In this document: piece after piece, positions 1-41,070 of the stretch
Layout of the letters: every line of letters starts with the position of its first letter
How positions within the stretch are numbered: position 1 is the stretch's first letter
Source of the DNA: Erysipelotrichaceae bacterium
GTDB lineage: Bacteria > Bacillota_I > Bacilli_A > Erysipelotrichales > Erysipelotrichaceae
Assembly: GCA_029974225.1 (NCBI GenBank)
Contig: JARKSP010000046.1
Span: forward strand, 1-41,070
Direction: 5' to 3'
DNA: 41,070 bases
Notes under the pieces: model-generated
Seen by the model: the letters and a program-made list of their open reading frames with translations, nothing else
Database searches by the model: none
What the model was told of the DNA's origin: nothing
Translations under genes and position numbers: made by a program

Positions 1-129
1 TAAAGCTTCTAAGTTATCGAAACAGACACCAATACCGAAAACAGTATCAGTGGCAAAAGCAACTACTCCACCACTCCTAAGGGTGTTGACTATTCTCTTA
101 AAATATCTCGGTTTAATCACTTTTGTCAT
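1..129 (-). CDS. Sua5/YciO/YrdC-family protein, N-terminal part (cut by window edge)
   Basis: The reverse strand encodes 43 residues that start MTKVIKPRYFKRIVNTLRSG and continue with GGVVAFATDTVFGIG before the window ends. The ATDTVFGIG stretch matches the PTDTVYGLG motif of the Sua5/TsaC fold, which binds L-threonine and ATP to make threonylcarbamoyl-AMP for the t6A37 modification of tRNA. The ATG at 129 follows GGAGAAACAAG, a good ribosome binding site. The C-terminal part is outside the window, so a YciO-type paralogue cannot be excluded. Confidence 0.75.
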   Translation of the reverse strand, partial: MTKVIKPRYFKRIVNTLRSGGVVAFATDTVFGIGVCFDNLEAL

Positions 130-197
130 CTTGTTTCTCCAGACTCTGTTATATTCTAACACAATTGCTTTGATGTGGGATATCTAATTATTGATTT

Positions 198-1442
198 TTA
201 AATATTAATTCCGATTTTTTCAAACAGTTCTTTTAAATTAAGCTGTTTTCTATTGGTTATATAGTTTCCATTTAAAAATTCCAGAGCATAGCTGATATGA
301 CAGCATACTCCCTTGTATAAAACATCTTCATCAACATCAAATTTATAGTTGTGTGTTTGAGCTGTTATTCCTTTTTCGGCATTAGAGGTAATTAAATTGA
401 TATATAGTCCATCTGATTTCATCTGCAGATAAGCAAAGGATTCAGAACCCATTTTTGCTTTTCCTTCCTCAATCACAAATTCTAATTTTTCAAAAGCCTT
501 TCTTCCAATTTCACAGCAAAGCTCGTCATTAATAACCGGATAGGTATTGATTCTAAAATGGTCACTAAAAGTGCAGCCAAATTTTTCACTTTTTTCTTGC
601 ATAATCTTTTTGAACTCTGACATAAAATAAGCGGCCAGCTCTTCTTTAAAGAAACGGATTGAGCCTTCAAATCTTAAGGTATCAGAAATAATATTACACT
701 TGCTTCCACAATTGACTACACAGACTGAATATGAAAAAAGTTCATCTTTCACTATTTCAATCTCTCTTAAAGCTTTGACAACATCTGCGAACACATCAAT
801 TGGATTATTACATAAATCCGGTCTGGAACCATGACCGCCTTTACCGTTAATAGTAATATCAAAAACTATCATTCCGGCATAATATTCCTTTGGATGAACA
901 ATAACACTTCCCGGTTCATGTTCTACTATTGAGCCGACATGAATGCCAAAACAATTATCATACTCAATATTGTTTTCCTCAAAATACTTCAAACAGTAAT
1001 AGATGTTGTCGCCAGATTCCTCTCCTCTTTCAAAAAAACCATATATTTTACCTGTAAAGGCCTCTTTATGCTGATTCAAAATCTGTAAGGCCACCAGCAA
1101 CATCGCCGTATGACAGTCATGACCACACATATGAGCGACCCCTTCATTTAAGCTGACGCAAACTTTATTGAAGCCACCATCATTAAACTGACATTCTTCT
1201 ATTGGTAAAGCATCGATGTCCGCTCTCAACAAAACGGTTTTCCCAGGCCTGCCAGAATCAATCGTAACTAAAATTCCGCCATTTTCAATTTCTAAGTGTT
1301 CTACATCATACTTTTTCAGCTCTTGTCTGATGAATTTTAAAGTCTCGTATTCTTTTCCTGTAAGTTCAGGATACATATGAAAATGACGACGGTATTCCAG
1401 AAGTCTTTCTTCATTTTCCTTGGCTAATTTAATGATGTCCAT
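198..1442 (-). CDS. M20-family amidohydrolase (N-acyl amino acid / hippurate hydrolase-like)
   Basis: This 414-residue protein has the M20D pattern: RRHFHMYPELTGKE near residue 18, RADIDALPIEE near 73, the metal motif HMCGHDCH at 104-111 (Cys106, His108 and His111 are expected ligands or neighbours), and ERGEESGD at 138-145 with the paired acidic residues. Family members hydrolyse the amide bond of N-acyl amino acids or related conjugates in the cytoplasm using two divalent metals. The ATG at 1442 follows GAGGTAAGGGT. The usual PAEE motif is changed to RGEE, which keeps the glutamates. The substrate cannot be told from the sequence. It lies downstream of metG-rlmH on the same strand, beyond a hairpin. 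Confidence 0.85.
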   Translation of the reverse strand: MDIIKLAKENEERLLEYRRHFHMYPELTGKEYETLKFIRQELKKYDVEHLEIENGGILVTIDSGRPGKTVLLRADIDALPIEECQFNDGGFNKVCVSLNEGVAHMCGHDCHTAMLLVALQILNQHKEAFTGKIYGFFERGEESGDNIYYCLKYFEENNIEYDNCFGIHVGSIVEHEPGSVIVHPKEYYAGMIVFDITINGKGGHGSRPDLCNNPIDVFADVVKALREIEIVKDELFSYSVCVVNCGSKCNIISDTLRFEGSIRFFKEELAAYFMSEFKKIMQEKSEKFGCTFSDHFRINTYPVINDELCCEIGRKAFEKLEFVIEEGKAKMGSESFAYLQMKSDGLYINLITSNAEKGITAQTHNYKFDVDEDVLYKGVCCHISYALEFLNGNYITNRKQLNLKELFEKIGINI

Positions 1443-1493
1443 ACCCTTACCTCAATTCTTTATTGCAATTATAGTATCTGATTGCTCCTTTGA

Positions 1494-1524
1494 CAATCAG
1501 AAAAGTAGTGGCTAACCACTACTT
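1494..1524 (-). terminator. Hairpin at the end of rlmH, probable intrinsic terminator
   Basis: A perfect 9-bp inverted repeat (AAGTAGTGG at 1503-1511 and CCACTACTT at 1516-1524, loop CTAA) overlaps the rlmH stop codon. On the minus strand it is followed by TTTTCTGATT, a short and imperfect U tract, so termination is probably partial. Confidence 0.55.
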
Positions 1525-1983
1525 ATGATAAGTTTCATTGTTTAAAATTTTATAGCTGCGGTATATCTGCTCAAGAATAAGCAGTCTAGCCAGATTGTGA
1601 GGAAAGGTCAGTTCAGATAATTTAAGTTCAAAATCCGCTTTATCTTTCACATTTTCGCTAACACCCAGTGAACCGCCAATAATGAAAGTTATATTTGAAC
1701 TGTGATAGGTGTTTATCTGTTCGATTTTTTTAGCGAGTTCTTCACTGTTTAGTGCTTTCCCCTGTAAATCCAGCAGGACAACATAGCTATTCTTTTTTAT
1801 CTGTTTCAGAATTCTTTGACCTTCCAGCTCTTTTATTTTCTCAGCTTCCAGTTTGTCATTAGGCTCATCATTAACTTCAATTATTTCAATTTTAGAATAA
1901 CTTGAAATTCTTTTTCGATATTCATTAATCAAAGCTGTCAGAGCTTTTTCTTTGATTTTTCCTACCGCAATAACGGTAATCAT
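1519..1983 (-). CDS. rlmH: 23S rRNA (pseudouridine-1915 N3)-methyltransferase RlmH
   Basis: The 154-residue protein is the usual length for the RlmH SPOUT methyltransferase. It starts MITVIAVGKIKEKALTALIN and has the trefoil-knot SAM-binding segment FIIGGSLGVSENV at about 101-113, followed by LSELTFPHNLARLLILEQIY, the family's C-terminal signature. RlmH methylates N3 of pseudouridine 1915 in helix 69 of 23S rRNA, on assembled ribosomes. Its ATG overlaps the metG stop codon as ATGA (1980-1983), so translation is probably coupled to metG. Confidence 0.95.
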   Translation of the reverse strand: MITVIAVGKIKEKALTALINEYRKRISSYSKIEIIEVNDEPNDKLEAEKIKELEGQRILKQIKKNSYVVLLDLQGKALNSEELAKKIEQINTYHSSNITFIIGGSLGVSENVKDKADFELKLSELTFPHNLARLLILEQIYRSYKILNNETYHK

Positions 1984-3917
1984 TTTACAACAGCTCCGTC
2001 TTCAACTTCGCTTACTGTTATTGTTTCCAGAGTTCCATCTTCGTCTTCCGCAGTTAAAATCATACCTTTAGATTCCTGGCCTCTTAAGGTTATAGGAGCC
2101 AGGTTAGCGATGAAGGCTACCTTTTTGCCGACCAGCTGCTCCGGACTGTACTTTTCCGCAATGCCGCTGACAATCTGTCTTTCATCAGTGCCGCATTTTA
2201 CTTTTAATACCAGCAGCTTATCGGCTTTCGGATGTTTTTTACACTCTGATACTTTCCCGATTCGAATATCCAGTTTCGCAAAATCATCAATACTTACCTC
2301 ATCTTTAAATCGCATCTTTTTAGGTACTTTAGCTTCCAGATACTGCTGAACTTCTTCCAGTTTGGTTTCAGCATCAATTCTGGCAAACAGTGCTGCCGGT
2401 TTTTCGGTGACTTTATTGCTGATTTCATAATTCCCCCAGGACAGAACTGAATCATATGATTTCTGTTCAGTATTAATCTGTTCAAAGACATTTTTAGCTG
2501 TTTCAGGCATAAATGGTTCGATTAATACGGTCGCAATTCTGATACCCTCTAACAGGTTATATAAAACTGTATTTAATCTGTCGGTTTTAGTTTCATCTTT
2601 AGCCAGAGTCCAAGGAAGTGTTTCATCAATATATTTGTTACACCTTCTTAACAGTTCAAATATTGCTTCCAGGGCATCAGCAACTCTTAAGCCATCCATC
2701 TTAAGGTCTACTCTCCTGACTATCTCTAAGGCAAACTGTTTTAACTCTTCATCAAGTGCTTCATACTCTCTTTTATCATTTAAGGTACCGCCAAAATATT
2801 TGTTAACCATCGAAACAGTGCGATTTACCAGGTTACCGTAGACATTGGCTAAATCAGAGTTGATTCTCTCAATGACCAGCTGCCAGGTGATTGAACCATC
2901 CTGAGCAAAAGGCATTTCATTTAAAACAAAATATCTGATGGCATCGACACCAAAAAACTTAACCAGATCATCAGCATACATCACGTTTCCTCTTGATTTG
3001 GAAATCTTCTCTTCTCCAAACAGCATCCAAGGATGACCAAACACCTGCTTTGGCAGAGGAATATTTAAAGCCAAAAGTAGAATCGGCCAGTAAATGGTAT
3101 GAAACCTGACTATATCTTTACCAATCAGATGCAAATCTGCTGGCCAGTATTTATTATATAAATCACCATGATTTCCCCCGCAATCAAAGCCTAAGCCGGT
3201 TATATAGTTGCTTAAGGCATCAATCCAGACATAAATCACATGTTTTTCATCAAAAGTTACAGGAACCCCCCACTTAAAGCTGGTTCTGGAAACACATAAA
3301 TCCTGAAGACCTGGCTTTAAAAAGTTATTTATCATTTCATTCTTTCGGCTTTCCGGCTGGATGAATTCCGGATGCTTTTCAATATGCTCAATCAGCTGAT
3401 CGGCATATTTGCTCATCCTGAAGAAATAAGATTCTTCCTTGGCTTTATGAACTTCTCTTTCACAGTCTGGACATTTGCCGTCTTTCAGCTGACCGTCAGT
3501 CCAGAATGATTCACAGGGTGTACAATACCAGCCTTCATATTCAGACTTATAGATATCGCCCTGGTCATAAAGCTTTTCAAAAATCTTCTGTACCTGTTTT
3601 TTATGATAGCTGTCAGTTGTTCTGACAAATTTATCATACGAAGTATTCATCAGATCCCAGATCTCTTTGATGACTGCTGTCTGCTGGTCAACATATGCCT
3701 GAGGGTTCATCTTGGCTTCTTTGGCTTTTTCTTCTACTTTCTTGCCATGTTCATCGGTTCCGGTCTGAAAAAAGACATCATAGCCCCTCATTCTTTTATA
3801 GCGGGCTATGGCATCAGCCATTATTATCTCATAGGTATTACCAATGTGTGGCTTACCGCTGGCATAGGCAATTGCGGTTGTGATGTAATATCTCTTTTTA
3901 TTCTCTTTTTCGCACAT
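1980..3917 (-). CDS. metG: Methionyl-tRNA synthetase with C-terminal tRNA-binding domain
   Basis: This 645-residue class I synthetase charges tRNA-Met. Its HIGH motif is KPHIGNTYE near the N-terminus, its zinc knuckle has CTPCESFW and CPDCE, its KMSKS motif is KISKSRGN, and its C-terminal 100 residues (DFAKLDIRIGKV...LVLKVKCG) form an EMAPII/Arc1p-like tRNA-binding domain. I start it at the ATG at 3917 because TTTGGAGGATAAAAAG precedes it. An in-frame ATG 33 nt further up lies inside the T-box terminator and has no ribosome binding site. It is the first gene of a metG-rlmH operon behind a T-box leader. A second, divergent MetRS-like gene lies at 20947-22926. Confidence 0.97.
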   Translation of the reverse strand: MCEKENKKRYYITTAIAYASGKPHIGNTYEIIMADAIARYKRMRGYDVFFQTGTDEHGKKVEEKAKEAKMNPQAYVDQQTAVIKEIWDLMNTSYDKFVRTTDSYHKKQVQKIFEKLYDQGDIYKSEYEGWYCTPCESFWTDGQLKDGKCPDCEREVHKAKEESYFFRMSKYADQLIEHIEKHPEFIQPESRKNEMINNFLKPGLQDLCVSRTSFKWGVPVTFDEKHVIYVWIDALSNYITGLGFDCGGNHGDLYNKYWPADLHLIGKDIVRFHTIYWPILLLALNIPLPKQVFGHPWMLFGEEKISKSRGNVMYADDLVKFFGVDAIRYFVLNEMPFAQDGSITWQLVIERINSDLANVYGNLVNRTVSMVNKYFGGTLNDKREYEALDEELKQFALEIVRRVDLKMDGLRVADALEAIFELLRRCNKYIDETLPWTLAKDETKTDRLNTVLYNLLEGIRIATVLIEPFMPETAKNVFEQINTEQKSYDSVLSWGNYEISNKVTEKPAALFARIDAETKLEEVQQYLEAKVPKKMRFKDEVSIDDFAKLDIRIGKVSECKKHPKADKLLVLKVKCGTDERQIVSGIAEKYSPEQLVGKKVAFIANLAPITLRGQESKGMILTAEDEDGTLETITVSEVEDGAVVK

Positions 3918-3930
3918 CTTTTTATCCTCC

Positions 3931-4136
3931 AAAAAAATAAAAGGCACCATATTAAGGACGTCTTAAACGTGGTACCACCTTAGTTGCTTCTCATATCACT
4001 TAACGCGTGTTGACGTCTTTATCTACCTATCGATAAAGCAGTTCCAAGACCATGTTGGCAGCACTTGACTGGTATCTTTCACCCGACGATACCTCTCTGC
4101 AAGGCAGTTGCTGTTACTCTTCTTTTCATAACCTGT
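3931..4136 (-). promoter_or_regulatory. T-box riboswitch, methionine type, in the metG leader
   Basis: On the minus strand the leader has a stem I region with AGAGAGG and GGTATC/GATACC arms, a candidate ATG specifier at 4053-4051 (AACATGGTC), a stem III hairpin CTTTATC/GATAAAG, and the T-box AAGGTGGTACCACG (3981-3968). The terminator forms when GGTACCA pairs with TGGTGCC around an inner TTAAG/CTTAA stem, followed by TTTTATTTTTTT. The two conformations share GGTACCA and so are mutually exclusive. Uncharged tRNA-Met should stabilise the antiterminator and allow metG-rlmH transcription. The specifier position is inferred from layout. Confidence 0.93.
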
Positions 4137-4142
4137 ATTCAA

Positions 4143-4171
4143 ATTATAATTTATTTTATTATTTTTATCAA
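4143..4171 (-). promoter_or_regulatory. Sigma-A-type promoter of metG-rlmH
   Basis: Read on the minus strand, TTGATA (4171-4166) is followed after 17 bp by TATAAT (4148-4143). Transcription would start near 4136, directly before stem I of the T-box leader. Confidence 0.75.
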
Positions 4172-4262
4172 TATAAATTGTCCTGCGCCTGGAATATCTT
4201 GATGCCAGCCTGTTAATTTTCAGAATTTAATGTTCTGACTGTTCTTGCTGCTTTTTAAATAA

Positions 4263-5069
4263 TTATTTTGCCTTCTTAAATCTCAGTTTTCCTGAGGTTT
4301 TATGAATAATTTCTCTGTTATTTATTTTACATAAAACATAATAGAAAATCTCAGCTCCCAAGCAGTTAGCCAGAATATAGATTGGCAAATTAACATACCA
4401 GCCATATGTTCTGGCGATATCCTTAAACACAATTATTGGTGAATTAACCGGACCGAGAAAAAACATATTAATTGAGCCGTTAGATACATCATAAAACAGC
4501 AGATTGATATTAAAAGCCATAAAACAGAGAATTAAAAATACTACCACGGCCTGTTTGAAATCCTTGAAACTGGTAGCTGCTCTTTTACTGCGAACAATAT
4601 AAAACCCGACAAAGACCAGAGTCATATGCCATAACAGTGAATGTATCGTCAGCATCAGATATCTGTTTAACAGACCTGAAGGTTCAAAAAATGAGATGAA
4701 ACCTCCCATCAGGTTAAAGGATGCGATAAAATTGTACAGATAACTTTTAATCTTGACATTTTTTATAAATGGCAAAGCCAGACAGAAATACATCGGTATT
4801 GAACACATCTGAAAAGGAAATATCCACCACGCATAATTTCTATCATTGATTACATAGTAATAAAGTAATTGTTTGTATATTTCGGACAAAAACAAAAATA
4901 ATCCTACCGTTAACAGGACAATATTATTCTGTTTTTCATCTGTATTTTTCAGTTTACCTGCCAAGAGCCAGCATCCGGTAAAGCCTAATAGTGTAAACAG
5001 GATATGAAATGCACCATATGGTTTTGGAGGATCAATCAGCCAGGCAGTCCAATTTAAAAATTCTTCCAT
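4263..5069 (-). CDS. YwaF/TIGR02206-like integral membrane protein
   Basis: This protein of about 268 residues is almost entirely hydrophobic, with roughly seven predicted membrane helices. It carries features of the YwaF family: a WIFPFQMCSIPMYF segment, an IHSLLWHMTLVF segment with two histidines, and FFLGPVNSPI in the second half. The family's biochemical role is unknown. I place the start at the ATG at 5069; a GTG three codons upstream (5078) is also possible, and neither has a recognisable Shine-Dalgarno site. It stands alone between the metG leader and the divergent nagA. Confidence 0.75.
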   Translation of the reverse strand: MEEFLNWTAWLIDPPKPYGAFHILFTLLGFTGCWLLAGKLKNTDEKQNNIVLLTVGLFLFLSEIYKQLLYYYVINDRNYAWWIFPFQMCSIPMYFCLALPFIKNVKIKSYLYNFIASFNLMGGFISFFEPSGLLNRYLMLTIHSLLWHMTLVFVGFYIVRSKRAATSFKDFKQAVVVFLILCFMAFNINLLFYDVSNGSINMFFLGPVNSPIIVFKDIARTYGWYVNLPIYILANCLGAEIFYYVLCKINNREIIHKTSGKLRFKKAK

Positions 5070-5169
5070 ATAACACACAAAATCAAAATAGGCCAGGATT
5101 TGATTATTTCCTTTCTGCCTATAATTAATTTAGCACAATTTATCAGACTTTCAAGTAGGTTATTAATAA

Positions 5170-5198
5170 ATATTGCCTTTTATCTATATCGGCAATAT
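5170..5198. promoter_or_regulatory. Inverted repeat directly upstream of the nagA promoter
   Basis: ATATTGCC (5170-5177) and GGCAATAT (5191-5198) form an 8-bp perfect inverted repeat with a 13-bp spacer, ending 2 bp before the nagA -35 box in the gap between divergent genes. It could be an operator for a regulator of amino-sugar use. No known consensus was matched. Confidence 0.35.
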
Positions 5199-5200
5199 AT

Positions 5201-5229
5201 TTAACAAATATTCAAAAAAGACTTACAAT
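5201..5229 (+). promoter_or_regulatory. Promoter of nagA
   Basis: TTAACA (5201-5206) and TACAAT (5224-5229) are separated by 17 bp, each one mismatch from the sigma-A consensus. The start codon of nagA is about 18 nt after the expected transcription start. Confidence 0.65.
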
Positions 5230-5253
5230 AGAATAAGAATAGGAGCTTAAGCG

Positions 5254-6402
5254 ATGAAAACTCTAATAAAAAATGTTGTGATTGTAAAAAAGGATAAAAA
5301 ATTTAATGGTTCAGTTTTAATTGATGAAGGAATCATTAGCCAGATTTTTGAAGATGATAGTTATGATATTGATGCCACTGCTATGAGAATAATTGATGGA
5401 AACGGTTTTTTCCTAGCTCCTGGCATGGTTGATATCCATCTTCATGGCAGCTATGGCCATGACTTCATCAGCAATCCAAAAGAAACAGTCGATATCGTTT
5501 CAAGAGGCTTATTAAAAGAAGGAACTACTTCATTTCTGGCCTCGCTAACCGTTTTATCACCTGGAGATACTTTAAAGCTTCTAAACCAATATAAAAACAT
5601 CGAAGAAAAACAGGCTGGAGCCAATTTTTTAGGGGTTCATCTGGAAGGACCCTATCTTTCCTATGAAAAACGCCAGTTAATGAATCCCAGATATCTAAGA
5701 AGTCCCAAATCGGAAGATTTTGAGGAAATGCTGCTGGCTGCTGGTGGTAAACTCAAATATATGACTATTGCTCCTGAATTGGATAATATGCAGCAATTCA
5801 TAAAATATGCCCATAATAAGGTTGTTTTGTCTATCGGTCATACTATGGCCAACTGCAGCACCACTTTAAAAGCTCTTAAATCAGGCTGTAAAAGTTTTAC
5901 CCATCTATACAATGGTATGGGACAGCATCAGCATCGTCAGCCAATGGCGGTTACTGCCGCTTTAACAGATAAAAGAGCCTACAGTGAACTGATTGTTGAT
6001 GGCAATCATGTTCATCCTGATGTTGTTAGAGCAACCTACCGGGTTTTGGGAAGCAGACAGATTATTCTTATTACTGATGCCATGCTGGCTAAGGGAATGG
6101 CTGATGGTGAATATGTTTTCTCTAATTTAGCCTGCCGAAAACAGGGCAACAGAGTTAATGTCATCGAAACAGGAATGTTTGCCGGTTCGGTCATTACTCA
6201 GCTTGAAGCAATAAAGAATATGAGACAGTTCTGCAGCTGCGATGTTGTTGACCTGTTTAAAATGGCTAGTTATAACCCCTGCAGACTGCTGAACATTGAC
6301 AATAAGGGTTGCATTGAAGCGGGCAAAGATGCTGACTTAATCCTGCTGGATAAAGATTTAAATTTAAAGGCTACTATTGTCGCCGGCAAACAAATATATT
6401 GA
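5254..6402 (+). CDS. nagA: N-acetylglucosamine-6-phosphate deacetylase
   Basis: The 382-residue amidohydrolase converts GlcNAc-6-P to glucosamine-6-P and acetate, a cytosolic step of amino-sugar and cell-wall recycling. Metal and substrate residues fall at their family positions: His62 and His64 in VDIHLHG, Glu131 in HLEGPY, His196 in SIGHT, His217 in FTHLYN, His252 in DGNHVHP, and the catalytic Asp275 in LITDAM. The length is normal for NagA. The ATG at 5254 follows AGGAG with 8-nt spacing. No nagB or PTS gene is adjacent, so the gene appears to be transcribed on its own. Confidence 0.96.
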   Translation: MKTLIKNVVIVKKDKKFNGSVLIDEGIISQIFEDDSYDIDATAMRIIDGNGFFLAPGMVDIHLHGSYGHDFISNPKETVDIVSRGLLKEGTTSFLASLTVLSPGDTLKLLNQYKNIEEKQAGANFLGVHLEGPYLSYEKRQLMNPRYLRSPKSEDFEEMLLAAGGKLKYMTIAPELDNMQQFIKYAHNKVVLSIGHTMANCSTTLKALKSGCKSFTHLYNGMGQHQHRQPMAVTAALTDKRAYSELIVDGNHVHPDVVRATYRVLGSRQIILITDAMLAKGMADGEYVFSNLACRKQGNRVNVIETGMFAGSVITQLEAIKNMRQFCSCDVVDLFKMASYNPCRLLNIDNKGCIEAGKDADLILLDKDLNLKATIVAGKQIY

Positions 6403-6424
6403 AACTTTTAGAGTTTCCTTTCCG
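6401..6424 (+). terminator. Weak hairpin after nagA
   Basis: GAAACT (6401-6406) and AGTTTC (6412-6417) form a 6-bp stem starting in the nagA stop codon, followed by the pyrimidine-rich CTTTCCG. The U tract is interrupted, so this is at best a weak terminator. Confidence 0.35.
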
Positions 6425-6458
6425 TTTAGTGCTATAATTGTTTTTGGGAAGAGCTTTA

Positions 6459-6902
6459 ATGACTAAAGGAAATGGCGTATACGAAGAATTTTCAACAGAC
6501 AAAGGACCTTACGCTGGTGTTTGGGTTATTGTTTTAGTCTTGTTGCTGCTTCCACTATTTCTTTATAAAGTGTTATTGGCAGTATTCACCAATTTCCGAG
6601 CTGGTAATGCCTTTATGATTGAATATCAGGCCAAGATATTTGCCGGACTTGTCAGCGTACTATTTGATCTTACCTATATATTAGCCTCCGGTTTACAAAA
6701 ACCTTTTGCTGCTGTAAAGAAAAGGATTGCTAATTTTGTTGGCAATCTCGGATATATCGGTTTAAGAAGTTCATTTAAGTGGTACTTTGCTGAAGCTAAA
6801 GAAACAGGCTATGCCTTCTGGATAATTTTCGCTTGTATTCTCTATAATTTTTATTTTTTTCTGGATGCATTAGTTAAGTTGCTAAATTACATTAACAGGT
6901 AG
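6459..6902 (+). CDS. Small membrane protein of unknown function
   Basis: I do not recognise this protein of 147 residues. It has hydrophobic segments at about 20-42 (VWVIVLVLLLLPLFLYKVLL), 55-72 and 118-140, with charged stretches between (KPFAAVKKRIAN). The ATG at 6459 is preceded by GGGAAGAG at suitable spacing, and a TATAAT at 6433-6438 could serve as its -10 box, so it may have its own promoter just after nagA. A TTG seven codons upstream overlaps the -10 box and is less likely. It lies 25 bp before the MalY-like gene, on the same strand. Confidence 0.6.
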   Translation: MTKGNGVYEEFSTDKGPYAGVWVIVLVLLLLPLFLYKVLLAVFTNFRAGNAFMIEYQAKIFAGLVSVLFDLTYILASGLQKPFAAVKKRIANFVGNLGYIGLRSSFKWYFAEAKETGYAFWIIFACILYNFYFFLDALVKLLNYINR

Positions 6903-6927
6903 TAGATATATAAAAAAGGAGACAAAC

Positions 6928-8088
6928 ATGTATAATTTTGACAAAATCGTAAATCGCAAAAACACCAACTGTTACAAATGGGATTCGCTGAAGACTAAAT
7001 ACCCAGGCGTTGAGGATATTATTCCGATGGGAATAGCAGATATGGATTTTGAAGTCTGTGATGAAATTGAAAAAGCCTTTAAAGAACGTATCAAACATCC
7101 GGTATATGGCTATTATTATGATATTAACAGTGACCTGGCTCCAATCATTTATGAAAGATACAAAAATAAAGGTTATGATATTGAACTGGATGATATTGTG
7201 GTAGGAACAGGTGTTGTCTACATAATCAATCATATTATCAGAACCTTTACAGAAATAGGAGATAAAATCGTTTTACCGGCTCCTTATTACACTCCTTTTG
7301 GTGCTGTCATTGAAAACAATGACCGGATCATTTTGCCCTGTGAAATGAAGCTGGTAGATGGTGTTTATAAAACTGATTTGAGCAGCATTGAAGATCAGAT
7401 TGACCAGTCAACCTCAATGTTTATCTTCTGCAATCCTCATAATCCAACTGGAAGAGTATTCGATAACGACGAAATGCTGGAGGTGGCTGATTTCTGCCAA
7501 AGGCATAACCTGTTGATTATTTCTGATGAGATTCACAGTGATTTCGCTTTAACTAAACCTTTTTATCCACTTATCAATATTAATGAATTTGCTAAATATA
7601 ACACCTTTACTGTTTCCAGCTGCACCAAAACATTTAATATAGCGGGCATAAAAGTTGCCTTTTGTATGATATCGAATCCAGAACTCAGGGAAAAATACAT
7701 AAAATATGCTAAACACTCTGGTTTGGGTGATGTCAATTCCTTTGGCATTGAAGCTATTAAAGCTGCCTATTTAAAAGGACAGCGCTGGGAAGAGGAAATG
7801 CTGGAATATATTAGAGGAAATAGAGCTTATGTGCTTGATTTCTTCAAAAAGAATCTGCCAGATATTAAAGTTAATCCCTCTGAAGGAACATACTTGTTGT
7901 GGATTGATTTCACAGGCAGCGGCAAAGATATCAATGATATTCAGAAAATTCTTATCAACGACTGCAAAGTTGAACTGAATGACGGGCTGGCATATGGAGG
8001 ATATTCAGGCTTTGCAAGAATGAATCTTGCTCTGCCACGCTGTCGTCTCATTGAAGCCTGTAATAGAATTTATTCCGTTTTCAAATAA
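6928..8088 (+). CDS. MalY/PatB-type PLP-dependent C-S lyase (cystathionine beta-lyase-like)
   Basis: The 386-residue fold-type I PLP enzyme matches the MalY/PatB subgroup: MGIADMDFEV near residue 34, VYGYYY near 59, FCNPHNPTGRVF at 167-178, SDEIHSDF at 199-206 with the PLP-contacting Asp200, and CTKTFNIAG with the Schiff-base lysine Lys234. Members cleave cystathionine or other cysteine conjugates to a thiol, pyruvate and ammonia; some also act as aminotransferases. AAAAGGAG precedes the ATG by 8 nt. A clean terminator follows the gene. Confidence 0.92.
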   Translation: MYNFDKIVNRKNTNCYKWDSLKTKYPGVEDIIPMGIADMDFEVCDEIEKAFKERIKHPVYGYYYDINSDLAPIIYERYKNKGYDIELDDIVVGTGVVYIINHIIRTFTEIGDKIVLPAPYYTPFGAVIENNDRIILPCEMKLVDGVYKTDLSSIEDQIDQSTSMFIFCNPHNPTGRVFDNDEMLEVADFCQRHNLLIISDEIHSDFALTKPFYPLININEFAKYNTFTVSSCTKTFNIAGIKVAFCMISNPELREKYIKYAKHSGLGDVNSFGIEAIKAAYLKGQRWEEEMLEYIRGNRAYVLDFFKKNLPDIKVNPSEGTYLLWIDFTGSGKDINDIQKILINDCKVELNDGLAYGGYSGFARMNLALPRCRLIEACNRIYSVFK

Positions 8089-8109
8089 AGTGGGCAACCA
8101 CTTTTTTTA
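8087..8109 (+). terminator. Intrinsic terminator after the C-S lyase gene
   Basis: AAAGTGG (8087-8093), loop GCAA, and CCACTTT (8098-8104) form a 7-bp stem that overlaps the stop codon and runs into a TTTTTTT tract. Confidence 0.85.
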
Positions 8110-8219
8110 TTTGTATTAATAACCGATAACCTTTCTTTTTTTCACATTTTATCTCTTCCATTGGCGGAAAATATTTCTTTTTCATTTTAATCCTCTAACA
8201 ATTCTATCCTGTTCAAATA

Positions 8220-8228
8220 TGTTATAAT
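8220..8228 (+). promoter_or_regulatory. Extended -10 promoter of the tmk operon
   Basis: TGTTATAAT holds a consensus TATAAT at 8223-8228 with the extended TG one base upstream. No good -35 box is visible. It lies 21 bp before the tmk start. Confidence 0.55.
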
Positions 8229-8249
8229 GTTAGCAGAGGTATTTTCTTT

Positions 8250-8882
8250 ATGAAAAAAGGGTTGTTTTTAACTATTGAAGGATGTGATGGAAGTGGTAAA
8301 AGTACCGCTTCTTTAGCCGTTATCAAAAAATTAAAAAAGGAAGGATACGATGTTTTGCATACCAGAGAACCTGGAGGCAGTGATATTGCTGAGCAGATAA
8401 GAAAAGTTATCCTGGATGTAAATAACACCGCTATGGATGTCAGAACAGAGGCTCTGCTATATGCAGCCAGCCGGAGACAGCATCTGGTGGAAATCATTCT
8501 TCCAGCTCTTAAAGAAAATAAAATCGTCGTTTGCGATCGCTTTGTTGACTCTTCATTAGCTTATCAGGGTTATGCTCGCGGAATTGGTATTGATGAAGTT
8601 TTCAGTATCAACCAATTCGCTATTGGCAATTATATGCCTGATCTTACTATCTATTATGCTATTGATGCTCAACAGGGATTAAACCGGATTGCCGGTAGAA
8701 AAAACCTGGATCGGCTTGATGTTGAAAGCATCGCGTTCCACAAAAAAGTTCAGGATGGATATGAAATTCTTTGTGCCAAATATCCTGACCGGATTAAAGT
8801 CATCGATGCAACCCTTTCTAAAAAAGAAGTTGCCGAAAAAACATATGAACTAATTATTGAAAAGGTTAAAGAAAATGTTTAA
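8250..8882 (+). CDS. tmk: Thymidylate kinase
   Basis: The 210-residue kinase phosphorylates dTMP to dTDP. It has the P-loop EGCDGSGKST at 10-19, the TREPGGSDIAEQIR segment with the dTMP-binding arginine, the CDRFVDSSLAYQG motif, and a lid region around AGRKNLDRLD. The ATG is preceded by AGAGGT. Its 3' end overlaps holB by 8 nt, giving tmk-holB-ricT, an arrangement seen in many Bacillota. Confidence 0.96.
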   Translation: MKKGLFLTIEGCDGSGKSTASLAVIKKLKKEGYDVLHTREPGGSDIAEQIRKVILDVNNTAMDVRTEALLYAASRRQHLVEIILPALKENKIVVCDRFVDSSLAYQGYARGIGIDEVFSINQFAIGNYMPDLTIYYAIDAQQGLNRIAGRKNLDRLDVESIAFHKKVQDGYEILCAKYPDRIKVIDATLSKKEVAEKTYELIIEKVKENV

Positions 8883-9843
8883 AGAAGTTCTTGAAACAAG
8901 CCAGCCAATTGTCTATCAAACCTTAAAAAACGCTTTGGAAAGTGAGCATCTTTCTCATTGTTATTTATTTGTGGGCGATAAAGGCACCCACAAACTGGAA
9001 ACTTCTTTTTTACTGGCTCAAAGCCTGATATGTGAAAACAGAACCGCTTTTGCCTGTGAAAAATGTAACAGCTGTCGACGAATGAAAGAAAACAATTATG
9101 TTGACTTAATATATATTGATGAAGATGATAAAAACATCAAAGTCGAATTAATTGAAAATCTGCAGCATCGTTTTGAAAAAACAGCCCTGGAGAAAGCCGG
9201 CAAAAAGATATTTATCATCAATAATTGTGAGAGACTGACAATCAAGGCAGCTAATAGTCTGCTGAAGTTTATTGAAGAGCCAGCAGGAAATACCACCGGT
9301 ATTTTTATCACCACTCAGGTTGACGGAGTTCTTCCGACAATTGTTTCTCGCAGTCAGACTCTCAATTTCAAACCTTTAAACAAAGATGACTTCTTTAACT
9401 ATGCGCTTGAAAAAAATATTGATCCTTTATCTGCTCATTTAATAAGTAATCTGATAAGCAGAGAAGTTGATATCATCCCTCTTTCCAAAAACAGAAGTTT
9501 TAATAAGGCTATCGAAATATTCTGCCAGTTTATACAGCGCTATTTCGACAACCGAACCGAAAGTTATTTCTATCTGCAGAACTCAATTGCTGCTAACAAA
9601 AGAAACCAGAGAGATATCATCAGATTCTTTTTAGATATTTCACTACTCTTTATTCAGGATTACTTAAATGGTTTTGAAAGTGAAGATAAAACCTATTCAG
9701 ATTTGCTTACTTTAGCTAAAAACAATGATTTTAACTATTCGCAGGTCATGAAAGCTTTTATCGACTCAAGAACCTCGCTGAATAAAGCGGCAAATGGCTT
9801 GCTTTTAATTGATCAACTTATATATAAATTATTGGAGGTTTAA
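8875..9843 (+). CDS. holB: DNA polymerase III, delta-prime subunit
   Basis: This clamp-loader subunit of 322 residues has the AAA+ fold with a degenerate P-loop (VGDKGTHK), a zinc motif (CEKCNSC, preceded by FACEK), the DIYID-like DLIYIDED segment, KIFIINNCERLTIKAANSLL, LLKFIEEPAG, and the sensor SRSQ region typical of delta-prime. I chose the ATG at 8875 because it aligns with family N-termini and follows AAAAGG; an upstream in-frame ATG at 8857 lies deeper inside tmk. The ricT gene starts 1 nt after its stop, so the genes are co-transcribed. Confidence 0.92.
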   Translation: MFKEVLETSQPIVYQTLKNALESEHLSHCYLFVGDKGTHKLETSFLLAQSLICENRTAFACEKCNSCRRMKENNYVDLIYIDEDDKNIKVELIENLQHRFEKTALEKAGKKIFIINNCERLTIKAANSLLKFIEEPAGNTTGIFITTQVDGVLPTIVSRSQTLNFKPLNKDDFFNYALEKNIDPLSAHLISNLISREVDIIPLSKNRSFNKAIEIFCQFIQRYFDNRTESYFYLQNSIAANKRNQRDIIRFFLDISLLFIQDYLNGFESEDKTYSDLLTLAKNNDFNYSQVMKAFIDSRTSLNKAANGLLLIDQLIYKLLEV

Positions 9844-9844
9844 T

Positions 9845-10729
9845 ATGAATATAAATGAATTAAATAACAGTGAAGAAAATGTTAAATATAAATATTGTGT
9901 ATCAGTTAAATTCAACGGTTCGAAAAAAGCCTATAACTTTGGCACCGATGATGAAACTTTTAGATATGGTGATAAGGTCGTTGTTGAAACTGTCAGGGGA
10001 TTAGAACTGGGAGAATTAATCAGTGATGTCAGGGATGCAGAAACTCATCAGATTGGTGTGGCATTAAAACCGGTTTTAAGAAAAGCTACTGCCGAAGATG
10101 TTCGGCAGCATGAAGAAAACATCGGTGAAGAACCTTCACTACTTAAACGATGCCAGGAATGTATCAACCAGCTGGCTTTAGAAATGTATCTGATTTCTGC
10201 TGAATATACCCTTGATAGAACCAAAGTAATCTTTTCTTATGTCGCTGATGAAAGAGTTGACTTTAGAGAACTGCTTAAACTGCTGGCTGCTGAATTTAAA
10301 TGTCGCATTGAACTGCGACAGATAGGTCCTCGAGATAAGGCTAAGATTATTGGCGGTCTCGGCAGCTGTGGAATGGAAACCTGCTGTTCAAGATTTTTGG
10401 ATGATTTTGATATCGTCTCTATTAACATGGCCAAAAATCAGCTTTTGGCTCTAAATACCTCAAAACTTTCTGGCCAGTGTGGCAAATTGATGTGCTGCTT
10501 AAAATATGAAGATGAAGCCTATAAAAAATTAAGAGTCGGTTTACCTAAATTAAATGCTTTAGTTATTTACAATAATGAAAAATTCCGTATTACTAGTATG
10601 AACCTGTTGAACAATTCGGCAAGGATTTCCAATAAGGAAAATGCTGTTGATTTGACAATTGACGAGCTAAAGGTAATTTTAGCTTCAAACAGGAAAGAGA
10701 AAGAAAAAAGGACTTCTAATGAAGATTAA
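9845..10729 (+). CDS. ricT: PSP1-domain protein RicT (YaaT)
   Basis: This 294-residue protein carries a PSP1 domain. Its cysteine-rich core, GLGSCGMETCCSRFLDDF followed by SGQCGKLMCCLKYE, matches RicT, which with RicA and RicF forms the Fe-S Y-complex that stimulates RNase Y-dependent mRNA processing in Bacillus subtilis. The start at 9845 is set by TTGGAGGTTTAAT; a longer frame that overlaps holB has no ribosome binding site. The usual neighbour darA is not in this operon but at 39281-39604. Confidence 0.92.
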   Translation: MNINELNNSEENVKYKYCVSVKFNGSKKAYNFGTDDETFRYGDKVVVETVRGLELGELISDVRDAETHQIGVALKPVLRKATAEDVRQHEENIGEEPSLLKRCQECINQLALEMYLISAEYTLDRTKVIFSYVADERVDFRELLKLLAAEFKCRIELRQIGPRDKAKIIGGLGSCGMETCCSRFLDDFDIVSINMAKNQLLALNTSKLSGQCGKLMCCLKYEDEAYKKLRVGLPKLNALVIYNNEKFRITSMNLLNNSARISNKENAVDLTIDELKVILASNRKEKEKRTSNED

Positions 10730-10752
10730 TAATATTTAAATGGAGAATTTTT

Positions 10753-13749
10753 ATGAAAAAAGAACGTAGAATCTGGATAACTTTACTGGTGTTTGGATTA
10801 TTGGGACAGCTGGCCTGGACCATTGAAAACATGTATTTCAACATTTTTGTCTATAACACCTTGAGTGGTAATGTCGATATCATTGCCGCAATGGTTGCTT
10901 TAAGTGCTATAACCGCTACAGCTACAACTTTACTAATGGGAGCTGTCAGTGATAAGCTGGGCAGAAGAAAAGTGTTCATTACCCTGGGCTACTTTATCTG
11001 GGGCTTAACTGTCATTGCCTTCTCTTTTATCAATCTGGAGAACATGGCTAAATACTTCCCATATGTTGAAGCTGCTACTGCCGGTGGAATTACTGCAATA
11101 ATTATGGACTGTATTATGACTTTTTTCGGCTCTACTGCTAATGATGCGGCTTTCAACGCCTGGATTACTGATGAAATTGACAATACCGATCGCAGCAAAT
11201 ATGAAGCGGTGCTGGCTACTCTGCCACTGGTATCAATGATTCTTGTTTTCGGTGTCCTGGACGGCTTTACCCAGCAGGGTCGCTGGGATATTTTCTTCCT
11301 TATTGTTGGGGGAAGCGTTTCACTTGGCGGTTTATTCGGCATGTTCTTTCTTAAAGAAACTCCTGTTGCCAAATCAAAGCAGTCTTTATTCTCCAACATT
11401 GTCTACGGTTTTAAACCAGCCGTAGTAAAAGAGAATAAGAGTCTCTATCTGGCTCTTAGCTGTCTGCTGGTATTATCAATAGCCACTCAGGTCTTTATGC
11501 CTTATTTCATTATCTATATTCAGGCCTATTTACAGATCAATGACTATGCCCTGATACTGGCAGCGGTACTGATTGTTTCAAGTATAATTTCAGTACTGTT
11601 TGGAAGAGTCATTGATAAACTAGGTACTTTCAAAGTCTTCGTTCCGGCAACCTTAACCTTTGTAATTGGGCTGGTGATGATGTTCTTTGCCAGAAAAATG
11701 CTGACTATAATCCTGGCGGGAATTGTGATGATGAGTGGTAATCTGATACTTACCGCGATTATTAATGGCAGCATCCGAAACTACACTCCTGCAGATAAAG
11801 CCGGGCTGTTCCAGGGTATCAGAATGATCTTCATGGTTATGCTGCCAATGATTATTGGTCCGGTTATCGGAGCTCTTGTAATCAAAAACAGCGGTAATAC
11901 CTATGTTGATTTAGGAGTGGTAAAAGAAATTCCTACGCCAGCTATCTGGTCAGCAGCGGCTATTGTCGCTGCCCTGATTCTGATTCCTTTCTACTTTTTA
12001 GCAAAAGAAAACAAAAAACAAAGTGCAATTCACTATAAATTATTAACTGAATACGGCGAACAGTTTGACCTCAATAATGTTCTGCCAGAATATCCTCGCC
12101 CACAGCTGGTCAGAGATTCTTATCTCAATCTCAATGGTCTATGGAAATACACCATTAACCAGAGCGAGGAAATTCCTTCTGCTTTCGAAGGTGATGTCGT
12201 TGTTCCTTATTCCATTGAATCATTACTTTCACGAGTCAATAAAACTATTACCCCGAAAGATGTTCTGTGGTATCAGAAAAGTTTCACCTTGCCGGAAGGT
12301 TTCAACAAAGGTCTGGTTCACTTACACTTTGGTGCGGTTGATCAGATCTGTAGGGTCTACATCAATCAGCAGTTAGTCGGCGAACATGTCGGCGGCTATT
12401 TGCCATTCTCTTTTGAAATATCAGAGTATCTGCAGGAAGTAAATGAACTGGTGGTTTATGTTAAGGATTTAACCGATACCAGCTATCATGCAAAAGGTAA
12501 ACAGTCATCAAAGCGTGGTGGCATCTGGTACACCCCTACCAGCGGTATCTGGCAGACTGTCTGGTTAGAATCAACTCCGCTAAATCATATCGAATCTGTC
12601 AGAATTTCTATTGATTATGATCTTCAAACCGTTAATTTAGTAATTAACGGCAACAGCGACAACTATAGCGTTACTGTCAAAGAGGGAAGTAAAATCGTTT
12701 TCAATCAGCAGGTTGAAGCTACCGCTGCTATCAGATTAGAAAATGTTCGCAGCTGGACTCCTGAAAATCCATTCCTGTATGACCTGATTGTTTCCAATGG
12801 TGAAGATACTATAAGTTCTTACTTCGGTATGAGAAAGTTCTCTATTTCGGGAGATAGAAACGGAAAGAGGCGTCTGACTTTAAATAATAAACCTTACTTC
12901 CATAAAGGGGTATTAGATCAGGGCTACTACAGTGATGGCATCTATACTCCGGCCAGCTACAAACAGATTGAAGATGACATTAGGATGCTTAAAGATATGG
13001 GCTTCAATACTATCAGAAAACATATCAAGATTGAGCCACTGTATTTCTACTATCTATGTGACAAAATGGGAATACTGGTCTGGCAGGATATGGTTAATGG
13101 CGGAGGAAAATACTCCGATCTGATTATCGGATATCTACCTTATTTGAAAGTCTTAAATATCAAAGACAGCAGTTACGGCCTGTTTGCCAGAAGCAGTAAA
13201 GAAGGAAGAGAACAATTCGTTAAAGAAATGAAGGAAACTGTCAATTTACTTTACAACACTGTTTCACTGGCTCTCTGGGTGCCATTTAATGAAGGCTGGG
13301 GACAGTTTGATGCCCTAAAGATCACCGAAATGTTGAAAAGCTGGGACAGCTCAAGAGCTATCGACCATGCCAGCGGCTGGCATGACCAAAAGGGTGGCGA
13401 TTTGTTCAGTAAGCATATTTACTTTGATAAAATCAAGTTTGAAGATGATGATCGTGTCTGGGCTTTAACTGAATATGGCGGATATTCCTGGGCAGTTAAA
13501 GGACATACCTATAACAATGCCAACTTTGGCTATCTGGTCTTCAATAATCGAGTTGACCTGCAAAGCGCCTTTATTCAACTTCACAATGAGCAGATTGTCC
13601 CACTGGTTGAAAAAGGATTGTCAGCGATTATTTACACCCAGCTGTCAGATGTTGAAGATGAAGTAAATGGATTAGTAACTTATGATCGCAAGGTCATAAA
13701 GTTCGATGCTAAGGTTATCAAAAACGTTTTAGATAAATTGCAATTTTAA
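10753..13749 (+). CDS. Fusion protein: MFS transporter joined to family 2 glycoside hydrolase
   Basis: One continuous 998-codon frame encodes two complete modules. Residues 1 to about 422 form 12 predicted membrane helices with an MFS motif A (GAVSDKLGRRKV, near 63) between helices 2 and 3. After a short linker (AKENKKQSAIHYKLLTEYGE), residues from about 445 form a GH2 enzyme: a sugar-binding jelly roll with SLNLNGLWKY-like start (YLNLNGLWKY), an immunoglobulin-like domain, then a TIM barrel. The general acid/base is Glu847 in VPFNEGWGQF and the nucleophile is probably Glu907 in ALTEYGGYSW. With an even helix number the hydrolase should be cytosolic, next to the transporter exit. No start codon with a ribosome binding site exists at the junction. 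SD TGGAG lies before ATG 10753. The sugar specificity is unknown; a beta-glycoside or glucuronide is likely. Confidence 0.88.
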   Translation: MKKERRIWITLLVFGLLGQLAWTIENMYFNIFVYNTLSGNVDIIAAMVALSAITATATTLLMGAVSDKLGRRKVFITLGYFIWGLTVIAFSFINLENMAKYFPYVEAATAGGITAIIMDCIMTFFGSTANDAAFNAWITDEIDNTDRSKYEAVLATLPLVSMILVFGVLDGFTQQGRWDIFFLIVGGSVSLGGLFGMFFLKETPVAKSKQSLFSNIVYGFKPAVVKENKSLYLALSCLLVLSIATQVFMPYFIIYIQAYLQINDYALILAAVLIVSSIISVLFGRVIDKLGTFKVFVPATLTFVIGLVMMFFARKMLTIILAGIVMMSGNLILTAIINGSIRNYTPADKAGLFQGIRMIFMVMLPMIIGPVIGALVIKNSGNTYVDLGVVKEIPTPAIWSAAAIVAALILIPFYFLAKENKKQSAIHYKLLTEYGEQFDLNNVLPEYPRPQLVRDSYLNLNGLWKYTINQSEEIPSAFEGDVVVPYSIESLLSRVNKTITPKDVLWYQKSFTLPEGFNKGLVHLHFGAVDQICRVYINQQLVGEHVGGYLPFSFEISEYLQEVNELVVYVKDLTDTSYHAKGKQSSKRGGIWYTPTSGIWQTVWLESTPLNHIESVRISIDYDLQTVNLVINGNSDNYSVTVKEGSKIVFNQQVEATAAIRLENVRSWTPENPFLYDLIVSNGEDTISSYFGMRKFSISGDRNGKRRLTLNNKPYFHKGVLDQGYYSDGIYTPASYKQIEDDIRMLKDMGFNTIRKHIKIEPLYFYYLCDKMGILVWQDMVNGGGKYSDLIIGYLPYLKVLNIKDSSYGLFARSSKEGREQFVKEMKETVNLLYNTVSLALWVPFNEGWGQFDALKITEMLKSWDSSRAIDHASGWHDQKGGDLFSKHIYFDKIKFEDDDRVWALTEYGGYSWAVKGHTYNNANFGYLVFNNRVDLQSAFIQLHNEQIVPLVEKGLSAIIYTQLSDVEDEVNGLVTYDRKVIKFDAKVIKNVLDKLQF

Positions 13750-13775
13750 AGGAGACCTTTTAGGCCTCCTTTTTA
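13748..13775 (+). terminator. Intrinsic terminator after the MFS-GH2 gene
   Basis: AAAGGAG (13748-13754) pairs with CTCCTTT (13766-13772) with an inner CCT/AGG stem, followed by TTTT. It ends the tmk-holB-ricT-MFS-GH2 transcription unit. Confidence 0.8.
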
Positions 13776-13837
13776 ATGTTTTTCGTTTAAACCTTTTCTA
13801 TAGTTTTAATGGTTATAATTTTTGCTTTCCTGTTATT

Positions 13838-14062
13838 TCATCTTAATAAGCTGCTTTCTTTTTCTTTAATAATTCTATATGTTTTTTTAGCTACTTCCTT
13901 TGTTTTCATACTCTTTGCATAAGAAAAAGTTATGCTTTCCAGTTCTGGATATCTTTTCAGATATTCTTTTTTTGAAATGTTATATAAAACCGGAAGAATT
14001 GATTTATTCTTTTCTTTTTTAAAAATTTCAAAATTTAAAATTACTGGTTTTATTTTTTCCAC
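13838..14062 (-). CDS. Small lysine-rich protein overlapping the NUDIX gene, function unknown
   Basis: I do not recognise this frame of 74 codons. It starts at a GTG inside the last codons of the NUDIX gene (13-nt overlap) and is very rich in lysine and glutamate, with KEYLKRYPELESITFSYAKS in the middle and a helical KEVAKKTYRIIKEKE end. It has no membrane segment or cysteine motif, and no Shine-Dalgarno site of its own, so it would rely on translational coupling. It may be a genuine small protein or a chance frame. Confidence 0.4.
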   Translation of the reverse strand: MEKIKPVILNFEIFKKEKNKSILPVLYNISKKEYLKRYPELESITFSYAKSMKTKEVAKKTYRIIKEKESSLLR

Positions 14063-14655
14063 AATTCACTGATAAAATATAAAAGCGCAAAGTGGGTATA
14101 TACTGAAAAATAATTATCGTTTTCATCACAAACCTGATCAAGCAGCTGGATTGCCTGATTTTTTGTTAATAGTGAATAGCCGCTAAACTGTTCCCCGCCC
14201 TCACAGTTTTTGGAAGTGTAGTTTTCTATATCATCAACAAAGACACAGACCATCGCATTTGATTCATCAGTCATTCCCGGAGAACTGAACAGCAGCGGGC
14301 TGATTAATCTGATCTCCTTAACTTCCAGGCCCGTTTCCTCTTTTAATTCTCTTCTGGCTACCTCAAAAATATCTTCATTTTCTCTTCCAAACAATCCGGC
14401 GGGAACTGATAAGACATATTTCCCTACCGGATAACGAAATTCATGATTTAAAAACAGCCGGTCTTCTTTTCCTTTAACAATCACTACACAGCCTACTCCA
14501 TCAGCATTCATTTTTTTAATTTGTTCATTGTTTTTAAGAACCACCAGATCCTCTTTTTTTCTTCTTGAAGCCTGATAATAATGTCTGTCTTCTGTCTGGC
14601 CAATGTCATAAAGACTTAAAAATTTTGTCTGATATAAAGTGTCTATTTTTTTCAT
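14050..14655 (-). CDS. NUDIX hydrolase (ADP-ribose pyrophosphatase-like)
   Basis: This protein of 201 residues contains a Nudix box, PAGLFGRENEDIFEVARREL followed by KEETGLEV. The REL-KEETG catalytic helix is intact, but there is one extra residue between the first glycine and the first glutamate of the box. The PAG start and the downstream LISPLLFSSPGMTDE segment resemble ADP-ribose pyrophosphatases, which hydrolyse ADP-ribose to AMP and ribose-5-phosphate. The ATG follows AGAGGATTGTGAA. The exact substrate is not certain. Confidence 0.85.
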   Translation of the reverse strand: MKKIDTLYQTKFLSLYDIGQTEDRHYYQASRRKKEDLVVLKNNEQIKKMNADGVGCVVIVKGKEDRLFLNHEFRYPVGKYVLSVPAGLFGRENEDIFEVARRELKEETGLEVKEIRLISPLLFSSPGMTDESNAMVCVFVDDIENYTSKNCEGGEQFSGYSLLTKNQAIQLLDQVCDENDNYFSVYTHFALLYFISELWKK

Positions 14656-15087
14656 TTCACAATCCTCTTTAATATTAAATGTAAGTTCTTTTCTTCAGTA
14701 TACTAAAGTACAGCTGTATCTATAAATGATTTGGTTCGGCAAGCATCATATAATTATGTCTTGGCCAATAATATTTTCATAATAATGGAGTTATTTCTTC
14801 ATAACAGGTTTAAGTTATTCACCAGTTCTGAATCATTTCACTTGAATGCAATGATTAAATAAATATTCACTATTATTTCTATATTCGCATTTGGTATTGA
14901 ATCACCAGCCAAAATTACTATACCCAATTCATAAAAATCTAATTATAAAATTATTCAGAATTCTGTATGGCTTCAATTGTGTTTTCCATATTGTTATTGA
15001 AGTGATGCTCTTCTGTGCATTATTAATTTCTATGCTAATCCACTCTCCAGAAACCGTCTTTGCGGCATCGATTGGATTAACTTATTT
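14656..15087. other. AT-rich intergenic region without a supported gene
   Basis: These 430 bases lie upstream of the NUDIX gene and downstream of the HAD gene. The minus strand has about 50 open codons (around 15062-14915) with no start codon and several stops around it, and a TTG-initiated plus-strand frame runs into the HAD gene without a ribosome binding site. I see no clear terminator, RNA or repeat. It may be decayed coding sequence. Confidence 0.5.
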
Positions 15088-15867
15088 TTATAAAATGCCA
15101 AAATGTTTTAAGGCCGTTACAACTCCGTCTTCTTCGGCACTGTCTGTGACATGATCAGCCACAGCTTTAACTGCTTCCGCAGCGTTTTCCATAGCTACCC
15201 CCAATCCAACATACTCAATCATATCCTGATCGTTTCCACCGTCTCCAAAAGCCATTGCTTCTTTGCGAGTAAAATCATAGGCTTCCAGCACTTTTTGAAT
15301 TGCTATGGATTTTGAGCAGTTATCATGTGTGACATCAGAGGCATGTTGCCACCAGCGGGCAATTTTCAGATTTTTACAGCCCTTAAGATAATCTTTATCT
15401 CTTTCCGGTGTCCCGCTTGCCAGCAGCTGATAAATGTCGCCCTCTATGTAATTATTGAAATAATCCAGATTGTTTGAAGGATATTTTAAGGGAGCAAAGC
15501 TCAGATATTCATCTAATATTTCACTGTATCCGTTTGCACACATTTCATCTTTCCCGGAAACAATAACCGGTTCATTTAACTCTTCTGCATTTTTCAGAAA
15601 CTGGTATAAATCTTCCTTATCCACTGGTTTTGAATATAAAACACTATCTTCATCATAACAGTAAGCGCCGTTATAACACAGATAGCCATCAAAAGAAATA
15701 CCCTCAAACCTTGGCACTGCATAGGGAGCTCTGCCTGTAGCAATAAATATCTTAATTCCTTTTTCTTTTAATTCCTGCAAAGCACGCAAAACTCTTTCTG
15801 TTATACCTGCATTATTAAAACTCTTTAATGTTCCATCAACATCGAAGAAGATAATTTTTATGCCCAT
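15088..15867 (-). CDS. Cof-type HAD-superfamily phosphatase
   Basis: This hydrolase of 259 residues has the four HAD motifs: FFDVDGTL near the N-terminus (nucleophile and acid aspartates), FIATGRAP (motif II threonine), the lysine of CSKSIAIQKVLE (motif III), and FGDGGNDQDM (motif IV). The large cap between motifs II and III is of the IIB (Cof) type. Such enzymes dephosphorylate sugar phosphates, FMN or other small phosphoesters. AAAGGAG lies 7 nt before the chosen ATG at 15867; another ATG two codons upstream is too close to the Shine-Dalgarno site. Confidence 0.9.
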   Translation of the reverse strand: MGIKIIFFDVDGTLKSFNNAGITERVLRALQELKEKGIKIFIATGRAPYAVPRFEGISFDGYLCYNGAYCYDEDSVLYSKPVDKEDLYQFLKNAEELNEPVIVSGKDEMCANGYSEILDEYLSFAPLKYPSNNLDYFNNYIEGDIYQLLASGTPERDKDYLKGCKNLKIARWWQHASDVTHDNCSKSIAIQKVLEAYDFTRKEAMAFGDGGNDQDMIEYVGLGVAMENAAEAVKAVADHVTDSAEEDGVVTALKHFGIL

Positions 15868-15926
15868 GCTCATTCTCCTTTCAAGTTATTCTTTTATAAC
15901 TGTATTCCTATTTTTTTATATTAACA

Positions 15927-16430
15927 TTATAATTTTCGCTCTAAAACAACTACTATGCCCTGACCGTTATCTGTTTCAATTCCAGTGTTTTCAAATTGAC
16001 ATTTGCGCCAAAAGGCTTCGCTTTGCAGATTGCCTTTCATATAGCATAAACGGATAAAAGAGAAACCCTGATTTTTAAGTTGCTGGACACATTTTTCAAT
16101 AATTCTTTTTCCAATTCCCTGATTACAGTAATCCCTGTTAACCATAAAGAATCCGACAAATACTGTGTCTTTATTGGGATACGAGGCAATTAAATCCATA
16201 ACCGCAAGCAGAATATCCTTATCAAAAAATCCAATATAATATTTGTCCTTAAGTTCTTTATTGGGCGGCAAGGCTTTCATGTCGTCAAGAATGCTCTTTG
16301 CAGATGGATCAGGAGGGCAGAATTCATAATAAACAAGATGTCCTTTCTGCAGCTGCTCAATCAGTTGCACATCCTTTCTGCTTAATCGTCTCACATTATA
16401 TTGATCTGATAGCTTTGATATATCAATCAT
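15927..16430 (-). CDS. GNAT-family N-acetyltransferase
   Basis: The protein of 167 residues has the GNAT core: a central strand FVGFFMVNRDYCNQGIGKRI in which Q-G-I-G-K is the acetyl-CoA pyrophosphate loop, and a C-terminal FIRLCYMKGNLQSEAFWRKC with the usual N-x-x-S-x-x-F-W helix. The N-terminus resembles proteins that begin by reading RRLSRKDVQLIEQL. The ATG at 16430 is set by GGAAGGAGAGAAA; an upstream TTG start would place the ribosome binding site inside the gene. The substrate is unknown. Confidence 0.85.
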   Translation of the reverse strand: MIDISKLSDQYNVRRLSRKDVQLIEQLQKGHLVYYEFCPPDPSAKSILDDMKALPPNKELKDKYYIGFFDKDILLAVMDLIASYPNKDTVFVGFFMVNRDYCNQGIGKRIIEKCVQQLKNQGFSFIRLCYMKGNLQSEAFWRKCQFENTGIETDNGQGIVVVLERKL

Positions 16431-16524
16431 TTTCTCTCCTTCCAAACTTTTACTCCGTTTAATGTCCTATCATAAAAATCTAAAGCTTATATTAGACTTG
16501 TTTTTACCTGTTTTTATTGCGATA

Positions 16525-16700
16525 CTATTCTTCAAATTTTCTGATTACTTCAGCTACCAAACATCGACTCTGAAATTTCGGTAAAACAAACAGGTCTTCC
16601 AGCCAGTCAATTCCACCGCCTCTGTTTCCCAAATGAGCAAAACCAGCATAATCATTTTCAAATTCCATCAGATATAGAAGATGTCTTTCACTGATCCGGT
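16525..16700 (-). pseudogene. Remnant of a GNAT acetyltransferase (C-terminal part)
   Basis: Between two intact GNAT genes the minus strand encodes ISERHLLYLMEFENDYAGFA, then HLGNRGGGIDWLEDLFVLPK and a short FQSRCLVAEVIRKFEE end. The EDLFVLPKFQSR segment is a clear GNAT core strand before the acetyl-CoA loop, but the loop itself (normally R-x-x-G-x-G) reads SRCLVA and the protein stops soon after. The N-terminal half is missing because the stop of the next gene lies just upstream. An ATG at 16668 would give only 47 residues without a ribosome binding site. Confidence 0.6.
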
Positions 16701-16708
16701 TACTGTTA

Positions 16709-17215
16709 TTAAAGCCTTACTTCATATCCATGTTCATATAAGAGAAAACCATCATCAAAAATTTCTTTATATACTCCCTTAACTCTGGTAAAACCGTTTT
16801 TTTCATATAGTTGAATCGCCGGCCTGTTAATGTCAGCAACAAAAAGCCTTAAGTATTCTGCTCCTTGTTCTCTAGCAATTTCTTTAGCTTTGGCAATCAT
16901 CAGACTACCTAGGCCTTTATTCAAATAATTAACATTGACTGCCAGACGATCTAAATATCGTGACTTGGCCTTAATATCTTCCCATTCAACGGAATTTTCT
17001 CCCTTATTTGTTTTGCCCAGAACAAATGCTGCTGCTATTTCTCTGTTATCGAGCAAAATGTAAAGCTGTCTGTTTCTAATATCATTTTCAAAAAAATCAC
17101 AAGGATAAATATCATCCCAAATCTGAATGTCGTTTTTATTCATTTTCTGAATAATCTTTTTATATATTTCTTTTAGTTGGGCTAAATCCTGATTATTAGC
17201 CAATCTGAACTCCAT
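16709..17215 (-). CDS. GNAT-family N-acetyltransferase
   Basis: This 168-residue protein has a full GNAT fold: AAAFVLG strand, RYLDRLAVNVNYLNKGLGSL with the N-K-G-L-G-S acetyl-CoA loop, YLRLFVADINRPAIQLYEKN and GFTRVKG. The INRPAIQLYEKNGF block is the canonical motif B. It most resembles GNATs that acetylate small amine substrates, but the acceptor is unknown. AAGAGGTGACAAA precedes the ATG at 17215. Confidence 0.88.
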   Translation of the reverse strand: MEFRLANNQDLAQLKEIYKKIIQKMNKNDIQIWDDIYPCDFFENDIRNRQLYILLDNREIAAAFVLGKTNKGENSVEWEDIKAKSRYLDRLAVNVNYLNKGLGSLMIAKAKEIAREQGAEYLRLFVADINRPAIQLYEKNGFTRVKGVYKEIFDDGFLLYEHGYEVRL

Positions 17216-17257
17216 TTTGTCACCTCTTAAAATAATAAACTATAAGATAAAACGCAA

Positions 17258-17449
17258 TCAGTATTTCTGAAAACCTGTATTTAAATATGGATGCCGAGAC
17301 TGCCTGTAGTTTTTGGGAAGTCTTCTCATCCCGTTACACAGTATAATAAAGTCATTTGCCTGATAAAAACTGTCGTTGTCACTTAAGACATCTATGCAGC
17401 AGGTAGGGTATTTCTTCATTAGCTTTTTTGCATTATTCATCATTATCAC
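17258..17449 (-). pseudogene. C-terminal fragment of a GNAT acetyltransferase
   Basis: The frame encodes about 60 residues, NNAKKLMKKYPTCCIDVLSD then NDSFYQANDFIILCNGMRRLPK. The S-D-N-D-S-F-Y-x-x-x-x-F pattern is the motif B end of GNAT enzymes, and a short basic tail follows. The strands that carry the acetyl-CoA loop are absent, because the stop codon of the MBL gene lies 10 bp upstream. TTAGGTG lies 5 nt before an ATG at 17443, so the fragment may still be translated. It is best read as a truncated gene; a genuine short protein is possible. Confidence 0.5.
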
Positions 17450-17459
17450 CTAAGCTGAT

Positions 17460-18194
17460 TTATCTTTCTGTTTTTAATAAATACATTTTTATTCTCTTAA
17501 TTGTATTCTTGAATCTGATTAAATCGTTTTTATTAAAAGGCTTTCCATGAGCAGGGTAAATCATTTCTGCATCCTCAGCTATCAAAACATTCCAGGACTG
17601 TTCAAACTGTTCTTTATCCTCAATCCAGATAATCACTCTTTTTATGCTTGGAAATCCATTCATGGCTGCGTCTCCGCAAAAGATGATATTATCTTTCTTT
17701 AAAGAAATCGAATCCTCGGTGTGTCCAGGGGTAAACAGAATTTTACCCTGCAACAGATCTTCTAATTCACTTTTATTTTTGTCATTTATTATTATAAGTC
17801 TGTTGTCGTGTTTATCTTCTATGCGAGGAAAACGATGATCAGCATTTCCAAATATCGCCATCAGTCGGCAGAATATCAGCGCAACAAAGCCGCTGCAGGC
17901 ACCATTAAAAGGATTATGTCCTCTTTTTAGTGTGGGCATTGCTTTGGCACTCATAATAACTTTTAGTTCTTTATTTTTAATAAGCAGTTCATTTAGGAAA
18001 CCTGCATGGTCGTCATGAGCGTGCGTCAAAAACAGATACTTAATTTCCATCAAAGATATGTTAAACTTCTTTAGTTTTTCTTCTACACTTTTTAAACTAT
18101 GCCGATAGCCGGTATCTACCATCACATAACCTGAGGAAGTGTGATATACATAGGTATTCATCACTCTGTTTCCCACATTAAATATCTTTTTCAT
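17460..18194 (-). CDS. Metallo-beta-lactamase-fold hydrolase
   Basis: The 244-residue protein has the MBL metal motif THAHDDHAGF (H-x-H-x-D-H) near residue 58, an earlier MVDTGYR strand, a FTPGHTEDSI segment with the third histidine ligand, IIFCGDAAMNG with the bridging aspartate, and YPAHGKPF with the last histidine. It belongs to the glyoxalase II-like group that hydrolyses thioesters, lactones or phosphoesters. The ATG at 18194 follows AAGGTGG by 5 nt; a GTG at 18203 sits within that site. Confidence 0.88.
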   Translation of the reverse strand: MKKIFNVGNRVMNTYVYHTSSGYVMVDTGYRHSLKSVEEKLKKFNISLMEIKYLFLTHAHDDHAGFLNELLIKNKELKVIMSAKAMPTLKRGHNPFNGACSGFVALIFCRLMAIFGNADHRFPRIEDKHDNRLIIINDKNKSELEDLLQGKILFTPGHTEDSISLKKDNIIFCGDAAMNGFPSIKRVIIWIEDKEQFEQSWNVLIAEDAEMIYPAHGKPFNKNDLIRFKNTIKRIKMYLLKTER

Positions 18195-18220
18195 TTCATC
18201 CACCTTAAACTCAATTATAC

Positions 18221-18252
18221 AAAAAAACCTGTTGACTTAAAATATCAACAGG
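18221..18252 (-). terminator. Intrinsic terminator of the MetRS2-gltX-carboxypeptidase operon
   Basis: On the minus strand CCTGTTGA (18252-18245) pairs with TCAACAGG (18235-18228), followed by TTTTTTT (18227-18221). It sits 10 bp after the carboxypeptidase stop codon. Confidence 0.9.
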
Positions 18253-18261
18253 AAAATATGA

Positions 18262-19284
18262 TTATCTTAAATAATATTCAATCGCAGCCTTACCATCTTC
18301 AAAAACAAATTTAGCCACAGCCCCTGAGATGATCGGCCAGGAAGGCGGCAGATGACCGATATCACAATCATAAATCACCGGACAATTTAAGTCGGTCAGA
18401 TTTTCTTTTAATGCATCCTCAAACGTGTAGTCGAAGATATCTTCCTTGTTTTCTGTACGGCCATAAAGTATGCCTTTACAGTATTTAAACCAGCCGGCCT
18501 GTTTTAGCTGCCACAGCCCTCTGCTTTGAGCCAGGACATTCAGATCATAAGACTCCAGATACCAGATAAACCCGTCTTCCTTATACTTCTCTAAAAAATC
18601 ATTTACCTGTCCAAATTTAGTCCCGCAAAGCATTAACAGAATATCTAGACAGCCTCCAATCAGGCGACCAGTCATTTCTACTTTTCTTTCACCAGATAAA
18701 CTTTTATATAGAACTTCTTCGGTTAAATTATAACCACATAAGGCTTTCCCTTCTTCTTTTGATAAGTCCACTATTTCATAGCTTTCATAGCTTTCAAACT
18801 TCAGTCTGCTGCCAGTAATCAGGTCGTAAGATTGCTGCAGAGACTGATGCCAGTTTCTCATACCGAAACTGCCAAAGTTGCTTCCATAAATAGCAGCCGT
18901 GTCCGCTAAGATAGGCAAGGTGAAAGTCAGATTGGTGTTGTCCGAATAACCCATAACAAATTTTGGTTTGGCATGACCAAGCGTTTCAAAATCAATATAA
19001 GGCAGCATAGTCATCATCAGCTCTCCGCCAGCCACTGAAAAGATAAAGTCCGTATCCACATCAAGATACATCTCCATAAATTCTCTGGCTCTCTGCTCAT
19101 CAGTGGTGCTACGACATTTTTCAGCTCCTCGCAGATGCTCTACTTCTTTTATTCTGTATCCCAGGTTGGAAAACTTTTTGTAGGCATTGTCAAATCTGTC
19201 CTCATAGGGATAGCCAAAAACTCCAAATGATGGAGCGATTAAACCGATAGTATCTCCCTTTTTTAAGAAAGCTGGATAGCGCAT
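18262..19284 (-). CDS. S66-family LD-carboxypeptidase / MccF-like serine peptidase
   Basis: This protein of 340 residues starts MRYPAFLKKGDTIGLIAPS, typical of the family. The nucleophile serine lies in FVMGYSDNTNL, the glutamate in WYLESYD and the histidine in CDIGHLPPSWP, forming the Ser-Glu-His triad. Family members cut the L-D bond of murein tetrapeptides during cell-wall recycling or, as MccF, inactivate microcin C-type aminoacyl-nucleotide antibiotics. The ATG at 19284 lies 1 nt after the gltX stop codon with AGGGAG 10 nt upstream, indicating coupling. A longer TTG start within gltX is less likely. Being with two tRNA synthetase genes makes an MccF-like role worth testing. Confidence 0.88.
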   Translation of the reverse strand: MRYPAFLKKGDTIGLIAPSFGVFGYPYEDRFDNAYKKFSNLGYRIKEVEHLRGAEKCRSTTDEQRAREFMEMYLDVDTDFIFSVAGGELMMTMLPYIDFETLGHAKPKFVMGYSDNTNLTFTLPILADTAAIYGSNFGSFGMRNWHQSLQQSYDLITGSRLKFESYESYEIVDLSKEEGKALCGYNLTEEVLYKSLSGERKVEMTGRLIGGCLDILLMLCGTKFGQVNDFLEKYKEDGFIWYLESYDLNVLAQSRGLWQLKQAGWFKYCKGILYGRTENKEDIFDYTFEDALKENLTDLNCPVIYDCDIGHLPPSWPIISGAVAKFVFEDGKAAIEYYLR

Positions 19285-19285
19285 C

Positions 19286-20932
19286 CTAATCCAACTCCCT
19301 GATGGTGTTTTCAATTCTCTTCATTGACTCTTTTTCTCCCAGTATCTGCATAATAGTCCATAAGTCAGGCGAATTTTTACGTCCAGTTATCGCAATTCTG
19401 ATTACTTCTGAAACATCAGCTACTGATCCTCTGTAGTTTTCAGGATTTTCTTTGTAAGCTTTCATATCAGCGGCATAACCGTTGTCTGCGGAAATGGTTT
19501 TAACCTTTTCAAACCAGACTGAGTTATCATCGGCATAGTTATAACTTCCAGCAAACTGTGTCAGAAGCAGTTTGGCAGTTTTGCTGTCACAGCTGAAATC
19601 ATCAACTTTTTCATGATGATAAAACAGATCAATTGCTTCCAGTATCTGCGAGCCATAGATATAGTCTTTTCTTCTTTTCTTTAGGTTCAGGCCCATTCCT
19701 AAAGTTAAAACCTTATCCAGGTAATCTTCATCACCGAAATACTTTTCGTAATCTTCTTTTTTCTGATCAGAAATATAAGATTTCAGAAAATCCTTCATTT
19801 CTTCTAATGAAAACTTAGCCAGATAGGTTTTAGAAATGTTATTTAACTTGTCCAAATCAAATAAAGCACCCGATTGTCCCATTTTGTCCAATGAGAACTT
19901 AAATTCTTCCAGATGGGCATCAGGATTTTTTAAATGCCACTGTTCAAAATTCCAGTTAAGTAAAGTCATCAGATAAAGCTTGACGGCATAAGGATGATAG
20001 CCCAGCTGACGATAATAATCTAACGCCAGCTCTGGATCCTTTCTTTTAGAGAGTTTGCGCTTGGTTCCGTTTTCATCAATCTTCATTAAAACCGTTGTAT
20101 GGGCATACCTAGGTAATTTGAAACCTAGTAATTTGAACAATTCCAGATGGACAGGTAAAGTTCCCAGCCATTCTTCACCTCTTAAAACGATGGTTGTTCC
20201 CATCAGAGTATCATCAATAGCATGCGCAAAGTGATAGGTGGGAATTCCATCTGTTTTAATAATCACCACATCCTGATCATTTTCCCGAACCGTTATATCC
20301 CCTTTGATTTCATCATGAAAAATACTCTGATTTTCAATGTTCCCGCCACTTCTCATTCTGATGACAAATCTTTCTTTTTTATCTAAATGAGCCTGAACTT
20401 CTTCCAGTGACAGATTGCGGCAGGTTGCCCATTTGCCATAGTATCCTGTCGCTTCATTTGCTTCCTTCTGCTGTTTTCTTATTTCCGTTAACTGTTTTCC
20501 TGAGCAGAAACAAGGATAGGCTTTCCCTTCGGCTACCAGTCTCTTGGCAAAGGTCTGATAAATTTCGGCTCTCTGCTTTTGATAATAGGGACCATAATCT
20601 CCCTCGTATGGCTGATGCTCTGCCCCTTCGTCAAAATAGATCTGAAAATAATCAAAACTGGAGATGATTGCTCCAACGGCGCCAGGCACCTTTCTTTTTG
20701 AGTCGGTATCTTCAATTCTTAAATAGAACACTCCTCCACTCTGATGAGCAATTCTTTCATCCGCCAAGGCGCCATAAAGATTGCCTAAATGGATAAAGCC
20801 GGTAGGAGAGGGTGCGATTCTTAAAACTTCGCTGTTTTCTGGCAAATCTCTTTTGGGATATTTATCGAAATAGTATTGGCAGTCATGTTTTATTTTTGGA
20901 AATAACATGTCTGCAAGTTTTTGATAGTCCAT
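19286..20932 (-). CDS. gltX: Glutamyl-tRNA synthetase
   Basis: The 548-residue class I synthetase has LRIAPSPTGFIHLGNLYGAL as its HIGH region, FYLRIEDTDSKRKVPGA, an FVIRMRSGG segment, the VLRGEEWLGTLPVHLELFKL region, and a KMSKS motif reading KRKLSKRKDPE. It is about 60 residues longer than common bacterial GltX, with an extended C-terminal region, a form seen in some clostridial-type species. In organisms without GlnRS it would also charge tRNA-Gln. AAAGGGAG precedes the ATG. It is 14 nt downstream of the MetRS-like gene. Confidence 0.93.
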   Translation of the reverse strand: MDYQKLADMLFPKIKHDCQYYFDKYPKRDLPENSEVLRIAPSPTGFIHLGNLYGALADERIAHQSGGVFYLRIEDTDSKRKVPGAVGAIISSFDYFQIYFDEGAEHQPYEGDYGPYYQKQRAEIYQTFAKRLVAEGKAYPCFCSGKQLTEIRKQQKEANEATGYYGKWATCRNLSLEEVQAHLDKKERFVIRMRSGGNIENQSIFHDEIKGDITVRENDQDVVIIKTDGIPTYHFAHAIDDTLMGTTIVLRGEEWLGTLPVHLELFKLLGFKLPRYAHTTVLMKIDENGTKRKLSKRKDPELALDYYRQLGYHPYAVKLYLMTLLNWNFEQWHLKNPDAHLEEFKFSLDKMGQSGALFDLDKLNNISKTYLAKFSLEEMKDFLKSYISDQKKEDYEKYFGDEDYLDKVLTLGMGLNLKKRRKDYIYGSQILEAIDLFYHHEKVDDFSCDSKTAKLLLTQFAGSYNYADDNSVWFEKVKTISADNGYAADMKAYKENPENYRGSVADVSEVIRIAITGRKNSPDLWTIMQILGEKESMKRIENTIRELD

Positions 20933-20946
20933 TTTTTCTCCCTTTC

Positions 20947-22926
20947 TTAAACGAACTGACTTGGGTGTTTTACATAGAAGTCTTCTCTTTCTTTCAGTTC
21001 CGTAATTTTATGATTTTCTTTATCTTCCATAAAGAAATAGCTATCCTGGAAAATATTGTCCCAGCTAAAGAACTCCTCTTTATCAAAACCTAGATAATCC
21101 ACTGTTTTCTCCGTTCCTTCCGGACAGACGGGATGAGAAAGAACCGTTGCCACTCTCACCATGTGGAAGGCATCAATTAAAGTCTGTTTTTTCAACTCCG
21201 CATCCTCTCGGTTGTTAGCCAGGGTATTGTTTCTTGACCAGTATTTATTAGCCTGTCTGATATAAGTGTCTAAGATATTGTGAATCTGATGCAGTTCAAA
21301 ACGATACATAGCGTTTTCATAATCCAGGATTGTCTTTTCTGATTCTCTAAGTATCTCTTCTGAGATCCTGCCATATGGTATTATACCATCAAAATATCTG
21401 GCGCTGGCATAAAAACAGCTTCTGACCAGTCTGTTCAGAACATTGGTAAACAGGTTTCCCTGAGCTAAGACCGGGTCCTGTTCTTTTTCGTTAGCTGTTG
21501 GATTTAGTGGCTTAGGCATAAAACTAACCGATTTATTAGCTAAAGCTAAACCTAAAAAGTGTGCTCTCAGCTGTTCGGCAGTATAGTAATCCAGCAAATC
21601 CTGAGCCATAGGCGGTTTTACTTCTCCTGAAGAAGAAGCTTTTTTATCTAAAAACAGAACATGATGATTAGCTACCAGTGTTGTCAGCTGCAGCTGTCCT
21701 TTAGCCGGATTTATTCTTAGCTCCGGTCCTTCCTGGGCCATAAACATTGGCATCTGGGCGATTCCATAAAAATAGATATTATCCTGGCCAATAAACTGGA
21801 AGACTTCAGCTTGCGGATCACACCAGAAATCTTTCCACGCTTCTTCATCTTTGCCTATTCTCTTTAAAAAGGTCTTGGTAAATGATATGGGAGCCCAGAG
21901 ACTTTCCGGCCAAACCCAGACAGTCAAGCCTTCTTCTCCTTCAAGGGAAGGAGCTTTTACTCCCCAATCAATGTTTCCGGTCAAGCGAAGAGGGACTAAT
22001 GTTTTTCCTGTTCTATATCTGATTGAATTTCTGGTTAACAGTTCACAGGCTGTTTCTCTTTCCACCAGAGTCTTAAACTCAATAGTGAAACTGTCTTTGA
22101 CATTTTCTAAATCTGAGCACCGGTGTTCAGGCAGCTGATTTCTAATCTCCCTGTAGGTTTCAATACCTTCTTTTCTGACATAGATTATCGGTTTAGCCAA
22201 TGATTCTCTCATTGTTTCCCAGACAATCTTTCTGACATTTGGCTTAGTTGAAATATAGTCTACATACTCTTCTAAAATATCAAAACAGTCAGTTAGTTTG
22301 AAATACCAGTTAACTACATCTCTCATTTCAGGAACCTCGCCGGTGATGGTGCTTCTTGGATTAATTAAATCTTCTGGCATGTACTGATGGCCCAGATAAC
22401 ATTCATCGGCATATCCTTTTTCTGACTGACAGTTTCTGATTGGACATTTGCCGATTACCTGTCTTCCGTTAAGAAAACAGTCGGCTTTGGCATCATAGAA
22501 CTGTTTTGTGACCATTTTTTCCAGCCAGCCATGATTATATAGTTTTTCAATGAATTCGTTAGTTTCCTGCTGATGAATTTCCTTAGAATCCAGCAGTCCG
22601 CTGGCACCATAAATATCCAAGCTGATTTCATAGGCGTCCAGTGTTGTCTTTTGAGCCAAATGATTTTCCATAACATAGTCTTCGATGGTGCCTGAAAAAC
22701 CTTCTTCTTCAACTTTTTTCCGATAGCCTTCAACAATTGGTGAGCCATAACAGTCTGTTCCACTTAAAAAAATAACATTGTCTTTACCTATTCTATCTCT
22801 TAAAAATCTGGCAAAAACATCGGCATGAATAAACATTCCGCCGATATGTCCAAAGTGCAGGGCTTTATTGCCATAAGGCATACCGCCGGTTACTATGGCT
22901 TTCTTCGGGAAAACAGGACGCGACAT
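20947..22926 (-). CDS. Divergent second methionyl-tRNA synthetase-like protein (class I)
   Basis: This 659-residue protein has the MetRS fold: VTGGMPYGNKALHFGHIGGM (HIGH region as HFGH), IFLSGTDCYGSPI, a cysteine cluster CPIRNC...DEC, a WPESLWAPI region and FQFIGQDNIYFYGIAQMPMF. The KMSKS loop reads LDKKASSSGE, so the second lysine is replaced by serine. It lacks the C-terminal tRNA-binding domain of the T-box-controlled MetG and is closer to the longer E. coli/archaeal-like MetRS type. The ATG at 22926 follows GGAGG by 8 nt. It heads an operon with gltX and an S66 peptidase. It may be a second synthetase or a related ligase with another role. Confidence 0.82.
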   Translation of the reverse strand: MSRPVFPKKAIVTGGMPYGNKALHFGHIGGMFIHADVFARFLRDRIGKDNVIFLSGTDCYGSPIVEGYRKKVEEEGFSGTIEDYVMENHLAQKTTLDAYEISLDIYGASGLLDSKEIHQQETNEFIEKLYNHGWLEKMVTKQFYDAKADCFLNGRQVIGKCPIRNCQSEKGYADECYLGHQYMPEDLINPRSTITGEVPEMRDVVNWYFKLTDCFDILEEYVDYISTKPNVRKIVWETMRESLAKPIIYVRKEGIETYREIRNQLPEHRCSDLENVKDSFTIEFKTLVERETACELLTRNSIRYRTGKTLVPLRLTGNIDWGVKAPSLEGEEGLTVWVWPESLWAPISFTKTFLKRIGKDEEAWKDFWCDPQAEVFQFIGQDNIYFYGIAQMPMFMAQEGPELRINPAKGQLQLTTLVANHHVLFLDKKASSSGEVKPPMAQDLLDYYTAEQLRAHFLGLALANKSVSFMPKPLNPTANEKEQDPVLAQGNLFTNVLNRLVRSCFYASARYFDGIIPYGRISEEILRESEKTILDYENAMYRFELHQIHNILDTYIRQANKYWSRNNTLANNREDAELKKQTLIDAFHMVRVATVLSHPVCPEGTEKTVDYLGFDKEEFFSWDNIFQDSYFFMEDKENHKITELKEREDFYVKHPSQFV

Positions 22927-22954
22927 AAAAAATACCTCCATCGAAATTACAAAA

Positions 22955-22999
22955 ATTATACCATATTTTTACATCGAATACATACCCAAGCCCTATAAT
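22955..22999. promoter_or_regulatory. Divergent promoter region between the MetRS-like and M24 genes
   Basis: On the minus strand TGGTATAAT is an extended -10 element (TATAAT at 22960-22955) for the MetRS-like operon. On the plus strand TATAAT at 22994-22999 lies 18 bp before the M24 gene start codon. Neither has a strong -35 box. No T-box motif was seen in the leader of the MetRS-like gene, which is only about 25 nt long. Confidence 0.5.
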
Positions 23000-23017
23000 T
23001 ATATCGAGGATTACTGA

Positions 23018-24076
23018 ATGAATAAAAGAATATCCAAAATAAAAAGGATAATGGAACAAGAATGCATTGACCATGTTCTTATTACCGACTACTACAATCT
23101 CAAATACTTTATTAATTTGGAATTAGATTCAGGTGAAAGACTGCTTGCTCTGCTGATTAATAAAGACAAAGAAAACATTTTGTTTATTAACGAATTATTT
23201 TCAATTCCTTCTTCAGATGATTATAAAATCATCTATTACAACGACACAGAAGATTGTATTAGTATACTTTCAAGTTATTTATCCGGTAAATCAATTTACG
23301 TCGATGGGAAATGGACAGCTTCCTTTTTGTTGAGATTAATGAATCGCTTTTCCGCAAATTATCAAGATGCCATTTTTTTAACAACAAAACTAAGGTCAAT
23401 TAAAGACGAACAGGAAATTAAGTTTATGATTAAAGCCTCATTAGACAATGATGAAGTAATGAGGAGAATTGTTCCCTTCATAAAAATAGGAATCAGCGAA
23501 AAAGAACTCTATAATCAATTATTGTTTGAATTTGAAAATTTGACTTGCGAACCTGTTTCCTTTGAGCCAATTGTTGCTTTTGGCAAAAACGCTAGTAATC
23601 CTCATCACCAATCCAACGATACCATTTTACAGAAAGGCGATGTCTGCCTCATTGATATGGGCTGTCGCCATCAAGGTTACTGCTCTGATATGACCAGAAC
23701 GTTTTTGCAGAAGAATGAAAAAATGGAAGAAATATATGACATCGTTAAAACAGCCAACCTTTTGGCTATCGAAGCCATAAAGCCGGGAAAAAAGTTTTCC
23801 CAGATCGATAAGATAGCCCGAGATTATATCATCTCCTTTGGCTACGGACAGTATTTTACTCATCGTTTGGGACATGGTATCGGCTTAGAGGTTCATGAAG
23901 GATATGATGTTTCTTCTTCCAGTGAGGCGATTATTGAAGAAGGTATGTGCTTTTCTATAGAGCCAGGCATATATCTGCCCGATATTGGAGGAGTTCGCAT
24001 CGAAGACCTGGTTCTGGTTACAGAAAAAGGCGGTATTGTTTTAAATAGTTTCTCTAAGGAAAAAACGTTTATATAA
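23018..24076 (+). CDS. M24-family Xaa-Pro aminopeptidase
   Basis: The 352-residue protein has a creatinase-like N-terminal domain and a pita-bread metallopeptidase domain. All five metal ligands are present: Asp213 in LIDMG, Asp224 in CSDMTRT, His286 in RLGHGIGLEVHE, Glu315 in SIEPGIY and Glu329 in RIEDL. Such enzymes remove N-terminal residues before proline in cytosolic peptides. GAGG lies 9 nt upstream of the ATG. A small hairpin and a DUF6440-like gene follow. Confidence 0.93.
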   Translation: MNKRISKIKRIMEQECIDHVLITDYYNLKYFINLELDSGERLLALLINKDKENILFINELFSIPSSDDYKIIYYNDTEDCISILSSYLSGKSIYVDGKWTASFLLRLMNRFSANYQDAIFLTTKLRSIKDEQEIKFMIKASLDNDEVMRRIVPFIKIGISEKELYNQLLFEFENLTCEPVSFEPIVAFGKNASNPHHQSNDTILQKGDVCLIDMGCRHQGYCSDMTRTFLQKNEKMEEIYDIVKTANLLAIEAIKPGKKFSQIDKIARDYIISFGYGQYFTHRLGHGIGLEVHEGYDVSSSSEAIIEEGMCFSIEPGIYLPDIGGVRIEDLVLVTEKGGIVLNSFSKEKTFI

Positions 24077-24092
24077 AAAGTTTAGCTTATTG

Positions 24093-24119
24093 AACTTGCC
24101 AGTAATCGTATTGGCAGTT
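24093..24119 (+). terminator. Hairpin after the M24 peptidase gene
   Basis: AACT-GCCA (24093-24101, one bulged T) can pair with TGGCAGTT (24112-24119). A TTTTTT run comes only 13 nt later, so this is a weak terminator or a 5' leader hairpin of the next gene. Confidence 0.3.
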
Positions 24120-24150
24120 AACACAAAAATAATTTTTTGGAGGTAATAAA

Positions 24151-24342
24151 ATGGCTAAAACAAAAAGATTTAAGAAAACCTATTCGCAAGGCGGATTGAA
24201 AATTACAGAAATATGGTTAGACACAGAAACTGGTGTAAATTATCTTTATCACGAATCTGGATATTCAGGGGGACTGACACCATTATTAGACAAAAATGGT
24301 CAACCCATTATTTCTTCAGCGGAAAAGATGGAAAAAAGCTGA
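24151..24342 (+). CDS. DUF6440-like small protein
   Basis: This 63-residue protein begins MAKTKRFKKTYSQGGLKITE and carries the block WLDTETGVNYLYHESGYSGG followed by LTPLLDKNGQPIIS, which matches my recollection of DUF6440 proteins found across Bacillota. It has no membrane segment or signal peptide. The site TTTTGGAGGTAATAAA before the ATG is near-ideal, so it is surely translated. The function is unknown. Confidence 0.82.
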   Translation: MAKTKRFKKTYSQGGLKITEIWLDTETGVNYLYHESGYSGGLTPLLDKNGQPIISSAEKMEKS

Positions 24343-24376
24343 TTTTCAGTTTACTTAGTGTTGTGATAACGCTGTT

Positions 24377-24556
24377 CTAGGCCTAGCTTTTAGGTGTGTC
24401 GTGTAATATTCGGTAAAGTTGATTTGATTTCCTTAACAAATATGTATTTACCTGTGACAGCAGGATTTTAGAGAGCCCTCTAAAACAATTCAAAAAAAAG
24501 GTTTTTCTCAATTGCTCACGAATCTCTTTATTGAATATTACACACCTTAAGAACGG
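24377..24556. repeat. MITE-like element with imperfect inverted repeats
   Basis: GTGTAATATTCGGTAAAG (24401-24418) and CTTTATTGAATATTACAC (24526-24543) are inverted copies matching at 16 of 18 positions. The similarity extends outward through AGGTGTG with a 4-bp offset, and more weakly to a CTAGGCCTAG palindrome (24377-24386). Between them is a perfect 8-bp hairpin, TTTTAGAG/CTCTAAAA (24466-24485). There is no coding frame inside. The layout suits a small non-autonomous mobile element or a folded RNA of about 150 nt. It occupies most of the 424-bp gap before the MerR gene. Confidence 0.5.
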
Positions 24557-24671
24557 CATTCTTTATTGTAAAAACAGATTACCTATCTTAACGAAGAAGG
24601 GAAGTTAAAATTTTATAATATAAATTAAAAGATTTGAAAGGTTTCCATCTTAAAATAATCTTCAAAAATGG

Positions 24672-24702
24672 GCGGCAAAAGAGTATTTGCCGCTTAATTT
24701 TT
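24672..24702 (+). terminator. Intrinsic terminator upstream of the MerR cassette
   Basis: GCGGCAAA (24672-24679) pairs with TTTGCCGC (24686-24693), followed by TTAATTTTT. It isolates the MerR operon from upstream transcription. Confidence 0.75.
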
Positions 24703-24712
24703 AAAAAGAGTC

Positions 24713-24743
24713 TTGCTTGTGACGTTGCGTAATGATTTATACT
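24713..24743 (+). promoter_or_regulatory. MerR-type promoter with 19-bp spacer and operator
   Basis: TTGCTT (24713-24718) and TATACT (24738-24743) are 19 bp apart, the over-long spacing typical of promoters activated by MerR regulators through DNA untwisting. The spacer contains ACGTTGCGT, a small palindrome (ACG/CGT) that is the likely operator core. The promoter drives the merR-like gene itself and the ABC genes behind it. Confidence 0.65.
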
Positions 24744-24766
24744 GCAGACAAAGGAGGTAGTCAGTC

Positions 24767-25561
24767 ATGGAAAAGCATAGAGCAATACCTAAAGGATTTA
24801 TGACAGTTGGTGAAGCAGCTAAAAAAATGGGTGTTACTATTCGTACTTTACAATACTACGACAGAGAGGGACTGCTATCACCATCAGCTAAAAGTGAAGG
24901 TGGTCGTAGACTGTATACCGATAAAGATCTGGTCATGCTTCATCAGATTATATCTTTGAAATCGTTAGGTTTTTCCTTAGAAGACATCAAACAGCGTCTG
25001 ACTTCCTTAGACACACCGGCTGATGTCGCTAACGCTCTTAGCAAACAGGCCAGTGTTATAAAAGGCGAGTTAGAGAAGCTGAGTTCTTCTTTAAAGGCTA
25101 TCGAACAGCTGAAAGAGGAAGTTTTGCAGATGCAAGCAGTAGACTTTAAAAAATATGCTGATATTATTGTCAATCTACAAATTGATAACGAATATTATTT
25201 TTTAATCAAAAAGTTTGATGATGATACGCTTGATTATCTGCGTGCCAAATTTAACAAGGACAGCGCTATGGATTTTATAAAAGAATTCAATAACTTAAGT
25301 GAAGAAATCCTACAGCTTAAAAATGGCAACGTACCTGTTGAAAGTGACCGCTGTCAGAAACTGACTAAGAATTACTGGGACCTGATTGTTGAATTTACCG
25401 ATGGTGATATGAGCATGCTGCCAAAACTGTTTGAACTGAGTAATTTTGAAACTGCTTCCGATGAATGGGAGAAGAAAAGGATTGCTATCAACGAGTACTT
25501 AGGACCAGCTTTAGGCATTTACTTTTCCAGACTTGGCATAAACCCCTTTGAGGGAGGTTAA
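24767..25561 (+). CDS. MerR-family regulator with TipAS-like effector domain
   Basis: The 264-residue protein has a winged HTH of the MerR type (FMTVGEAAKKMGVTIRTLQY followed by YDREGLLSPSAKSEGGRRLY), a dimerisation helix at about 75-120, and a C-terminal domain with NYWDLIVEFTDGDMSML, which resembles the TipAS antibiotic-binding fold. Such proteins bind a drug or peptide and activate their own operon. GGAGG lies 10 nt before the ATG. The ABC ATPase starts 3 nt after its stop codon. Confidence 0.9.
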   Translation: MEKHRAIPKGFMTVGEAAKKMGVTIRTLQYYDREGLLSPSAKSEGGRRLYTDKDLVMLHQIISLKSLGFSLEDIKQRLTSLDTPADVANALSKQASVIKGELEKLSSSLKAIEQLKEEVLQMQAVDFKKYADIIVNLQIDNEYYFLIKKFDDDTLDYLRAKFNKDSAMDFIKEFNNLSEEILQLKNGNVPVESDRCQKLTKNYWDLIVEFTDGDMSMLPKLFELSNFETASDEWEKKRIAINEYLGPALGIYFSRLGINPFEGG

Positions 25562-25564
25562 AGA

Positions 25565-26377
25565 ATGAGTTATGCAATACAGGTTTCTAATCTGAAGAAA
25601 AATTATGGTAATCATATCGTTCTTAAGGGACTTGATTTTACAATTTTGAAAGGCGAAATATTTGCTTTTCTTGGTGTCAATGGGGCTGGTAAGACTACCA
25701 CTTTAGAATGTATTGAAGGATTAAAAAAATACGACAGTGGAGAAATTATCATGGATGGTAAAATGGGCATTCAATTACAGTCTTCAGCGCTTCCAGCCCA
25801 TATCAAACCAATGGAAGCTGTAAAACTGTTTTCCAAGTGGAATAACACAGCTATTGATTATGCTCTGCTAAAGGCTCTTGGGATAGAGGAAATCAAAAAC
25901 AGGAAATATCTTCAGTTATCAACCGGTCAGAAAAGAAGACTGCATCTTGCTCTGGCGCTGATTGGTAATCCCGATATCATTTTTCTGGATGAGCCAACTG
26001 CCGGACTTGATGTTGAAGGTAGACTGGCCTTACATGACCAGATCCGTAAACTTAAATCACAAGGGAAAACTATTGTTTTAGCCAGTCATGACATGGCGGA
26101 AGTAGAAACCTTATGTGATCGTATTGCCATTTTAAATAATGGCAACATTATCTTTTGCGGTACCGCTAAACAATTAATCGACAAAGTAGGAAGAAAATAT
26201 CTCATCATTATCAAAACTGAGCAGGAAGAGATTTCTTTTGAAACAGATGATATTGAAAATTCTTTAATTTCTATACTTGAAGAATTAAAACAAAAAGAAG
26301 CACACCTTTTAGATATAAAAGTTGATCGCGGTACTCTAGAACAGCACTTCATAGAATTATCAAGGAGGGAAGCATAA
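25565..26377 (+). CDS. ABC transporter ATP-binding protein
   Basis: The 270-residue ATPase has Walker A GVNGAGKTTT near residue 37, the signature LSTGQKRRL near 118, Walker B IIFLDEPTAGLD near 139, and the switch histidine in ASHDMAEVE. The C-terminal 60 residues resemble the extension of drug-exporter ATPases. GGGAGG overlaps the end of the MerR gene just upstream. The stop codon overlaps the next start as TAATG, so it is coupled to the permease. Confidence 0.95.
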   Translation: MSYAIQVSNLKKNYGNHIVLKGLDFTILKGEIFAFLGVNGAGKTTTLECIEGLKKYDSGEIIMDGKMGIQLQSSALPAHIKPMEAVKLFSKWNNTAIDYALLKALGIEEIKNRKYLQLSTGQKRRLHLALALIGNPDIIFLDEPTAGLDVEGRLALHDQIRKLKSQGKTIVLASHDMAEVETLCDRIAILNNGNIIFCGTAKQLIDKVGRKYLIIIKTEQEEISFETDDIENSLISILEELKQKEAHLLDIKVDRGTLEQHFIELSRREA

Positions 26378-27093
26378 TGGAAGGTTTTTTATATGGTTTA
26401 GCCTTACAGTGGAAGTTAGATATCCGAGGTAAATCTATTTTAGTTACCTGTTATATCGTTCCGATTCTTTTTACTCTTATTATGGGGGGAATATTTACAG
26501 CTATTATGCCTGAAATGAAAAGTACACTGATACAGTCAATGCTTGTTTTAAGTGTATCTATGGGTGCTTACATCGGTTTTCCTCAAGTACTGATTGAGAC
26601 ATATGGAAGTGATATAAAAAAGGTCTATAAGGCCAATGGCGTGCCGATATATCTGGGTCTTGTTACCATGTTCATTTCGGCCTTTGTGCACTTAATGATC
26701 AGCAGTATTATTATAATGCTACTTGATTATGCCCTATATGAGGCAATTCTGCCTGATAATCTTCTGCATTTCTTTTTGGGGCTCGCTATGTTTATTGTTG
26801 CATCGCTAAGTATCGGAAGCATATTGGGACTGATTATAAAGGAGCAGGCAAAACTGACAATGATCTCACAGCTTCTGTTTCTGCCTTCAATCATGCTTTC
26901 GGGAATTATGTTCCCTAGAGATTTTCTGCCAGCAATGCTTAAGAATATCGGACGAATTTTCCCCGCTCCATGGGGATATCAGCTGATGCTAAACAAGGGC
27001 TTTAGCTTTGAAAGTGTTTGGTATCCAGTAATATTATTCTTTGTGGGTATAATTGTGTGTATGCTGCTTTTAAAAAGGGAAAAATCTGAATAA
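26377..27093 (+). CDS. ABC-2-type exporter permease
   Basis: The 238-residue protein has six predicted membrane helices, with SILVTCYIVPILFTLIMGGI as the first, MLSGIMFPRDFLP between helices 5 and 6 and an FPAPWGYQLM segment typical of ABC-2 drug or bacteriocin exporters. It would form the membrane part of an exporter with the ATPase encoded just upstream. The substrate is unknown; the MerR/TipAS-like regulator suggests an amphipathic drug or peptide. Confidence 0.9.
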   Translation: MEGFLYGLALQWKLDIRGKSILVTCYIVPILFTLIMGGIFTAIMPEMKSTLIQSMLVLSVSMGAYIGFPQVLIETYGSDIKKVYKANGVPIYLGLVTMFISAFVHLMISSIIIMLLDYALYEAILPDNLLHFFLGLAMFIVASLSIGSILGLIIKEQAKLTMISQLLFLPSIMLSGIMFPRDFLPAMLKNIGRIFPAPWGYQLMLNKGFSFESVWYPVILFFVGIIVCMLLLKREKSE

Positions 27094-27153
27094 ATGGAAT
27101 TGTCTGCGACTGAGGTCTTTTAATAAAACTTTTAAAAAGGAGAATTAGCTTTT

Positions 27154-27819
27154 ATGGAAATAGAAAAAATCAATAAAGTTGAGAAATTAATATTTATGGC
27201 AATATTGCTTATGGCACTTTTTTCACTGCTGAATATTTTTGATTTCCGGTTTAAAGAAACAAAAATAAACTTTGCCGGTTTAACAATTGTTATTGGTGTT
27301 GCCATGTATTTTGTTGTTCTGGCAATGAAAAAAACAGAAGATTTATTGAACTTCAAGATGATTTCCCGTGCTTTGCAAGATAAGAATCTTGTTGTTTTGT
27401 GCCTAATACCGCTGGCTTTAAATATAATCTGTCTGGTTGGGGCAAAACTGTTTTTGCCCGAATTTGTAGAGCACTTAAAGATGCGAACGAATTTTCTGGC
27501 TGTAAATCAGATTCCCCTTCTTATCATTCAACTTGCAATAGCTGCAATTGGTGAAGAAATAGCATGGAGAGGTTTTTTTCAAAATCAGTTATCTGCAGTT
27601 CTTCCTTTTTTACCAGCCTTAATTGTTACAGCTGCCTTATTTGCCATCTGCCACCATACAAGCGGAAGTCTATCAGTTGTCTTATATGATATGTTGTTCA
27701 TCTTTATAAACGCTCTGCTCTATGGATTTATTTTTAGAAAAGTTAATAATATTTTCATCAGTTCACTGGCTCATTTTATGGCCAATCTATCAGGCATTAT
27801 ATTTATCTTCTTCTTATAG
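27154..27819 (+). CDS. CPBP-family intramembrane metalloprotease
   Basis: This 221-residue membrane protein carries the CPBP (CAAX/Abi) motifs: GEEIAWRG with Glu134, Glu135 and Arg139, the FAICHHTSG segment with His167/His168, and SLAHFMANL with His207 and Asn211. Members include prenyl-CAAX proteases and bacteriocin self-immunity proteins. It is the last gene of the MerR-ABC cassette, 60 bp after the permease, with AAAAGGAG upstream. The position suggests a role in resistance or immunity. Confidence 0.9.
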   Translation: MEIEKINKVEKLIFMAILLMALFSLLNIFDFRFKETKINFAGLTIVIGVAMYFVVLAMKKTEDLLNFKMISRALQDKNLVVLCLIPLALNIICLVGAKLFLPEFVEHLKMRTNFLAVNQIPLLIIQLAIAAIGEEIAWRGFFQNQLSAVLPFLPALIVTAALFAICHHTSGSLSVVLYDMLFIFINALLYGFIFRKVNNIFISSLAHFMANLSGIIFIFFL

Positions 27820-27862
27820 GAGAAAATAATACTTGCCTTTCTAACAATATATATAAACTTAC

Positions 27863-27932
27863 AATCCAAAACCCTTGTATCTACTGCTATTTTTATACAC
27901 CTGGGCAGCAAAAGGGTTTGGATTTTATTTTA
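27863..27932 (+). terminator. Long terminator hairpin after the CPBP gene
   Basis: AATCCAAAACCCTT (27863-27876) pairs with AAAGGGTTTGGATT (27911-27924) with small bulges, followed by TTATTTT. The roughly 35-nt apex can form a further CTGC/GCAG stem. It closes the MerR-ABC-CPBP operon. Confidence 0.7.
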
Positions 27933-27943
27933 AAGAAAATATA

Positions 27944-27972
27944 TTGCTATTACTATATAAAAGGAATATAAT
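27944..27972 (+). promoter_or_regulatory. Promoter of the ktrB-ktrA operon
   Basis: TTGCTA (27944-27949) and TATAAT (27967-27972) are 17 bp apart. The expected start near 27979 falls just before the first stem of the structured leader at 27981-28083. Confidence 0.7.
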
Positions 27973-27980
27973 TTAATCAA

Positions 27981-28083
27981 TTTTTGTGGAAACAATGTGG
28001 TCTTTGACTACGTGGCTGGCAGAAGTTTATTCGCAAAACTAAACAAAACTTCCCCCTAAAAAAAGCACATTATGCCACAAAAA
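27981..28083 (+). ncRNA. Structured leader RNA of ktrB-ktrA, riboswitch candidate
   Basis: TTTTTGTGG (27981-27989) pairs perfectly with CCACAAAAA (28075-28083). Inside, AATGTG (27994-27999) pairs with CACATT (28066-28071), separated from the outer stem by a small internal loop. A third perfect stem, GAAGTTT (28022-28028) with AAACTTC (28046-28052), closes a 17-nt loop. Two unpaired segments flank it: about 22 nt containing GACTACGTGGCTGGC and a CCCCCTAAAAAAAG stretch. The element fills the leader from the predicted transcription start to 25 nt before the start codon. It has no terminator, so translation-level control is likely. I did not find the conserved ydaO (c-di-AMP) motifs. Confidence 0.6.
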
Positions 28084-28108
28084 GGATTGGCTGTTAAACG
28101 CCTCAGGA

Positions 28109-29425
28109 ATGGAGAAATATGAAAGAATGTTGAGCTTTTTAAAACGACAGTCTCCAGCAAGAATTCTGGCAATGGGTTTTGCAACAGTAATTTTGATGGG
28201 ATCAGTTCTATTAATACTTCCATGGAGTGTTAAAGAAGGGGTAAAACTGAGCTACCTTGACTCACTTTATACTTCTACCAGCGCAGTTTGTGTAACTGGT
28301 TTGGTTGTAGTTGATGTTGGTGATACCTTTACACCCCTGGGGCAGTTTTTTTTAGCTCTGCTCATTCAGATTGGCGGCCTGGGAGTTGCTTCTGTTGGTG
28401 CGGGAATAATTCTGGCAATGAGAAAAAAGTTTTATCTGAAAAGTAGAAACCTGATTCATGAAGCCTCAAATCTTGATTCAAGAAGCGGCATCGTCCGTTT
28501 TGTAAAAAACGTCCTGTTAATGACATTAATATTCGAATTAACTGGTGCCGTGCTTAGCTTTATCGTTTTTGCTAAAGATTATTCTCCGCTAAATGCCTTA
28601 GGCATTAGTATATTTCACTCAGTTGCAGCCTTCAATAACTCTGGCTTTGACATTTTAGGTAATTTCCAGAACCTTATTCCCTATCAGAATAATGTTATGC
28701 TGAATCTTGTTACTTGTGGACTTGTATTTTTTGGTGGTATCGGTTTTCTGGTCATTCAGGAAATGTGGCTAAACAGATTTAACTGGAAGAAGTATTCAAT
28801 GCATGCAAAAGTTGTTCTAACTGTCAGTGTAATATTGATTATAGTTGGAACAGTGCTGCTAAAACTGACCGAAGATGTAAGTTGGCTTGGAGCATTTTTC
28901 CAGAGTGTTTCTGCACGAACAGCGGGTTTTTCCACCTATAGCCTTGGTAAGTTCTCAAATGCCGGTTTGCTAGTACTGACGGTATTGATGTTTATCGGCG
29001 CTTCCTCGGGATCAACCGGCGGAGGTATAAAAACGAGTACATTTTTTGTCTTAATACAAGGTATCAAAGCTGCTGCTACCAATAAATCAGAAAAAGCGTT
29101 CCACCATGCTTTGCCAAAGGATGCTTTTCACAAAGCGACAGTTATTGCTTTACTGGCAATATCTGTGATCATAACCGGTTCCTGGCTAATGGTTTTTATG
29201 GAACCCAACATATCGCTTATGGACGCAGTTTTTGAAATTACAAGCGCTTTTGGCACAGTCGGTCTTTCTACCGGCATTACAACAGGATTAGGCACTGGTT
29301 CAAAATTACTGTCAATAGTGGTTATGTTTATCGGAAGACTTGGCCCGCTAACCATAGCAACTCTTTGGCACTTTACCAGGGGGGAACGTGTAAGTTTTCC
29401 TGAAGGAAACATTTCAATCGGCTGA
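28109..29425 (+). CDS. ktrB: KtrB/TrkH-family potassium (or sodium-coupled) channel subunit
   Basis: The 438-residue membrane protein has the four pore repeats of the Trk/Ktr/HKT superfamily, each with its filter glycine: AVCVTGLVV (near 60-67), AAFNNSGFD, SARTAGFST and FGTVGLSTG. It starts LKRQSPARILAMGFATVILM, typical of KtrB. It forms the K+-translocating dimer on the KtrA ring. The ATG at 28109 has no strong ribosome binding site; an ATG at 28127 also fits the family N-terminus. ktrA follows after 15 nt. A structured leader precedes it. Confidence 0.94.
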   Translation: MEKYERMLSFLKRQSPARILAMGFATVILMGSVLLILPWSVKEGVKLSYLDSLYTSTSAVCVTGLVVVDVGDTFTPLGQFFLALLIQIGGLGVASVGAGIILAMRKKFYLKSRNLIHEASNLDSRSGIVRFVKNVLLMTLIFELTGAVLSFIVFAKDYSPLNALGISIFHSVAAFNNSGFDILGNFQNLIPYQNNVMLNLVTCGLVFFGGIGFLVIQEMWLNRFNWKKYSMHAKVVLTVSVILIIVGTVLLKLTEDVSWLGAFFQSVSARTAGFSTYSLGKFSNAGLLVLTVLMFIGASSGSTGGGIKTSTFFVLIQGIKAAATNKSEKAFHHALPKDAFHKATVIALLAISVIITGSWLMVFMEPNISLMDAVFEITSAFGTVGLSTGITTGLGTGSKLLSIVVMFIGRLGPLTIATLWHFTRGERVSFPEGNISIG

Positions 29426-29440
29426 TTTGGAGGAATTAAT

Positions 29441-30124
29441 ATGTTTGGTAAAAAGAAAAAAAATAAAGTAACTTATGGTATAGTTGGACTTGGACGATTT
29501 GGTCAGGCTCTTACGGAAGAATTAGCAGCTTCTGGCTCAGAACTGATTGTTCTGGACAACGATGATGAAAAAATCCGTGACATCAGTGAACTGACCGAAA
29601 ATGCCTACGTGGTAAAAACTCTAGATAAAAAATCTCTTCAGGAAACAGGTATTCAGAATTGTGATATTGCCATAGTATGCATCGGTGAGCATATGGATAT
29701 GTCTATCCTTACCACTCTTAATCTGATATCTATTGGTATTCCAAGGGTGATTGCCAAAGCTACAAGCCTTGAGCATGGTATCATTCTCGAAAAACTGGGT
29801 GCCGACGTTGTATATCCTGAACGCGATATGGCAATACGTCTGGCCAGCAGACTAGAAACCGCTAGAGAGTTGGACATTATCCAGCTGAGTGAAAAAATAA
29901 ACATTACAAAAATGCAGGTACCTGAGCAGATTATTGAAAAAACTGTGGAGGAAATCAGTTTACGTGTCCGCTTTGGTTTAAATATTATTGCAGTAGAAAA
30001 TGATGGTCAGGTTTTGGAAAACATTTCTCCAAATTATGTTTTTAAACATAATGATGTGCTTTTCCTTGCTGGTAGTAAAGAAGGTCTGACAAAGTTTAAC
30101 CACTGGGCAGCATCAGATAAATAA
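29441..30124 (+). CDS. ktrA: KtrA/TrkA potassium uptake regulator (RCK protein)
   Basis: The 227-residue cytosolic protein has an N-terminal Rossmann RCK domain (YGIVGLGRFGQALTEELAAS with the nucleotide-binding glycines and the acidic VLDNDDEK end of strand 2) and a C-terminal RCK_C domain (about 140-220, with VLFLAGSKEGL). It forms the octameric ring that gates KtrB in response to ATP/ADP, and in many Bacillota its RCK_C domain binds c-di-AMP, which closes the system. TTTGGAGGAATTAAT precedes the ATG. Confidence 0.95.
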   Translation: MFGKKKKNKVTYGIVGLGRFGQALTEELAASGSELIVLDNDDEKIRDISELTENAYVVKTLDKKSLQETGIQNCDIAIVCIGEHMDMSILTTLNLISIGIPRVIAKATSLEHGIILEKLGADVVYPERDMAIRLASRLETARELDIIQLSEKINITKMQVPEQIIEKTVEEISLRVRFGLNIIAVENDGQVLENISPNYVFKHNDVLFLAGSKEGLTKFNHWAASDK

Positions 30125-30175
30125 TGTTCATTAATGCTTTTTAATCAATTATAATATTTATTTTTTACAGTCATC

Positions 30176-30295
30176 TTAGGATTAAATATCCTAAAAACGC
30201 CACAATGAAGGAGGCAACACTCATCCGTTGAATTGACGAGATAAACTGTTTCTGTTTAGTTTATATCAACCGATGCCTGCTTGTTATGCCTCCTT
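30176..30295 (+). ncRNA. Structured leader RNA upstream of an ion transporter, riboswitch candidate
   Basis: A first hairpin, TTAGGAT/ATCCTAA (30176-30194), is followed by a long interrupted helix. AAGGAGGCA (30208-30216) pairs with TGCCTCCTT (30287-30295). Inside are CATC/GATG (30222-30225, 30272-30275), GTTGA/TCAAC (30227-30231, 30266-30270) and ATAAACT/AGTTTAT (30241-30247, 30258-30264), all perfect, separated by asymmetric internal loops. A TATAAT at 30150-30155 could start it. The 3' strand of the outer stem overlaps CTTTGAG, which can instead pair with CTCAAAG 11 nt on, giving an alternative fold. It ends about 115 nt before the transporter start codon. No poly-U tract follows. Confidence 0.55.
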
Positions 30296-30411
30296 TGAGT
30301 TTGCCAGATTTATCTCAAAGTAAGTCTGAACAATTATTATATGTCTTCTCTAATAGCTTTTAATAGCTTTATATAAATATCTATTTATTAGATAAACGAG
30401 GTAAAAAACAC

Positions 30412-31680
30412 ATGCTTTTAGCACTTATATTATTCGCTGTAACTTATGTGCTGATGTTGAAGTTTGTTAAATATCATACACACATCGCACTTGGTTCAGC
30501 ACTGATCTTTATTTTAACCGGAATGCTTCCAGTCAATCAGATTCTCGGTTCTATTGATTTTAATGTTCTGCTGATGATTGCCGGTACCATGGGGTTGGTC
30601 CAACTCTTTATTGACAGTAAAATGCCATCACTTATGGCAGATATTTTAATGGAACATGTTTCCAGTATTCAGATTGCAGCAGTAGCTTTATCGCTCTTTG
30701 CGGGAATTATTTCTGCTTTTGTCGATAATGTGGCTACAGTCTTAATGATTGCCCCAATTGCCTTAGAAATAAGCAAAAAACTAAAAACTAATCCTGTACC
30801 ATTTATTATTGCCATTGCAGTATCATCTAACCTGCAGGGCGCTGCCACAATGGTTGGCGATACTACTGCTATCATGCTTGGTTCATATGCCAATATGAAT
30901 TTTATGGACTTTTTCTTTTATAAAAAGAAGCCCGCAATCTTTTTTGCGGTTGAATTGGGAGCATTTGCTGCTGCGATGGTTTTAGCCTGGCTGTTCCGTA
31001 AAGAAAAAACCCATATCAATAAAGAAGTTCATCGTACTGCAGTGACCAACTATGTTCCTACAATTCTACTATTAACAATGGTCGCATTGATGATTACCGC
31101 ATCCTTTATTAAAAACAAGCCAGAAACTACAAACGGATTGATTTGTATTGGATTATTGCTTGTTGGAATGTTTGACAGTATTAAAAAAAGTCATAATAAG
31201 GATCTTATGTTCCATGCCTTCAGAGCTATCGACTTTGAAACAATAGGATTATTGTTTGGACTTTTCCTAATCATCGGCGGCATTTCCCATATGGGTGTTA
31301 TTGATGCAGTAGCACAGTTGCTTGCAAAACTTGGTGGTGGAAATCTTTTTATTCTATATACCGTTATCGTCTGGGTCTCTGTACTTTTATCTGCCTTCAT
31401 CGACAACATACCTTATGTTGCAACTATGCTTCCTGTTGTCACCGGTCTCGCAGAAACGCTGGGCATTCAGCCAACACTTCTCTATTTCGGCTTACTTTCT
31501 GGAGCAACACTCGGGGGAAACTGTACCCCCATTGGTGCATCAGCGAATATTGCCGGTATTGGAATCTTACGTAAAGCCGGTTATGAGGTGAAAACTAAAG
31601 ATTTCGTTCGTATCGGGATTCCTTTCACCTTAGCTGCAACAATTCCTGCTTATATTTATTTCTGGGTGTTTTATGTTTAA
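30412..31680 (+). CDS. ArsB/NhaD/CitM-type ion transporter (ion transporter superfamily)
   Basis: The 422-residue protein has about ten membrane helices in two inverted repeats, with hairpin signatures ISAFVDNVATVLMIAPI and LSAFIDNIPYVATMLPVV, and GATLGGNCTPIGASANI near the C-terminus, as in ArsB, NhaD and SLC13-like carriers. Substrates in the superfamily include Na+/H+, arsenite and di- or tricarboxylates. There is no ars gene nearby. Its place behind ktrAB and a structured leader favours a cation role, such as Na+/H+ exchange, but this is inference. GAGG lies 10 nt before the ATG. Confidence 0.85.
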   Translation: MLLALILFAVTYVLMLKFVKYHTHIALGSALIFILTGMLPVNQILGSIDFNVLLMIAGTMGLVQLFIDSKMPSLMADILMEHVSSIQIAAVALSLFAGIISAFVDNVATVLMIAPIALEISKKLKTNPVPFIIAIAVSSNLQGAATMVGDTTAIMLGSYANMNFMDFFFYKKKPAIFFAVELGAFAAAMVLAWLFRKEKTHINKEVHRTAVTNYVPTILLLTMVALMITASFIKNKPETTNGLICIGLLLVGMFDSIKKSHNKDLMFHAFRAIDFETIGLLFGLFLIIGGISHMGVIDAVAQLLAKLGGGNLFILYTVIVWVSVLLSAFIDNIPYVATMLPVVTGLAETLGIQPTLLYFGLLSGATLGGNCTPIGASANIAGIGILRKAGYEVKTKDFVRIGIPFTLAATIPAYIYFWVFYV

Positions 31681-31714
31681 AGTATATTAATTGTTAAATT
31701 TCAACTTAATTAAT

Positions 31715-31807
31715 AAAAAAGGAATCTGTTAATTCCCTTCATCATTTCGCGTTCTGTTAAATGCCCATTAATTTGACTAAAGGATTTCACCAGTTCCTTT
31801 TTTTACT
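31715..31807. terminator. Terminator region between converging genes
   Basis: AAAAAAGGAATCTG (31715-31728) can pair with CAGTTCCTTTTTTT (31791-31804), giving a helix with A and T runs on both sides, suited to bidirectional termination. A smaller internal hairpin GGAAT/ATTCC lies at its 5' end. It separates the plus-strand ion transporter from the minus-strand XRE gene. Confidence 0.6.
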
Positions 31808-31877
31808 TATTTTCAGCTAATTCTTAGTACAGTCCTGATTAATTCGTTTTTTCATACCCATATTTTTCAAAACCGCT

Positions 31878-32228
31878 TTAATCATAGGTTTCTTTTAATA
31901 ATTCTTCTGGAGCTACACCGTACAGCTTAGCGAGAGCAATTAAATTTGCAGTATTTGGATCAGATGCGCCACTTTCCCACTTTGATACCGCCTGTCTGCT
32001 GATTCCCAGGTGTTCGGCAACAAATTCCTGGGTCATTTTGCATCTTGTTCTATGTTCCTTTAATACCTGACCTAAAGATTTTGCTATCTCCTTTTTTTCC
32101 CGGCGTACCTCTTTTGAGCTAACATATTTTCTTAAGGCTTTAATTACCAGAATAAGCAAATATACACCTAAGATAATCCCGGCAATAACAACAGCGATAA
32201 TTAATACACCTAATAGAGTAGTTCTCAT
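31878..32228 (-). CDS. Membrane-anchored XRE-family regulator
   Basis: This 116-residue protein joins an N-terminal membrane helix (LLGVLIIAVVIAGIILGVYL, about residues 5-31) to a basic linker and a C-terminal XRE/Cro HTH domain (about 55-110: LKEHRTRCKMTQEFVAEHLG, then ISRQAVSKWESGASDPNTAN). The HTH is complete, with the conserved SRQAVSKWE recognition helix. Regulators of this class usually carry the HTH first; here the anchor comes first. AAAGGAGG lies 9 nt before the ATG and a perfect 16-bp palindrome lies just upstream. Confidence 0.88.
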   Translation of the reverse strand: MRTTLLGVLIIAVVIAGIILGVYLLILVIKALRKYVSSKEVRREKKEIAKSLGQVLKEHRTRCKMTQEFVAEHLGISRQAVSKWESGASDPNTANLIALAKLYGVAPEELLKETYD

Positions 32229-32248
32229 ATGTACTATCCTCCTTTATG

Positions 32249-32264
32249 TAACTAATTTTAGTTA
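32249..32264. promoter_or_regulatory. Perfect palindrome upstream of the XRE gene, possible operator
   Basis: TAACTAATTTTAGTTA is an inverted repeat with 7-bp arms and a 2-bp centre, ending about 8 bp before the AAAGGAGG site of the XRE gene. Its position suits autorepression. Confidence 0.5.
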
Positions 32265-32341
32265 TTTTCCTTCAGTTGCTCCACCAACTATTACGATAAT
32301 TTTGGTTGCTTTTTGATTTTGAAGCTTTTTTCTTTTTCTTT

Positions 32342-32743
32342 TTATTCAATTTTTAATTTTTCATATACTTCTTCTAATTCCTGTTCTGCTCCAGAAAATT
32401 CAGGCCAGCCATCTATATTGTCACTATCTTTTCTTGGAATGATATGGATATGAAAATGATTAACCGATTGACCGGCACTCTCACCACTGGCATTTAATAT
32501 GTTAACTCCATCATATTCACAATCATCAACACAGTAATTTGAAATTTTCTTTACTGTCGCCATTAAATGATTAAGGGTCTCTAAATCGCAATCCAGAATA
32601 TTTATGACATGTTTTTTAGGTATTGCCAGCATATGACCATCAACATCCTTGGCAATGTCCATAAAAACCATAGTGTACTCATCTTCATACACTTTATAGC
32701 TGGGAATTTCTCCCTTTATAATCTTACAGAATATACAACTCAT
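32342..32743 (-). CDS. HIT-family nucleotide hydrolase
   Basis: The 133-residue HIT protein has the N-terminal zinc-type MSCIFCKIIKGEIPSYKVYE start, the KKHVINI segment, and the histidine triad HFHIHIIP near residue 95, preceded by GESAGQSVN. It belongs to the Hint/PKCI branch that hydrolyses adenosine phosphoramidates in the cytosol. It is of normal length and has AAGAAAAG-type purines before the ATG. It follows the GNAT genes on the same strand. Confidence 0.95.
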   Translation of the reverse strand: MSCIFCKIIKGEIPSYKVYEDEYTMVFMDIAKDVDGHMLAIPKKHVINILDCDLETLNHLMATVKKISNYCVDDCEYDGVNILNASGESAGQSVNHFHIHIIPRKDSDNIDGWPEFSGAEQELEEVYEKLKIE

Positions 32744-32780
32744 CTTTTCTTCCTCCCCGGATTCTGTTTTTATATGAACA

Positions 32781-33194
32781 CTAATATCTGAGTTCCTTAC
32801 TTAACATTGGCGGCTCATATAGTGTAACATTGTCAAAAGAATGATAAAATTTGTCAGTTTCAGTATTCTTGGCATTTATCAGACAATACTCATAAATATC
32901 ATTTTCTCTGCAGTCCTTTTCCAATTCTTTAAATAATTCCTGTCCAATTTCCTTGTGGCGATAATCAGATAACACATACACCCGGTTTAAATAGGCAATA
33001 CGATATCCATCCTGCTTTCTTGCTGTTATCGAGGACTGAAATGAATCTGGTGTTGATGAAAAACGGATTTTTTTCCTCCTTCAATCACTTTTTCATCAAC
33101 CTTTTTTAGTCAGTATCAATTCAGGTTCTTTGGCCACGGCTATTTTAAGGTATTTGATATAATCATTGTCAGGGTTTAACCTTTGATATTCCAT
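32781..33194 (-). pseudogene. GNAT acetyltransferase disrupted by two compensating frameshifts
   Basis: The ATG at 33194 has GGAGGAATATATT upstream and opens MEYQRLNPDNDYIKYLKIAV...LILTKK, then meets TGA. Shifting frame after an AAAAAAGG run gives VDEKVIEGGKK, and shifting back at a seven-A run after GGAGG returns to the first frame, IRFSSTPDSFQSSITARKQD..., which continues to the stop. The joined product of about 137 residues is a GNAT: YLNRVYVLSDYRHKEIGQEL holds the acetyl-CoA loop and NTETDKFYHSF is motif B. Both breaks lie at homopolymer runs and cancel each other. It is a recent pseudogene or a sequencing artefact. Confidence 0.75.
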
Positions 33195-33237
33195 AATATA
33201 TTCCTCCACGAGTTACTTTTATTGTTCTAAAGCATCT

Positions 33238-33795
33238 TCATCGTTTAATTTCTCTAATCATTGCATATTCATTTAACAGGGTTCCATCTTTTAAACGAAT
33301 AGCATTTGGCTTAACTCCGGTAATTTTAAAGCCCATTTTTTCATACAATGCTCTGGCGCGAGTATTTCCCTCGACAAAGCTCAGTTCAATTTGAATGATA
33401 TTTTTATTCTCTTCAGCCATTTTTATAACCTGTTGAATTAGTCTTGTACCTATTCCCAGATTCCAGTATTCACATAACAAAACGATTGCCGTACTGGCAC
33501 GATGCTTTGTTTTTAAGTTATTGCTCCATGAAATGACACAACTGCCTACTATTTTTTCATCAACTAAGCACACCAGCATCGCTTCATTATCTGATTTATT
33601 AATTCTTTGAATTATTTCTCTTTCTTTTTCTACAGTATATTCACCGCATTCTTCAGGATACCTTATTATAAATTCCGTTTCTCCTGCTGACTTATAAAGA
33701 AAATCCAGCATATCCTGAATATCTCTTTCTTCAGGGCTGCGAACTGATGCTATTCTTCCATCTTTTAAATAAAATTCAAATCTTTCTACAATCAT
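33238..33795 (-). CDS. GNAT-family N-acetyltransferase
   Basis: The 185-residue protein has the GNAT acetyl-CoA loop in CEYWNLGIGTRLIQQVIKMA, a strand VGSCVISW, motif B as FVEGNTRARALYEKMGFKIT, and a final NEYAMIREIKR typical of RimI/RimJ-like enzymes that modify proteins or small molecules. GGAGG lies 7 nt before the ATG. It is 13 nt downstream of the alpha/beta hydrolase, so the two probably share a transcript. Confidence 0.9.
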   Translation of the reverse strand: MIVERFEFYLKDGRIASVRSPEERDIQDMLDFLYKSAGETEFIIRYPEECGEYTVEKEREIIQRINKSDNEAMLVCLVDEKIVGSCVISWSNNLKTKHRASTAIVLLCEYWNLGIGTRLIQQVIKMAEENKNIIQIELSFVEGNTRARALYEKMGFKITGVKPNAIRLKDGTLLNEYAMIREIKR

Positions 33796-33808
33796 ATTTA
33801 GCCTCCAT

Positions 33809-34786
33809 TTATTCCGTGCTATCCAACTCAGTATTAATATAATCTTTTATATATTCACTTATTTCCTTATAAAAATAATCGTGAACATAATGCGGACAAT
33901 CCAACTCAATGTATTCAGCTTTATCTGACTTGGCAATGTATTCTTTAGCGATACTTCTCCACCGCTGCTCATCGAATCCTGCTGTGCCAGAGCTATTAGA
34001 AATAAAAAGTAGAATTGGCACATCTGGAACGCCCTTATTGTCTACAACTTTAGCGCTGTTTTTTATTTCTTTTACTTCATTAACCATTGTTAATGTAGCA
34101 GTTCGATAATAAAAGATCGACCGATAGATTTCTTTTTCTGAATCAGTCAGATTTCCGTGTTTAATGGCTTCACTTTCTGAAATGCCGGGGATCCATCTTG
34201 TTATTCCTAAAACCGCTCCATAATGACCTAACTTTATCATGGGTATATTAATATTCATAAACTCATAATATCCCGGTACAGCCATGTCCAGGCCAATAAT
34301 CGCCTCGATTTCCCATGGATACATCTGAGCCCAATACAAGGCTTCAATTCCCGACATCGAATGAGGACATAGAATGTATGGCCCTGCAATATCAAGTTTT
34401 TCAAGAGCTGTTCTGCTTTGCCTTAAAACAGTTGCTATATCTCGCTTATCATCTACAACATCGCTGAATCCGTAGCCAAATTTTTCAATTACCACTATCC
34501 TGTAGTCATCGACCAATAGTGTGTACAGAGACTTAAAATCCAGAATCGGCGAACTTGTTCCCCCTCCTGATAAAAAGACAATCGTATGTTTCCCTTCGCC
34601 TTCAACATAGACGCTCATATTGTGGCCATCAACTTCGACTATTTTACCTAAAGGTGTGCGCAGTGGTTCTTCCATCAATAGGCTTATTTTATGTCTGATA
34701 AATGAAACAGTAAAAAATACTGTCACTATCAATATGATAATAAGCAATTTCTTTAAAATTTTCCTCATTAATTTATTTAATCCCAT
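33809..34786 (-). CDS. Membrane-anchored alpha/beta hydrolase
   Basis: The 325-residue protein has an N-terminal membrane anchor (KKLLIIILIVTVFFTVSFI, residues 12-30) and an alpha/beta hydrolase domain. The oxyanion loop is FLSGGGTSSP (71-80), the nucleophile Ser143 lies in CPHSMSGIEAL, an elbow with His in place of the first Gly of G-x-S-x-G, and the catalytic histidine is in DCPHYVHDY near the C-terminus. The catalytic part should face outside the cell. The substrate is unknown. GAGG lies 8 nt before the ATG. Confidence 0.88.
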   Translation of the reverse strand: MGLNKLMRKILKKLLIIILIVTVFFTVSFIRHKISLLMEEPLRTPLGKIVEVDGHNMSVYVEGEGKHTIVFLSGGGTSSPILDFKSLYTLLVDDYRIVVIEKFGYGFSDVVDDKRDIATVLRQSRTALEKLDIAGPYILCPHSMSGIEALYWAQMYPWEIEAIIGLDMAVPGYYEFMNINIPMIKLGHYGAVLGITRWIPGISESEAIKHGNLTDSEKEIYRSIFYYRTATLTMVNEVKEIKNSAKVVDNKGVPDVPILLFISNSSGTAGFDEQRWRSIAKEYIAKSDKAEYIELDCPHYVHDYFYKEISEYIKDYINTELDSTE

Positions 34787-34911
34787 CAGTTAAACCTCAA
34801 AAACTTATAAACTAGCGCTGTTTCTCTTATCGCAACAGTTTTTCACTATCAGAGATAGTAATCTGCCCCTTTTATAGGCCTGAAAAACTCTACACCAATT
34901 GCTGATAAAGT

Positions 34912-34951
34912 AAGAAAATCCGACTTACAATCACTATCATCAGCCGGATTT
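34912..34951 (-). terminator. Probable terminator after the HMA-like gene
   Basis: On the minus strand AAATCCG (34951-34945) pairs with CGGATTT (34922-34916), followed by TTCTTACTTT. The loop is long (22 nt) and the U tract interrupted, so efficiency is uncertain. Confidence 0.45.
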
Positions 34952-34977
34952 ATATATGTCTTGTTATAGGGATTCTG

Positions 34978-35190
34978 TTATACTAACTCTAAATCTCCAG
35001 GAGTAAATCCTGCTTCTTCAATTATCTGATAGATGTCTTCTACCGAAAAATCTGAATCAACTAAAACTACTCTTTTAGCAACATTATAGGTTACAACCGC
35101 CGTTTCTGATTCTTCTTCAAAAGCTTCCCTGATCTGTTCGCCACAGTTTTTATTTATCATATCTTCCACAGTAATCTTATAAGTGTACAT
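34978..35190 (-). CDS. HMA-domain-like small protein lacking the CxxC metal site
   Basis: This 70-residue protein has the beta-alpha-beta-beta-alpha-beta pattern of a copper-chaperone HMA domain: MYTYKITVEDM...CGEQIREAFEEE, VVTYNVAKRVVLVDS, VEDIYQIIEEAGFTPGDLEL. The metal motif M-x-C-x-x-C is replaced by MINKNC, leaving one cysteine, so classical Cu(I) binding by two cysteines is lost. Its start overlaps the end of ispF by 14 nt, so it is translated with ispF. Confidence 0.75.
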   Translation of the reverse strand: MYTYKITVEDMINKNCGEQIREAFEEESETAVVTYNVAKRVVLVDSDFSVEDIYQIIEEAGFTPGDLELV

Positions 35191-35674
35191 ATTCTACCTT
35201 CCTTTTTTCTATCAATAAAACGCTAGCCAAAGCCACTACTCCTTTTTTCTTTCCGACAAAGCCTAATTTCTCTCCCCGGGTTGCCTTTACATTAACCTGT
35301 GATACATCGCATTTTAATACATCGGCAATGTTCTGTTCCATCTGCTGCTTATATTCAGCTAGTTTTGGTGCTTCTATTAGAATTGTTGAATCAATATTTC
35401 CGATTTTATAATTATGGCTGCTCATCAGTTTTTCTACTTCCGCTAACAGTACCATTGAAGAAATGTCTTTGTATTTATCATCCGTATCAGGAAAATGAGT
35501 TCCTAAATCCCCCAGTCCCAAAGCTCCGATAATTGCTTCTGCAACAGCATGCAACAAAACATCAGCATCCGAATGCCCTAAAAGGCCTTTTTCATATTCT
35601 ATTTTGACTCCGCCAAGTATTAAATCTCTATTTTCCACCAGCTGATGGATGTCTATTGCCTGTCCAATTCTCAT
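35177..35674 (-). CDS. ispF: 2-C-methyl-D-erythritol 2,4-cyclodiphosphate synthase
   Basis: The 165-residue enzyme makes the cyclic diphosphate intermediate of the MEP isoprenoid pathway. Its zinc site is Asp8 and His10 in AIDIHQL and His42 in DADVLLHA, with GLLGHSDADV and HFPDTDDKYKD forming the substrate loops and VNVKATRGEKLGFVG near the C-terminus. The length is normal. AAGGTGAG lies before the ATG. The HMA-like gene overlaps its end. It faces the PfkB-like gene across a 65-bp divergent gap. Confidence 0.97.
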   Translation of the reverse strand: MRIGQAIDIHQLVENRDLILGGVKIEYEKGLLGHSDADVLLHAVAEAIIGALGLGDLGTHFPDTDDKYKDISSMVLLAEVEKLMSSHNYKIGNIDSTILIEAPKLAEYKQQMEQNIADVLKCDVSQVNVKATRGEKLGFVGKKKGVVALASVLLIEKRKVEYVHL

Positions 35675-35703
35675 ATTCTCACCTTTTTTAATATTAACAT
35701 ATT

Positions 35704-35733
35704 TTGTTGTTTGTTGTCTTTATATGTTAAAAT
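35704..35733 (+). promoter_or_regulatory. Promoter of the PfkB-like gene, possibly leaderless
   Basis: TTGTTG (35704-35709) and the extended -10 TGTTAAAAT (TAAAAT at 35728-35733) are 18 bp apart. The predicted start falls on or within a few bases of the ATG at 35740, which has no Shine-Dalgarno site. Confidence 0.5.
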
Positions 35734-35739
35734 ATATCC

Positions 35740-36579
35740 ATGAATAAGGTTCTTGTCATTGGCTTAACCCACAAAACAGATGTCATCTCTATCAATGAAA
35801 ATCTTCAGAATGGAGAAGATTTTTTGTGTCAGCACAACAGTTATCTGACCGGCGGACAATATACTATCGCTTATAATCTGGCTTTTTTAGGAGTTAATAC
35901 TTATTTTATAACCAGATTTGGTTTTGATATTGATGCCAATGCAATGATGGTAAAGCTGGACAGCCTGAATGTTGTTGTTCATTCACAACAGCTATATTTC
36001 AAAAAGACTCCCCTTAAGACTTATCTTTTTGATAAAAGGAAAACCACAACTTTAAACTACCTGCCCTACAACAGCTATCCTGATATTGAAGACGGACTTC
36101 CCCAGGAATTCTTTGCGGGCAGTGATATAGTGATTGTAAATGTTATAAATTATCACTATTTAAAGGCAATTACCAGCCTTCATCCAGATGCCCGTTATAT
36201 TTGTGACAATTATATTCCTAGTGATTTGATGCTTGATAAGATTGAAGGTCTTATCCTGGAAGCGGATTATTTAAGGAAAACCATCAAAGATAAAGACTTT
36301 AACGAATTTGCTATGCAGCTGATAGATAAAGGCCTGCAATGGATTCTGATTACTGATAAAGGCCAAAAAGTCAGTATCTTTACAGAAAATGGCTTTGACT
36401 CCATTGTAAAAGAGCAATATGGAGAAAAATATCTGGGAACCCACGAGGTTTTTGTCAGCATGTTTGCTGCCTGTCTGGTTAATGGAAGAACCTTTTCCGA
36501 ATCCATAATCAGCGCTTTAAATATCGCAAACGATTTATCTTATGTCGATAACCTGGAGCTAAGTGAAGATTTATATTAA
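35740..36579 (+). CDS. PfkB/ribokinase-family protein with altered catalytic motif
   Basis: The 279-residue protein has the ribokinase-type fold: an N-terminal GG motif in YLTGGQYTIAYNLAFLG (near 35-51), a NVINYHYLKAI strand region, ILITDKGQKV near 203, and the C-terminal ALNIA helix. The anion-hole and catalytic motif, normally G-A-G-D, reads GTHEVF at 233-238, with Glu236 in place of the catalytic Asp. It may be an inactive or specialised kinase homologue. The predicted transcript may have no leader. The flavin-reductase-like gene starts 13 nt after it. Confidence 0.8.
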   Translation: MNKVLVIGLTHKTDVISINENLQNGEDFLCQHNSYLTGGQYTIAYNLAFLGVNTYFITRFGFDIDANAMMVKLDSLNVVVHSQQLYFKKTPLKTYLFDKRKTTTLNYLPYNSYPDIEDGLPQEFFAGSDIVIVNVINYHYLKAITSLHPDARYICDNYIPSDLMLDKIEGLILEADYLRKTIKDKDFNEFAMQLIDKGLQWILITDKGQKVSIFTENGFDSIVKEQYGEKYLGTHEVFVSMFAACLVNGRTFSESIISALNIANDLSYVDNLELSEDLY

Positions 36580-36592
36580 GAGAGGTAATAAA

Positions 36593-37531
36593 ATGAGTTC
36601 ATTTAAAGATTTAAGAATTGTTGATAACTTTTATCAGACTTCTGCATTTATTCCAATGCCAACAATATGTATTTCAACCATCAATGACGACGGCAGCTTG
36701 AATATCGGTTCATATTCTTTATGTTTCCCTTACTATGTCGCCGGAAAAGACAAGTATGCGATGATATTATCCTGTCGCAATACCTCAAATACCTGTCATA
36801 ACCTATTGAAAAGAAAAAAGTGCGCCCTTAACTTTATTGATGATAGCAGAAAAACGTTTAAAGAAGCTGTCAGATTAGGCTATCCTGGACCGTCTGATGA
36901 AAAAATGAAGGATCTGAAATTTGAGATGGAGCCTGGTCAGACTGATCCAAATGATAAAGATCGTCCACCGGTAATTAAAAGTGCCTTCCAGGTCTTTGAA
37001 TGTACCTGGGCTTCGCACTTAGAAGGAGCAGATAAGTTTAGTGCTGATGATATCGATGATGGCCATCCTGGGCCTTATAATAATTTCAATGGCATCATCA
37101 GTAAATATGGCGCTCTGTTTATTCTTCATATTGATAAGATTTTAATGAAAGAAAAATATTATGATGCTATAGTAAACGGTGTTACCAAATGGAACTTCCC
37201 GCCAGTGCCCGTAGATTATGGTTATCGAGATTCTACTAACTTCTGGTATACTCAGTTCCCTAAAATCGCCAGACCTATTGCTGAACCTATTCCGGCTCCC
37301 AAAGAGGTCGATCTGGTTTCAATCAAATATGCCGCTGAAAGAGCCCATCCGGAAATCAAGTTCACTGATGCAGCCTTAAAGAACTTTGTAAAAGTTCCTC
37401 GCCCTTTCTTGAAAACAGTCTTAAATGGCTGTATCGAGTGGGCAAAGCAGAACAACGTTACCTTAATTGATGATGAACATGTTAAAATCATCAATGATAA
37501 GCGTAATGCTGAAAAACAGGCTAGAAAATAA
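36593..37531 (+). CDS. Flavin reductase-like split-barrel protein with PCP_red-like C-terminus
   Basis: This 312-residue protein begins as a DIM6/NTAB-type FMN-binding split barrel (MPTICISTINDDGSLNIGSY, then LSCRNTSNTCHNL, about 1-150). The C-terminal 55 residues, FTDAALKNFVKVPRPFLKTV then IEWAKQNNVTLIDDEHVK, resemble the PCP_red domain (protochlorophyllide-reductase-like C-terminal module). The start at 36593 follows AGAGG; a longer frame overlapping the previous gene has no ribosome binding site. Its redox partner is unknown. Confidence 0.8.
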   Translation: MSSFKDLRIVDNFYQTSAFIPMPTICISTINDDGSLNIGSYSLCFPYYVAGKDKYAMILSCRNTSNTCHNLLKRKKCALNFIDDSRKTFKEAVRLGYPGPSDEKMKDLKFEMEPGQTDPNDKDRPPVIKSAFQVFECTWASHLEGADKFSADDIDDGHPGPYNNFNGIISKYGALFILHIDKILMKEKYYDAIVNGVTKWNFPPVPVDYGYRDSTNFWYTQFPKIARPIAEPIPAPKEVDLVSIKYAAERAHPEIKFTDAALKNFVKVPRPFLKTVLNGCIEWAKQNNVTLIDDEHVKIINDKRNAEKQARK

Positions 37532-37542
37532 TCAATCAAAAT

Positions 37543-37569
37543 GAACTCCCTAATAGGAGTTCGTTTTTA
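37543..37569 (+). terminator. Intrinsic terminator after the flavin-reductase-like gene
   Basis: GAACTCC (37543-37549) pairs with GGAGTTC (37556-37562), loop CTAATA, followed by GTTTTT. Confidence 0.85.
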
Positions 37570-37594
37570 ACTATAACCATTATTTTTGAGAAAA

Positions 37595-38758
37595 CTACCA
37601 GTTCTTTTCTATTTTTTCTCCCAAACTGCTGTATAGACCGGATAATTCCGGTTTATTGTCCTTTAACCCTTTTACCACTGCTATCTGACTTCTGGTAGTA
37701 AAAGCCTGGGTTCTGTAGCAGATAATTACACCAGAACCAGCTTTATGCTTTCCATGAATTTTAAAATGATAGTCAATATTATTGTCAGCAGCACTGCATT
37801 TCACCATTTTACAGTTTTCCAGACTGGTTCCCACCAAAGCATTTTCCAGTCCGCCTCGGCGATAGAAACCGCCACCATAGCAGTGACTGTTCTCTTTATA
37901 GGTATGTGATATTTCGCTTACATAAACATAGCCAATCTTTTCCGGCTGAACCGTGTCTTTGTGCAGCGGTGTTGTTCCAGTCAGACCATGTCCTGGTTCG
38001 CCGCAGTTACCGCCATATTTATGGATTGTTTCAATCCCCTGACAGCAGGTAACTGAAGGCATATTAATCATTAAGCTGTTATATCCTTTTTCGCTGGCAG
38101 TTTTAACTGCCTTTTCCATTGCCTGCATGTTAACTGTAGGTAATATGTCGCGCTGCTCTTTATCATATAGAAAAGCGGGAAAAACAGTTAATCCGGCAAA
38201 TCTGACATTTTTTAATTCTTTAACCCGGTCAATTAAACAGCTCAGTTCTGCAACATCAAAACCACCCTGCTGACTGTCGTACAGAAATGAATCTTCATCA
38301 ACCACTCTTGGCATAATATCCTGAATATGATTCTGCTTTTTGGCAATGCTGTTAATTTCCTCAATCATTTCAAAATTATAAACCGTCATAATTATCGGTT
38401 TATTTTCTATAACAGTCTTTAGAGCAGCTTGAGGGATCTGCACTAAATGGCCAACGTTTCCTAGTCTGATTCCGTTTTTAATCATGGTCAGGGTTTCTTT
38501 GAAATCTACTGCTACGACTCCATCAAATCCTATTTCCATCAGACCTCTGGCAATCTCTGGATTTCGGCCTATCTGTTTGGTCATAAAAAACAGCTTAATA
38601 TTTAATGAATCAGCAATCACTTTCATCTTCCTGCCATTTTCAATTATTGTGTCATAATCCAGAACATATGTATCAGGCAGTATTTGTCCTTCCTGTTGTA
38701 ATTTAAAAGCAAATTCAATCAGTTTTGGATTATTCTCTTTGGCTATTTCTAAAAACAT
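37595..38758 (-). CDS. YhfX-like PLP enzyme (alanine racemase-fold N-terminus)
   Basis: The 387-residue protein has an alanine racemase-type TIM barrel. TYVLDYDTIIENGRKMK near 30 precedes the PLP lysine Lys61 in FFMTKQIGRNPEI; CGEPGHGLTGTTP and HCYGGGFYRRGGLEN lie in the C-terminal half. It resembles YhfX of the E. coli yhf operon, a predicted amino-acid racemase or related PLP enzyme without a confirmed reaction. AGAAGGAG precedes the ATG. It converges with the flavin-reductase-like gene. Confidence 0.83.
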   Translation of the reverse strand: MFLEIAKENNPKLIEFAFKLQQEGQILPDTYVLDYDTIIENGRKMKVIADSLNIKLFFMTKQIGRNPEIARGLMEIGFDGVVAVDFKETLTMIKNGIRLGNVGHLVQIPQAALKTVIENKPIIMTVYNFEMIEEINSIAKKQNHIQDIMPRVVDEDSFLYDSQQGGFDVAELSCLIDRVKELKNVRFAGLTVFPAFLYDKEQRDILPTVNMQAMEKAVKTASEKGYNSLMINMPSVTCCQGIETIHKYGGNCGEPGHGLTGTTPLHKDTVQPEKIGYVYVSEISHTYKENSHCYGGGFYRRGGLENALVGTSLENCKMVKCSAADNNIDYHFKIHGKHKAGSGVIICYRTQAFTTRSQIAVVKGLKDNKPELSGLYSSLGEKIEKNW

Positions 38759-38786
38759 ATTTTCTCCTTCTTAATCTGATAAAGCT

Positions 38787-38823
38787 ATAAAAAAGAAAAC
38801 TCCCCACTTAAAAGTGAAGAGTT
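38787..38823 (-). terminator. Intrinsic terminator of the DUF951-ychF-darA-bactofilin operon
   Basis: On the minus strand AACTC-TT-CACTT pairs with AAGTG-GG-GAGTT (38823-38798), followed by TTCTTTTTTAT. It overlaps the bactofilin stop codon. Confidence 0.8.
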
Positions 38824-39278
38824 TAATACCTTTCAAATTGATACTCCAGCTTTACGTTGCCGTTAATCTTGGCGCCCTGATCGACAACCAGATTTCTACA
38901 GATGATATCACCTGCAACACTGGCACTGTTTCTTATTATCACTGAATCTTCAGCTTTTATGTTTCCCTTAATATTACCGCATACTTCAATGTTTCTACAA
39001 TTTACATTTCCTTCAATCTTAGAGCTTCGGCTGATAAAACCATCATAAATGATGTTGATATCACCATTAATCACACTATTGGTTCTGGCAATCAGATCTC
39101 TGGTTTCTAAATTGCCATTAATACACCCATAAATACTGCTTAAGCCATCAGTTTCGACATAACCATTAACTTTTCCGTAAACTTCAATTGCACCTATTGT
39201 TTTCATATTTCCTTCAATTGTAGTATGCAGCAAAATCAGAGTGGTATTAGGGTCAGTATAGTCAATAAAATCAATCAT
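38823..39278 (-). CDS. Bactofilin family cytoskeletal protein
   Basis: The 151-residue protein is built of repeated short strands, with VYGKVNGYVETDGLSSIYGC, INGNLETRDLIARTNSVING and IEGNVNCRNIEVCGNIKGNI, the right-handed beta-helix of bactofilins. They polymerise without nucleotides at the membrane and affect cell shape or positioning of wall enzymes. It lacks a long N-terminal tail. It is 2 nt downstream of darA, the last gene of the operon. Confidence 0.88.
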   Translation of the reverse strand: MIDFIDYTDPNTTLILLHTTIEGNMKTIGAIEVYGKVNGYVETDGLSSIYGCINGNLETRDLIARTNSVINGDINIIYDGFISRSSKIEGNVNCRNIEVCGNIKGNIKAEDSVIIRNSASVAGDIICRNLVVDQGAKINGNVKLEYQFERY

Positions 39279-39280
39279 AT

Positions 39281-39604
39281 TTAAGCCTTAATAAACTGAT
39301 CTACATCCAAAACAAATATTGTTGCTCCTCCAACATGAACTTCTACTGGATAGGCAGCATATTGACCGATGTCAAATGATGTGGTAGCTGGGATAATTTC
39401 GGTTCTTTTCTTACTTTCTTCTTTGATCAGCTCAATAGCCTGTTCAACCCTTTCATCCTCCGTTCCTATCAGCATCGTTGTATTCCCGGCTCTTAAAAAT
39501 CCACCTGTAGTAGATAATCTGGTTACCATAAACCCGTGTTCTGTTAAACGTGCACTTACTGCTGAACTATCATCGTTTGAAACAATCGCAATAATTAACT
39601 TCAT
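39281..39604 (-). CDS. darA: Cyclic-di-AMP receptor DarA (PstA)
   Basis: The 107-residue PII-like protein is close to DarA/PstA: MKLIIAIVSNDDSSAVSARL, LSTTGGFLRAGNTTMLIG with the conserved TTGGFL and GNTT binding loops, ERVEQAIELIKEESKKR, and PVEVHVGGATIFVLDVDQF at the C-terminus. It binds c-di-AMP in trimers; its output is unknown. The ATG at 39604 follows AAGGAGG by 8 nt; an in-frame ATG seven codons upstream overlaps that site. The bactofilin gene follows directly. Confidence 0.94.
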   Translation of the reverse strand: MKLIIAIVSNDDSSAVSARLTEHGFMVTRLSTTGGFLRAGNTTMLIGTEDERVEQAIELIKEESKKRTEIIPATTSFDIGQYAAYPVEVHVGGATIFVLDVDQFIKA

Positions 39605-39617
39605 TTTTTTATCCTCC

Positions 39618-40721
39618 TTAAACATTAAACCTCACAAACATCACATCGCCATCACGGCAGACGTATTCTTTTCCTTCTACTCTGATTTTTCCCGCTTCTT
39701 TTAAAGCTGCTTCGCTGCCATAAGTAATTAAATCAGCATATTTATAGACTTCCGCTCTAATAAATCCTTTTTTAAAATCACTATGAATTAATCCGGCACA
39801 ATCAGGCGCCTTCATTCCTTTGGTAAACTTCCAGGCTCTGACTTCATCATCACCAACGGTAAAGAAAGTGCATAGATTCAGTAAAGCATAGGTTTTCAAT
39901 ACTATTTCATCCAACCCGCTTCTTTTTAAACCCAAATCTGCTAAAAACATTGCCCTAGACTCGTCATCTAATGCTGATATTTCTTCTTCCATTTGAGCTG
40001 TTATTCCTACAATCTGATTGTTTTCTCTTGCCGCAAATTCTCTGACTCTCTGATAATACTGACACTGCTCTAAATCAGCCACATCATTTTCAGAAACATT
40101 AGCGACATAAATAACCGGTTTGGCTGTCAGAAGATGATAGTTTTTAAAGATTTCTTTCTCTTCTTCTGAAAGCTCTATGCTTCTGGCCATTTTCCCTTCT
40201 TCAAGAGCGGTTTTCAGTTTTTTCAACATTTCAAATTCTTTTACCGCTTCTTTTTCTTTGGTTGTTAAAGCTCTTCTTTCGACTTTGTTAATTCGATTGC
40301 TGACTGTTTCTAAATCAGCTAAAGCCAGTTCAAGATTGACTATTTCAATATCCCTGATTGGATCAACTGTATCTTCGATATGGACAATACTGCTGTTTTC
40401 AAAGCATCTCACCACATGAACAATCGCATCCACTTCTCTGATATTTCCTAAAAACTGGTTCCCTAAGCCCTCTCCTTTTGAGGCTCCCTTAACTAAACCA
40501 GCAATATCGGTAAATTCAAAGGTCGTTTTAATTGACTTTCTCGGATGGAAAATTTCCGCCAGTCTGTCAACCCTTTCATCAGGTACTTCCACTATTTTGA
40601 TATTAGGCTTGATTGTCGCAAACGGATAGTTGGCTGCTTCTACCTGCGACTTTGTTATGGCATTAAATAATGTTGATTTTCCTACATTTGGCAATCCTAC
40701 AATACCAGCTGTCAGTGGCAT
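39618..40721 (-). CDS. ychF: Ribosome-associated GTPase/ATPase YchF
   Basis: The 367-residue Obg-family protein has G1 GLPNVGKSTLF at the N-terminus, G2-adjacent NYPFATIKPN, G3 FTDIAGLVKGA, and a NVSEND region in place of the G4 NKxD motif, which explains the ATP preference of YchF. The C-terminal TGS-like domain contains TFFTVGDDEVRAW and FIRAEVYKYADL. It acts in translation and stress responses. It is 4 nt downstream of the DUF951 gene and 13 nt upstream of darA. Confidence 0.96.
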   Translation of the reverse strand: MPLTAGIVGLPNVGKSTLFNAITKSQVEAANYPFATIKPNIKIVEVPDERVDRLAEIFHPRKSIKTTFEFTDIAGLVKGASKGEGLGNQFLGNIREVDAIVHVVRCFENSSIVHIEDTVDPIRDIEIVNLELALADLETVSNRINKVERRALTTKEKEAVKEFEMLKKLKTALEEGKMARSIELSEEEKEIFKNYHLLTAKPVIYVANVSENDVADLEQCQYYQRVREFAARENNQIVGITAQMEEEISALDDESRAMFLADLGLKRSGLDEIVLKTYALLNLCTFFTVGDDEVRAWKFTKGMKAPDCAGLIHSDFKKGFIRAEVYKYADLITYGSEAALKEAGKIRVEGKEYVCRDGDVMFVRFNV

Positions 40722-40725
40722 ATTT

Positions 40726-40926
40726 CTAATCCTCTGTTTCTAATTCGCATGGAATAATTTTTTTAACTTTCTTTTCAAATTCACTTCTCGGAAACAAAAC
40801 TGATGCTCCACATCCTAAACACTTAACTCTTATATCAGCACCCATCCTGATAATTCTCCATTGTCTGGATTTCTTGCAGGGATGCATTTTTTTCATTTCA
40901 ACTATATCATTCAGCTTATATTCCAT
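40726..40926 (-). CDS. DUF951 small protein
   Basis: The 66-residue protein has the DUF951 pattern: YKLNDIVEMKKMHPCKKSRQ, WRIIRMGADIRVKCLGCGAS, VLFPRSEFEKKVKKI. Cysteines in HPCKK and KCLGCG could bind a metal. The function is unknown, but it sits beside ychF in many Bacillota, including Bacillus subtilis (yyzM-yyaF). AAGGTAAGT precedes the ATG. Confidence 0.92.
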   Translation of the reverse strand: MEYKLNDIVEMKKMHPCKKSRQWRIIRMGADIRVKCLGCGASVLFPRSEFEKKVKKIIPCELETED

Positions 40927-41070
40927 ACTTACCTTGTATGATAAATACGTACCTTGTCATACGTAAATAACATTCCTTTCTAACCTTTGATAGAATTAAG
41001 TAGAAACCATGTTTACTCTTATACTTTAATTGTGGTTTATCTACTTTAGTGAGGTTGAGGCTATGGGTTC
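40927..41070. promoter_or_regulatory. Upstream region of the DUF951-ychF operon with repeated motifs
   Basis: ACCTTGTATGATAAA (from 40931) is partly repeated as ACCTTGTCATACGTAAA (from 40951), and TACGTA occurs twice (40946-40951, 40960-40965). At the right edge GTGAGG and an ATG at 41063 could start a plus-strand gene, but only eight bases remain, so no gene is called. Confidence 0.35.

Follow-up and report, generated by a model that had tools for sequence, protein, structure and literature searches.

The closest architectural precedent for the protein studied here is LplT-Aas, in which an MFS carrier is paired with a cytosolic enzyme acting on the carrier's substrate. Its two parts are encoded by adjacent genes in many bacteria and apparently by one ORF in some (PMC11416262), and the same alternation between fused and adjacent genes is found in the MFS-GH2 family described below, in which carrier and enzyme would likewise share a substrate. 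The likeness drawn here is one of architecture. LplT is a lysophospholipid flippase and thus handles a lipid substrate, and its partner is an acyltransferase/synthetase. Moreover, complex formation has been shown for the Escherichia coli LplT-Aas pair, whereas the MFS-GH2 fusion is known from its sequence and a structural model.

A second precedent is offered by the uidA-uidB and lacZ-lacY pairs of E. coli, in which a GH2 enzyme and an MFS importer are encoded side by side, with a 4-nt overlap between uidA and uidB. These pairs differ from the present system in that they yield separate proteins, have the enzyme gene first, involve other carriers and pyranoside substrates, and have a dedicated repressor. 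As for the enzyme half, its closest solved relative is 7SF2, a free GH2 protein of Bacteroides cellulosilyticus deposited as a beta-galactosidase. ORF1110, a beta-D-galactofuranosidase of Streptomyces sp. JHA19 (9J6M/9J6N, GH2_18), matches the entire GH2 part in fold and has the same catalytic pair, but it is a free enzyme, solved as a protein without a carrier. Fusion of an MFS carrier to an enzyme thus has a precedent in LplT-Aas, and we found no description of a fused carrier-glycosidase among open-access papers, which is weak evidence of absence.

A single frame for a carrier and a glycosidase

The window, i.e. the whole stretch of DNA analysed, comprises 41,070 nucleotides of contig JARKSP010000046.1 from an Erysipelotrichaceae bacterium (GCA_029974225.1). 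A preliminary description had proposed that one of its genes fuses an MFS transporter to a complete GH2 enzyme, and this is borne out (Table 1). The frame opens with an ATG and runs without interruption over 998 residues. Searching Pfam for both halves in that order, as had been suggested, places MFS_1 within the first 425 residues and three GH2 domains, whose matches span residues 473-884, behind it; all pass the cut-off. The source genome (1.57 Mb in 120 contigs) contains one copy of the fusion gene. The probable terminator directly behind its stop codon is missing from the list of a scanner that tolerates no mismatch.

Table 1. Features of the fusion gene and of the genes upstream, in window coordinates
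Feature	Positions	Strand	Evidence
tmk, dTMP kinase, first of the gene string ending in the fusion gene	8250..8882	+	TIGR00041, 9.8e-62
holB, DNA polymerase III delta' (true start probably slightly downstream)	8857..9843	+	–
ricT	9809..10729	+	NF041131, 6.4e-82
Shine-Dalgarno-like GGAG, 7 nt 5' of the ATG	10742..10745	+	sequence
Fused gene, MFS carrier and GH2 glycosidase, 998 aa	10753..13749	+	open frame, Pfam domains
MFS carrier part, residues 1-425, predicted 12 TM helices with cytosolic N and C ends	10753..12027	+	MFS_1, 7.5e-25; model; charge distribution
Junction, residues 418-445	12004..12087	+	no internal start with ribosome-binding site; in 4 species free of indels and subject to purifying selection
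GH2 N-terminal sugar-binding (jelly-roll) domain, residues 446-609	12088..12579	+	PF02837, 5.1e-16
GH2 Ig-like domain, residues 613-700	12589..12852	+	PF00703, 4.1e-08
GH2 TIM-barrel catalytic domain, residues 705-998	12865..13746	+	PF02836, 4.7e-06
E847 codon, predicted acid/base (NE motif)	13291..13293	+	aligns with UidA E413; invariant
E907 codon, predicted nucleophile	13471..13473	+	aligns with UidA E504; invariant
Probable intrinsic terminator, AGGAGACC-TTTTA-GGCCTCCT followed by a T run	13750..13774	+	sequence, by eye

In the fused genes the last carrier helix leads almost directly into the start of the enzyme, and the carrier-GH2 order is kept. The linker had been described as devoid of an internal start codon with a ribosome-binding site, and indeed the window gene has no in-frame ATG, GTG or TTG from 45 codons 5' to 15 codons 3' of the EYPRP motif. 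Comparison of its junction codons with those of three relatives revealed no indel and dN/dS values of ~0.03-0.13, with synonymous sites near saturation. The AlphaFold model shows a short, well-ordered linker, and its pTM of 0.79 suggests that the two halves have a defined placement. Where the enzyme gene used to start, 15 codons before EYPRP, the fused gene of one of the Clostridia (L038) retains an AGGAG and an ATG in frame, and because of this it might still make free enzyme.

Joining and splitting of the two genes

A check for homologues in several genomes had been suggested, and the fused frame proved to be present in 24 genomes, each assembled separately. It occurs in all seven members of the genus to which the window belongs, the six relatives being 64-89% identical to the window protein and devoid of stop codons. 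It is also found in four further genomes of the family near the window's clade (G231, G234, G236 and G237), in g54 (G241 and G242), in two Clostridia (L038 and L039), in G656 and in eight genomes of g122, a genus from another family of the same class. Fused carrier-enzyme proteins occur in several bacterial groups, both gut and environmental ones. As the fused frame recurs across the genus and in other genera and orders, a missed stop codon or frameshift at 12000-12060 is excluded, and the 24 fused genomes also rule out that homologues are always two genes. Most homologous pairs are two genes, which is what an assembly or sequencing artefact joining neighbours would lead one to expect, but with so many fused genomes assembled separately and a linker under purifying selection, without stop or indel, such an artefact is excluded.

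The commonest arrangement in our genome scan is two adjacent genes, carrier then GH2, which fits the remark in the preliminary description that transporters and GH2 enzymes are normally separate genes. Of the 20 junctions examined, 19 have the GH2 start within the carrier gene, with an overlap of 4-23 bases, and GGAG or AGGAG precedes the GH2 start in most of the split junctions shown, the enzyme gene having its own ribosome-binding site. In a few genomes there is a gap between the two. The order is reversed in a Propionibacteriaceae locus (L069:5956-9073), where GH2 precedes the carrier with an 11-nt overlap. A more distant match (33%) in G107:C47:7782-10643 extends over both carrier and enzyme but contains a single TAA in frame, and represents either an interrupted fusion or an in-frame split pair. 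Many family members have GH2 without a carrier, and in the examined loci of many Oscillospiraceae the carrier occurs without GH2. In three of the latter, the GH2-less carrier adjoins a single protein composed of an EF-G/TetM-like GTPase and a C-terminal YacP/Rae1-like NYN nuclease domain (L072:2621-5221, L074:246-3146 and L083:1378-3996). A carrier of the same family also adjoins other partners, namely a CBM9_2 protein and an APH-like kinase (L074:5258-8203). Spread of the fusion by plasmids was considered and rejected, as coverage of the fused protein reaches 80% in none of the plasmid records, and the 20 best of 80 align with the GH2 half only, with 30-42% identity.

A single clade of fused proteins was rejected by the AU test, both on the GH2 tree (p 0.011) and on the MFS tree (p 5e-7), and later, careful maximum-likelihood trees agree. 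The latter require five changes of the fused/split label for GH2 and five for MFS. With G656 added, the numbers become five and six, of which well-supported branches force four and four to five, respectively. Since the trees of either half need several such changes, joining of carrier and enzyme is recurrent. Strongly supported branches place the fused proteins of L038 and L039 within a clade of split pairs, and the change there is therefore a fusion; this is the only pair for which the trees tell fusion from fission. On both trees the split pair of G531/L143 sits inside the g122 fused clade, and it may have been re-split. The trees of the two halves agree in this, which fits joint inheritance. 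We consider it probable that the fusion arose by the joining of two adjacent, usually overlapping genes.

What the fusion brings may simply be a fixed expression ratio, with the carrier and the furanosidase otherwise working independently. We give this reading, a variant compatible with the explanation favoured below, about even chances. The adjacent, mostly overlapping genes of the split relatives speak for it, as do the repeated fused/split changes, perhaps including the re-splitting of L143 in the g122 fused clade, and the L038 junction, whose AGGAG and ATG could still give free enzyme. It accounts less well for the short, well-ordered linker of the model and the defined placement of the halves that the pTM suggests, or for a junction free of indels in four species.

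The enzyme half

The GH2 half carries the GH2_N, Ig-like and TIM-barrel domains in the order of family 2, all above the Pfam cut-off. The two residues previously singled out as catalytic glutamates hold up, as E847 and E907 align with E413 and E504 of E. coli UidA and with both LacZ glutamates, N846-E847 forming the NE motif. Neither varies among the 13 fused proteins of alignment A1 or the 51 GH2 rows of alignment A2.

Among solved proteins, the best sequence matches of this half are 7SF2 (E 2e-129), 9J6N (E 8e-105) and the GH2_19 member 7XYR (E 9e-67), with true beta-glucuronidases ranking far behind (E 7e-22 or worse). For residues 427-998, superposition of the model gave a Z of 49.5 and an rmsd of 1.6 with 7SF2 (559 residues, 40% identity), and a Z of 47.9 and an rmsd of 1.7 with 9J6N (543 residues, 38% identity of aligned residues). 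The top solved matches after 7SF2 are members of GH2 group III, namely 9J6N/9J6M (GH2_18) and 7XYR (GH2_19). A trait of this group is the replacement by Thr of the Trp at the -1 subsite, for which we looked at T962. All 13 fused proteins of A1 have that residue, as does 7SF2, but the sequence alignment puts UidA W549 three residues off.

A study of GH2 subfamilies placed 9J6M in GH2_18 and reported that GH2_18 and GH2_19 are active on alpha-L-arabinofuranosides and beta-D-galactofuranosides (PMC12243196). GH2_19 proteins are mostly unsecreted (PMC12243196), according to an analysis of secretion from which proteins with transmembrane segments were excluded. In the Streptomyces beta-D-galactofuranosidase, the acid/base residue E464 was confirmed by mutation (PMC11084152). 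Since 7SF2 and that enzyme (9J6M/9J6N) are its nearest solved relatives, the GH2 half appears to belong with the furanose-active branch, and 'predicted furanosidase' is the best class for it. The earlier label of glycoside hydrolase thus stands as far as GH2 membership goes and is narrowed by the nearest solved relatives.

The carrier half

The first half has the hallmarks of an MFS protein, with the MFS_1 profile, 12 TM helices and the conserved loop 2-3 motif G-x-x-x-D-x-x-G-R-R-K. The AlphaFold model (mean pLDDT 91.8, pTM 0.79) has both termini on the cytosolic side, and helices 11 and 12 are linked by a hairpin at the outer face (residues 383-392). The loop charges, with 17 K+R inside vs 6 outside, are consistent with this topology, and the model thus sides with the earlier proposal that 12 helices leave the hydrolase facing the cytosol. 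Polar or charged residues that are invariant inside helices (E25, D119, D131, Q246 and Y255), together with the nearly invariant R357, would suit a proton-coupled carrier.

Neither the substrate of the carrier nor its direction is readable from the sequence. No Pfam match to the known MFS sugar families (GPH/MFS_2, Sugar_tr) was found up to E = 1. As the carrier matches MFS_1 only, its reading as a sugar transporter derives from its pairing with the enzyme. Against the PDB its profile matched only LmrP and a quinidine resistance protein, which gives no assignment to sugar carriers. Its nearest solved folds are mostly carriers of drugs and organic solutes, including NorA, YajR and LmrP; the structural match list is taken up by MFS and GH2 chains, so that families absent from it carry no inference. 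These resemblances invite the alternative that the carrier is a DHA1-like exporter, with GH2 cleaving a glycoside inside the cell and the aglycone or sugar being expelled. However, similarity to an MFS fold gives no direction of transport, MelB and FucP follow only a few Z units lower, and the glycoside would need a separate route of entry. We regard export as improbable.

Gene context and sugar metabolism

The odd location noted earlier for a catabolic gene, at the end of a tmk-holB-ricT string, is upheld (Table 1). The same string lies upstream of the fusion in g53 and in those other members of the genus for which the locus extends far enough. In the g122 loci examined the neighbours are non-sugar genes, such as those of an NAD(P)H-hydrate dehydratase and a P-type ATPase, and in a g54 locus (L156) an alpha-amylase-family gene adjoins the fusion. 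Elsewhere in the window, positions 20947-22941 encode a 664-aa methionyl-tRNA-synthetase-like protein, which MetG models match in two separate pieces, below their cut-offs. The fused genes mostly stand alone among housekeeping genes, and no sugar family recurs among 92 neighbours of split pairs, which makes the carrier-enzyme unit look self-sufficient. Gene context was accordingly discarded as a guide to the substrate, since the neighbours of fused and split versions name none.

A galactokinase signature was found in all 21 fused genomes tested, against a base rate of 203/268 in the family. Arabinose isomerase was detected in one of the 21 (0/7 in the genus, 1/14 in the others), with a base rate of 12/268. 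These base rates make the evidence weak, and galactose is thus favoured only slightly. The galactokinase-like protein of the window's genome scores below the NCBIfam cut-offs, and among the fused genomes a PF01087-type GalT was found in those of g122 only. Just upstream of that galactokinase-like gene, a 530-aa protein (L142:3632-5224) has no Pfam or NCBIfam match at the limits used. The substrate could instead be an alpha-L-arabinofuranoside or another glycoside, everything else being as in the favoured explanation. Both activities exist in GH2_18 and in GH2_19 (PMC12243196), but the near-absence of arabinose isomerase from the fused genomes goes against arabinofuranoside, with the proviso that this enzyme is rare family-wide. 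A substrate other than galactofuranoside thus seems unlikely, though less so than export.

A possible uptake-and-hydrolysis unit

The explanation that we favour, and hold to be probable, is that the fused protein is an inner-membrane unit for the uptake and hydrolysis of a small furanoside, most likely a galactofuranoside. The MFS half would import the furanoside, with beta-D-galactofuranoside as the most likely and alpha-L-arabinofuranoside as a less likely substrate, and the cytosolic GH2 half would hydrolyse it by the usual retaining mechanism of GH2 enzymes. Hydrolysis would release a monosaccharide and an aglycone or second sugar, and a galactokinase-like enzyme would then phosphorylate any galactose set free. 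Fusion would set a 1:1 ratio of carrier to enzyme and keep the latter at the membrane. Coupling of transport to hydrolysis is plausible. It is tempting to speculate that the GH2 active site is held at the cytosolic exit of the carrier and cuts the imported galactofuranoside before it mixes with the cytosol, and that this advantage drove repeated, independent fusion; we consider this stronger proposal doubtful.

If the favoured explanation is true, a single gene would provide a self-contained unit for the uptake and cleavage of furanosides. The closely related fused and unfused versions represent a natural test of whether tying the enzyme to the carrier helps. No galactofuranose carrier of gut Bacillota is described in the literature searched, and the fusion would offer a way into the use of galactofuranose by these bacteria.
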